IMG/VR virus record: IMGVR_UViG_3300043673_000007
Location: 1-39,318 of that record
Reading direction: 5' to 3' (one strand)
Origin: a virus
Length of the DNA stretch: 39,318 nucleotides
Positions within the stretch are counted from its first letter, which is position 1. Each line of letters opens with the position of its first letter. The position numbers and the translations under genes are program-made. Under the pieces are notes generated by a model that searched no databases, had not been told where the DNA came from, and saw only the letters and a program-made list of their open reading frames with translations. Shown piece after piece: positions 1 to 39,318 of the stretch.

Positions 1-1
1 C

Positions 2-115
2 GTCAATCTCATGGTAAAGCGTCCTCTGCTGTTGCCTGACTTCTCCGCACGCGACGCCAACGCAACTGTCACGCTGAATCAAACCTTCAAACCTGTTTCG
101 ACCGCTCCGAAATAA
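2..115 (+). CDS. possible 3' end of a plus-strand gene cut by the window edge
   Basis: An open frame enters from the left edge and stops with TAA at 113-115. Its last residues read about 37 amino acids with a Thr/Asn-rich end (NATVTLNQTF, then a Pro/Thr/Lys tail). It would converge on and overlap the 3' end of the minus-strand gene at 87-527. No family can be recognised from so short a piece, and the same DNA belongs to a dispersed repeat, so the frame may be fortuitous. An internal ATG at 11 could also open a 34-residue frame. Confidence 0.2.
   Translation, partial: VNLMVKRPLLLPDFSARDANATVTLNQTFKPVSTAPK
34..103 (+). repeat. dispersed repeat, copy R1 (3' module)
   Basis: GCCTGACTTCTCCGC (34-48) and CGCTGAATCAAA (72-83) recur in the same order and at almost the same spacing at 18883-18897 and about 18920-18931. 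The end, a CTTC...CCTGTTTCGACC-type segment, also resembles the copies near 8049 and 22699. A single 15-base match in 39 kb could be chance, but two collinear blocks are not likely to be. Confidence 0.6.
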
Positions 116-527
116 TCACATGCACAACCGAGATCATGCGCACGATATCGCCGCGCGCGTCCCACAGCCGGGACGCGGCCAATAGCGGGTTGATGCCGAG
201 CGAGGCCCAAAACTCGGCCTCGTTGCGGTTATGCTGCGCATGTTTCGCCAAACGATGGTCGGCACTGCACAGAGGCAAAACCCATTTATCTTCCGGCTTC
301 TTGCCGAGCCCGCTCGCCTTGCCATACGCGGCACTGGAAAGACGCAGGTGAGCGGGCTCCGAGGGGGTCATTCCGCAGTGCAGGCACGGGCATTGCCGGA
401 CAAGGGCGAGATAATCAGCGTCTCCATGGTCGCAGGGTCGCGCTGTCGTGGTCGGCGCGGTCGCGCGCTTGAGCAAAGAGCCGACAGGCGAGGGGTGGAA
501 CAGGCGCTGCGGGAAAGGGCGAGTCAT
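87..527 (-). CDS. HNH-like nuclease, Ref/DUF968-type
   Basis: The 146-residue product carries a CPCLHCG zinc-knuckle pair followed by an EPAHLRLSS segment, a GLGKKPEDKWVLPLC core, a CSADHR motif and a FWASLGINP end. This order (CxxC, AH, GxGxKPxD, PLCxxxH, FW..GI) is that of the small HNH-type nucleases grouped as DUF968 and phage P1 Ref. Ref cuts DNA at RecA-made D-loops, but whether this protein depends on RecA cannot be read from the sequence. The first 30 residues are basic and poorly ordered; the ATG at 527 is in frame and overlaps the stop of the upstream gene by 4 bp. It is the last gene of the leftward operon. A recombination or DNA-end-processing role is plausible; the family call is moderate to good. 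Confidence 0.65.
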   Translation of the reverse strand: MTRPFPQRLFHPSPVGSLLKRATAPTTTARPCDHGDADYLALVRQCPCLHCGMTPSEPAHLRLSSAAYGKASGLGKKPEDKWVLPLCSADHRLAKHAQHNRNEAEFWASLGINPLLAASRLWDARGDIVRMISVVHVIISERSKQV

Positions 528-763
528 CGGCGGTGACCTCCGAGAGGCCCAGCGCGAAGGTTGGCGCGATATTCATCCAGCCGCTCGGGGATATCGTTCG
601 TTCCGGCGCCGTTGATTTCCAAATCCTCATCGCCCCAACACTGCTCGCACAGCGTGAAGGCACGACCGCTTGGCGAGTAAATGCAGCTCTCGCCCAGGCA
701 GTCCTTGAACTGGTCGACCGGCTTGCGGCAGCGCGCGCACATTGTTCCGTTGGCGTAGTACAT
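524..763 (-). CDS. small Cys-rich zinc-ribbon-like protein, unknown
   Basis: A 79-residue protein starting MYYANGTMCARCRKP. It has CARC near the N-terminus, two further Cys around residues 20-25 (DCLGESC) and a CEQCW pair near residue 40, so four paired cysteines suggest one structural zinc site. The ATG at 763 is chosen over upstream in-frame starts because it overlaps the stop of the preceding gene as ATGA, the pattern used throughout this operon. The rest is acidic and then Arg/Gly-rich. No enzyme motif is visible. It may be a small nucleic-acid or protein adaptor, but nothing in the sequence decides this. Confidence 0.6.
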   Translation of the reverse strand: MYYANGTMCARCRKPVDQFKDCLGESCIYSPSGRAFTLCEQCWGDEDLEINGAGTNDIPERLDEYRANLRAGPLGGHRR

Positions 764-1107
764 CACAGCGCCACACCCTCGATGCAGGCGGCTACCGAGC
801 GGCCCCAATCACCGCTGGCGCGGTCCATATTCTGCCAGACGGTGCCTTTCTTTTGCAGCTTGTCCGCAAGCCACGCGAAGTCGCAGGCGTAGCAGATGGC
901 GTGGAGCAAGATGCGCTCGCCGGATGAGCAAACACCGTCGCACTGCTTGACCAGCTTGACGAAATTGCCGGCGTCGCAATCGTTGAAAGCGACGATATAC
1001 ATGCGCAGCGATCGCCAGCTCGTCGCGGCATCGAGATATTCGCTCAAGCCGAGTTTTCGGAACATCGCCTGTGCCGGCTGGCCAGTCTTGAACTCTGAGA
1101 AGGTCAT
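763..1107 (-). CDS. hypothetical phage protein
   Basis: A 114-residue soluble protein with no recognised family. It is moderately Cys-rich (CDAGN, QCDGVCSSGE, CYACDF), with cysteines spaced irregularly, so a zinc site is possible but not clear. A stretch of mixed helical character runs from LSEYLDAATSWRSLRMYIVAF to the middle. There is no signal peptide or membrane segment. Translation is coupled on both sides, as the start shares ATGA with the gene upstream and the stop does so with the gene downstream. It is likely an accessory early protein of the leftward operon. Confidence 0.5.
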   Translation of the reverse strand: MTFSEFKTGQPAQAMFRKLGLSEYLDAATSWRSLRMYIVAFNDCDAGNFVKLVKQCDGVCSSGERILLHAICYACDFAWLADKLQKKGTVWQNMDRASGDWGRSVAACIEGVAL

Positions 1108-1340
1108 CGCAGGATCCCCGCATACCGCGTGATGACCGGCCTGTTGTCCTGACGGTCGAATATCTCGGTGCTCAGACAGCCCGGCGCTTGGCGGATCGCC
1201 GCTGCCATGCTCTCGGCGCCTTCGAGCGTCGTGCTCCAGCCGATGACGCTCAATTCGGGTTTCGGATAGCCGGTCGCGCGCACTTCGTAGCGCTGGCCCT
1301 TGTCGCCGACATTGTGGGGCTTGCCGCCGGAATGGGTCAT
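1104..1340 (-). CDS. hypothetical small phage protein
   Basis: A 78-residue protein beginning MTHSGGKPHNVGDKGQRYEVRA. The start at 1340 is set by the ATGA overlap with the stop of the upstream gene; longer in-frame extensions upstream only read through the neighbour out of frame and have atypical Arg-rich composition. The middle (VIGWSTTLEGAESMAAAI) looks like a short beta-strand plus helix, as in small proteins that process a value with a sliding amphipathic helix. There are no catalytic motifs and the function is unknown. Confidence 0.5.
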   Translation of the reverse strand: MTHSGGKPHNVGDKGQRYEVRATGYPKPELSVIGWSTTLEGAESMAAAIRQAPGCLSTEIFDRQDNRPVITRYAGILR

Positions 1341-1840
1341 GATTTTGCTATCTCCTGCTGCTGCGGCAGAGCGGCGAGGGACGTGTCGACCCAATGCAAA
1401 ATCTGGCTGGCCTGCAGGATTCTTCCTTCGGCGATCGTCTTTGCGTGATCGGTCTGACAATTGTTGTCGCGGTAGTGCTTCAACTGCACGACCTTGGACT
1501 GAATATTCCCAGCCAGATATTGAAGGGCTGATCGTGTATCTTCCAGCGTACCGGCGCCTGAGACGGATGCGAGCGCGGCGCTGGCGCGTTGCCCTTGGTC
1601 CTTGCTGATAGGCGAGGGCTCCGGGTCGTATTGGAGCACAAACCCGCTCGATGGCGACTGCCAATTGTTCTTGTCGGCATAGAACGCCAGCGACTCGCGC
1701 ACGGCGACGGGGGCGTCTTGCAATCGCTCGACTTCCGCCAACAGATCAAGCCCGTTGCGATGGTTGAGCTGGCCGCCTTCATCGACGTGGCAGCGCATCT
1801 GTTCGAAATAGGCTGGCGTTATCGGGGCTTTGGCGATCAT
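1337..1840 (-). CDS. hypothetical phage protein with 'LAFYAD..NW' motif
   Basis: A 167-residue soluble protein. The segment ESLAFYADKNNWQSPSSGF is of a type seen in many phage early proteins of unknown function. The N-terminal part is helical (LLAEVERLQDAP) and the C-terminal half is long helix with few glycines (KTIAEGRILQASQILHWVD), suggesting an all-alpha fold. It sits in the middle of the translationally coupled leftward operon, with ATGA overlaps on both sides. There is no signal peptide, zinc site or nuclease motif. Confidence 0.55.
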   Translation of the reverse strand: MIAKAPITPAYFEQMRCHVDEGGQLNHRNGLDLLAEVERLQDAPVAVRESLAFYADKNNWQSPSSGFVLQYDPEPSPISKDQGQRASAALASVSGAGTLEDTRSALQYLAGNIQSKVVQLKHYRDNNCQTDHAKTIAEGRILQASQILHWVDTSLAALPQQQEIAKS

Positions 1841-2070
1841 GACCTCGACATCTCCCGCGCCACCACGTCCTGCATCGCGACCTGGCGCGCGTCATCGACC
1901 AGGATCATCACGTCGAGACACGGATAGCCGTCGCGGTGCAACTGTCTTTCGGATTCGGAGCGATCGACAAAGGCGCCGGTTTCAAGCAGGTCGGCGGCCA
2001 TGTGTTCGATCAGCAGCGCGCGGCGCTCCGGCGCCAGCAGCAGCGGGCCGTCGATCAGGAAGGGCTTCAT
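1837..2070 (-). CDS. hypothetical small phage protein
   Basis: A 77-residue protein, MKPFLIDGPLLLAPERRALL at its start. The ATG at 2070 overlaps the upstream stop as ATGA, so it is preferred over the start seven codons earlier. It is rich in acidic and hydrophobic residues, with an ERRALLIEHMAADLLETGAF helix followed by a shorter C-terminal segment (CLDVMILVDDARQVAM). The fold is probably a compact alpha/beta domain. No homology is recognised. Confidence 0.5.
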   Translation of the reverse strand: MKPFLIDGPLLLAPERRALLIEHMAADLLETGAFVDRSESERQLHRDGYPCLDVMILVDDARQVAMQDVVAREMSRS

Positions 2071-2300
2071 GACCACAGCACCTTGGAACAATGCGGGCAG
2101 ACGATCTCGCCGTGAGAGCGGATCGGATAATGCCCGGCCGGGTTAGTGCAGTCATTGTCGATGCCGAACGGATCCTGCTCGGCCATCACGGCTGCGCAGG
2201 ACATATCGGTGGCGAGCAAATCCGCCATTTCCCGTTCGACGACGAAATGCAGGCTTTTGCGATCGTGCGCTGCGGGTTGAATTTGACGATGGAAACCCAT
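2067..2300 (-). CDS. hypothetical small protein with C-terminal CxxC
   Basis: A 77-residue protein starting MGFHRQIQPAAHDRK. The start is supported by AGAGGAC about 4 bases upstream on the minus strand. A helix-like segment (SLHFVVEREMADLLATDM) is followed by a C-terminal EIVCPHCSKVLWS knuckle. Only one clear CxxC is present, with His and Cys earlier in the chain that could complete a metal site. It is separated from the ATPase gene upstream by about 120 bases of sequence with no recognised gene, so it may be the first gene of a downstream segment with its own ribosome entry. Confidence 0.55.
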   Translation of the reverse strand: MGFHRQIQPAAHDRKSLHFVVEREMADLLATDMSCAAVMAEQDPFGIDNDCTNPAGHYPIRSHGEIVCPHCSKVLWS

Positions 2301-2423
2301 GGTGTCCTCTTGAAAATATGTCGGGGAAAAGTGGCGACGACGAGGATGCTTAAAAACTCGCCGCCGCCCGCCGTCAGTCAGGTTGCCGCCGAGCACCCAA
2401 CATCCGGCAACTGATTGAGAGTG

Positions 2424-4079
2424 CTATTCGGCGGCGGTCGCGAACGCGGGCTCGGATTGCGTGTCGAACAGCCGCGCGGTGCATCGCTTTGCCAGCTTGA
2501 GCGCCTTCGCCCAGGTCGGCGCCGTGACCTGCGGCCGCGCCGGGTTCATGATCTCCTGCTGTTTTTGTCCGAACGAGACAAAATCCAGACACTCGTCGAA
2601 CGCCTTGGTCAGTTCGGCGAGCCATTTGGATTCATCGAACGAGGGCACGACAGGCTCGCGCCGATCGAGGAAGGCCGGGATGCCGTCCGGCGCCAGTGTT
2701 TCGGTATCAACAACCGGCTTGGTTGCTTCGACCACCAGCCGCGAGGCCAGCAGTTCCGGCGACGGCGTGTTGTCGCGGGGTGCTGCGAGCTCGGCCGGCA
2801 GACTGTCGTTGAGGTCGTTCGACCTCATGTCCTTCTCCATCGCGGACGCATATTTTGAGGGCTGGCCTTCGAGTTCGCGATGCAGGCTGTCAAAGCCGGC
2901 GCGGAGGTCGACCAGCGGCATGGTTTCCTCGATCTCGACATAGCCGCAGCCGCCGAAGTGGGTTTTGAGCAGGGCGATGCGGCGCTGCTTTTCGGCGATC
3001 GCCTGGCCGCCGGCATGCTGGACGAGCAGGTCCTGCAGTTCGCCCAGCACGATCTTGCGCTGCACCGGCTGCCAATCGCGCTTTTCGGTTTTGAGGATGG
3101 ACTGGCTGTCGCCGTCGGAACGCACGCCAAGATGCTCTCCGCCGATTGCCAGCAGGTTGATGTGCGGCAGGAAGTCCGCGAAATCCGGATTGTCGATCTC
3201 GTCGCCGTTGATCTGGTCCCAGCGATCTTTTACGACGGTAGCCATGTTGACGAAGGTGCGCTTGCGCCCGGTCTGTTCGCGGTTGTTGCGCTCCATCAGC
3301 TTCATTTCGATCAGCAGCGACGGCTCGAAGCCGGTTTCGGCCTCGCCCTTCATCTTGACGCCGACCTTTTCGAGCTGGCGCTTGCCCTGCTCGTCGGTAT
3401 ATTGCTCAAGATCGTCGCCGGCCCGGCCGCACATGATGATGTGCAGCTTCGAGTTGATGAAGCGGTTGGTGAACATCGCCCAGCCGTAATCGCCCTTGAG
3501 GTATTGATAGTCGTCGATCTGCAGGAAGGTGCGGTTCTTCTTCTTCAAATAGGCCGCAATCATCTCGCGATACGGGTGCGTGATGCTGTCGATGATCAGC
3601 ACAGAGCAATTGACCTCGGCTTCGTCCATTGCCTTCACCAGGTCGGCGAGCGTCTTGGTCTTGGCGACGACGAAGGGAATGCCGGCGGCCTCGAAATCCG
3701 GAATCAGGAAGTCTGAGCCGGTTTCGGTATCGAAAAACGCGACCGGCTTGCTGGCATAGGTGATGCCCATCTTTTTCAGGTGCTGCACCAGGCCGATCGC
3801 GACCTTGCCGGCGGTTTTGGTTTTGCCGGCGCCCTGCTTGCCCATGATCCCCATCTTGAGGAACGCGGACTTGTTGGCGGCAGGCTGGAAAACTGACATT
3901 GGCGACATCGTAAACGTTCCTTCTGTTGCGACCTTGGCGGCGGTCGTTGGCCGGGAGGGAAGGGTGATGGATGGTCCTGAGGCGCGGGCCTCGAAGGCCT
4001 TGAGCTCGCGGACGCGATGATCGACGAAGCGCTGGGCGAGCTCGTCGGCGAATTTGTTGTGGTCGGTGCGGTCGAGCAT
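2424..4079 (-). CDS. phage P-loop ATPase (RecA-like/AAA_24-type)
   Basis: A 551-residue protein. After a variable N-terminus comes a Walker A motif, GKQGAGKT (about residues 80-87), then FFDTETGSDF (115-124) and a Walker B strand, SVLIIDS (159-165). A helicase/recombinase-like body follows up to about residue 380, and then a long charged tail. The layout resembles phage RecA-fold ATPases of the AAA_24 type, which include Sak4-like recombination proteins, but this one is more than twice the length of Sak4. The start at 4079 is set by TGATG coupling to the small gene upstream; an internal ATG near residue 58 is the alternative. It probably acts in recombination or replication of phage DNA. The ATPase call is firm, the precise role is inferred. 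Confidence 0.8.
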   Translation of the reverse strand: MLDRTDHNKFADELAQRFVDHRVRELKAFEARASGPSITLPSRPTTAAKVATEGTFTMSPMSVFQPAANKSAFLKMGIMGKQGAGKTKTAGKVAIGLVQHLKKMGITYASKPVAFFDTETGSDFLIPDFEAAGIPFVVAKTKTLADLVKAMDEAEVNCSVLIIDSITHPYREMIAAYLKKKNRTFLQIDDYQYLKGDYGWAMFTNRFINSKLHIIMCGRAGDDLEQYTDEQGKRQLEKVGVKMKGEAETGFEPSLLIEMKLMERNNREQTGRKRTFVNMATVVKDRWDQINGDEIDNPDFADFLPHINLLAIGGEHLGVRSDGDSQSILKTEKRDWQPVQRKIVLGELQDLLVQHAGGQAIAEKQRRIALLKTHFGGCGYVEIEETMPLVDLRAGFDSLHRELEGQPSKYASAMEKDMRSNDLNDSLPAELAAPRDNTPSPELLASRLVVEATKPVVDTETLAPDGIPAFLDRREPVVPSFDESKWLAELTKAFDECLDFVSFGQKQQEIMNPARPQVTAPTWAKALKLAKRCTARLFDTQSEPAFATAAE

Positions 4080-4243
4080 CACGCGGCCCTCCGCCCGTTG
4101 GCCGTAAAAGCCTGGCGCATCTCGGCCTGCGCGCGTTCGCAGCCTTCGAGATCGCCGCGGCGCATCGCGTCCATGATCAGCCGCGCCATAATCGCGCGGG
4201 CGTCGAGTTCGGTGCGCAACTCTTGAAGCGTCGGGGTCACCAT
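4079..4243 (-). CDS. small helical protein, unknown
   Basis: A 54-residue frame (starts MVTPTLQELRTELDAR) found by reading between its neighbours. It starts inside the last codons of the gene upstream and stops in a TGATG overlap with the ATPase start. The product is a single run of helix-forming residues with an alternating charged and hydrophobic pattern, ending in ANGRRAA. It could be a small accessory or partner of the ATPase. The overlap arrangement and strong codon structure support it, but it is short. Confidence 0.5.
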   Translation of the reverse strand: MVTPTLQELRTELDARAIMARLIMDAMRRGDLEGCERAQAEMRQAFTANGRRAA

Positions 4244-4602
4244 GACGACACCCGGCGCTGGCTGCGGCGCTCGCTGGCGTATTCGCGCAAGGCTTCGCCC
4301 TGGCTCTCGATCTCGTAGGTTTCGTTGCCCTCGATCGCGGCCTCGAATGATCCGGCGAACATGCGGACATCAACCGATGTCACCGCGTTGTCGCGGACCT
4401 CGGCGCCGACCGCGGCGAGCCAGCCGTCGAAAATCTGCGCCGCTTCACGCAGATGCGCGGCGATGCCTTCGTGATCGTCCGGCGAGGGGAACGAGGGATA
4501 GGCAGAGGGCGCCTTGAGCGACAGCAGCGCGGAAATCAAGGAGAGGCGCGCGGCCTCAAAGGGGTTTTGCTTGGTGATCGGGGTGAGGTTGGTGGTGGAC
4601 AT
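4237..4602 (-). CDS. hypothetical protein, first gene of the leftward operon
   Basis: A 121-residue soluble protein. Residues 15-35 (FEAARLSLISALLSLKAP) and 45-70 (HEGIAAHLREAAQIFDGWLA) are amphipathic helices, and the end is Arg/Ser-rich. No family is recognised. The gene lies some 30 bases downstream of the leftward promoter and its operators, so it is the first to be expressed when repression is lifted. A GGGAG-like ribosome site sits about 10 bases before the ATG at 4602. Confidence 0.6.
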   Translation of the reverse strand: MSTTNLTPITKQNPFEAARLSLISALLSLKAPSAYPSFPSPDDHEGIAAHLREAAQIFDGWLAAVGAEVRDNAVTSVDVRMFAGSFEAAIEGNETYEIESQGEALREYASERRSQRRVSSW

Positions 4603-4635
4603 GAGCGGCGGCTCCCGTTGTTTGGTGAGCCGTTC

Positions 4636-4650
4636 TTAGCTAATAGCGAA
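4636..4650. promoter_or_regulatory. operator copy 1 (15-bp dyad)
   Basis: TTAGCTAATAGCGAA is a near-perfect dyad of half-sites TTMGCTA and TAGCKAA around a central A/T. It is identical to the copy at 4671-4685 and recurs, with single-base changes, at 5838 and 5883. Confidence 0.75.
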
Positions 4651-4670
4651 ATGACCGTCAAGAATTATTT

Positions 4671-4685
4671 TTAGCTAATAGCGAA
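4671..4685. promoter_or_regulatory. operator copy 2 (15-bp dyad)
   Basis: Exact copy of the 4636-4650 site, 35 bp away centre to centre. That is a little over three helical turns, so two bound dimers would lie roughly on related faces of the DNA. Confidence 0.75.
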
Positions 4686-4803
4686 AATAATTGGAATCGG
4701 GCTTGGTGACCCTGCCGTCAAGGTGCGGAAAGGGAGATTTTAGATGGCTAAAGACGCGGATTAGGCTCGCAAATGAGCTGACCGACGCGGGTGGCACCTC
4801 ACG

Positions 4804-4818
4804 GCGTCACCGTGACGC
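4804..4818 (-). terminator. short dyad at the end of the exported-protein gene
   Basis: GCGTCAC and GTGACGC are perfect arms around one base and overlap the stop codon of the gene at 4807-5460. There is no clear U tract on the minus strand, so this is a weak terminator candidate between that gene and the leftward promoter. The remaining 4603-4806 sequence holds the promoter and nothing else I recognise. Confidence 0.3.
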
Positions 4819-5460
4819 GGCCGGGGGCGAATTCGTCAGGGCGATATTGAGTGTATAGCCCGTTGCCGAACCAGCTTTGAGCCCGAAAACCCTGATCCGA
4901 ACGACATGCGCGATGTCGCTTTCGCTCGGCAGGTCCTCAATGATCGTCACTTTGGCACCGCCTATGACCGAGGGGCAATCCTGCTTTAGTTCCCTGATCC
5001 AGCGTTCGTCGTGCTGGACGGCCGCAAGCAGGAACTCGCGCAGATGATCCGGAGAATCACAGACCGGCATGCCGTCCGTCGTGAACAGGCCGGTGCTTGT
5101 GAAATCATTCTTGGAGGGATCCTGCGCTGGGATAGCCGCCACGGGCTTTTCTGGGGACGCATGCACAATGGTTGCGGCCGGAGGGGCGACGGGTGTGGCG
5201 ACAGAAGCGGCCTTCGGTGGCGGCTTTACGGGCGTTGGCGCGGCCAGCTTGCGCCTTAACTTCTGATTCTCAACGGCTGTGTCGGCGTCCAAGACCTGGC
5301 AATCCGTCATCGTCGGTGGGTAATAGCCCTGTTTCTGGCGGATCGCGCGGCCTTGGGGACAATCTTCGCCCTGGGCTGGCATCGGCTGGGCGCCGCGGTA
5401 TTGCGCGCCAGCTGGCAATGACGAGATGAAAAGCACTGCAAACGCAACAAACAGGCGCAT
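4807..5460 (-). CDS. exported passenger (moron-like) protein, unknown
   Basis: A 217-residue protein with a classical signal peptide: a single Arg at residue 2, a hydrophobic core (LFVAFAVLFISSLPAGA) and an Ala-X-Ala-type cleavage site before QYRG. The middle (about residues 70-115) is Pro/Ala/Val/Lys-rich linker, and the C-terminal part (about 130-217) looks like a compact alpha/beta domain with two or three Cys. It sits directly downstream of the repressor gene with a 16-base gap and a good AGGAG ribosome site, so it should be co-transcribed with the repressor and made in the lysogen. That context suggests a lysogenic-conversion role in the envelope. Function unknown. Confidence 0.65.
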   Translation of the reverse strand: MRLFVAFAVLFISSLPAGAQYRGAQPMPAQGEDCPQGRAIRQKQGYYPPTMTDCQVLDADTAVENQKLRRKLAAPTPVKPPPKAASVATPVAPPAATIVHASPEKPVAAIPAQDPSKNDFTSTGLFTTDGMPVCDSPDHLREFLLAAVQHDERWIRELKQDCPSVIGGAKVTIIEDLPSESDIAHVVRIRVFGLKAGSATGYTLNIALTNSPPAASR

Positions 5461-5476
5461 TTCGCGCTCCTGTGAA

Positions 5477-5803
5477 CTATTTCGCCGATTTTGCCTGGTC
5501 TAAAAGTCGGGTCAGCGTGGCGGCATCGCTGGGCGACAGGTTCTTGAGCCGGTCCAACTGGGCCTGCGACGGCGGTTTCTTGTAGAAGTCATTGATTGTA
5601 ATATTCAATTCTTCCGACAGCGCCCGCAATACATGGGCGGAAGGGTTCTTTTTCTTGCCGGACATCAGTTCCGACAGGTAGCCGTCGGTGATGCCGATGG
5701 CTTCCGCCAGATCCTCCTGCTGCAGCCCGGTTTTGGCCAAATAGCCAGCAACCCACTCTCCCACGAACAGGGGCTTGAACAACTTCTCGACGGTGCGTGA
5801 CAT
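5477..5803 (-). CDS. XRE-family repressor (CI-like)
   Basis: A 108-residue protein from ATG at 5803. A helix-turn-helix of the XRE/Cro-CI type spans about residues 20-60: LQQEDLAEAIGITDGYLSEL, with LSEL as recognition-helix start, then MSGKKKNPSA and LRALSEELNI. The C-terminal helices (LDRLKNLSPSDAATLTRLLD) probably dimerise it. There is no Ser/Lys autocleavage domain, so it would not be inactivated by RecA-stimulated self-cleavage, unlike lambda CI. A TTG at 5839 would add 12 residues and is the alternative start. It is transcribed leftward from a region bearing operators at 5838-5852 and 5883-5897, and it lies opposite the Cro-like gene, the usual lysogeny-switch arrangement. Confidence 0.8.
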   Translation of the reverse strand: MSRTVEKLFKPLFVGEWVAGYLAKTGLQQEDLAEAIGITDGYLSELMSGKKKNPSAHVLRALSEELNITINDFYKKPPSQAQLDRLKNLSPSDAATLTRLLDQAKSAK

Positions 5804-5837
5804 GGTCCCATGATTTGCAAGAGGACCTGAGTTGTCC

Positions 5838-5852
5838 AAAGCTAATAGCTAA
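5838..5852. promoter_or_regulatory. operator copy 3
   Basis: AAAGCTAATAGCTAA matches the operator consensus in 12 central and right-hand positions; the left TT is replaced by AA. It lies just before the repressor reading frame and could mediate autoregulation. Confidence 0.6.
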
Positions 5853-5870
5853 ATTACGCAATTTGCCGGG

Positions 5871-5900
5871 TTGACAGGTTGTTTCGCTAATAGCTAACTA
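5871..5900 (+). promoter_or_regulatory. rightward promoter of the Cro-like gene
   Basis: TTGACA (5871-5876) is a perfect -35. With an 18-base spacer the -10 would be TAACTA (5895-5900). Operator copy 4 occupies most of the spacer and -10. A start point about 7 bases beyond the -10 coincides with the first ATG at 5907, so the transcript may be leaderless. Confidence 0.65.
5883..5897. promoter_or_regulatory. operator copy 4
   Basis: TTCGCTAATAGCTAA is the most symmetric copy: TTCGCTA and TAGCTAA around one A. It sits between the -35 and -10 of the rightward promoter, as copy 1 does in the leftward promoter. Confidence 0.7.
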
Positions 5901-5906
5901 TGGACA

Positions 5907-6173
5907 ATGACGAATCAGACGGAAATGACGGTTCTTGACGAGCTCGCGCAAGCAGTTGCGCGGCACCCTGGTAATCGTGCCGATTTTGCCAAGGCAATCG
6001 GTATCGGGCAGGTCTACCTGTCGCAGATCTTGAGCGGCAAACGGCCCCTCTCGCGCTTGCCCGGGGCGACGCTGCTGAAATTCAGCAAGGTCTCCGGCAT
6101 TCCGATGGAGCGGCTGGCCGACGGGGCAAAGTTCGAAACGCCGCCCCTCGCGCCAAGCGGGGCGGCCGAATGA
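5907..6173 (+). CDS. Cro-like XRE regulator
   Basis: An 88-residue protein with a helix-turn-helix about residues 20-60: NRADFAKAIGIGQVYLSQIL, then SGKRPLSRLPGATLLKFSKVSGIP. It matches the size and position of a Cro or YdaS-type antirepressor, divergent from the repressor with a shared 100-base control region. Two starts are possible: ATG 5907, which would be at or near the transcription start (leaderless), or ATG 5925 (MTVLDEL), which has a poor GGAA upstream. The C-terminal tail (PPLAPSGAAE) is disordered. It ends three bases before the stop of a convergent minus-strand gene. Confidence 0.75.
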   Translation: MTNQTEMTVLDELAQAVARHPGNRADFAKAIGIGQVYLSQILSGKRPLSRLPGATLLKFSKVSGIPMERLADGAKFETPPLAPSGAAE

Positions 6174-6175
6174 CC

Positions 6176-6469
6176 CTATTGCAGGAAATCCCCGGGCTGT
6201 CTCGCAGTCGCCGCGGTCACTGCGGCCATCAGCTTCATGCCGAGAACCGGCTGCATCAGCAGCATCGTCAAAGCGGGGATCATTGCCTCGGCCGGCAGGA
6301 TGACGCGCTCGACGATTTCGCGGTCGATCGTGCCGTCGTCCTTTTGACGTGCCGTGAAAAACACCAGTCGCAGGTTCTGTCCGGTGGTTTCGATCCGGCC
6401 GAGGCCGTCCGCATAAGTATCCGCAACCGGATAGCACTCGACCAGCGGAAACACATGTGTGTCCGCCAT
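6176..6469 (-). CDS. small protein, possible DUF3467-like
   Basis: A 97-residue protein from ATG 6469 (MADTHVFPLVE). The pattern of a beta-rich first half (LRLVFFTARQ, TIDREIVERVILPAEA) followed by a helix (MIPALTMLLMQPVL) resembles small proteins that compare a value and then call a helix, as in the DUF3467 family; this is a weak resemblance. A longer frame from 6550 (MSQYAKITC) has good codon use too and would add an N-terminal CPFDGRQL segment, so the start is uncertain. It converges on the Cro-like gene. Confidence 0.45.
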   Translation of the reverse strand: MADTHVFPLVECYPVADTYADGLGRIETTGQNLRLVFFTARQKDDGTIDREIVERVILPAEAMIPALTMLLMQPVLGMKLMAAVTAATARQPGDFLQ

Positions 6470-6622
6470 ACTCGCCCCCCGGCGCAACTGGCGCCCGTCG
6501 AACGGGCATGTCGTTTTGGTGATGCATGTGATCTTTGCATACTGCGACATTCTGGCAAGTCACCAGTTCGTATAAGGCGAAACATTCGATTCCGCAGCGC
6601 GTCATGTGCTGTTTCAGGACAA

Positions 6623-6766
6623 TCACCTGCACCGTGCCGTGAACAGCGACGCCAAGCCGTCGATCTCGGCGCCGCAGTCGGCCGCCGTCAGATAGAGCCC
6701 GGCCACGGCCAGCAGCGCCGCAATTACAGCGATCACCGCCGCTGCGGGCTTCGAGTTTTGTTTCAT
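6623..6766 (-). CDS. small membrane protein
   Basis: A 47-residue frame starting MKQNSKP. One hydrophobic segment (AAAVIAVIAALLAVAGLYL, about residues 8-26) is a transmembrane helix or uncleaved signal anchor, followed by a short tail with two Cys. It starts 38 bases from the divergent gene at 6805. No function is known. Between it and 6469 the minus strand has another possible Cys-rich frame (GTG near 6640), which I could not separate from chance. Confidence 0.4.
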   Translation of the reverse strand: MKQNSKPAAAVIAVIAALLAVAGLYLTAADCGAEIDGLASLFTARCR

Positions 6767-6804
6767 GTTGAATTTGAGTGTGAGTTTGTGGGGGTTGCGT
6801 ATTC

Positions 6805-7071
6805 ATGTCCGAATCAAGCCAGCGGGTTGCACCGCTGCCAAGGAGAACGCTTCGAACAATTGTTCGAACAGACATCCGGACCGAACAATTGTCGAAGTTC
6901 GGGCGCGTCTGTCTTGTGCTCTGGCCGGACGAAAAGGCTGACGTCGTGCTCTCGCAGAAGCTCGGCTGCTCGGAGCGCGCGGCACAATTCTGGATCACGG
7001 GTGACCGCGATCCGTCGCTTGGCGCGATCTTGCTTGTCATCAACGAAATTCGCGGGCGTCGGCGCGCCTGA
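6805..7071 (+). CDS. helix-turn-helix protein, likely early regulator
   Basis: An 88-residue protein whose C-terminal 50 residues carry a helix-turn-helix: VVLSQKLGCSERAAQFWITG, then DRDPSLGAILLVINEI. Similar short proteins ('LxxKLGxSxRxxQxWxxGxRxPS') occur in Rhizobiales phages and mobile elements as DNA-binding regulators. The first 30 residues are Arg/Thr-rich and encoded by DNA that carries an 18-bp palindrome and a near copy; a later start (TTG at codon 29) would leave that DNA as a leader with AAGGAGA in it. It is the first gene of the long rightward operon, so a middle-operon activator or repressor is plausible. Confidence 0.55.
   Translation: MSESSQRVAPLPRRTLRTIVRTDIRTEQLSKFGRVCLVLWPDEKADVVLSQKLGCSERAAQFWITGDRDPSLGAILLVINEIRGRRRA
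6851..6895. repeat. 18-bp perfect palindrome and near copy
   Basis: TTCGAACAATTGTTCGAA (6851-6868) is its own reverse complement. CGAACAATTG recurs 29 bp later (6882-6891), followed by TCGAAG so that the second dyad lacks one T. Both lie in the 5' part of the helix-turn-helix gene and could be its autoregulatory operator. Confidence 0.6.
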
Positions 7072-7083
7072 TCGGAGCGCCGC

Positions 7084-7362
7084 ATGAGCATTCCCTCCGT
7101 CAAGATCGGTCGTCTCGCGCTACGCCACGAAGGCAATAACTGGAACGCCTATTACGCGATGCCCGGTACCATGGTCGGGGCGATCTTTCTGGGCTCGATC
7201 ACGATGGCCGCGATCCACAGCAACGAGGAACGCAAGCTCGCCTTCATGCAGATGATGCGCGACATCGTCGCCGACGTGATCGAAATGGAAACCGGGCAGC
7301 GCCCGACCTGGCCTGACGGCGTGCAGCCGGCGCCGGAACATGAGAGGGCAGGGCATTCATGA
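7084..7362 (+). CDS. hypothetical phage protein
   Basis: A 92-residue protein starting MSIPSVKIGRLALRHEGNNWNAYYA. The N-terminal half reads as beta strands (WNAYYAMPGTMVGAIFLGSI) and the second half as a helix (LAFMQMMRDIVADVIEMETG) with a Pro-rich tail. Proteins with this 'LRxEGxxWNAYYA' opening are common, uncharacterised phage products. The stop overlaps the next start by ATGA. No membrane or catalytic feature is seen. Confidence 0.6.
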   Translation: MSIPSVKIGRLALRHEGNNWNAYYAMPGTMVGAIFLGSITMAAIHSNEERKLAFMQMMRDIVADVIEMETGQRPTWPDGVQPAPEHERAGHS

Positions 7363-7499
7363 TCATCCTCAAAATCCTTTTGGCCTGGACCATCCTGTCG
7401 ATCATAGCCGGAATCATCATGGCGCCATTGCTGGCGCGGCGCTTCGCCAAGCACAATCAATGGGTCGAGAAATCCCGTTCCGATCGGAGCGCGGTATGA
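7359..7499 (+). CDS. small membrane protein
   Basis: A 46-residue frame joined by ATGA to the preceding gene. It begins MIILKILLAWTILSIIAGII, an almost continuous hydrophobic stretch of 28 residues consistent with one transmembrane helix, and ends in a short basic tail (RRFAKHNQWVEKSR). Positive charge after the helix suggests the C-terminus stays in the cytoplasm. There is no lysis-type partner beside it, so I do not call it a holin. Confidence 0.5.
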   Translation: MIILKILLAWTILSIIAGIIMAPLLARRFAKHNQWVEKSRSDRSAV

Positions 7500-7536
7500 G
7501 GGAAGATATCCGGCTTCAACCCAAAGGAAGAAATCC

Positions 7537-7866
7537 ATGGAAGTAGCAACAATTAAAGGCGCGACGCACAATCCCGGCGCGCCGCGCAATTGGACAGAAG
7601 CGAATGGGCCATGCGGAACGCTGCCGATCATTCACCGCAACGACAGCCACGGAAATCCCGAGAGTGTCAGCGCGTGGAAACCGACGCATGAAGAACTGAA
7701 AATGCTCAACGATGGCGGCTTTGTCATTCTGTCGGTCGTTGGCTGGCAAGTTCCTGTCTCCCTCTATGTCGCGGACAAAAACACCGCGACTGATGGCGGG
7801 CAGCTCGGCCGTGACGGACCGGATAAAGACTTCTCGCCGCGCCGGTTGCTTGAACCACGTCTTTAA
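7537..7866 (+). CDS. hypothetical phage protein
   Basis: A 109-residue protein with a strong AAAGGAAGAAAT ribosome region before ATG 7537. The core (SAWKPTHEELKMLNDGGFV, then VILSVVGWQVPVSLYV) looks like a helix followed by paired beta strands, and is the part most likely to be conserved. The tail (GQLGRDGPDKDF) is charged and Gly-rich. Function unknown. It is the last intact gene before a 290-base stretch occupied by a dispersed repeat. Confidence 0.55.
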   Translation: MEVATIKGATHNPGAPRNWTEANGPCGTLPIIHRNDSHGNPESVSAWKPTHEELKMLNDGGFVILSVVGWQVPVSLYVADKNTATDGGQLGRDGPDKDFSPRRLLEPRL

Positions 7867-7921
7867 TGTCGCCCAACCATACGCCTGTCGGATAGTGACC
7901 GTTGGCGACAACCGGATAGAC

Positions 7922-8026
7922 ATGAAAGACATGGTTCAAGCAACCACTGCATCCCCGGCAACACCTATCGATCACCCCGCCAGGGTGGCCGCAGCAACTA
8001 CCACTGACAGGGTGATCGATCGGTGA
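7922..8026 (+). pseudogene. short frame related to the gene at 18586
   Basis: A 34-residue frame. From its second Met it reads MVQATTASPATPIDHPARVAA, which lines up with MVHRTTESASAPIGHPSVAA at the start of the gene at 18586-18888. The similarity then ends: after a short Thr run and a DRVIDR segment the frame stops, so the roughly 75-residue body of the larger protein is missing. It may be a remnant, or only the coding-like face of the dispersed repeat. Confidence 0.45.
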
Positions 8027-8110
8027 TCGCAGCATCCCTTCTGTTCGATTGAAACCAAATCTAGTTCCTGTACGCATCACAGTAAGCCCAGCGTCCCCGT
8101 AAAAATCTGC
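7931..8110 (+). repeat. dispersed repeat, copy R2 (both modules, no cargo)
   Basis: Holds the 5' module (CACCTATCGATCACCC at 7962-7977), the link GACAGGGTGATCG (8006-8018), and the 3' module (TTGAAACCAAATCT from 8049, then GTTCCTGT, and GCGTCC...AAAAATCT at 8091-8109). Each part matches at least one other copy in the window. The rest of 7867-8154 shows no gene besides the short frame at 7922. Confidence 0.7.
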
Positions 8111-8154
8111 ATCCCCGTCGTCGTCGTTTCGGCCTTCCGAGCGAGTGAGAACCT

Positions 8155-8301
8155 ATGTCGAAATTCATCCTGCTGCCGCTGCTGCTGGTGATCGCGTCCC
8201 TTTTGGCTGCCGCGGTCATCAACGCCTATCGCGAGGGCGAAGACAGACGTCGATTGCGGGCCCGCGAAACCATCGGCTTCGAGGTGCAGCGATGGTGGTG
8301 A
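8155..8301 (+). CDS. small membrane protein
   Basis: A 48-residue protein starting MSKFILLPLLLVIASLLAAA. The first 23 residues form one hydrophobic helix, followed by a highly charged tail (YREGEDRRRLRARET). The stop lies inside the next gene in another frame (10-base overlap), so the two are translationally linked. The pair of overlapping membrane genes recalls lysis gene pairs, but there is no endolysin here, so function is left open. Confidence 0.5.
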   Translation: MSKFILLPLLLVIASLLAAAVINAYREGEDRRRLRARETIGFEVQRWW

Positions 8302-8498
8302 CCTTCGTGCTGGTCTGGCTGTTCATCGGCGCGCTGCTCTGGATGCTGCTCGATGCCAAGGGCGTCATCACCGACAGCGTCCGGGTGCGCGTGTTGCGCG
8401 GCGAGAGGGTCTCCGCCACCGGCCTGATCCTGGCCTCGCTGTACGTGATCGTGGCCTGGCCGGCGTTCGTGTGGGGCTGGGTCAAGGGGATGATGTGA
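8292..8498 (+). CDS. small two-helix membrane protein
   Basis: A 68-residue protein with two hydrophobic segments, VVTFVLVWLFIGALLWMLL (2-20) and LILASLYVIVAWPAFVWGW (about 46-64). They are separated by a basic loop (VRVRVLRGERVSA) that would lie in the cytoplasm. Size and topology fit a class II holin or a small membrane regulator, but a middle-operon position among DNA-processing genes is unusual for a holin. It shares ATG-overlap coupling with the HNH gene downstream. Confidence 0.5.
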   Translation: MVVTFVLVWLFIGALLWMLLDAKGVITDSVRVRVLRGERVSATGLILASLYVIVAWPAFVWGWVKGMM

Positions 8499-9076
8499 TG
8501 GTGAACGCTGACGAATATATGAAGCGGCTGCGGGGTGCCGTCTCCGGCATCCTGCCTTTCCTTGATGGCGAAACATTCCATCAATATGCCGAGCGCGCCA
8601 AGGGCGAGCCTTTCGAGACGCGATGGTTTGTTTCGTGTAAAATCGAGAACGTCCTCGATGCGATGCAGGTCGAGCGACAGAAGGCCAAGGCTTCTTGGAT
8701 CGCGTCGGCGCGGCTCAAGTTCTCGCCGGGCGATCGCCAGCCCTGCAAGGTATGCGGCAAGTACAGATCCCTAACCGAGGCCCATCATGTTGTTCCGCTG
8801 GCCGTCCAGTTCGAGGCCGGCGCGATCGACCCCCTCCAAGAATTCATCTGGCTCTGCCCAACCCACCACGCTGCCCAGCACGTTCTAATAGCCGCCTTGC
8901 TGCGCAACGAGCCGACGCCGCAACTTGAGGGCATGCCGATCGCGGAGCGAGATGCGCTCAACTTCGATCCTGAGATGGCGCGATACGTCACCTTGATTCA
9001 CGCGCTGCCAAACTCCGCCGCGGTCTTCAAAAACTTTCCCGATCTCGAAGCTTATTTCCGGGAGAACGGCAAATGA
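8498..9076 (+). CDS. HNH endonuclease domain protein
   Basis: A 192-residue protein. Residues 1-80 are a helical N-terminal part. The HNH region follows: CKVCG (83-87), EAHHVVPLA (94-102), then WLCPTHHAAQH (118-128). The CxxC and CxxH pairs bind structural zinc and AHH supplies the catalytic-type histidines. Stand-alone HNH proteins in phages act as nicking or packaging-associated nucleases, or as restriction-type enzymes; this one is far from the terminase, so a packaging role is less likely. The start at 8498 is set by TGATG coupling. Confidence 0.75.
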   Translation: MVNADEYMKRLRGAVSGILPFLDGETFHQYAERAKGEPFETRWFVSCKIENVLDAMQVERQKAKASWIASARLKFSPGDRQPCKVCGKYRSLTEAHHVVPLAVQFEAGAIDPLQEFIWLCPTHHAAQHVLIAALLRNEPTPQLEGMPIAERDALNFDPEMARYVTLIHALPNSAAVFKNFPDLEAYFRENGK

Positions 9077-10401
9077 TGTTGGTTCGTAAATTCAATTTCG
9101 AGCCCATCGCGACGTTGATGCCGGGCCATGCGCCGCTGGGCTTTCATCCGTTTGCGAATCTTTTTCCGATGCTGACTGAAGACCGTCGGACGCAATTCCG
9201 GGATTCCCTGGCCGAGGGGCAGCTTCATGCGGTCACTCTCCACAAGGGGCTGGTGCTCGACGGTCGCAATCGCTATCGCGAACTCTGCGAACTCAAAAAG
9301 CCCGTTTCCTATCGGGTCTTTGTTGGCACTGATCGCGAGGCGCTGGATTTTGTTGTCGTCGAAAATCTTGATCGACGCGATCTGACCGATCACGACCGCG
9401 TCCGGATTGCATCTAAGATCAGCGGCCTCCGGCTTGGCGATAACAAATTCACGCGGCAGGCTCCGCCAAATGGCGGACCCTCGCTCGATCTTGGCTTTGA
9501 TCCAGCGCAACCGGAACAAGCTGAAAGGCCGCCTCTGTCGGCGGCTGAGCGTGCTTCAATTATGCATGTGCCCCTACGCAGCGTCGAGCGATCTGACGCC
9601 ATCGACGCGAAGGGTGCTCCGGAGCTTCGCGATGCCGTAGATAAGCGCGAAATACCAATTGCGACCGCGGAAGCGATCGCAAACCTGCCGGTTGAAGAAC
9701 AGCGTCAGATTATCGCCGGTGCTGATCCGAAGGCTGTCACCGAGATCGCCAAAAAGATTCGCAAGGATAAAAACGACGCTCGCCGTGCGGAGCGGATTGG
9801 AAAACTCGTCGCGCAATCCGCCGGCAATACCGATCTCAACACGGCGCGCAAATTCCCCGTGATCTACATGGACCCGCCGACAAAATTCGCGGCCGGGGAT
9901 TCAGACCGCTCGACCGAAAACCACTACCCGACGATGGACGAAGCCCAGATCGCGGCACTTCCCGTCGGCGAGCTCGCGACCGATGACGCCGTGCTGTTCA
10001 TCTGGACCACCGTGCCCTGGCTGCGCAAGACCATGACCCTGATCGAAGGCTGGGGCTTTGCCTACGTCTCCGAACTCGTCTGGGACAAGCAAACGCTCGG
10101 CCTCGGCTTCTGGAATCGCAACGTCCACGAAACGCTCTTGATCGCGACGCGCGGCAAGATCCCCGCGCCGGATCCGTCAACGCTGAAACCGTCGCTGTAT
10201 TCGGAAGCGCGCGGCAGGCACTCGGCCAAGCCGGAATATTTCCGCGATCTGATCACAGCCTATTACCCGGATTTGCCCAAGGTCGAACTTTTTTCCCGGG
10301 TCGATGGCGTGCTTCCCGAGGGATGGACGGCGTGGGGCAACGAAGCGCGGCTGCAGAAACAGCAGACGCTTGGGATCGAAGGCGCGGAGGAAGCGGCATG
10401 A
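9073..10401 (+). CDS. ParB-like/MT-A70 adenine-methyltransferase fusion
   Basis: A 442-residue protein with three parts. Residues about 10-125 are a ParB/Srx-type domain (LVLDGRNRYREL at 60-71, ENLDRRDLT at 97-105). About 150-235 resembles the ParB helix-turn-helix region (LSAAERASIMHVPLRSVER). Residues 255-430 are an MT-A70 N6-adenine methyltransferase (IYMDPPT at 264-270, FWNRNVHETLLIATRG, HSAKPEYF, VELFSRV, GWTAWGNE). The family signature is DPPW; here it reads DPPT, while the rest of the fold is intact. Such fusions occur in phages and mobile elements and methylate DNA at sequence-specific sites. It probably protects against restriction, if the Trp-to-Thr change leaves it active. Coupled to both neighbours by ATGA. 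Confidence 0.85.
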   Translation: MMLVRKFNFEPIATLMPGHAPLGFHPFANLFPMLTEDRRTQFRDSLAEGQLHAVTLHKGLVLDGRNRYRELCELKKPVSYRVFVGTDREALDFVVVENLDRRDLTDHDRVRIASKISGLRLGDNKFTRQAPPNGGPSLDLGFDPAQPEQAERPPLSAAERASIMHVPLRSVERSDAIDAKGAPELRDAVDKREIPIATAEAIANLPVEEQRQIIAGADPKAVTEIAKKIRKDKNDARRAERIGKLVAQSAGNTDLNTARKFPVIYMDPPTKFAAGDSDRSTENHYPTMDEAQIAALPVGELATDDAVLFIWTTVPWLRKTMTLIEGWGFAYVSELVWDKQTLGLGFWNRNVHETLLIATRGKIPAPDPSTLKPSLYSEARGRHSAKPEYFRDLITAYYPDLPKVELFSRVDGVLPEGWTAWGNEARLQKQQTLGIEGAEEAA

Positions 10402-10823
10402 ACGTCGCCATGGCCATCGATACGCTGCGCGCGAAAGCCTCCGATGCAAACGAACTGCATCGGCTGCGGGATCGCGTCGAAGAACTTGAGCAATTGCTCG
10501 GCATCGTCGCGGAGGATGTCGTCGATCGGTTTATAGCGCTTGGAATCTCGCCGGGAGAAAAACGCATCCTCAACGTGTTGTTCACCTGGAAGCTGGTTCG
10601 CCGCGAAAAGCTTTATACGCTGCTTTACGGCAATAGACCGGAATGCGATCAGCCCGATGTGCGGACGATCGACGTCCAGATTTGCAGGCTGCGCAAATAT
10701 CTTTCAGCGTTCAATATTGCGATCGGCACACAGCGCGATGCTGGCTGGTTCATCACGGAAGAGAACAAAGAAAAACTTAAAAATTTGGCTGACTGGCTTC
10801 TGAGCGGAGAACGGATCGCATGA
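10398..10823 (+). CDS. CtrA/OmpR-type winged-helix DNA-binding protein
   Basis: A 141-residue protein from ATG 10398, coupled to the methyltransferase. Residues 10-40 form a coiled coil (LHRLRDRVEELEQLLG). Residues 48-118 match the OmpR/PhoB C-terminal winged helix and especially the CtrA version: SPGEKRILNVL, then KLYTLLYG, then DQPDVRTIDVQICRLRKYL as recognition helix, and the wing GTQRDAGWFI in place of ETVWGRGYVL. It lacks the receiver domain and its phosphorylated Asp, so it would bind DNA without phospho-control. CtrA is the master cell-cycle regulator of alphaproteobacteria; a free DNA-binding domain could compete at CtrA sites or regulate phage promoters. Confidence 0.7.
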   Translation: MNVAMAIDTLRAKASDANELHRLRDRVEELEQLLGIVAEDVVDRFIALGISPGEKRILNVLFTWKLVRREKLYTLLYGNRPECDQPDVRTIDVQICRLRKYLSAFNIAIGTQRDAGWFITEENKEKLKNLADWLLSGERIA

Positions 10824-11329
10824 AGCAGTCAAAGCTCATGTCGTGGCTGGAAACCTGCCTCAATACCGCGATCGGATTTGTCATCGCGATCACGACGCAA
10901 ATCCTGGTGTTTCCGCTGTTCGGCTATTCGCCGCCGCTGTCGACCAATTTCAAGATCGGGCTGATCTTTACCGTCGTCTCGATCGCGCGCGGCTATGTGC
11001 TGCGCCGGATGTTCGAATTTCTCCATATCCGCCGGCGGCTGTCGCCGTTCATGCTGGCCGTGATCGCGGAGCGTTTCCGTCAAGAGGATCAGGAAGGCTG
11101 GTCGCTCGAACACGATGACGCTCACGCCGCCGGCGAACTCGCACAAGCCGGCGCCGCGTACCTCCTGCATGCCGGCACCGAATCCGGCACCACGCCGCAC
11201 GAATGGCCCTGGACCGGCGACTGGTGGAAACCGGCCGGCTACCGCCGCGACCTGGTGCGCGGCGTCGCGCTCGGCATTGCCGAAGGCGACAAGTTCGATC
11301 GCAGCCGCAAGTCGGGGAGGGGCCGGTGA
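10820..11329 (+). CDS. membrane protein fused to a cytosolic phage domain
   Basis: A 169-residue protein. Residues 1-70 read MKQSKLMSWLETCLNTAIGF and continue with two hydrophobic helices and VVSIARGYVLRRMFE, as in a common small phage membrane family (DUF7220-like). Residues 78-165 are a different common phage domain: ERFRQEDQEGWSLEHDDAH, then AGAAYLLHAG, WPWTGDWWKP and RRDLVRGVALGIAEGD. These two are usually separate proteins, so this looks like a fusion that tethers the second domain to the membrane. The second domain's biochemical role is unknown. Confidence 0.65.
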   Translation: MKQSKLMSWLETCLNTAIGFVIAITTQILVFPLFGYSPPLSTNFKIGLIFTVVSIARGYVLRRMFEFLHIRRRLSPFMLAVIAERFRQEDQEGWSLEHDDAHAAGELAQAGAAYLLHAGTESGTTPHEWPWTGDWWKPAGYRRDLVRGVALGIAEGDKFDRSRKSGRGR

Positions 11330-11505
11330 TCGACCGTCAACGTGGCAAGATCGTGGTGGAATGCGATTCCTGCGACGAAGTCCTCCATACCGACACGGCT
11401 GACTTCGAGGAAGCCCGCGAGCTGATGAAGCAGGACGGCTGGCGGGTCCGCAAGGTCGCGGGTGAGTGGCTGCATGGTTGCGCGAAGTGCGGGGTGCCGA
11501 CGTGA
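11326..11505 (+). CDS. small zinc-ribbon protein
   Basis: A 59-residue protein starting with GTG at 11326, coupled by GTGA and preceded by a very strong GGGGAGGGG ribosome site. CDSC (13-16) and CAKC (52-55) are two zinc knuckles separated by a helix (DFEEARELMKQDGW). This fold is shared by many small phage proteins of unknown function. The coding sequence is compact and fully in line with its neighbours. Confidence 0.6.
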   Translation: MIDRQRGKIVVECDSCDEVLHTDTADFEEARELMKQDGWRVRKVAGEWLHGCAKCGVPT

Positions 11506-11954
11506 CCGAAACCCTCACCGTGTACGATCCCTTCCTCGGCAAGGACGTTGAGGTCAGCGACAGACTGGTCGATCGGCTGCGCGGCAAATATGCGTGCGGC
11601 CCGTTGCTGCCCAATGGCGAGCCGGAATTCGGCTGGCGCCAGCATGATGCGCCGCCAATCCAGATTGAAGCGGCGACAGAGATTGAGCAATTGCGTGCGG
11701 AACGCGACGCTGCCGATCAAGTAGCGCTTACCGCGAAGCGTTATGTCGAAGCGATGAAAGCCCGGTTCGACGAAGCCATGGATCTGTTGCGGCCGCTCGC
11801 GGCGCTGGGTCCGATTTGCGATCACTTCAACCATCCAGATCGGAAAACGGTCTGTGCTTATACGATCAAGGGTGAGCGACGCTTTGGACCGACGGCCGGA
11901 GAATGCCGCGCGGCGCATGATTTCATCACTGGCGTTGAGGCTAAGAAATCATGA
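11502..11954 (+). CDS. hypothetical coiled-coil phage protein
   Basis: A 150-residue protein starting with GTG at 11502, again coupled by GTGA. After a short N-terminal beta part (ETLTVYDPFLGKDVEV) comes a long helix (EIEQLRAERDAADQVALTAK and onward to the low 100s), probably a coiled coil. The end holds a CDHFNHPDRKTVCAYT segment that could bind a metal. No enzyme motif. It is placed directly before the cytosine methyltransferase and overlaps it by ATGA. Confidence 0.55.
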   Translation: MTETLTVYDPFLGKDVEVSDRLVDRLRGKYACGPLLPNGEPEFGWRQHDAPPIQIEAATEIEQLRAERDAADQVALTAKRYVEAMKARFDEAMDLLRPLAALGPICDHFNHPDRKTVCAYTIKGERRFGPTAGECRAAHDFITGVEAKKS

Positions 11955-14062
11955 CGACCCGCAAAATCCTCGTTGCCGATCTACTCTGCGGCGCCGGCGG
12001 TTCGTCGACCGGTTGCGCGCGCGCGATGAAGCGGCTTGGGATCGAGATGGAGCTTGTCTGTGTCAACCACTGGCCGACCGCGATCGCGACACATACCAAA
12101 AATCATCCGCAGGCGCGGCACTACTGTCAGGACATCTCTGCGGTTCGGCCCCATCTGATCGTGCCGGAAGGCCGCCTCGACCTCCTGATGGCATCGCCGA
12201 CTTGTACCCATCATTCCGTGGCGCGCGGAGGCAAGCCCACCTCCGATCAGCAGCGCTCCGACCCCTGGCACATCATCACCTGGCTGACCGAACTCCGCGT
12301 CAAGCGGATGATCCTCGAGAACGTCTGGGAATGGACCAAATGGGGCCCGGTCGACGAATTCACCGGCAAGCCGATCAAGGAACGCGAAGGGGAATATTTC
12401 CGCGCCTATATCGACACGGTGTGGCGTCTCGGCGCGACGTCGATCGAATGGCGCAAGCTCAATTCCGCCGACTTCGGTGCCGCGACCACACGGCAACGTT
12501 TCTACGGGTTCTTCCGGTTCGACGGAAAGCCGTTGCTATGGCCGGTCGCGACGCACGCGAAGCTGCCGGCGAACGATGACCTGAAGCGCTGGAAGGCCGC
12601 GCGCTACATCATCGACTGGAGCATCAAGGGCCGCTCGATCTTCGGCCGCCCGGTCCCGCTGGCGCCGAAAACCCTGGCCCGCATCCTGGCGGGCGCGCGC
12701 AAGTTCGGCTGGCCCGAAATCTTCATCACGATGCTGATCGCGGAGATGGACCGGTCACTGCTTTACGCGATCCGCTACGCCTTCCTGCGCCGTCACGCCA
12801 AGAAAGCGGATGTGCGCAAGCGCTGCCGGGCCCGTGTGCCGGAATATATCGCGTGGCTTCGCGTCCTCCGCGCCGTGCCGCAGAGTGTTGTCGCCGCTGG
12901 CGAGGGCCGCAGCGCCCCGATGCTGGTGACCCTGCGCAACCATGCCGACGGCCGCTCGGTCGATCTGCCGGTTCCGGCAGTGGCGGCAAACGGCACGCAT
13001 ATCGGGTTGGCCGAGCCGATCATCGTCAACATGAAGGGGCAATCGAAAGCGGGCAGTGTCGATAGTCCGCTGCCGACGCAAACCTCTCATGCGGCGCATA
13101 TCTATGTTGCCGATCCGGTCATCATCAACGGCCGCAAAGGTAACAAGGCGAAGGCGGTTTCGATAGCGCCGGTTCCGACGCTCGATACCAAGGGCGGCAT
13201 CTGGCTCGCCGAGCCCTTCATCCTCAATCGTCACGGCGAGGGTTACGGTGAAACCCGGGCTCATTCGACGAATGCTCCGCTGCCGGCGGCCGACTGTCGC
13301 GGCGCGGGCTATTTGATCGAACCGTTCATCCTGGCCCCGGGAAGCACGGGCGCCCCGCGTGAAGTCAAGGAGCCGTTGCCGACGATCACCACGGGCGGAT
13401 CTGGCTCTGGCGAGCATGTCGGGTGCGCGCGACCGATGCTGATCGAGCCGTTCGTATTGTCGCAGGCCTCCGGCGGTTCACCACGCGAAACGACCGACCC
13501 GTTGCCCACGGCCGTGGCCGGCGGTGCGATCGCGCTGATCTCGCCGTATTACGGTTCCGGCTCCGGCGAGACCTGCACGTCGGTCGATGATCCGCTGCCG
13601 ACCGCGACCTCCAATGACCGCTTCGCCCTGGTGGTGCCGATCACGCATTCGGACGGCAGCAATCGCGCGCGCGACGTCGCGATCGATCCGCTGCCGACGT
13701 TGACGACGGCGCATCGCGGCGAACTCGCCTTTATCACGGCGCAGTTCGGCGAACGGGAAGGCCAGGCGCCGCGCGTCCACGATATCGACAACCCGGCGCC
13801 GGCGATCTGTGCGACCGGGCACGTCAATCTTGTGCAGGCATTCCGTCACGACATCCTGTTCCGCATGCTGGAGCCGCACGAGCTCGCCGCCGCGATGGGT
13901 TTCAACAACGATGAAATTCCATACGAATTCGTCGGCAACAAGACCGAGCAGGTCAAGCAGATCGGCAACGCCGTCCAGGTCGACCAGATGGAAGCGAACG
14001 TCTATGCGATGATGCAGGATGAAGTCGAGGCGCCTCCGCAGTTTCTGGAGGCAGCGGAATGA
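11951..14062 (+). CDS. C5 cytosine DNA methyltransferase with internal repeat domain
   Basis: A 703-residue enzyme. Motif I is DLLCGAGGSSTG (10-21). Motif IV is SPTCTHHSVARGG (82-94), with C85 as the catalytic thiolate; PTC instead of PPC is seen in this phage subgroup. Motif VI is ENV (123-125) and motif VIII FGAATTRQRFYG (175-186). The C-terminus carries LEPHELAAAMGF (640-651) and IGNAV (671-675), motifs IX-X. Between them, residues 325-630 are about nine repeats of roughly 34 residues with the signature PLPT plus an EPFIL-like strand. This is where target recognition lies in the family, so the enzyme may have an expanded or multiple specificity. It transfers methyl from S-adenosylmethionine to C5 of cytosine in phage DNA, likely to evade restriction. 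Confidence 0.88.
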   Translation: MTTRKILVADLLCGAGGSSTGCARAMKRLGIEMELVCVNHWPTAIATHTKNHPQARHYCQDISAVRPHLIVPEGRLDLLMASPTCTHHSVARGGKPTSDQQRSDPWHIITWLTELRVKRMILENVWEWTKWGPVDEFTGKPIKEREGEYFRAYIDTVWRLGATSIEWRKLNSADFGAATTRQRFYGFFRFDGKPLLWPVATHAKLPANDDLKRWKAARYIIDWSIKGRSIFGRPVPLAPKTLARILAGARKFGWPEIFITMLIAEMDRSLLYAIRYAFLRRHAKKADVRKRCRARVPEYIAWLRVLRAVPQSVVAAGEGRSAPMLVTLRNHADGRSVDLPVPAVAANGTHIGLAEPIIVNMKGQSKAGSVDSPLPTQTSHAAHIYVADPVIINGRKGNKAKAVSIAPVPTLDTKGGIWLAEPFILNRHGEGYGETRAHSTNAPLPAADCRGAGYLIEPFILAPGSTGAPREVKEPLPTITTGGSGSGEHVGCARPMLIEPFVLSQASGGSPRETTDPLPTAVAGGAIALISPYYGSGSGETCTSVDDPLPTATSNDRFALVVPITHSDGSNRARDVAIDPLPTLTTAHRGELAFITAQFGEREGQAPRVHDIDNPAPAICATGHVNLVQAFRHDILFRMLEPHELAAAMGFNNDEIPYEFVGNKTEQVKQIGNAVQVDQMEANVYAMMQDEVEAPPQFLEAAE
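12923..13840 (+). repeat. about nine tandem protein-level repeats in the methyltransferase
   Basis: P-x-P landmarks at residues 339, 373, 407, 443, 475, 517, 548, 580 and 615 give spacings of 34, 34, 36, 32, 42, 31, 32 and 35. The typical unit is [G-rich start]-[charged]-DPLPT-[T/S/A]-x-[G-rich]-[IEPFIL]. Copies differ strongly at DNA level, so duplication is old or kept divergent. Confidence 0.75.
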
Positions 14063-16818
14063 CCGCATCAGCGCTCGCCAGCAATCCCACGGCACCCCCG
14101 GAAATGTTCTGGTACGATCAGGCGCGTTCGCCATCGGTCAAGCTCGGCATGATCGAGCTTGAAAACGGGAAATGGATGGCGTTGCCGCCCGGTTTCCACG
14201 TCGATGCGCCGCAGTTCGAGACGAGAGACGCCGCGCTGCGAACCGCGATCGCGCAGACGATCCGCAAGACCCGGCGTTTTATGCGCGCCGGCGAGGGCCA
14301 AGGTACGCATTATAGCGAAGGCTATGGCGGGCGGATCATTGAATGGGCGATGTCGATCGCGCCGCCGCGGGGGCAAGTGTCTGTTTTGTCCGATGTATTA
14401 GCCAATATTGATCAGCCGTTCATGTCGACCGCGGTCGGAATTCCGATCACGGAAAAACAAATCCCAATTCAAGTTGCCAGCGGGGCGGATGCGGCACCTA
14501 TCGATCACCCTGGCACCGAAGATGAGGCGAAGCCGATTGTTGATGGGCCGCTGCTTACTGCCAAGGGCAGGGCACCCGTCAATAGCTATTTCGCGTGCCA
14601 CGGTCCTGATGATGGCGAATGGCACATTCCCGAAGACGATCGCTTGCGCGGCGTCGATCGACAAATCGGGTTGCTGGAGCTCAACAACGGCAACTGGATG
14701 TCTCACCCCGACGGTCTCATGACGTACAGCCGTCAGTTTCCAAGCCGGGAAGCCGCTCTGCGAAGCGCAATCGCGAAGGTGATCTGGTATCAGCGGTTGA
14801 TTGTCCGCGATCGCAAGAAATTGCCCTCATCTCTCAATCGCGGCGATGCGCCGGAAGTGATCGCATGGGCATTGAGTTTGAACCCCGGGCGCGACGGCGC
14901 CCCGGCAGCGGGCCCGCACCTTAGGACTGGCTTGGTAGAGGGCGCAGGCCCCAACACCACTGCGCCTGCGGGCCCGCAACCTCTTGAGGAAATCAACCCT
15001 CCGGCCAATGCCGCCAACGACTTAGAGGCCAAAACAGCCTCAGAGGAAATCACCCCTCCAGATACCGCAAGCGCCGACGACAGGGTGATCGAAGATTCGC
15101 CCAGCGCGCACAGTGGTGGATTGAAACAGCCCTTACCTACCGACCCCATCGTCGCCTCCCTGGTCGCCGCCCATCGCGCCCGCAAAACCTTCCCCGACGG
15201 CCACACCTTCGCGATGACCAACCCGATCATCAACGGCCACATGGTCACGCTGGGCACCTGTTCGTGCGGCGACGTGTTCTCATACACCTACGGCTCTTAC
15301 GAGCGGATGGACGCCGCGATCGAGGCGCACTGGCAGACCTTCGATCATCTGCCGGCGAAGATCGACGGCCGGGGAAATCCGATCAACGCCGACGGCAGCG
15401 CCATCGTCGCGCCGAAAGCCGCAAAACCGAAACGCAAGAAATCCCAACCCGGCGCCGGAGGGCAACAGCCAGCGCCGCCAGCGTCCGCACCCTTGGTCGC
15501 CCCCGTCGAGGGTGCGGACGTGCTCAATCTGGCTGCGCCAATTGGCGCAGGCACCGAAACACCAAACGGAGATACCGCAAGCCCGCCACGGCAAGATACC
15601 GGGGCGGGGCAGGATGGAGAGGCGAGCGCGAGTGCTTCCCGACCTGCGTATTTGCTCGCGCCAGTAGAACCGGCTGCTGTTGAGGTTGGCTGCGGCCAAG
15701 CCCCGGAAGTGAATTCGCCCGATCCGTTCTGGGATTCACCGCTGATCAAGGCGGCGCTGGATCTGGCGTGGCGCGAGCCGCCGCAAGTCACGGACATGCA
15801 GGCCAAGCTGCTGAATTTCAGCAAGGTGTATGCACCATGTGGCGAGGTCGAACGACCTGTTTTGAGATGGCATGGTGGCAAGTGGAAACTGGCGCCGTGG
15901 GTGATGAGTTTCTTTCCGGAACATCGGATTTATGTCGAACCATTCGGCGGCGCCGGCTCGGTCCTGATGCGAAAGCTGAGGGTCTATGCCGAGGTCTACA
16001 ACGATCTTGATGATGTGGTGACCAATCTGTTTCGCGTACTGCGGGACGACACCAAGGCCGCGCGCTTGATCGAGGCCTTGCGGCTCACGCCGTTCTCGCG
16101 CGCGGAATTTCAGGAGGCGCTGCAGGAAGCGGAAGACGACGTTGAGCGCGCCCGACATCTGATCGTGCGCAGCTACATGGGTTTCGGTTCGAACGCCCAT
16201 AGCAGCTCGTCGACCGCCGAGAAAACCGGATTCAAAAGCTTCACGCGTCCGGACGAATATCGATCGACGGGATTTCGCGCCAACAGTAAACGATCGGGCA
16301 CCACGCCGGCGCATGATTGGGCCAACTATCCCGACGCGTTGCCGTCGATTGTCGATCGGCTGCGCGGGGTGATCGTCGAACAGCGGCCCGCGATCGACGT
16401 GATGCGCCAGCACGATGGGCTGCAGACGCTTCACTATGTCGATCCGCCGTATCTGCCGGAAACCCGCTCGCCGGCGAATAAATATGATCTCAAGCATCGG
16501 ATGTACCGGCACGAATTGACGGTCGACGATCACGGCGAACTGCTGGAGTTTCTAAAGACGCTCAAGGGTTTTGTCGTGCTGTCGGGCTATCCGTCGGCAC
16601 TTTACGATGACGCGCTTCCCGATTGGCGCCGGGTGTCGTGCGACGCCCATGCCGACGGCGCGCGGCCTCGCACGGAAGTCTTGTGGATCAATCCGGCGTG
16701 TGCCTCGGCCCTCGATGAGCAGCATCCGACGTTGTTTAACATTCCCGCGTTGGATATTGCCAACGCACCCCCCCCCCTCGACGTCGAAGTAGCGGAGCCT
16801 AAGTATGCCGCGACCTAA
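14059..16818 (+). CDS. multidomain protein with C-terminal D12-class (Dam-like) adenine methyltransferase
   Basis: A 919-residue fusion. Residues 26-101 and 201-274 are two copies of one unknown domain (IELENGKWMALPPGFHV and LELNNGNWMSHPDGLMTY, each followed by a DAALR/EAALR helix and EWAMSI/AWALSL). Residues 365-435 hold a CSCGD-containing domain. Pro/Ala-rich linkers follow. Residues 598-895 are the methyltransferase: RWHGGKWKLAPW (603-614), VEPFGGAGS (626-634, S-adenosylmethionine loop) and DPPY (795-798, catalytic). Dam-type enzymes are about 280 residues, so two thirds of this protein is extra and may direct targeting. Two dispersed-repeat segments lie at the domain junctions (residues 145-151 and 340-355). 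A run of ten C near the 3' end (16768-16777) encodes part of the PPPL tail. Confidence 0.8.
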   Translation: MTASALASNPTAPPEMFWYDQARSPSVKLGMIELENGKWMALPPGFHVDAPQFETRDAALRTAIAQTIRKTRRFMRAGEGQGTHYSEGYGGRIIEWAMSIAPPRGQVSVLSDVLANIDQPFMSTAVGIPITEKQIPIQVASGADAAPIDHPGTEDEAKPIVDGPLLTAKGRAPVNSYFACHGPDDGEWHIPEDDRLRGVDRQIGLLELNNGNWMSHPDGLMTYSRQFPSREAALRSAIAKVIWYQRLIVRDRKKLPSSLNRGDAPEVIAWALSLNPGRDGAPAAGPHLRTGLVEGAGPNTTAPAGPQPLEEINPPANAANDLEAKTASEEITPPDTASADDRVIEDSPSAHSGGLKQPLPTDPIVASLVAAHRARKTFPDGHTFAMTNPIINGHMVTLGTCSCGDVFSYTYGSYERMDAAIEAHWQTFDHLPAKIDGRGNPINADGSAIVAPKAAKPKRKKSQPGAGGQQPAPPASAPLVAPVEGADVLNLAAPIGAGTETPNGDTASPPRQDTGAGQDGEASASASRPAYLLAPVEPAAVEVGCGQAPEVNSPDPFWDSPLIKAALDLAWREPPQVTDMQAKLLNFSKVYAPCGEVERPVLRWHGGKWKLAPWVMSFFPEHRIYVEPFGGAGSVLMRKLRVYAEVYNDLDDVVTNLFRVLRDDTKAARLIEALRLTPFSRAEFQEALQEAEDDVERARHLIVRSYMGFGSNAHSSSSTAEKTGFKSFTRPDEYRSTGFRANSKRSGTTPAHDWANYPDALPSIVDRLRGVIVEQRPAIDVMRQHDGLQTLHYVDPPYLPETRSPANKYDLKHRMYRHELTVDDHGELLEFLKTLKGFVVLSGYPSALYDDALPDWRRVSCDAHADGARPRTEVLWINPACASALDEQHPTLFNIPALDIANAPPPLDVEVAEPKYAAT
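14495..14510 (+). repeat. dispersed repeat, copy R3a (5' module) inside the fusion gene
   Basis: CACCTATCGATCACCC is identical over 16 bases to 7962-7977 and encodes the same APIDHP-like residues in the same frame. It separates the first and second copies of the unknown domain. Confidence 0.7.
15079..15150 (+). repeat. dispersed repeat, copy R3b (3' module) inside the fusion gene
   Basis: GACAGGGTGATCGA matches 8006-8019 and 22657-22669. GCGCAC...ATTGAAAC follows as in the copy at 22657. The translated DRVI...AHSGGLKQP resembles DRVI...AHSGNLKPS of the small protein at 22642. It separates the second unknown domain from the CSCGD domain. Confidence 0.7.
15534..15549. repeat. 16-bp palindrome, copy 1
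   Basis: TGCGCCAATTGGCGCA is a perfect palindrome within linker coding sequence. It is identical to 37742-37757, just before the tail sheath gene. Confidence 0.55.
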
Positions 16819-17410
16819 ACCGATTGGCTCGAAACGATGCCCTAAATGTAAAGAGGCAAAGCCGCTGGGGCAATTCTATGCCAGCGGCAAATATGACGGC
16901 GGCTACTCGCCCTATTGCAAGCCATGCATGCGGGCCAACAATGCTGCTCGGACGCCCGCTCAGAAGGAGCTATACGCGAATGCACAGCGCGGCACATACC
17001 CCAAGCGGAAGGCTGGAATTATCGCCTATCAGGCGCGGTTGCGCGCGAAACGACAGAAAGAAGACCCCGCAAGGTGGCGCGCCAAGAAGTTTTTCGACGT
17101 CAATCGCCGTGATGTCGCGGCGGACGTCACGATCGATTATCTAGCTGGCCTTTTTCATGCGACTTCTCGCTGCCAATGCTGCGACTGCATCCTCGAATTG
17201 AAATATATCCCGAAAGAAGAGCGGCGGTCTCGAATGAATCCCCGCGCGCCGTCCATTGATCGCGTCAACAACGATGCCGGCTATGCGCGCTCGAATATCG
17301 CGGTCATTTGCTGGGGCTGCAATGCCCAAAAATCCGACCTAACGCTCGATGATCTCGACCGGCTCCGAAAGTACATCTCGGTATTCGGGAGTTTCGACGA
17401 TGTCGATTGA
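16805..17410 (+). CDS. HNH endonuclease domain protein
   Basis: A 201-residue protein with two metal regions. N-terminal: CPKC (12-15) and CKPC (38-41) form a zinc ribbon of the kind that precedes phage HNH domains (LGQFYASGKYDGGYSPYC). C-terminal: CQCC (123-126), PSIDRVNNDAGYARSNI (149-165) and CWGCNAQKSD (169-178) form an HNH fold in which Asp-Arg plus Asn take the usual His positions; this variant is common in intron- and phage-encoded nucleases. The middle is a basic helix. It overlaps the methyltransferase by 14 bases. It could be a homing-type nuclease next to a modification gene, or a restriction-like partner. Confidence 0.75.
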   Translation: MPRPKPIGSKRCPKCKEAKPLGQFYASGKYDGGYSPYCKPCMRANNAARTPAQKELYANAQRGTYPKRKAGIIAYQARLRAKRQKEDPARWRAKKFFDVNRRDVAADVTIDYLAGLFHATSRCQCCDCILELKYIPKEERRSRMNPRAPSIDRVNNDAGYARSNIAVICWGCNAQKSDLTLDDLDRLRKYISVFGSFDDVD

Positions 17411-17504
17411 TTGCCTGCGCATGACCGAAGAGAAGATGGCGACGCCGCAACTTTTCGATTTGGCAGAGTTCGATGCTGCCAATACCCCCCCCTCACGGAC
17501 ATGA
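17400..17504 (+). CDS. possible short protein, unknown
   Basis: A 34-residue frame starting ATG 17400, overlapping the end of the HNH gene. It ends FDAANTPPSRT, encoded across a run of eight C (17485-17492). The end resembles LDIANAPPPLDV at the C-terminus of the 919-residue protein, also encoded over a C run, so it may be a copied tail. Support is weak. Confidence 0.3.
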   Translation: MSIDCLRMTEEKMATPQLFDLAEFDAANTPPSRT

Positions 17505-17513
17505 CGGAGGCTC

Positions 17514-18380
17514 ATGATGCAGCCTGATTATGCCCCGCTGTTCTATTGGGTTGCTGAGCGCGAACGCATCCGCATCGCCAAGGACGCGGGCGCTGACCTG
17601 CCTTGGACCAGCGATAGCGTCCTGTCGACATACCGCTTCTGCAATGTGCGGCGCGAGGATGACCGGGGAACGATCTGGATTCGCGAAAACATCCGTGAGC
17701 GCTACGCCAACCATCCGATGCTGTGGCTGATGCTGTGCATCGGGCGGCAGATCAACTGGCCGGAGACGCTGGCGCAATTGATCAGCGATGGCACGTGGCC
17801 GGATCAGGATCACTTCTCGCTGGCCGAGATGACCGTGGTGCTGAACAAGCGGAAAACCATGGGGCAGAAGGTCTATACCGGGGCTTATATGATCTCGGCG
17901 CCGTCGACCAAGGGCGCGGACAAGCAAGCCTACATCGCTGAGACTGTCTGCGGCGAGCTATGGAGGCGCCGGGACATTTTCGCCAAGCACTTTGCCGGCG
18001 CGCCGACGCTCCAGCGCACGCACGAACTGATCATGAGGTCGAACGGTTGGGGCCAATTCATGGCCTACCAGGCGGTCGTCGACATGCGGTTCACTGCGCT
18101 TTTGCAGCACGCTGGCGACGCCTTGACCTGGGCGGCGGCCGGTCCAGGGACGTTGCGCGGCCTCAACCGGCTGCATGGCCGCCCGGTTGATACTGCACTT
18201 TGGCAGGATCCGGCCCTTCGCGAAATGCGCGCGATCTACAAGGTAGTGCAGCAAGAGACCGGCGTCACGATGGATTTTTCCGACGTGCCAAACATCCTCT
18301 GCGAGACCGACAAATATCTGCGGGTCAAGAACGGCGAGGGTAAGCCGCGCGCCCTCTACGTGCCGGGGAGAGGGTATTGA
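17514..18380 (+). CDS. putative DNA base hypermodification protein (HMUDK-helical type)
   Basis: A 288-residue protein matching the helical domain family linked to hydroxymethyl-uracil DNA kinases and thymine hypermodification: ERERIRIAKDAG (15-26), PWTSD (30-34), YRFCNVRREDDRGTIWI (40-56) and GRQINWPETL (77-86), with a conserved helical C-terminal half (ELIMRSNGWGQFMAYQ, then DFSDVPNILCETDKYLR). In phages with modified thymine, members of this family act after hydroxymethylation of uracil. No deoxyuridylate hydroxymethylase or kinase P-loop is visible in this window, so the substrate is unknown. ACGGAGG sits before the start. It is placed with three methyltransferases, which supports a DNA-modification role. 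Confidence 0.75.
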   Translation: MMQPDYAPLFYWVAERERIRIAKDAGADLPWTSDSVLSTYRFCNVRREDDRGTIWIRENIRERYANHPMLWLMLCIGRQINWPETLAQLISDGTWPDQDHFSLAEMTVVLNKRKTMGQKVYTGAYMISAPSTKGADKQAYIAETVCGELWRRRDIFAKHFAGAPTLQRTHELIMRSNGWGQFMAYQAVVDMRFTALLQHAGDALTWAAAGPGTLRGLNRLHGRPVDTALWQDPALREMRAIYKVVQQETGVTMDFSDVPNILCETDKYLRVKNGEGKPRALYVPGRGY

Positions 18381-18586
18381 TGTCCTCTCCCCTCACCATC
18401 GATCGCAGGTCGATCAACGCGCGCAAGCCCCGCGCCGGGCCGCTGGTCGAGCCCAAGGAAGCCATCGCGATCGCGTTGTCGATCGTGCGCTACAAGCCCG
18501 GCGATCTGCTCGATCCCGACGGCCGCGTTGTTTCGCTGGTGTTGAAGGCGATCGAGCAAGCCGGCTGGAAGATCGAGCCGTTGTGA
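18380..18586 (+). CDS. small hypothetical protein
   Basis: A 68-residue protein coupled by one-base overlap to the previous stop (a TTG one codon earlier is the alternative start). N-terminal part basic and Pro-rich (RRSINARKPRAGP); then a helix (EAIAIALSIVRY) and a short beta-helix end (VSLVLKAIEQAGWKIEPL). Similar small proteins occur in phage operons. No function is known. Confidence 0.5.
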   Translation: MSSPLTIDRRSINARKPRAGPLVEPKEAIAIALSIVRYKPGDLLDPDGRVVSLVLKAIEQAGWKIEPL

Positions 18587-18888
18587 TGTCAGAACAGGAA
18601 AACGATATGGTTCATCGCACCACTGAATCCGCGTCCGCGCCTATCGGTCACCCCTCAGTGGCGGCTGTTTCGCCACGGGAAGCCTTGGGGTTGGAGCTTG
18701 CGGCGCAGGGCAATCCCGTTGGCGCAGCAAAGTTTCTCGATTGGGTCGAGCGCGAGCTGCAGATGATGATCGTCACCAGCGCAATGCCCGCACCGGTCCA
18801 GCAGCGATTACGCGACGTCTATCGTGAAGTTTGGGCCAGCGCCGAATACATCCGTGGTTTTGCTGCCGCCAATTCTACCGTCGCCTGA
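18586..18888 (+). CDS. hypothetical protein with repeat-derived N-terminus
   Basis: A 100-residue protein (ATG 18586). After a short start it reads MVHRTTESASAPIGHPSVAA, the repeat-type segment also seen at 7931 and, in part, in the methyltransferase fusion. The remaining body (REALGLELAAQGNPVGAAKF, then LDWVERELQMMIV and QQRLRDVYREVW) is a helical domain unique to this gene. The stop codon lies within the next repeat module, so gene and element are interlocked. A Met at 18607 is an alternative start. Confidence 0.5.
   Translation: MSEQENDMVHRTTESASAPIGHPSVAAVSPREALGLELAAQGNPVGAAKFLDWVERELQMMIVTSAMPAPVQQRLRDVYREVWASAEYIRGFAAANSTVA
18607..18656 (+). repeat. dispersed repeat, copy R4a (5' module)
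   Basis: ATGGTTCATCGCACCACTGA is followed by GCGCCTATCGGTCACCCC, paralleling ATGGTTCAAGCAACCACTGC and CACCTATCGATCACCCC at 7931-7978. Both are read in the same frame. Confidence 0.65.
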
Positions 18889-18981
18889 CTTCTCCGCTGC
18901 CGCGTCACCGGCAGTGCCGCGCTGAATCAAATCTTGTTCCTGTTGCGTCCGTAGCGTCCGTAGCGTCCCTCAAAAATCTAG
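18883..18981 (+). repeat. dispersed repeat, copy R4b (3' module) with a 9-bp tandem
   Basis: GCCTGACTTCTCCGC and CGCTGAATCAAA match copy R1. AAATCTTGTTCCTGT and the later GCGTCC...AAAAATCTA match copy R2. It contains 2.7 copies of GCGTCCGTA (18945-18968). It fills the gap between the gene at 18586 and the GapR-like gene, so it is also the latter's upstream region. Confidence 0.7.
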
Positions 18982-18996
18982 AAGGAGAAACCCGCC

Positions 18997-19281
18997 ATGC
19001 TCGCGCGTGCGCCAGCGGCCGAGGCCGCACCAAAAGAAGAACCGGCAACCAAGTTCGCCAAGGACCAACTGAAAGCCATCATCGAGCGCATCGAACGGCT
19101 GGAAGAAGAAAAAAAGACCATCTCCGACGACATCCGCGACGTCTATGCCGAAGCGAAAGGCAACGGCTTCGACGTCAAGGCGCTGCGAACCTGCGTGCGG
19201 CTGCGCAAGCAGGACGCCAATGAGCGCGCCGAGGAGGAGACGATCCTGGAGACGTACATGCAAGCGTTGGGGATGCTGTAG
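18997..19281 (+). CDS. GapR-like nucleoid-associated protein (DUF2312)
   Basis: A 94-residue protein with the DUF2312/GapR signature: [20 protein letters not shown], then [20 protein letters not shown] and a final [13 protein letters not shown] / [11 protein letters not shown]. The N-terminal 25 residues (Ala/Pro/Glu-rich) are variable, as in the family (about 90 residues). GapR of Caulobacter encircles overtwisted DNA ahead of forks and polymerases and stimulates topoisomerases. A phage copy could aid replication of phage DNA or displace the host protein. AGAAGGAGAAA is a strong ribosome site. Family call firm. Confidence 0.88.
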
Positions 19282-20052
19282 GTGGGCAAGGACATCCCTA
19301 TCATCTTCTCCGGCCCGATGGTCCGCGCGCTGCTCGAAGGCCGCAAAACCATGACGCGGCGGATTCTCAAAGCTGAAATGCCGCCGGCGCCAGCGATGGA
19401 CAATGTCCATCCCAGCAATACCCCACGGCATCCCGCGCCGTACTTCGACAGCTACTGCGGCGAGCGCGAGGATTCATCCAACCCGCGCGGCATGAGCCGC
19501 AACTGGTGCTGGTGGACGCGCGACGACCGGCAATGCCTACCGACAGTCAATGTCCGGTATGCGCCCGGCGATCGATTGTGGGTGCGAGAGAATTTCCTGC
19601 CGTTCGACCGCGACCACGTTATTGGCGGCGTTCGTTATGCCTATGGCGCCGATACAAAACCAGGAAGCGAGAGCGACCAAATCCGCAAAGACTACGGTTA
19701 CAAATGGACGCCTTGCATTCACATGCCGCGGACACTATCGCGCCTGACCCTGGTCGCGACCGGCGTCAAGGTCGAGCGCCTGCAGGATATCAGTGACGCC
19801 GACGCGATCGCGGAAGGTGTTGAGGTCTGGCGCGCCGGTTGGTCCGACAATCAAGCGGGCTTGGCGATGCTGCGTGGGATCGAAGCGGCCGAAGCGACCC
19901 GCAACGGGTCAACGGCGCAGCGGTTGTTCTACCTGCTCTGGCGTTCGTTGCACGGCCCCGATTCCTGGCTGGCTAATCCGTTCGTCGTCGCACTGACCTT
20001 CCGGGTCATCAAGGCCAACATTGACGCGCCGGAGGCGAGGTTCGCCGCATGA
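19282..20052 (+). CDS. phage ASCH/PUA-like protein
   Basis: A 256-residue protein starting with GTG directly after the GapR-like stop. Motifs fit the long phage ASCH-type family: IPIIFSGPMVRALLEGRKTM then TRRILK, YAPGDRLWVREN, CIHMPRTLSRLTL, VKVERLQDISDADAIAEGV, and LANPFVVALTFRVI at the end. ASCH domains share the PUA beta-barrel and are thought to bind RNA or modified nucleotides. An insert of about 70 residues (Trp/Pro-rich, 30-95) breaks the domain in two, as in other phage members. Function unproven. Confidence 0.75.
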   Translation: MGKDIPIIFSGPMVRALLEGRKTMTRRILKAEMPPAPAMDNVHPSNTPRHPAPYFDSYCGEREDSSNPRGMSRNWCWWTRDDRQCLPTVNVRYAPGDRLWVRENFLPFDRDHVIGGVRYAYGADTKPGSESDQIRKDYGYKWTPCIHMPRTLSRLTLVATGVKVERLQDISDADAIAEGVEVWRAGWSDNQAGLAMLRGIEAAEATRNGSTAQRLFYLLWRSLHGPDSWLANPFVVALTFRVIKANIDAPEARFAA

Positions 20053-20204
20053 ACCCCGAACAAATCCAGCGCCTGCGCGACAAGCTCGCTGCATCCCGAC
20101 AGCCGGTCGAGCGCGGCGATCGGTACGTGTTCTGCCGTGGCTGGAACGAGGCGTTCGATTTCGTTGAGCGCTGCATCAAGGAAGAGTTGGGCGAAGGAAA
20201 ATAA
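20049..20204 (+). CDS. small helical protein
   Basis: A 51-residue frame coupled by ATGA to the ASCH-like gene. It reads as two helices (PEQIQRLRDKLAASRQ and WNEAFDFVERCIKEEL) around a short VERGDRYVFCRG turn. The last bases (GAAGGAAA) provide the ribosome site of the next gene. No family recognised. Confidence 0.45.
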   Translation: MNPEQIQRLRDKLAASRQPVERGDRYVFCRGWNEAFDFVERCIKEELGEGK

Positions 20205-20205
20205 G

Positions 20206-20787
20206 ATGGCTGAAAAGCAGATGACCAAGGGCGAGCGCGAAGACCTGATCCGGCTGGTAAAGCAGCGCGAGCGGGTCTCCAAGACCGCCGCGGAGCAACG
20301 ATCGGCCGCGATGCTCGCCGAATTCGAACAGCAGATTTCGGCGTTGCACGGCTTTAACGACAATGCCGTGTGGAAAGCCGCGACGGAGGCCGCAATCGAT
20401 GCGGCCAAGAAAGCCAACGCCGAGATCATGGCCGAGGCGACCAAGCTCGGCATTCCCGCAGAGTTTCAGCCCAAGCTGAATTTCAGCTGGGCCCGTCGCG
20501 GCGAAAACGAATACAGCGCACGCCGCGATGAACTTCGCCGCCTCGCCAAGGCCGAGATCGACGCGCTAGAAAAGGTGGCACGGGTGCAGATCGAATCCCA
20601 GAGCGTGGCGGCGCAAACCGAGATCATCGCCAACGGCTTGAACTCGGACGCCGCACTGGAATTCCTCAATCGTCTGCCGGCCATCGAATCCATGATGCCC
20701 GCGCTCGACGTCACCAGCATTCAACAGAAGCTGGTCGAGAGGGCACGCCGCAGCGGCGACTATTCCGGCCCTCGGCTGATCGAGTGA
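20206..20787 (+). CDS. hypothetical coiled-coil protein
   Basis: A 193-residue protein, ATG 20206, one base after the previous stop codon with AAGGA upstream. It is almost all helix with strong heptad patterns (EREDLIRLVKQRERVSK, then RRDELRRLAKAEIDALEK), and the middle reads FQPKLNFSWARRGENEY. The N-terminal half resembles DUF-type phage proteins with basic coiled coils that bind DNA or an enzyme partner, but no specific match is recalled. No membrane segment. Confidence 0.55.
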   Translation: MAEKQMTKGEREDLIRLVKQRERVSKTAAEQRSAAMLAEFEQQISALHGFNDNAVWKAATEAAIDAAKKANAEIMAEATKLGIPAEFQPKLNFSWARRGENEYSARRDELRRLAKAEIDALEKVARVQIESQSVAAQTEIIANGLNSDAALEFLNRLPAIESMMPALDVTSIQQKLVERARRSGDYSGPRLIE

Positions 20788-21305
20788 TGCACATGACAAA
20801 TCTGTCGCGACGTGAAGTTCTGATCGGAGCTGCGGCCGTCGCCGCTGCCGCGAATATCCCGGCGCTTCCAACGATGGCCGCGCCCGCTGAAATCATGCCG
20901 GCATGGGTTGTTGGTTCGGAGGGCGAGTTTAACTGGCAACATATTGTGGCGCGGACTGAGCGAGAGGCGCGGAGGTTTTTTGCTCAAGAAGTTGGTGATT
21001 ACGAAGAAGATTGCGACCACGCCGCGTATCAGGACTATTGCGGGTGCTGTGAGGCCATCGCTCAATACGATGCCGAGCGAAAGCCGATGTGGGACGGTAA
21101 GGGGTATAACGAGATCACGCCTGGAGACTGGCTTAGGTCTGGCACGGGCCATGTTTGCTCTCGCTGTAGCTACGAAACCTTTCCGCAGGAAGGTGGTCAC
21201 GGCGTCGGCGACGAAGCCGTTTGTGAAGAATGCATGGAATTGGCCGACTGGGACATCGTCGATCCGGCGCATGCCGCCGAGTTGCGCGCGGAGCTCGCCG
21301 CATGA
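20787..21305 (+). CDS. zinc-binding phage protein with Tat-like N-terminus
   Basis: A 172-residue protein. Its start, NLSRREVLIGAAAVAAAANI, resembles a twin-arginine signal (S-R-R-x-x-L, hydrophobic Ala-rich core, Ala-X-Ala before PAEI). The rest is an acidic Cys-rich domain: CGCCEA (about 86-91), CSRCSYETF and CEECME, of a kind usually found in cytoplasmic zinc-binding phage proteins. Whether it is exported folded through Tat, which would suit a zinc protein, or only starts with a coincidental helix is open. A Met six bases downstream is an alternative start. Coupled to both neighbours. Confidence 0.55.
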   Translation: MHMTNLSRREVLIGAAAVAAAANIPALPTMAAPAEIMPAWVVGSEGEFNWQHIVARTEREARRFFAQEVGDYEEDCDHAAYQDYCGCCEAIAQYDAERKPMWDGKGYNEITPGDWLRSGTGHVCSRCSYETFPQEGGHGVGDEAVCEECMELADWDIVDPAHAAELRAELAA

Positions 21306-21697
21306 GAACATCATCACCGAACTGGTCCCCGAAAGAAATCGCAACCGCCGCCGAGATGTGGCAGCGCCTGGCCGACGACACCTACGGCGAGGATGTGCCG
21401 CCTTCGGTCGAGCGTCGCGTGCTGGACTCCATCGCCGTGCGGCTCAACCACCCGATCGCCTCGATCCAGTCGCGCTACCGCGACCACGGCCCGTCGTTTT
21501 CGGCCGGCGGCGCGGCGCGGCGCAATCTCTCGCCGCTGGCGATCGCGCAACGCGACGCAAGACGACGCGCGCTCGAACAATCGAGCCTGACCGCGCAAAT
21601 CTTCGGCGACCCGCCGCCGGGCTACTCCGCACTCGACAAGAGGAAACCACCATGTGGGGCTGGTACTGGCCTTGGTACTTCTACGGGGCGGCGATGA
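21302..21697 (+). CDS. hypothetical protein, possible DNA-binding
   Basis: A 131-residue protein from ATG 21302. The N-terminal half (NWSPKEIATAAEMWQRLADD, then RLNHPIASIQSRYRDHGPSF) looks like a helix-turn-helix of the SANT/Myb-like kind that reads W...W and QSRY motifs, often seen in phage regulators related to GcrA. The C-terminal part is basic. It overlaps the next gene by about 46 bases, so its last 15 residues (GAGTGLGTSTGRR) are the more doubtful part. Confidence 0.5.
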   Translation: MRTSSPNWSPKEIATAAEMWQRLADDTYGEDVPPSVERRVLDSIAVRLNHPIASIQSRYRDHGPSFSAGGAARRNLSPLAIAQRDARRRALEQSSLTAQIFGDPPPGYSALDKRKPPCGAGTGLGTSTGRR

Positions 21698-21963
21698 TGA
21701 CCGAACCACTCCCCGACGGCCAAGTGGCGCATCTGCCGGCGCTCAAGCACCGCTTTGACACGCATGTGTGGGTACCATCCGGCAAATCCAAATCCGGCTA
21801 TGCCCAGACCGAGCGCAGCTGCACGCTGTGCGGCGCCGTCAAGGTCACGATGCACGCGATGCCAGACGACAAGACCGGCCGCGCCTGGCGCATCAGCGCC
21901 GACGCCGTACAGGTCGAGACGTTCGACGCGCCGCCGTGCGTTCCGAAGGTGGTGGCATCATGA
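21652..21963 (+). CDS. small zinc-knuckle protein (paralogue of 22445)
   Basis: A 103-residue protein. It opens MWGWYWPWYFYGAAMMTE, very aromatic, then holds a domain with ERSCTLCGAVKVTMHAM and a CVP end. That domain is also the core of the protein at 22445 (ERDCANCGLVKVTRHE, CEPVTVPA), so the two are paralogues kept around the ASCH gene. One CxxC and later Cys/His could bind zinc. AAGAGGAAACC precedes the ATG. Confidence 0.55.
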   Translation: MWGWYWPWYFYGAAMMTEPLPDGQVAHLPALKHRFDTHVWVPSGKSKSGYAQTERSCTLCGAVKVTMHAMPDDKTGRAWRISADAVQVETFDAPPCVPKVVAS

Positions 21964-22448
21964 AAGCCCTGACAATCTGGCAACCCTGGGCGACGCTGAT
22001 CATGATCGGCGCCAAGCCCCATGAATTTCGCGGTTACCCCGCGCCGCGCTTTGTCCGCGCCCAGCGCATCGTGATCCATGCCGGCGCGCGTCCGGTCAGA
22101 CCTTCGGAGGTCGAGGACCTGCTGCGGCGCATCGATGCGGAGGCTTGCGGCATCGGCCGCGACGACGACAGAACCTGTCTCGATCTCGACAAGGCGCGCG
22201 AGCTGCTGCTCAAGGTCCGCGCCTCGTTCAAATATCGGTTGCTGCCGACCAGCACGGCGCTGGGCACCGCACTGCTCGGCGAGCCCATCCAGTCCTGCGA
22301 TTTGTTCAAGATGAACGTCGCCGACAGCGATCGCGGCGCCTTCAACTGGGCGTGGCCGCTGACCGATATCCGGCATTTCGAACCGCCGATCCCGATGCGC
22401 GGCGCGCAGGGTTTCTTCGATGCTCATATTGAGGAAACCGCACCATGA
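21960..22448 (+). CDS. ASCH domain protein
   Basis: A 162-residue protein with a clear ASCH start: MKALTIWQPWATLIMIGAKP, EFRGYPAPRFVRAQRIVIHAG, then helical insert (EVEDLLRRID) and ALLGEPIQSCDLF, NWAWPLTDIRHFEPPIPMRG at the end. ASCH folds are PUA-like barrels; a few remove acetyl from N4-acetylcytidine or act on small nucleotides, others bind RNA. Phage copies are common next to DNA-modification genes. Second ASCH-type gene of this operon. Confidence 0.8.
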   Translation: MKALTIWQPWATLIMIGAKPHEFRGYPAPRFVRAQRIVIHAGARPVRPSEVEDLLRRIDAEACGIGRDDDRTCLDLDKARELLLKVRASFKYRLLPTSTALGTALLGEPIQSCDLFKMNVADSDRGAFNWAWPLTDIRHFEPPIPMRGAQGFFDAHIEETAP

Positions 22449-22645
22449 AGCACCGCTGGGGCGACAAGGTCGTCGTCAACACCAACAAAACCGAGCGCGA
22501 CTGTGCCAACTGCGGTTTGGTCAAGGTCACCCGCCACGAAACCGAGGGCGGGCGCGATCTGCATTGGACCGAGTTCTGGCGCGGGCTCGATCGGATCGAA
22601 TGCAGCGCGACGCCGGTCTGTGAACCCGTCACGGTGCCCGCATGA
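22445..22645 (+). CDS. small zinc-knuckle protein
   Basis: A 66-residue protein with WGDKVVVNTNKTERDCANCG, VKVTRHE and a C-terminal CEPVTVPA. It is a shorter paralogue of the C-terminal domain of the protein at 21652. Overlaps both neighbours by ATGA. Function unknown. Confidence 0.55.
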   Translation: MKHRWGDKVVVNTNKTERDCANCGLVKVTRHETEGGRDLHWTEFWRGLDRIECSATPVCEPVTVPA

Positions 22646-22821
22646 GCAACCTCCCTGACAGGGTGATCGCACTCCGCCGCAACGCGCACTCTGGCAACTT
22701 GAAACCAAGCCTTCTTCCGACCTTGCCATCGTCTCACGCCGCCGTCCCGGCGTCGCCTCGCAAGGGTGATTCCATTGGCGTCTATCCCCGTTATCCCGGT
22801 TATCCACAGGTCCGCCCATGA
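22642..22821 (+). CDS. short repeat-derived frame
   Basis: A 59-residue frame coupled on both sides. It reads DRVIALRRNAHSGNLKPSLL, then a Ser/Pro/Ala stretch and VYPRYPGYPQVRP at the end. The first part copies the element segment also found in the 919-residue protein, and the YPRYPGYP end comes from a short tandem of 9-base units. Composition is not protein-like, so it may be a translated spacer that keeps the operon coupled. Confidence 0.4.
   Translation: MSNLPDRVIALRRNAHSGNLKPSLLPTLPSSHAAVPASPRKGDSIGVYPRYPGYPQVRP
22657..22722 (+). repeat. dispersed repeat, copy R5 (3' module)
   Basis: GACAGGGTGATCG (22657-22669) matches 8006-8018 and 15079-15091. TTGAAACCAA (22699-22708) matches 8049-8058. 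CTTCTTCCGACC parallels the end of copy R1. Confidence 0.65.
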
Positions 22822-22970
22822 AAATACACATCGTCAACGTGCATTGCGGGGCCAAGGGAAATTTGGCGCGCTGCACCAGTGATCCCGCCAAGGTCACCTG
22901 CCGGCTGTGCCAGCAATATCTTGCCGCACACCGCGCGCCCGTCGAAGCGAAGGACGGCGCTGAAGCATGA
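22818..22970 (+). CDS. small Cys/His protein
   Basis: A 50-residue frame, ATGA-coupled at both ends. HCGAK and RCTSDP precede CRLCQQYLAAH, giving a CxxC plus scattered Cys/His, a likely single zinc site. It directly precedes the replication-type gene. Unknown role. Confidence 0.45.
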   Translation: MKIHIVNVHCGAKGNLARCTSDPAKVTCRLCQQYLAAHRAPVEAKDGAEA

Positions 22971-24154
22971 TCATCCGCCGTCGCCATACCGCCAACTTCA
23001 CCACCATCGGCAACGTACTGTTCGAAGACGAGCGGCTGGCCGCCGATGAGGTCGGCATCCTGGCCTATCTGTTGTCCCGCCCGCACGACTGGGAAGTGCG
23101 GCGTCCAGCGCTGATGCGCCGCTGGAACGTGGGCCGCGATGCCATCAAGCGGGTGATCACCAATCTGGTGCGCTACGGTTGGTGCCAGCCGGAAAAGACC
23201 CGGCTCGCCAACGGCACCTTCCACTTCATCTACGAAATCCGGGACGAACCCGGCGCGACGCTGACCGACGAAGAGGTCAGGCGGGCTTTATCGCTGGTGT
23301 CCGGCGAGGCTGCGTCTGACGATCTTGACGGGTCCATCGATCGTTCCGATGCCGTTCCGGGCGCCGATGATCCACCTACTGAAAATCCGTCATGGAGGGG
23401 TGGTCACCCGTCGCTGGCTGACCCGTCGCCGGGTGGGGCGTATGTGGCCAATATAAGTATACTAAACAAGGATTTACCAAGGACTGATTCTACCCAAAAG
23501 ATTGAGAGAGAGCACGAGCGGGCCAAGGAAAAACACGCCCTCAACCTCGCCGAGTTCAAGCGCCGCTGGCCGACGATCGCCGCCGACGATCAGACCCGGG
23601 TCGACAACGCCTGGTTCGCGCTGACGGTCGATGAGGGCGAGGCGGCGCTGGCCGGGATTACGCCGTTTTTGGAAAACCAGAAGCGCCTGAAAAAGACCCA
23701 TCCGCCGGCCGGCTTCAACTACCTCGGACAGAAACGCTGGACGCTGCTGGAACAAACGGCGACCGCGGGAACGCCAGCCAGCACGGGCTATCCGCGCGAC
23801 AGCGTCGAAGCCAAGTCGCTTGCCACGCTCTACGACATCGGCGGTGCCGGCGAGGCGTTCCGAAAAATCAATCGCAGCGCTGACGGAACGGTTCGGTATC
23901 GGTTGCCGGTCACGCCGCGGCTGCTGAAGCTCGCCGAGGCCGGCCCAAAAGACGGCTGGGTGGTGCTCAACCGCCAGCAAGCCGGCGCGTGGGAAGGCAT
24001 GCTGCGCGAAACCATCACCGTGCAGGTCCGCAAACATTTGCGCGAAGGCGACCGCGCCCCCTGGCCCTGGCCGCCCTCGGTCGAAGGCAAAATCTACACC
24101 ACAGGTCCACCGGAAACGCTGATGAGCGAACAGGACATGGCCGATTTCAAATAA
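22967..24154 (+). CDS. winged-helix replication-initiator-like protein
   Basis: A 395-residue protein. Residues 1-95 hold a winged helix typical of phage replication proteins: NFTTIGNVLFEDERLAADE then GILAYLLSRPHDWEV, LMRRWNVGRDAIKRVITNLV and YGWCQPEK as the wing. Residues 115-165 are disordered (Pro/Asp/Ser-rich). The rest is a helical and then basic domain (LAEFKRRWPTI, QKRLKKTHPPAGFNYLGQ, MLRETITVQVRKHLREGD) like the C-terminal half of lambda O or DnaD-type proteins. It probably loads replication machinery at a phage origin, which in such phages often lies inside this gene; I see no clear iterons here. Confidence 0.6.
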   Translation: MIIRRRHTANFTTIGNVLFEDERLAADEVGILAYLLSRPHDWEVRRPALMRRWNVGRDAIKRVITNLVRYGWCQPEKTRLANGTFHFIYEIRDEPGATLTDEEVRRALSLVSGEAASDDLDGSIDRSDAVPGADDPPTENPSWRGGHPSLADPSPGGAYVANISILNKDLPRTDSTQKIEREHERAKEKHALNLAEFKRRWPTIAADDQTRVDNAWFALTVDEGEAALAGITPFLENQKRLKKTHPPAGFNYLGQKRWTLLEQTATAGTPASTGYPRDSVEAKSLATLYDIGGAGEAFRKINRSADGTVRYRLPVTPRLLKLAEAGPKDGWVVLNRQQAGAWEGMLRETITVQVRKHLREGDRAPWPWPPSVEGKIYTTGPPETLMSEQDMADFK

Positions 24155-24184
24155 CCGAAACTCTAACTCTGGAAAGGCGAGACG

Positions 24185-24805
24185 ATGGAGATGGCAGCAG
24201 GGGAAACCGGCAACATGGCGCAAGTGCGGGAAGCGCTGCAGGGCATTACGGGGGTCGAGAGCAAGCCGATTATTTTAGGACCGGATCGATATCTGATCAT
24301 TGTGCGACCGAACCACGAATTCGACGCGGTCGACAGTTTCCGTCGCAACAACGTCCGGGCCTATTGGCCGAATTACGAAGAACTGATGCCAACGCAGCAT
24401 CGCCACAACGGCCATCCGGTCCGGCGGATGCGACGGGTAGGCATCTTGCCCGGTTATGTTTTCAGCCCGGTCGACCATGATCAGGATTTCATGGGGCTGA
24501 TCGAGCGGATCGTCGGCGTGATCGATGTGGCGCGGACGTTTTCGGGCAACGCGCTGCTGGTGAACGAGGCCGATATCCAGATCATCCGCAAAATCGAGAT
24601 CGGTCTCAACACGCCGGAGCCGGTCAAGACGGCACACAAATTTAAAACCGGGGAAAAAGTGCGGTTTTCAGATGACCTTTCCGGCCGATGGCCGTCCGGC
24701 AAGATCACCAAGCTCGCGCGCGACGGACGGATCAAGGTCGAAGTCGAAATGATGGGCCGCAAGGTCGAGATCACGGTGTTTCCGCACCAGATCGAGCGGG
24801 TGTGA
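24185..24805 (+). CDS. NusG-family transcription factor (phage NusG paralogue)
   Basis: A 206-residue protein with a NusG N-terminal domain (about 35-140: RYLIIVRPNHEFDAVDSF, WPNYEEL, VGILPGYVFSPVD, GVIDVARTFSGNALLVNEAD) and a KOW domain at 153-206 (FKTGEKVRFSD, PSGKITKLARDG, IKVEVEMMGRKVEITVF, HQIERV). NusG binds the beta' clamp helices of RNA polymerase, and specialised paralogues such as RfaH stop termination on selected operons. It lies 575 bases before the terminator at 25377 that guards the late genes, so processive antitermination is the likely job. AAAGGCGAG is the ribosome site. Family call firm, role inferred. Confidence 0.85.
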   Translation: MEMAAGETGNMAQVREALQGITGVESKPIILGPDRYLIIVRPNHEFDAVDSFRRNNVRAYWPNYEELMPTQHRHNGHPVRRMRRVGILPGYVFSPVDHDQDFMGLIERIVGVIDVARTFSGNALLVNEADIQIIRKIEIGLNTPEPVKTAHKFKTGEKVRFSDDLSGRWPSGKITKLARDGRIKVEVEMMGRKVEITVFPHQIERV

Positions 24806-24806
24806 C

Positions 24807-25175
24807 ATGTGGAACGACGAACGCGACGCGGAACTGCTGCGGCTGTGGAAAACCAAAAGTGCCAGCCAGATTGCGGCCCAGATGGGGGGAACGACGCGCA
24901 ATGCCGTAATCGGACGGTATCACCGGATCCGCGGGGATTATGCCGACTATAACGCCGAGCGCGCTGCGGCGGAACGCAAGGAAACGATGACGAAGCGCCG
25001 CGCTCAACGAGATGCCGAGAGGAAAGCGGTCGAGACGATGCAAAACCTGATCGCGCTCGGCACTCAACGCGATGACGCTATCAAGGCGGCCGTGTCGTTG
25101 GGCGTGCGGCATACCGTCATTGCCAAGGCTCTCGGCGTTTCGCGGCAGCGGATATCGCAGGTCGGACTTTCCTAG
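24807..25175 (+). CDS. GcrA-like regulator with extra C-terminal helix-turn-helix
   Basis: A 122-residue protein. Residues 2-43 match the GcrA DNA-binding region: WNDERDAELLRLW, KSASQIAAQMGG, TTRNAVIGRYHRIRG. GcrA activates promoters that carry GANTC sites methylated by the cell-cycle methylase CcrM, and binds sigma70. Its usual C-terminal sigma-contact domain is not evident here. Instead a basic coil (ERAAAERKETMTKRRAQRDAE) leads to a second helix-turn-helix (LGVRHTVIAKALGVSRQRIS). It is the last gene before the late-region gate, which carries four GANTC sites. Likely an activator at those or other phage promoters. Confidence 0.75.
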   Translation: MWNDERDAELLRLWKTKSASQIAAQMGGTTRNAVIGRYHRIRGDYADYNAERAAAERKETMTKRRAQRDAERKAVETMQNLIALGTQRDDAIKAAVSLGVRHTVIAKALGVSRQRISQVGLS

Positions 25176-25265
25176 ACGAATGGAATCAATTTTTCCGCGA
25201 ACCGAATCACAGTAGCTCTAAAGCCCTGATCCGGTCGGCACGAACTGATCGGAGATCGAGCGAAT

Positions 25266-25403
25266 GTAAGTGTTGCCCCCTGCCAAGGGGATCCTTACCC
25301 AAGTTCCTCGACGGCGGTCCAGCAGATCGCTTCAAAACGAGCACCGCTCGTAAAGCGAAGCATTTAAAAACAACAAGCCGGGGCCTTCCGCCTCGGCTTT
25401 TTT
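25266..25403 (+). ncRNA. structured leader or small RNA upstream of the late genes
   Basis: Three consecutive hairpins without a reading frame. Hairpin 1 spans 25266-25298, closed by GTAAG/CTTAC with an inner CCCC/GGGG. Hairpin 2 spans 25329-25361: outer GCTTC/GAAGC, symmetric A-rich internal loops, inner ACGAGC-ACC-GCTCGT. Hairpin 3 is the terminator at 25377-25403. The 5' end is not visible; no clear promoter was found just upstream, so it may be the tail of the early transcript. It could be an antitermination target for the NusG paralogue, or a free small RNA. Confidence 0.5.
25377..25403 (+). terminator. strong intrinsic terminator before the terminase genes
   Basis: GCCGGGGC and GCCTCGGC pair over eight positions (one G-U) around CTTCC, then six T. 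An A-rich stretch (AAAAACAACAA) precedes it. It separates the long early operon from the structural genes. Confidence 0.85.
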
Positions 25404-25482
25404 GTGACCCTATGGGTAGATCAGCTAAAAAATGCCGTTCCCGTCATTGCCAAAGGACCGCGTCATGATCTGACATCGAAAA

Positions 25483-25522
25483 GCGGGAACCTGTGGCGGC
25501 TGGAAGTGCCGGAGGTTCCCGC
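25483..25522. other. 10-bp perfect inverted repeat, possible packaging or control element
   Basis: GCGGGAACCT (25483-25492) and AGGTTCCCGC (25513-25522) are perfect arms around 20 bases that contain a further GGC/GCC. No T tract follows, so it is not a terminator. It sits just upstream of the small terminase gene, where pac or cos sequences often lie. Confidence 0.5.
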
Positions 25523-25542
25523 GATGTCGTCGATGTTTTGCC

Positions 25543-25556
25543 ACGTTCATGAACGT
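25543..25556. other. 14-bp palindrome followed by T5
   Basis: ACGTTCATGAACGT is its own reverse complement, and TTTTT begins at its last base. It is a protein-binding dyad or a weak second terminator. Confidence 0.45.
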
Positions 25557-25560
25557 TTTT

Positions 25561-25575
25561 GATTCAGAGTGATTC
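25561..25575 (+). promoter_or_regulatory. paired GATTC (GANTC) sites before the terminase start
   Basis: GATTC at 25561-25565 and at 25571-25575 lie ten bases apart, that is one helical turn, and end four bases before the GTG start. GAATC also occurs near 25182 and 25204. GANTC is the methylation and recognition sequence used by CcrM and GcrA in alphaproteobacteria. Confidence 0.4.
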
Positions 25576-25578
25576 ACT

Positions 25579-26265
25579 GTGGGCCTTCCGCAAAAGCTCC
25601 CGGGCGATTTTGACGCGGCGGTGCCGCTGAGCGACCCTCGCTATGAGCGCTTCGCCCAGCTTCGCGTCATCGGCGTGCCGATCCGCACGGCGGCGAACGA
25701 GGCCGGTTTCCGGTCAAAGGGCGACAAGCCGATCCTGGCTGGCAACGCGGCGCGGCTCGATCGCCATCCCGGCGTCATCGCGCGCAAAGCGTTTCTCGCC
25801 GCAGACGACAACGAAGTGATCGCGGCAACGCGCAACTTCGTCCGTGACCGATTGATGCGCTCGGCGACGCTCGATGTTCTGGCGCAGTTCGCAATCCTCG
25901 GCTCGGTCGAGGTCGAAGGCAAAAAGGTCTCCCGCGTCGTCGGCATCGATTGGGAGGCGCTGAAACAAAGCGACCAGTCGATAGCCATCACGGGGTTCAA
26001 GTTCGACCGCGAAACCGGTGTGATGGTCGAATTCACCCGCGACGATCCGCAAGCGGCCCTGGCGCAGCTCCGCGACATGTACGGATTACGCGCGCCGAAG
26101 CGCACCGAATTAACAGGCAAGGGCGGCGGACCGGTGCAGACCTTGGACATGAGCAAACTTTCGGATGATCAGATCAGCAAGCTCGAGGGGATCTTTAAGC
26201 CGCTTGCCGACGCCGGCGGAAATGATGCGACTGATCCGGGCGGAGAAGCAGCGGCGGGCGGCTGA
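25579..26265 (+). CDS. terminase small subunit (TerS)
   Basis: A 228-residue protein, GTG start. N-terminal segment (YERFAQLRVIGVPIRTAANE, AGFRSKGDKP) is a helix-turn-helix as in TerS DNA-binding domains; middle part (KAFLAADDNEVIAATRNFVR) is the oligomerising helix pair; C-terminal part reads RDDPQAALAQLRDMYGLRAP and an acidic, Gly-rich tail. TerS recognises the packaging site and hands DNA to TerL. It overlaps the large subunit gene by 44 bases. Ribosome site weak, so the GTG is not certain; a GTG 14 codons later is the alternative. Confidence 0.7.
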   Translation: MGLPQKLPGDFDAAVPLSDPRYERFAQLRVIGVPIRTAANEAGFRSKGDKPILAGNAARLDRHPGVIARKAFLAADDNEVIAATRNFVRDRLMRSATLDVLAQFAILGSVEVEGKKVSRVVGIDWEALKQSDQSIAITGFKFDRETGVMVEFTRDDPQAALAQLRDMYGLRAPKRTELTGKGGGPVQTLDMSKLSDDQISKLEGIFKPLADAGGNDATDPGGEAAAGG

Positions 26266-27718
26266 AGCCGAGCGCGAGCGGGTCCGCAGCGACGCCGACG
26301 GCATCCGGGCGCGCTGTGAAACCCTTACCGGTTTTGTGCGGGAAGCCTGGCGGGTGCTGGAGCCCGAGGCGACTTATCATCACAGCTGGCACATCGATGC
26401 GATCTGCGAGCACCTTGAGGCGGTCACCGATGGGCGCATCAATCGGCTCTTGATCAACGTTCCGCCCGGCAGCATGAAGTCGCTGCTGGTATCGGTGCTG
26501 TGGCAGGCGTGGGAATGGGGGCCGAAAAGGCTTCGCTCACTGCGATATCTCGCGACGGCGTTCAATGACGGTCCGGTCAAGCGCGATACCCGCAAGGTCC
26601 GTGACCTGATTTTGTCGGACTGGTACCAGTCACTCTGGCCGGAGGTGACGCTTACCCGAACCGGCGAAACGTCGTTTGCCAACAGTGATACCGGCACCCG
26701 AGAAGGTATCGCATTCGGCTCGCTGACGTCACAACGCGGCGATCGCCTGATCATCGACGACCCGCATTCGACCGATACCGCGGAGTCGGACACCGAGCGG
26801 AGCAATACGACCCGGCGCTTTCGCGAAGGCGCGATCAACCGGCTCAACGACCAGGAGAAGTCGGCCATCGTCGTGATCATGCAACGCCTGCATGAGAACG
26901 ATATCTCCGGGGTCATCATCAGTCTGAAGATGGGCTACGTCCATCTCAAGCTGCCGCTGGAATTCGAAGCGGATCAGCGCTGCCAAACGGTGATCGGCTT
27001 CCGGGATCCGCGATCGAGCGACGGCGAATTGCTCGACCCGGTGCGGATGTCGCGCGAGACGGTCGAGAAACTGCGGCGCGATACCACCGCTTATGCGTTT
27101 GCCGGCCAATACCAGCAGCGCCCATCGCCGCGCGAAGGCAACGTCTTCAAGCGGCATTGGTTCGAGATCGTTCCGGCGGCGCCGGCCACCAAGCGGAAGG
27201 TGAGGGGCTGGGATCTGGCCGCGAGCAAGAAGAAGCCCGGGCAGTCATCGGGCCCCGCGTACACCGCCGGTTTGCGGCTCAGCGAGGCCGAGGGCATCTA
27301 CTATATCGAGCACGTCATTCGCGAGCGCGGGTCGCCGGCGGATGTCGACAAGATGATCAAGCAGACCGCCGTCGATGACGGAACGGCTGTTGCGATCTCG
27401 ATCCCGCAGGATCCGGGCCAGGCCGCGAAGGGCCAGGTGCTCTCCTTCGCTAAATTGCTGGTCGGTTACAATTGCCGGTTCTCGCCGGAAACCGGCGACA
27501 AGGAAGCCAGGGCGACCCCGGTGTCGGCCCAAGCCGAGGTCGGGAACGTCAAGATCGTCAAAGGTGACTGGAACGAAGCCTTCCTCGAGGAACTGTGCCT
27601 GTTCCCGAATGGCAAGTTCAAGGATCAGACTGATGCGCTGAGCCGGGCGTTCGGCGAATTGCTGGCGATGAAAACGACGCAGACCCGTCAGGTTCACATC
27701 AACTTCATGGGGCGCTGA
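26222..27718 (+). CDS. terminase large subunit (TerL)
   Basis: A 498-residue packaging ATPase-nuclease. Adenine-binding region HHSWHIDAICEHL, a Walker A of the deviant TerL type (VPPGSMKSLL), Walker B RLIIDDP with the catalytic acidic pair, then coupling motif IVVIMQRLHENDI. The C-terminal nuclease begins RGWDLAASKKKPGQSS (Asp as first metal ligand) and ends near KFKDQTDALSRAF (second Asp). It cuts concatemeric DNA and pumps it into proheads. Start at ATG 26222; an ATG one codon on is equally possible. Confidence 0.92.
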   Translation: MMRLIRAEKQRRAAEAERERVRSDADGIRARCETLTGFVREAWRVLEPEATYHHSWHIDAICEHLEAVTDGRINRLLINVPPGSMKSLLVSVLWQAWEWGPKRLRSLRYLATAFNDGPVKRDTRKVRDLILSDWYQSLWPEVTLTRTGETSFANSDTGTREGIAFGSLTSQRGDRLIIDDPHSTDTAESDTERSNTTRRFREGAINRLNDQEKSAIVVIMQRLHENDISGVIISLKMGYVHLKLPLEFEADQRCQTVIGFRDPRSSDGELLDPVRMSRETVEKLRRDTTAYAFAGQYQQRPSPREGNVFKRHWFEIVPAAPATKRKVRGWDLAASKKKPGQSSGPAYTAGLRLSEAEGIYYIEHVIRERGSPADVDKMIKQTAVDDGTAVAISIPQDPGQAAKGQVLSFAKLLVGYNCRFSPETGDKEARATPVSAQAEVGNVKIVKGDWNEAFLEELCLFPNGKFKDQTDALSRAFGELLAMKTTQTRQVHINFMGR

Positions 27719-27719
27719 C

Positions 27720-27905
27720 GTGCAACACAAGCGACCGCAACATCCGAGCGGGCGTCCGGTCCGCAAGACCGATGTCCGCCAGCTCGGCTTCACGCGCCGG
27801 CCATCCGAAGAACCGTTGACGCCGGGCCTGCGACTTCAGGCCAACTCAACGAATGCCATCGGCTTCACTGCGGACCTGGTGAACGATTATCGGGACGACG
27901 ATTGA
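27720..27905 (+). CDS. small protein between terminase and portal
   Basis: A 61-residue protein starting GTG one base after the TerL stop. Basic, Pro-rich N-terminus (QHKRPQHPSGRPVRKTD) and an ordered-looking end (LQANSTNAIGFTADLVNDYR). Small genes in this slot are sometimes head-tail or portal accessory proteins. No motif proves a role. Coupled to the portal start. Confidence 0.5.
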   Translation: MQHKRPQHPSGRPVRKTDVRQLGFTRRPSEEPLTPGLRLQANSTNAIGFTADLVNDYRDDD

Positions 27906-29419
27906 TGTTCCGTTCGATCGCGAGCCGCATCACCAAGGACAAGGACTATCCCGATCGCACCTTCACGCTGGAGGTCTATGACCGCATTCTCGAAGGCGCG
28001 TTTTACGACCATCTAGAGAGCGGTTTTCACCAGGAGATGTCCGCCGCCAACGAATACGTGCCGTTGCGCGACCGGCGTCCCAGCGTGCGCTACGGGCTCT
28101 GCAAATTGGTAGTTGACGACAGCGTCGCGCTGCTGTTTTCGGAAGGCCACTTCCCGACCGCCGAATGCAGCGACGAACCGGTCAAGGAGGCGCTCGCCGA
28201 CCTGATCAAAGATATGAAGCTCAACCAGGTCATGCTCGAAACCGCCACCACGGGGTCGGTCGGGTCGGTCGCGCTGCATCTTCGAATTCTGGCGCAGGAC
28301 GATGGCCGCTACCGGCCGTTCGTCGAGATCAAGCGCACCAGCTATTTGACCCCGACCTATGACCCGAAGGCGCCGGATCGGCTGATCAAGGTCCGCGAGC
28401 AATACAAGGTCACCGGGGAGGCGCTCCGCGAGCGCGGCTACAGCGTCGAAGACAGCGATCTGCCGGCGTGGTTCTGGTTTGCGCGGGAGTGGGACAGTTT
28501 GGCGGAAACCTGGTTCCTGCCATGGAAACTGAAGGATACCGAGGCCAAGCCCGATCAGATCGATACCGCGCGCACCGTCACCCACAGCCTGGGCTTCGTG
28601 CCGTGGCTGTGGATCCGCAATCTTCCCGGTGACCTGAAGCTGCTGGAGATGCAGCAGAACGGATCAAGACTACGGTTTTCGGATATCGACGGCGCCTGTA
28701 CGTTTGCCGGTGCGATCGATGCCATGATCGAGATCGACTATCAACTGAGCCAGGCGGGGCGCGGTCTGAAATATTCCATGGACCCGCTGCTGATGATCAA
28801 GGAGCCCGCGGCGACAGCGGAAGGTTTCGTGCGCTCGCCCGCGAACGCGATGCTCGTCGGCGAAAAGGGCGACGCGCGGCTGCTGGAGATCGGCGGATCG
28901 GCGTTTACCGTGGTGCTGGATTACGTGCGGGCGCTGCGCGAACTCGGCCTCGAAAGCGTGCACGGCAACCGCACCGATCCGCAGAAGCTCAGCGCCGCCA
29001 CATCCGGCCGCGCCATGGAATTGATGAACCAGGCACTGATCTGGCTCGCCGACAAGCTACGGGTGTCCTATGGCGAGGGTGCGTTGCTCTCGCTGCTCAA
29101 GATGGTCATCGCGGCGCATCAGAAATATCCCTTGACCGTCAAGGGCAAGCAGTTTCCCAAGATTCCTGAATCTTGCGAGGTCACGCTGCGCTGGCCCGCA
29201 TGGTACCATCCGACCTCGACCGACCGGCGCGATATCGCGACCACGCTGTCGACGCACAAGAACGCCGGTCACATGTCGCGCGAGACGGCGGTCAAGACGA
29301 TCGCCGCCGATTACGACGTCGAGGATGTCAAGGCAGAGCTCGCAAGGATCGAAGCCGATCAAACGGCCGAGGTGGCGCTCGTTCCCGCGCCAAAAGGCCA
29401 GGTCAAGACGGAAGTCTGA
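27905..29419 (+). CDS. portal protein
   Basis: A 504-residue protein. Position after terminase, length and sequence fit a portal: helical N-terminus (TFTLEVYDRILEGAFYDH), a beta-rich wing (RPFVEIKRTSYLTPTYDP), then LGFVPWLWIRNLPGD, and a long stem/crown region (QLSQAGRGLKYSMDPLLMI, ELMNQALIWLADKLRVSYGE). Twelve copies form the DNA gate at one head vertex. TTG one codon upstream overlaps the previous stop, but ATG 27905 is preferred. Confidence 0.85.
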   Translation: MFRSIASRITKDKDYPDRTFTLEVYDRILEGAFYDHLESGFHQEMSAANEYVPLRDRRPSVRYGLCKLVVDDSVALLFSEGHFPTAECSDEPVKEALADLIKDMKLNQVMLETATTGSVGSVALHLRILAQDDGRYRPFVEIKRTSYLTPTYDPKAPDRLIKVREQYKVTGEALRERGYSVEDSDLPAWFWFAREWDSLAETWFLPWKLKDTEAKPDQIDTARTVTHSLGFVPWLWIRNLPGDLKLLEMQQNGSRLRFSDIDGACTFAGAIDAMIEIDYQLSQAGRGLKYSMDPLLMIKEPAATAEGFVRSPANAMLVGEKGDARLLEIGGSAFTVVLDYVRALRELGLESVHGNRTDPQKLSAATSGRAMELMNQALIWLADKLRVSYGEGALLSLLKMVIAAHQKYPLTVKGKQFPKIPESCEVTLRWPAWYHPTSTDRRDIATTLSTHKNAGHMSRETAVKTIAADYDVEDVKAELARIEADQTAEVALVPAPKGQVKTEV

Positions 29420-29444
29420 TCTGGTTCGTTTTCTTGCTCGTTTC

Positions 29445-29460
29445 GCCCGCCGATGCGGGC
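29445..29460 (+). terminator. hairpin after the portal gene
   Basis: GCCCGC-CGAT-GCGGGC followed by TTCT. Six perfect G-C pairs but a poor U tract, so termination would be partial. A T-rich stretch precedes it. Confidence 0.4.
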
Positions 29461-29486
29461 TTCTAACTCGAAAAGGCTGATGCCGA

Positions 29487-30107
29487 ATGTACCTTCGCAG
29501 CGCTCCCCGCGGTTTAACGATTTTTGCGACGTTTGCTGCTTTTTCGCCTGAAGGCGATGGTGCTCCGCCGACTCCGCCTCCGCCGCCTCCGGTCAAGGAG
29601 CCGGAAACATTCTCTCGCGAGTACGTCCAGGAGTTGCGGGAGGAAAACAAGGGTACTCGGTTGAAGGCGACCGAGGCACAGCGCAAGGCGGCCGATGCCG
29701 ATGCGCGCGCCAAGAAAGCCGAAGAAGACGCTGCGGCGAAGATCGCCTTGGCGGAAACAGAGGCTAAAGAGAAGCTAAGCAAGGCCGAGAAGTCTGCCAA
29801 CGATCGGATCATTCACTCCGAACTGCGCGTGTTTGCCATCAAGGCCGGCATGGTCGATCTCGATGGGCTGAAACTTGCCGATGTGAGCAAGATTACGCTC
29901 GAAGATGACGGTACGGTCAAGGGTGCCGAAGAACTGATGGCAGCGCTGAAGGAAGCCAAGCCATATTTGTTCGGCAAACCCCCTACCGGTTCAAGTAACC
30001 CGGCGCCGCCACCACCGCCGGGCGATGGCCAGCCGAAAAAGGCCAAGGACATGTCGGAAGACGAGCGCAAGGCGTTCCTCAAGGACCACAAGAAGAAATT
30101 CGGTTAG
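29487..30107 (+). CDS. probable head scaffolding protein
   Basis: A 206-residue protein. Pro-rich start (PPTPPPPPPVKEPETFS), then a long charged coiled coil (YVQELREENKGTRLKATEAQ and onward through KLSKAEKSAND), a short ordered domain (LRVFAIKAGMVDLDGLKL, AKPYLFGKP) and a basic C-terminal helix (DERKAFLKDHKKKFG). This is the usual plan of phage scaffolds: coiled-coil middle, basic tail that docks on the capsid protein. It lies directly before the major capsid gene, as scaffolds do. Confidence 0.7.
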   Translation: MYLRSAPRGLTIFATFAAFSPEGDGAPPTPPPPPPVKEPETFSREYVQELREENKGTRLKATEAQRKAADADARAKKAEEDAAAKIALAETEAKEKLSKAEKSANDRIIHSELRVFAIKAGMVDLDGLKLADVSKITLEDDGTVKGAEELMAALKEAKPYLFGKPPTGSSNPAPPPPPGDGQPKKAKDMSEDERKAFLKDHKKKFG

Positions 30108-30174
30108 AGCGCACGACGCGCTGACGTAGTCGCCCGCAAGGGCTGTTTCCTGCCATCGCGCGACAGCGCACCTG

Positions 30175-30192
30175 ATCATCATCATCATCATC
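30175..30192 (+). repeat. (ATC)6 microsatellite
   Basis: Six ATC units lie in the 140-base gap between scaffold and capsid genes, which otherwise holds only the capsid gene's ribosome site AAAGGAG near 30235. Confidence 0.8.
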
Positions 30193-30247
30193 CGCCTGAC
30201 GGGGTCTTGACGACCACCGGGCTCTCCAACTTCAAAGGAGCCCGACC

Positions 30248-31615
30248 GTGGGTATTCAAAATTTCCCGGCTTCCCTGCAGCCGATCATCCAGCAGGGCTT
30301 TCTCGAGCAGACCTTCGAAAAATATCTGTCCTCGGCACTCGGCTATCGCCGCGCCGCCAAGCGCGAAAATTTCCGCACCAATATCGGTGAAACCCTGACC
30401 AAGACCCGTCCAGGTCTCAAGGCGCCGGTGATCAACCCGATGGTGACGTCGGGCAACACCAACTTCGACAACGGCCTGTCGCCCTCGACGTTCACCGTCG
30501 AGCAATTCAAGCTCACGCTGGCACAATACGGCGACACCATCGATCTCAACACGGTGACCAACCGGGTCGGTATCGTCGAGCAGTTCCTGCACAACAGCCA
30601 GGTCAACGCGATCCAGGCCGGGCAGTCGCTCGACCGCATCGCGCGCAACCGGGTGTTTGCCGGCTACATGGGCGGCAATACCCGCGTGCGCACCACGCTG
30701 GGCGCGCCGGCGGCAACCATCAGCGTTGACGACATCAACGGCTTCGAGAACGCGCTGGTCAACGGCGTCGTAACGCCGGTGTCCGCCACCAACACCCTGC
30801 AGGTCACCGTCGGCTCCAACATCTACACCCTGACCGGCACCGCGGCGGATGCGGCCAACGTCTCGACCGCGACCGCGCCGTTCGGCAATGCGCTGCCGGC
30901 CCAGCCGCAATCCGGCCTGGCACCGGGGCGTTCCGGCACGCTGACCTTCTCCGGCAACGTCAGTGTCGCGGACGGCACCGCGCTCAACGCGGTGACGATG
31001 GCGAACGCCGCCAGCGTGCTTCGTCCGAACACGCGCGGCACCAGCGCCGGTCTGGTTGCCGGTGATCTGTTCACCATGTCGATCGCACTCGACTCGGTCG
31101 CGCTGCTCCGCCGCAACGCGGTGCCGGCGATCGACGGCTTCTACAATTGCCATCTGGACCCGGTGTCGTCGCGGCAGTTGTTCGCCGATCCCGACTTCAA
31201 GCAATTGTTCCAGGGTCAAAGTGCTGCCTCCGAATTCCGCATGGGCCGCGTGATCGAGCTGTTGGACCTGCGCTTCATTCCAACCACGGAAGCGCCGGTG
31301 CAGGTGCATCCGGTCAATGCCACGCTCAACATCCGTCGCCCCATCATCTGCGGCGAAGGTGCGCTGATCGAAGGCGATTTCGAGGGCATGGGCGCGGAAG
31401 ATACCGCCCCGAACGATTCCATCATCGACATGGTGGACGGCGTTGCCCAGGTCACCCGCGAACCGCTCGACCGGCTGCAGCAGATCATCGCCCAGTCCTG
31501 GTACTGGATCGGCGATTTCGTGGCCCCGACCGACTTCACGGTCAATGCCTCGATCGTGCCGACCGCCAGCGCTGCCTACTGGAAGCGTGCGGTCGTGATC
31601 GAACACATCGGCTGA
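30248..31615 (+). CDS. major capsid protein
   Basis: A 455-residue protein, GTG start with AAAGGAG nine bases upstream. N-terminal segments NFPASLQPIIQQGFLEQTFE and TRPGLKAPVINPM, then VEQFKLTLAQYGDTIDLN, and TNRVGIVEQFLHNSQVN give the usual capsid order of N-arm, E-loop and spine helix. An inserted Ala/Gly/Thr-rich beta domain (about residues 170-255) would stand out on the capsid surface. C-terminal half returns to the core (RVIELLDLRFIPTTEAPVQ, LNIRRPIICGEGALIEGD). Strong ribosome site and position after scaffold agree. Confidence 0.78.
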   Translation: MGIQNFPASLQPIIQQGFLEQTFEKYLSSALGYRRAAKRENFRTNIGETLTKTRPGLKAPVINPMVTSGNTNFDNGLSPSTFTVEQFKLTLAQYGDTIDLNTVTNRVGIVEQFLHNSQVNAIQAGQSLDRIARNRVFAGYMGGNTRVRTTLGAPAATISVDDINGFENALVNGVVTPVSATNTLQVTVGSNIYTLTGTAADAANVSTATAPFGNALPAQPQSGLAPGRSGTLTFSGNVSVADGTALNAVTMANAASVLRPNTRGTSAGLVAGDLFTMSIALDSVALLRRNAVPAIDGFYNCHLDPVSSRQLFADPDFKQLFQGQSAASEFRMGRVIELLDLRFIPTTEAPVQVHPVNATLNIRRPIICGEGALIEGDFEGMGAEDTAPNDSIIDMVDGVAQVTREPLDRLQQIIAQSWYWIGDFVAPTDFTVNASIVPTASAAYWKRAVVIEHIG

Positions 31616-31621
31616 AGCCAA

Positions 31622-31643
31622 GGGCGGCCTCACGGGGCCGTCC
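31622..31643 (+). terminator. hairpin after the capsid gene
   Basis: GGGCGGCC and GGCCGTCC pair over eight positions (one wobble) around TCACGG. No U tract; may be a partial terminator or 3'-end stabiliser for the capsid mRNA. Confidence 0.4.
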
Positions 31644-31690
31644 TCGTTCGCCTATCCCCCGAAATTGTTTGCACACAAGGAGCGATCCCC

Positions 31691-32011
31691 ATGGACGCAT
31701 CGTATCAAAATGGCCTTAAGGCCCTCGCCGGCGGTTCCCAACCCGGCGCAACCCTGATCGGCGGTTCGACCTTCACCCGTTTCACGACCGTCGCCAGCGC
31801 CAACGACAGCTCGGTGTTGCCGCCGGCCGCGGCCGGGCTCAGTTACGTCGTCAAGAATGCCGGTGCCAACAGTATGAACGTGTTCCCGAATGGCAGCACC
31901 GACGTCATCAACGCGCTGGCGGTGCAGACCGCGTTCGCGCTGGCGGCCGGCAAAACCGCGATGTTCGTGTGTTTTGTGGCCGGCACCTGGGACGTGTTGC
32001 TCTCGGCGTAA
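31691..32011 (+). CDS. one-domain putative capsid decoration protein
   Basis: A 106-residue beta-rich protein: YQNGLKALAGGSQPGATLI, FTTVASANDSSVLPPAAAGL, VVKNAGANSMNVFPNG, then INALAVQTAFALAAGKTAMF and TWDVLLSA. The same domain occurs twice in the next gene. Size, Gly/Ala/Ser-rich beta composition and place right after the capsid gene fit a head-decoration or head-fibre protein. Function by position only. Confidence 0.6.
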   Translation: MDASYQNGLKALAGGSQPGATLIGGSTFTRFTTVASANDSSVLPPAAAGLSYVVKNAGANSMNVFPNGSTDVINALAVQTAFALAAGKTAMFVCFVAGTWDVLLSA

Positions 32012-32079
32012 AATCAGCGGCGGACGTAACCGTTCGCCGTTCCCTTTTTTAATCGCGACCAACGCAGGAGCGCGCGTCG

Positions 32080-32805
32080 ATGGACGTCACCCCGCAGACA
32101 GCCGACTCGCAGGGCAAAACTGCGAACGAGAAGAACGTGACGGTGACCGGATTCGTGTTCGAATCCTTTACCGACGGCCTCGCCGCGTTCGCGGGCGGCG
32201 GCCAGGCTGGCGCGACGCCGATCACGACCGAGATCGCGCGCGTCACCACGGTGGCAAGCGCGGGCGATAGCGTGATGCTTCCGCCCGCGACGCAGGGCCT
32301 GACGCTGATGGTGATCAACCACGGCGCCAAACCGATGCAGGTGTTCGGCAACGGTGCCGATGTGATCGACGACCAGCTCGCGGCCACCGGCGTCAGCCAG
32401 ATGGTCAACAGCGTGGTGTTCTATGTCTGCACCATCACCGGCAAATGGTATGCCAACGGGCTCGGTACCGGCTTTGCCGGTGCGTTTGAAACCCAGAGCT
32501 ATATCGACGGCCTGACTGCGCATGCCGGCGGCGGCCAGGGCTCGGCGCTGCTGATCACCACCATGCTGAGCCGGTTTACGATTGTGGCGACCGCGGGCGA
32601 TTCCGCCATCCTGCCGCCCGGCGTTGGCGGCATGAACATCACCGTCATCAACGCCAGCGCCACCAGCATGAACGTGTTTCCGGATATCGGAAGCACCATC
32701 AACGCGCTATCGGCCAACACCGCTTTCGCGCTGGCAGCGGGCAAGACCGCCGTGTTCGTCACCACGGTTCCCGGCGCCTGGCACACCATACCGCTCGTCC
32801 CGTAG
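32080..32805 (+). CDS. two-domain putative capsid decoration protein
   Basis: A 241-residue protein with two copies of the domain of the previous gene. Copy 1 (about residues 30-128): GLAAFAGGGQAGATPITT, TTVASAGDSVMLPPATQGL, VINHGAKPMQVFGNG. Copy 2 (about 140-241): GLTAHAGGGQGSALLITT, TIVATAGDSAILPPGVGGM, VINASATSMNVFPDIG, AFALAAGKTAVFVTTVPG. Copy 2 is nearer to the single-domain protein, so duplication and fusion are recent relative to copy 1. Likely surface subunit of the capsid. Confidence 0.6.
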   Translation: MDVTPQTADSQGKTANEKNVTVTGFVFESFTDGLAAFAGGGQAGATPITTEIARVTTVASAGDSVMLPPATQGLTLMVINHGAKPMQVFGNGADVIDDQLAATGVSQMVNSVVFYVCTITGKWYANGLGTGFAGAFETQSYIDGLTAHAGGGQGSALLITTMLSRFTIVATAGDSAILPPGVGGMNITVINASATSMNVFPDIGSTINALSANTAFALAAGKTAVFVTTVPGAWHTIPLVP

Positions 32806-32811
32806 CGCATC

Positions 32812-33117
32812 ATGGGCCGCGAACATAGGCGGCGACAGGTGTTATCCGCGCCGCCGCCAGTCGCGTCAGATGCAGTTGCTTCAAGCGAGATATTGCTCGC
32901 CTTCGAGATGATGGCGGACGATCTGCTGTCAGCGCCAATAGACGACCTTGCGATTTCCGATCCGATGCCGCCGCGTTTGCTGATGCAAGCGACCTATTCG
33001 TATTTCGGCGAGGACGGGCTGTTTCGAAACTGGACTGAAGGCGCGATCGTACATGATCGCAACGAAATCGAAGACCTGGTCGCACGCGGCGCGCCCGTCG
33101 AAAGGTTGGACGCATGA
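32812..33117 (+). CDS. hypothetical protein in the head region
   Basis: A 101-residue protein from ATG 32812. Basic start (GREHRRRQVLSAPPP), then an acidic helix (SEILLAFEMMADDLLS) and an ordered end with ATYSYFGEDGLFRNWTEGAI and IEDLVARGAPVERLDA. The last part resembles a small phage domain that follows decoration genes. Coupled by ATGA to the next gene. Confidence 0.5.
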   Translation: MGREHRRRQVLSAPPPVASDAVASSEILLAFEMMADDLLSAPIDDLAISDPMPPRLLMQATYSYFGEDGLFRNWTEGAIVHDRNEIEDLVARGAPVERLDA

Positions 33118-33668
33118 AATCGGCTCTCAAAGTTCTCGCCGCTTGCGCCACGCTGATCGCAGGCGCGGCGCAGGCCCAGCAGCCGCCGCCGAACTATATG
33201 GGCCGGGTCGGCGGCGTGACAAAGGAAGTTTGCGTCACGCCTGTCGTGACATCGGGATCGGCCTATAGCGCCGGCAACGTCGTCGGCGGCCTGATCACGT
33301 TTGCGAACGCGATGCTCAGTGCCAACAGCGGTAGCCTCCAGTCGATCCGCATGACCACCAAAAGCGTGCAGAGCGCGGAATTCGACATCTCGTTCTTGTC
33401 GGCGTTGCCCTCGGCGCCGTCGACAGAATTCCCCGACAAGGCGGCGCCGGCAATCGCCGCCGCCGATGTCGGCCTGGTGTTGCCGCCGATCAAGCTCACC
33501 ACCAATTTTAGCGGGCTCGGCACCCATACGGTCTACGGTGCGGACGCGATCGCGCGCGCGGTCAACAATGCCGGATCCTCGGCCTATGCCGTGATCACCA
33601 CGCCGGGCACCCCGACATTTACCAGCGCATCCGACCTTCAATTGTGCGCGACCTGGTATCAAGACTGA
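33114..33668 (+). CDS. beta-rich protein with signal peptide, head region
   Basis: A 184-residue protein. Residues 1-22 are a signal peptide (MKSALK, LAACATLIAGAAQA, then QQPP); LAAC could be read as a lipobox but the hydrophobic part before it is too short. The rest is beta-rich: VTPVVTSGSAYSAGNVVGGL, QSIRMTTKSVQSAEFDISF, AADVGLVLPPIKL. This second part belongs to a common phage virion-associated domain that normally has no signal peptide. An exported virion-domain protein is odd; a periplasmic role at the cell surface is one reading. Confidence 0.55.
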   Translation: MKSALKVLAACATLIAGAAQAQQPPPNYMGRVGGVTKEVCVTPVVTSGSAYSAGNVVGGLITFANAMLSANSGSLQSIRMTTKSVQSAEFDISFLSALPSAPSTEFPDKAAPAIAAADVGLVLPPIKLTTNFSGLGTHTVYGADAIARAVNNAGSSAYAVITTPGTPTFTSASDLQLCATWYQD

Positions 33669-33703
33669 TGCATCCCCACTCTGTCGCAGCGGGATCGTGA
33701 TCC

Positions 33704-34087
33704 ATGTCCTTCACCAACGCCCAAAAGGTCGATATCCGGCGCTTCTGCGGCTACATGGCCTACGGCGTCGGGCAGGCCGGCTTTCAGGGTTGGCGGTTTT
33801 TCCAGGCCTACGGCTTGATGGAATTCCGCCTCAACAATTTCGCGCCGGAGGAAGAGACCGTCATCACCACGATCTATCTCGCCAATCTCTATTCGCTGGA
33901 GACCGCGATCGTCGGCACCAGCGCCAATCTCGACACCGCGAAGGCCGCGGTGTGGGAGCACAACCAGAACGAACTGCGCGACCGCGATGCATTGTTCGCG
34001 AACTGGCGGCGCAAGCTGTGCGATTTTATCGGCGTGCCGCCCGGCGAGGGCCTGCAAGGCGGATCCGGCATGAGGCTTGTGGTCTAA
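33704..34087 (+). CDS. probable head-tail connector protein
   Basis: A 127-residue helical protein: NAQKVDIRRFCGYMAYGVGQ, then YGLMEFRLNNFAPEEETVI, YLANLYSLETAIVGTSANL and WRRKLCDFIGVPPGEGLQG. The R-R-F/Y-C-G-Y start and the all-helical build are common in phage neck genes at this spot between head and tail genes. Adaptor role inferred from position. Confidence 0.5.
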   Translation: MSFTNAQKVDIRRFCGYMAYGVGQAGFQGWRFFQAYGLMEFRLNNFAPEEETVITTIYLANLYSLETAIVGTSANLDTAKAAVWEHNQNELRDRDALFANWRRKLCDFIGVPPGEGLQGGSGMRLVV

Positions 34088-34750
34088 ATGGATGCCGCAA
34101 CGCTGCAGTCGCGGATCTATTACGGCTACGGAAAAGCCGCGCAATATGTCGGCTACCCGTTTACGCTCTATCGGCCGTCGTCGGCGTCAAACCCGATCGC
34201 GCCTGGTAATATCATAGGCTCGCCGCTGAAGGCCTCGTTCACGGTCAATGGTGGCAAGTTCAACTTCGAAAAGCCCGGCAAGCATCAAGAGGTGCTTTGG
34301 CTCGGTCTATTCGACGGCACCACGACAAAGGTCGGCGATTATCTCGTCAACGCGAGCCATGGCACATATTTCATTGCTGCGCAGCAGGATGAACTGCCGA
34401 TACTTTGCGTGAAATGCAGCCACGTCTTGAATGTGTCGCGAACGCAGGCTGTGTCTACCGTGGGGCAAAATCCCTATAGCGGGGCGACGGCGCAGAACCA
34501 GGTGCCGGTCATGACGGGCTGGCCTGCAAGCCTCGTCATGAGCAACAAGGCCCGGATGCCGGAGGCGGGATTGCCGATGGATATGCCGAGCCCGATGTTC
34601 GAGATCCTTCTGCCGGCGACCGCCGGCGTGGATATCCGCAGCGGCGATTTTATCGACGACGACAATAATCCGGTGCGCCGCTACATCGAGGCGGGATCCG
34701 AATTGTCAGCGCTGGGCTGGCGCATCGGCGCGCGGCTGGCGGTTGCATAA
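34088..34750 (+). CDS. probable neck/head-completion protein
   Basis: A 220-residue beta-rich protein that starts directly after the preceding stop. YGKAAQYVGYPFTLYRPSSA is followed by a core (FEKPGKHQEVLWLGLFDG, VGDYLVNASHGTYFIAAQQD) and a variable end with PMFEILLPATAGVDIRSGDF. The motif 'VGDYL....GTYFIA.Q' is that of phage head-closure or stopper-type proteins that measure a joint. Assignment by position and fold impression. Confidence 0.5.
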   Translation: MDAATLQSRIYYGYGKAAQYVGYPFTLYRPSSASNPIAPGNIIGSPLKASFTVNGGKFNFEKPGKHQEVLWLGLFDGTTTKVGDYLVNASHGTYFIAAQQDELPILCVKCSHVLNVSRTQAVSTVGQNPYSGATAQNQVPVMTGWPASLVMSNKARMPEAGLPMDMPSPMFEILLPATAGVDIRSGDFIDDDNNPVRRYIEAGSELSALGWRIGARLAVA

Positions 34751-34769
34751 CGGGTATGACTGCGGCGGC

Positions 34770-35015
34770 ATGATCAAACAGCTTAACCCGCCACTGCCGC
34801 TTCTGACCCCGAAGGGCCCAGGCCTCGCGCATTTTCTGATCGACTACGGGCCGGAACACCATCTGCATTGGGTAGTGGCGCTGGACGGCCCCGGCATCAC
34901 GGGTGACGTCGGCGAGTGTTGGGAATTCCAGAACCATCAGATCAGGTTCTGCAACAACTTCACGATGGGCCGCAGCTATTCAAAAACTGACGGCGGGACA
35001 TCGGCTGGTGGGTAA
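34770..35015 (+). CDS. conserved small phage protein
   Basis: An 81-residue protein from ATG 34770. IKQLNPPLPLLTPKGPGLAH, FLIDYGPEHHLHWVVALD and GECWEFQNHQIRF are typical of a widespread phage family of unknown function (PLxTPKGxGxAHFxIDYGxEHxLxW). It is usually found among structural or DNA-region genes. A Thr/Gly-rich end follows FTMGRSYSKTDGG. Confidence 0.6.
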   Translation: MIKQLNPPLPLLTPKGPGLAHFLIDYGPEHHLHWVVALDGPGITGDVGECWEFQNHQIRFCNNFTMGRSYSKTDGGTSAGG

Positions 35016-35017
35016 CG

Positions 35018-35842
35018 ATGGCCGATACCAGTGATGTAGAAAATACGCTGGTCGCGCTGGCGGCGGCGGCGATCTATCCGAACGGCACCTCACAGCCGTC
35101 GATCGTCAACGCCGGCGTCAAGATCTTCCGCGGCTGGCCGGTGTCCGACAATCTCGATGCGGACCTGGCGGCCGGCATCGCCAACGTCTCGATCTTCCCG
35201 CCCGAAGGCATGGAGCGCAACACCACGCGCTGGCCGCGCGACGAACAGATCATCGCCGCGCCGGTCCATACCCTCACAGCCGTGGTCAACGGCGCCACCA
35301 TCACGATCGGCGGCAGCGTCGCGGTCCCGCAGAACGTCATCGCGCTGTGCGGAAACGATTTTGCATTCTCCTACCAGGTGCAGGCCAACGATACGCTTCC
35401 CAGCATCGCGGCCGCGCTGGCGGCGCTGATCGCGGCACAGTTTCCCGGCACCAGCGCAACGGGCGCGGTGATCACCACGGTCGGCAAGACAGGAATCCTG
35501 CAGGCGCGGATCGCCGGCGTCGGGCAAGTCTATGTCGAGCAAAAGCGGCAGGAAAAGACCTACTGGATCACCTGCTGGTGTCCGACGCCTGCGATGCGCG
35601 ACATCCTGGCGCCCGCGATCGACGTGGCACTGTCCGAACTCGATTTCATCACCCTGGCGGACGGCAGTGTCGGGCGCCTGCGCTACGCATCGAGCCGCGT
35701 CTCGGACGAAGGCCAGAAGGTCCAGATCTACCGCCGCGATCTCGTCTACAGCGTCGAATACGGCACCGCGACGATTACCAGCGCGCCGGAGACCGGCGCA
35801 ATTGGTGTTGGCGTCAATGCCGGGCAACCCGTCTATTCCTGA
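35018..35842 (+). CDS. probable tail-completion/terminator protein
   Basis: A 274-residue protein. First part: VENTLVALAAAAIYPNGTSQ, VNAGVKIFRGWPVSDNLDAD, then GIANVSIFPPEGMERNTTRW. Middle has an inserted beta region (residues 88-165). End: KTYWITCWCPTPAMRDILAP, AIDVALSELDFITLADGSVG and RRDLVYSVEYGTATI. Such 'I-x-P.. G..NVSIFP' and 'W..C.SP.AR.' patterns are those of myovirus tail terminators, which close the tail before head joining. It lies between neck and sheath genes, as expected. Confidence 0.55.
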   Translation: MADTSDVENTLVALAAAAIYPNGTSQPSIVNAGVKIFRGWPVSDNLDADLAAGIANVSIFPPEGMERNTTRWPRDEQIIAAPVHTLTAVVNGATITIGGSVAVPQNVIALCGNDFAFSYQVQANDTLPSIAAALAALIAAQFPGTSATGAVITTVGKTGILQARIAGVGQVYVEQKRQEKTYWITCWCPTPAMRDILAPAIDVALSELDFITLADGSVGRLRYASSRVSDEGQKVQIYRRDLVYSVEYGTATITSAPETGAIGVGVNAGQPVYS

Positions 35843-35852
35843 GAGGGTCATC

Positions 35853-36077
35853 ATGGATCATCACCTGACTGCCGTGCGCGACTTCGGTTCCTACAAGCGC
35901 GGCGACCATATCGACGACGAGGCGGAAGTGGCGCGGATTCTCGGCGGCGAGCACAGCGTGCACGTCGTCAAGGTGGTTGCCGATGCGAAGCCGGTAGACA
36001 TGCCGGTGCTGACGAACGGCGGCGAGAGCGGTTCGAAGACACTCACCATGGCTGATCTGCCCGCCGCCGCGAAGTAA
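35853..36077 (+). CDS. small tail-region protein
   Basis: A 74-residue protein with GAGAGGGTC before ATG 35853. DHHLTAVRDFGSYKRGDHID then EVARILGGEHSVHVVKVVAD form a compact beta domain of the kind that follows portal or tail genes in phages ('V.DF..Y..GD.I.D...V..IL....HVV'). The rest is a flexible tail ending MADLPAAAK. Confidence 0.5.
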   Translation: MDHHLTAVRDFGSYKRGDHIDDEAEVARILGGEHSVHVVKVVADAKPVDMPVLTNGGESGSKTLTMADLPAAAK

Positions 36078-36138
36078 CGAGCTCAATCGCATCGATCCGG
36101 GCGTTTCCGGCGCCGTTGATAGAGACGAGAAAAAACAA

Positions 36139-36663
36139 ATGGGCCACGGCGACGCATTACCAGAGCAATCCACAACCAAGCTGGAGCGCGCGCAATGGGA
36201 TTACGACCGCGCAATCCTGCTGCAAACTCAGGCCGAGACTGCCGCACGCGAAAACGATAAAGCGGTCGTGGCGGCGCGTGCGAAACTGGAACACGCCAAG
36301 CGCGAAGCCGCTGCGGCCATCCCGGTAGACCGCTCCGCACGCCAGCTATCGGGCGGGGGCGCTGTGACCGAGGACCATCGCGAGATCAACCCCGCGAGCG
36401 GCCAGCAAAAGGGCTACGTCGTTCTATCGGATGCCGAACGCGGCAAAGGTTTTGTTCGCCCGTTCCGCGATGCCTACCGGCATTTGAAGTGCGGCGCGAT
36501 CACAACCATGAGCCGCGATATCGCCGCGACCTATGCGCGTGATCCGTACTTCTACGGCGGCACGTTCTGTACGACCTGTCGCGGACATTTTCCCGTCGGG
36601 GAAGGCGGCGAGTTCACCTGGTACGAGATGGACGGTTCTGAGGGGCCGAAGGTCGGGACATGA
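36139..36663 (+). CDS. hypothetical phage protein with Cys-rich C-terminal domain
   Basis: A 174-residue protein. Residues 10-60 are a coiled coil (LERAQWDYDRAILLQTQAET). Residues 75-174 are a widespread phage domain: GKGFVRPFRDAYRHLKCGAI then IAATYARDPYFYGGTFCTTC, HFPVGEGGEFTWYE. The CGAIT...CTTC...HFP pattern suggests a zinc site. Known copies lie in diverse phage regions and have no proven role. The coiled coil is an extra N-terminal part. Confidence 0.55.
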   Translation: MGHGDALPEQSTTKLERAQWDYDRAILLQTQAETAARENDKAVVAARAKLEHAKREAAAAIPVDRSARQLSGGGAVTEDHREINPASGQQKGYVVLSDAERGKGFVRPFRDAYRHLKCGAITTMSRDIAATYARDPYFYGGTFCTTCRGHFPVGEGGEFTWYEMDGSEGPKVGT

Positions 36664-36866
36664 GTGAGCGCATCGAATGCGACGGCTGCATGTGTCCGGC
36701 GTGCGATGATTGCTTCCCACAGCCCGAAACGCTGAACGAACACAATCGGCAGGAACGCGAAACGAGACTCCGGCTTGAGGCTTCCCGCCATCCGCCCTTG
36801 TTCGTGCCAACTAGTCACCTCGAACGCGCGCAAGCGAAGGCGGCCGGCTTTAGAAAGCCGAAATGA
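36660..36866 (+). CDS. small Cys-rich protein
   Basis: A 68-residue protein, ATGA-coupled. CDGCMCPACDDC within its first 18 residues gives five closely spaced Cys, enough for a metal cluster or zinc site. The rest is a charged helix (NEHNRQERETRLRLEASRHP) and a basic end. No known family. Confidence 0.45.
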   Translation: MSERIECDGCMCPACDDCFPQPETLNEHNRQERETRLRLEASRHPPLFVPTSHLERAQAKAAGFRKPK

Positions 36867-37141
36867 CCACGGCTCACTCTCCGCTCCGCGTCCTGAAGGC
36901 TCAAGCCGATCATATCGCGAAGATGGTCAAGGCGATCGAACGCGGAGAGAATCCGACCGAAGATCGCGGCGGCAAGCTGGCGGCGGCACGCAATCGGGCA
37001 AGCGTCAAGTTTGGCGTCGTGATGGACGATAAAGTTCTCACCATCGACATGACGTGGGTGACGATCCATCAGACGAGTGAAGTCGGCTTAGCCGAATATA
37101 TCCTCAAGCAAATGCGAGAAGCACGCGATGCCGAGCATTAA
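36863..37141 (+). CDS. hypothetical small phage protein
   Basis: A 92-residue protein: LRVLKAQADHIAKMVKAIER at the N-terminus, then VKFGVVMDDKVLTIDMTWVT and an end helix (EVGLAEYILKQMREARD). Helix-strand-helix layout. It is coupled on both sides and precedes an exported protein. Unknown role. Confidence 0.5.
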   Translation: MTTAHSPLRVLKAQADHIAKMVKAIERGENPTEDRGGKLAAARNRASVKFGVVMDDKVLTIDMTWVTIHQTSEVGLAEYILKQMREARDAEH

Positions 37142-37439
37142 TAGAACGACGAGAATGGCCATCGCCGTGCTGACCGCGGCTTTGATCGCGGGCCCCGTGC
37201 AGGCCGCCGACGTTTCGGTGAAGCTCGCCGACGGTACCCAAGGCGCGATCATCCAACTGCCTTCGGTGTTCGACCAGTGCATCGCGGGCCTGACGCTGCG
37301 CGGCGACGCTGCGGTGTGCAAGAACATCGCGAGCTTTCTCGTCGGCATGAGCAACGAGGTGAAATCGGCGCAGGCGGAAGCCGCGAAGGCCATCGCGGAC
37401 AAGGCCGCCGCCGACAAAGCCGCTGAGCCCGCGCAGTAA
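37128..37439 (+). CDS. periplasmic protein with signal peptide
   Basis: A 103-residue protein. Residues 1-26 are a signal peptide (RTTRM, AIAVLTAALIAGPVQA, then ADVS). The mature part holds two Cys (QCIAGL and VCKN), perhaps a disulphide, and ends in an Ala/Lys-rich coiled coil (AEAAKAIADKAAADKAA). No lipobox, so not an outer-membrane spanin lipoprotein. Overlaps its upstream neighbour by 14 bases. Its place among tail genes may mean a superinfection or envelope function. Confidence 0.55.
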   Translation: MPSINRTTRMAIAVLTAALIAGPVQAADVSVKLADGTQGAIIQLPSVFDQCIAGLTLRGDAAVCKNIASFLVGMSNEVKSAQAEAAKAIADKAAADKAAEPAQ

Positions 37440-37714
37440 TGCTGCCGCGTTCCGACAAGGCCAGGCGCGTCCATCCGGATTGCCCGGCCGAAGTGAAGCG
37501 CGACGTCGACGTGATGCTGGCGACGTCGCTGTCGGGCAAGCCGTTCTTTGCCGGCGAGACGCTGGCGGATGTCGTGAAGCGGCATTGCCCGCAAATCTTC
37601 GACGGCCCAGCGGCGCATGGTTTCGAGCTGCGTTTTGACCTTGAAGAGAATTCGCATCACGCGCTGATCAAAGGGCGCATGGCGTATCAGATCCGGCGCA
37701 AGCCCTCGAATTAA
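37439..37714 (+). CDS. hypothetical protein before the tail sheath
   Basis: A 91-residue protein with a one-base overlap to the previous stop. SDKARRVHPDCPAEVKRDVD then SGKPFFAGETLADVVKRHCP and GFELRFDLEENSHHALIKGR. Compact alpha/beta impression, no recognised family. Last gene before the sheath promoter region. Confidence 0.5.
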   Translation: MLPRSDKARRVHPDCPAEVKRDVDVMLATSLSGKPFFAGETLADVVKRHCPQIFDGPAAHGFELRFDLEENSHHALIKGRMAYQIRRKPSN

Positions 37715-37741
37715 TCCAGTTCACTCCCGTTCGACCGTGCC

Positions 37742-37757
37742 TGCGCCAATTGGCGCA
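37742..37757. repeat. 16-bp palindrome, copy 2
   Basis: Identical to 15534-15549. It lies 24 bases before the sheath start, in the 66-base gap after the preceding gene, so it could be a control site for the tail genes. Confidence 0.55.
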
Positions 37758-37780
37758 CGCTATCTTTTGGAGACGTCTCA

Positions 37781-39318
37781 ATGGCTCAGATCGTGCAGTC
37801 CGGTCAGATCAATATCGCTGCGCTGACAGTTGCGGGAGTCTACATCCAGATCATCCCGCCGCAGCTGCTGATCAACGGCGTCCCGACCAATGTCGCGGGC
37901 ATCGTCGGCTCGGCGTCGTGGGGCCCCGTCAACGCGCCGACGCTGATCGGCTCCTATGCCAATTTCGCTGCACAGTTCGGCAACATGGCGCCGCGCAAAT
38001 ACGACATGGGCACGCATGTCTGGAACGCCTATCAGCAGGGCAACCAGGTGGTGTTTCAGGGCGTGCGCGTCACCGACGGCACCGATACCGCGGCGGCCGT
38101 TACCGTGCAGACCAATTGCCTGACCCTGACCTCGAAATACACGGGCTCGCTCGGCAACACCCAGCAAGTCACGTTCTCGGCAGGATCCGCCGCGTCGTCG
38201 CAGCGCGTGACGCTGTTGACGCCCGGCGTGCTGCCGGAAATCTTCGACAACATCCTGCAGGGCGTGCAGGGCCTCGCGGTCACCGCAGGGACGCTATACA
38301 CCAGCGTGCCGGCGCTTGCGATCGGCGCGCCGCAGCTCGCAGGCGGGGTGCAGGCGACCGCGGGCGCTTCGCTGGTGACCTATGGCACGCCGACGATCGG
38401 CGCCGGCGGTGCGGGCTATGTGATTGGCGACACCATCACGCTGGCGAATGGCGTCATCGTCAAGGTCTTGACCATCAATTCCGGCGCGATCCTGACGTTC
38501 TCGCCGCAGGGCACCAGCGGCACCAATGCCGGATCGCTGACGTCGGGCGCGATCCCGGCCAATCCGGTGGCGCAGGTGTCATCCTCCGGTGCTGGTACCG
38601 GCGCAACCGTCAACCTGACCTGGTGCATCGGCGCTGCGGTCAACGTCAATCCGGGCTCCGGCTACACCGCGGCGCCGACCGTGACCCTGACCGGCGGCGG
38701 CGGAACCGCCGGCGCCTATGTCGCGACCATCGCCTATTGGCCCAACATCGCGGCGGCAATCAATGCCGGGCAGGGCGTGCAGCGCGGGCCGTCCGCGAAT
38801 TTCATTGCGACCAACGGCACCGGTACTACGGCTCCAACCGCCGCGACCTTGACGCTGGCAGGCGGAACCGACGGCGCCAGCGGTGTCACTGGGAATACGC
38901 TGGTCGGTGTGGACAGTCTGCCGCGCTCTGGCATGTACGCGCTGCGCGGGCTGGGCTGCTCGATCGGAATGCTGTCGGACGGCGACCTGTCGACCACCTG
39001 GACCACGCAGATCGCCTATGGGCTGGGCGAGGGCACCTACATGATCGGAACCACGCCGTCGGGCGACACCATCGCCAATGCCCAGAGCGCGATCACCACG
39101 GCCGGCGTCGACAGCTACGCGATGAAGCTGATGCTGGGCGACTGGCCGCAGATCAACGACACCATCAACAATTTGTATCGTTTTGTGTCGCCGCAAGGCT
39201 TTGTCGTCGGGGTGCTCGGCAATCTGGGACCGAACCAGTCGACGCTCAACAAGCCGATTCAGGGCATCGTCGGGACGCAGAAGTCGCAGACCGGGGTGCA
39301 ATATACCAACGCCGATCT
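37781..39318 (+). CDS. contractile tail sheath protein (3' end outside window)
   Basis: An open frame from ATG 37781 to the window end, 512 residues visible, preceded by TTTGGAG. The first 90 residues are diagnostic for sheath proteins: VAGVYIQIIPPQLLINGVPT, NVAGIVGSASWGPVNAPTL, QFGNMAPRKYDMGTHVWNAY, FQGVRVTDGTDTAAAV. About residues 200-310 form an inserted Gly/Thr-rich beta region (GGAGYVIGDTITLANG, PGSGYTAAPTVTLTGG) likely to face outward on the sheath. The frame then returns to sheath-like sequence (LAGGTDGASG, MYALRGLGCSIGML). It proves a contractile-tailed phage. The remaining C-terminal part, needed for subunit joining, lies beyond the edge. Confidence 0.88.
   Translation, partial: MAQIVQSGQINIAALTVAGVYIQIIPPQLLINGVPTNVAGIVGSASWGPVNAPTLIGSYANFAAQFGNMAPRKYDMGTHVWNAYQQGNQVVFQGVRVTDGTDTAAAVTVQTNCLTLTSKYTGSLGNTQQVTFSAGSAASSQRVTLLTPGVLPEIFDNILQGVQGLAVTAGTLYTSVPALAIGAPQLAGGVQATAGASLVTYGTPTIGAGGAGYVIGDTITLANGVIVKVLTINSGAILTFSPQGTSGTNAGSLTSGAIPANPVAQVSSSGAGTGATVNLTWCIGAAVNVNPGSGYTAAPTVTLTGGGGTAGAYVATIAYWPNIAAAINAGQGVQRGPSANFIATNGTGTTAPTAATLTLAGGTDGASGVTGNTLVGVDSLPRSGMYALRGLGCSIGMLSDGDLSTTWTTQIAYGLGEGTYMIGTTPSGDTIANAQSAITTAGVDSYAMKLMLGDWPQINDTINNLYRFVSPQGFVVGVLGNLGPNQSTLNKPIQGIVGTQKSQTGVQYTNAD

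Follow-up and report, generated by a model that had tools for sequence, protein, structure and literature searches.

A phage NusG paralogue gene linked to a conserved, covarying RNA and an intrinsic terminator upstream of the late genes

Results and discussion

The virus record analysed here (39,318 bases in all; referred to as the window) carries a conserved, covarying RNA element of three hairpins (P1-P2-P3) between the gene of a phage NusG paralogue and the terminase and structural genes, and this element is followed by an intrinsic terminator (T1). Judging from the sequence and from analogy with known systems, we consider it somewhat more likely than not that the NusG paralogue loads at P1-P2-P3 and carries RNA polymerase through T1 into the late genes.

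A NusG paralogue upstream of the terminase and structural genes

The window represents a contractile-tailed phage (a tail sheath gene was found), and its terminase is most closely related to those of Hyphomicrobiales, with a Bradyrhizobium prophage as the best match (80%). Starting at about 8 kb and continuing to the end of the window, the genes on the plus strand are tightly packed, and the gap at 25176-25578 is the widest between gene calls on this strand from 8 to 39 kb. Located upstream of the gap are the genes of an HTH protein, the NusG paralogue (nusG, 24185-24805, plus strand), and a GcrA-like regulator (24807-25175, plus strand; Pfam GcrA, 48.8 bits against a cut-off of 26.9). Downstream of it are the genes of the terminase small subunit TerS (25579-26265, plus strand; homology to other TerS), which is the first late gene, the terminase large subunit TerL (26165-27718, plus strand; phrog_38, E 1.5e-73), portal, scaffold, and capsid. 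The original prediction had named a GcrA-like gene and had placed terminase and structural genes after a terminator, and both are borne out by these assignments. At 9073-18377, the window encodes MT-A70, C5, and D12 methyltransferases and a protein with a 5-hmdU DNA kinase helical domain (HMUDK_hel, E 3.7e-46); given these genes, the phage DNA is possibly modified.

The ORF at 24185-24805 scored over the cut-off against Pfam NusG (E 2.7e-5) and matched PHROG 6386 'transcription antiterminator' (E 1.3e-14) as well as the PDB profiles of NusG (1e-26) and RfaH (8e-11). Its AlphaFold model has an NGN+KOW fold (pLDDT 83); with respect to the autoinhibited alpha-helical KOW of RfaH, KOW is modelled as beta in a prediction that depicts one state only. 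The protein is thus what had been predicted from its sequence, namely a specialised paralogue of the NusG/Spt5 family in which NGN and KOW are both present.

This NusG is highly diverged. When it alone was used as the query, tblastn retrieved no relatives in phage records, scans of IMG/VR with its short peptides (8-mers) gave no match, and profile searches with the NusG alignment returned no usable stretch or no relative; the relatives were reached via those of TerL and via whole genomes. The TerL relatives led to seven further non-identical loci with NusG homologues upstream of TerL. Among 392 genomes of the Bradyrhizobium group, 25 had a NusG match, at least one of which is the NusG of the host itself (L219, where a ribosomal protein L11-like gene comes next). 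The nearest relatives of the window NusG show 50-65% identity. In L212-L214, homologues of the window methyltransferase genes and of the HTH gene precede nusG, and nusG therefore appears to be placed at the end of the early operon.

A conserved and covarying RNA downstream of nusG

The RNA fold of the gap had a z of -4.8 over its full length and of -3.2 when only the part preceding the terminator was folded, and no shuffle equalled these values. Three hairpins had been predicted before the terminator; they are real, although their coordinates needed correction. P1, consisting of a basal stem and an inner hairpin, is at 25256-25311, P2 at 25313-25331, and P3 at 25337-25351, all on the plus strand. 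A hairpin near 25230-25255 had no counterpart seen in the relatives. The 5′ arm of P1 is a copy of the nusG 3′ end (AGATCGAGCGAATGTAA, 25253-25269, plus strand), the first 10 nt of which are identical to 24789-24798.

A leader homologous to window 25253-25353 was found directly 3′ of the nusG stop in 11 relatives, and a covariance model recovered two further copies (L359 and L361) that had not been used to build it. In the relatives, the 5′ arm of P1 is made of the last nusG codons (GATCGAGCGxxxGTAAG), the 3′ arm of P1 reads CTTxCCCAAGTYCCTCGA, and P2 reads GCGRTCC..GGATCGT. The stem sequence of P3 is almost wholly changed among relatives and differs in most of them, and it is paired in all 12 of the 12 sequences. 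P1 and P2 were recovered unaided by RNAalifold. In an alignment of only fourteen sequences from related phages, which was fitted to the structure and so leans towards it, and whose cells are not independent events, 83.7% of the cells were paired versus 75.9% after shuffling (0 of 500 shuffles) and at most 48% after sliding. Double changes occurred in 14 pairs of these 14 sequences (40 double-changed cells). With a MAFFT alignment made without any fitting to the structure, pair counts were again higher than those of the shuffled and slid controls. The examination of related leaders for covariation, which had been suggested along with the original prediction, thus came out in its favour: P1-P2-P3 is a real, conserved, covarying RNA tied to the NusG subfamily of the window. 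The conservation and covariation of these hairpins are new here.

The linkage to nusG was specific. All 17 covariance matches above 40 bits in 684 kb, some of which are one place under two locus names, were at the end of a phage nusG (behind gcrA in the window). In 91 control loci (975 kb), the P1-P3 model found no copy, the best match reaching 17 bits. Only two matches exceeded 32 bits in the 392 genomes, both at a phage nusG; R1 matches of 17-32 bits in host genomes were treated as noise. One strong copy per record was present in the loci searched, and P1-P3 was found only with the NusG subfamily of the window in the material searched.

In the window, gcrA lies between nusG and the RNA element, and it is missing there in the relatives read. 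Although gcrA intervenes, the window kept a second copy of the nusG end as the P1 arm, which points to selection acting on the RNA. The same arrangement bears on autoregulation, in which NusG would bind the end of its own message and tune its own level or termination, with no action on the late genes. As autoregulation would have it, element and nusG 3′ end overlap in every relative read, the exceptions being L352 and the window. However, a whole gene stands between nusG and the element in the window, and about 1 kb separates them in L352, where weak P2-P3-like remnants adjoin TerS rather than nusG; we regard autoregulation as very improbable. The RNA element remains conserved in L346, although the nusG stop is replaced there by CAA and the ORF continues across it.

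Terminator T1 and the region preceding TerS

T1 (AAGCCGGGGCCTTCCGCCTCGGCTT followed by TTTTG) is located at 25375-25405 on the plus strand, with a free energy of -17.4 kcal/mol, in agreement with the strong intrinsic terminator of the original prediction. In most relatives, a terminator separates the RNA from the late genes; a convincing one was absent in 3-4 of about 15 relatives (L346, L352, and L354, with L351 doubtful). A match to Rfam ar9 (23.9 bits, cut-off 45) was dismissed as weak and resting largely on the terminator. A second strong terminator-like site is present at 32016-32049 within the late operon. Just past the T-run of T1 is the box CCCTATGGGTAG (25408-25419, plus strand), a possible -10, which resembles CCCTATAGGTAG of L355 and TATAGGG/CATAGGG of other relatives. 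From its sequence, this conserved TATAGG-like box could be a separate promoter that starts late transcripts.

A terminator 3′ of nusG would also be expected if the operon just ended there. P1-P2-P3 and T1 might then be the 3′ end of the early mRNA or a 3′UTR-derived trans-acting sRNA, protecting the message or regulating host or phage targets, while the late genes would have their own promoter after T1. This explanation fits the TATAGG-like box after the T-run, the terminator in which the element ends at most loci, the overlap of the 5′ arm with the nusG stop, as 3′UTR RNAs can show, and the known sRNA suhB/MmgR that comes next in many relatives. On the other hand, P1-P3 occurs only with the NusG subfamily of the window, and the element differs by NusG clade, one clade having phased repeats that would be needless for a stabiliser. 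We consider a 3′ end or sRNA role rather unlikely.

A strong hairpin (GCGGGAACC..GGTTCCCGC, 25483-25522, plus strand) follows T1 at the place that suhB/MmgR occupies in relatives; it is not suhB, and the RF00519 covariance model gave no suhB match in the window up to E 5. Further downstream, two GANTC sites 10 nt apart are located just 5′ of TerS (25561-25575, plus strand). Phased GANTC repeats upstream of TerS were also found in L235, L266, L272, L322, L351, and L352; near the first late gene, they take the form of phased direct repeats TGAGTCA-N4-GGANTCA-N3-TGGANTCA, with GANTC every 10-11 bp. In phage P1, the pac site contains Dam sites and is methylation-sensitive. From its sequence pattern, the GANTC array is a possible terminase/pac binding array, and by analogy with P1 it is perhaps methylation-sensitive too.

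The GANTC sites and the adjacent gcrA would also suit a late-gene promoter activated by the phage GcrA-like protein, with NusG unrelated to the switch. In Caulobacter, GcrA binding depends on N6-adenosine methylation (PMC3667746), which counts for such a promoter, as do the avoidance of GANTC in the window (58 sites versus about 137-200 expected), with four sites nevertheless in the gap, and a promoter-like TTGACTC element with more GAATC sites after nusG in L011, L026, L029, and L032. It is weakened by the relatives read, which keep nusG, the RNA, and the terminator without gcrA there, by the position of the sites at 25561 and 25571, which abut the TerS start within the possible terminase array, and by the low enrichment of GANTC after nusG in suhB-bearing loci (2.9 versus 2.0 per kb). 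A GcrA-driven switch is therefore judged improbable.

Elements downstream of nusG in other clades

Other NusG clades, named VEP and IEK from the last protein residues and not from a tree, have other elements behind nusG. In the VEP clade (e.g. L216, L263, and L341), the nusG end pairs with a downstream arm to form a stem like P1, the arms of which show compensatory changes (67 of 72 cells; 0 of 2000 arm shuffles). A search for stems between the nusG end and downstream sequence was positive (p≤0.05) at 6 of 38 loci, mainly of the VEP clade, versus 2 of 120 control ORF ends. The IEK clade (L227, L254, L272, L281, L284, L292, and L298) has three to four RYCAC[CG] repeats with 11-12-nt spacing, 0-60 nt past the nusG stop, and extra degenerate RYCAC copies were seen by eye. 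Both the VEP stem and the IEK repeats are upstream of a terminator. Behind the nusG genes of L011, L026, L029, and L032 come GANTC sites within a promoter-like element and a leader prone to form hairpins; an element of the CTTGACTC-N3/4-GAATCGGTTCTGAATCTATG type is just past or near the nusG stop (positions 3556, 5512, 4654, and 792, respectively), a pattern present in only six IMG/VR stretches. The elements of all clades lie between nusG and the genes behind it, and before the terminator in suhB-bearing clades.

A near-invariant element downstream of nusG in many relatives, present in at least 120 IMG/VR stretches, is suhB/MmgR (Rfam RF00519), for which 11 of the 12 tested loci scored over the cut-off. 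This sRNA is distinct from P1-P3; in many relatives it comes next behind the cis element and the terminator that usually follows, with the late genes after it. An interpretation of this GCCCTCCTTGGGCGTTTCCTCCC element as a cos site was rejected given its identity with suhB/MmgR; in Microcystis phage yong2, moreover, the element sits after lysis genes. Among the 75 element-bearing loci with 1 kb of upstream sequence, 35, including 8 that had been chosen for NusG or as named phages, have a NusG-like ORF at most 1.1 kb upstream on the same strand, and the others have no NusG-like ORF on the strand of the element. Terminators were found between nusG and suhB in most of these NusG-bearing loci, some of the sites by eye. 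In L221-L300 and other suhB/MmgR loci, a leader box YATAGGGTGTGCGG is present 3′ of a terminator.

Proposed late-gene switch and comparison with known systems

The gene order, the protein fold, the covarying RNA, its linkage to the NusG subfamily, and the terminator sequence are observed here, and the layout of RNA and terminator is the trace expected if a NusG paralogue were loaded at a signal in cis and a terminator served as the gate. The original interpretation is partly supported by these observations. For the window phage, we infer binding, loading, readthrough, and timing as follows. The NusG paralogue would be made as the last or next-to-last gene of the early operon, at whose end the nascent RNA would fold into P1-P2-P3. 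NusG would be loaded there, with the RNA recognised and NGN on the polymerase, and the modified polymerase would run past T1, and past subsequent terminators, to reach the terminase and structural genes. At the start of infection, when NusG is lacking, T1 would end the transcript; once NusG had accumulated, the late genes would be turned on. We more tentatively propose, as slightly less likely than not, a widespread class of alphaproteobacterial phages in which a NusG paralogue turns on the late genes and the signal in cis, located between nusG and the late-operon terminators, is particular to each clade (a covarying RNA, a stem like P1, or RYCAC repeats in phase), so that a replacement of lambda Q has co-diversified with its signals.

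Few modes of recruitment are understood for the known NusG paralogues, among them ops DNA and the LoaP hairpin. If the proposal holds, a NusG paralogue in control of late genes would represent a novel answer to a classic problem of phage biology. Such phages would also provide naturally matched proteins and signals with which target choice by NusG proteins could be studied, and orthogonal antitermination parts might be drawn from them. Many related phages provide natural variants of both NusG and signal, and lysogens releasing phages of such a layout exist in culture: Bradyrhizobium elkanii USDA 76 and B. diazoefficiens USDA 122 release ppBeUSDA76-1 and ppBdUSDA122-1, respectively, both of which have nusG, terminators, suhB, and late genes. 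We found no phage-encoded NusG late-gene antiterminator in open-licence papers, which is weak evidence of novelty; rfaH-like genes on prophages have been mentioned (PMC7593976).

The closest precedent is LoaP of Bacillus, a NusG paralogue encoded beside its target operon and acting through a leader hairpin and terminator readthrough (PMC12691694; PMC7819879), with hairpin binding and readthrough tested (PMC12691694). As with LoaP and the dfn/mln leader hairpin, the nusG gene of the window adjoins its putative target operon, a structured RNA and an intrinsic terminator lie in between, and a long operon follows. In contrast, the window system belongs to a phage of alphaproteobacterial hosts, and its RNA is larger, with three hairpins and a 5′ arm equal to the nusG 3′ end. 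None of the three window loops, by fold and sequence, is a UNCG-type hairpin, a feature of the LoaP target, and the system is therefore not filed as LoaP despite the similar layout.

In phage lambda, the entry of polymerase into the late genes is the job of protein Q, which is unrelated to NusG. The window resembles the Q/pR′/tR′ region in the succession of early region end, terminator, and late genes, and its relatives have a small RNA gene at the junction. However, the window protein has the NusG fold, not that of the Q family, and a conserved RNA replaces the Q DNA site, with no mapped late promoter. The layout is LoaP-like and stands at the position of lambda Q, with putative antitermination. 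The put RNA of HK022 is likewise a phage cis-acting hairpin RNA upstream of terminators, but put acts alone (PMC9378689), whereas the window RNA is tied to a nusG gene.

RfaH is similar in being an NGN+KOW paralogue that controls chosen operons, and differs in its ops signal, the window hairpins being RNA with covariation. No GGCGGTAGC of ops was present in window 25176-25578, and no support was found for CAGTAGCTCTAAAGCC at 25209-25224, which we take to be JUMPstart-like. In some of the suhB-bearing relatives, GCGGTAGCG, which forms the core of ops12 GGCGGTAGCGTG (PMC5995543), is present about 30 nt upstream of suhB (exact in 11 of 37 leaders versus 0.9% of random windows), and in suhB-bearing NusG loci this sequence doubles as one arm of an RNA hairpin.
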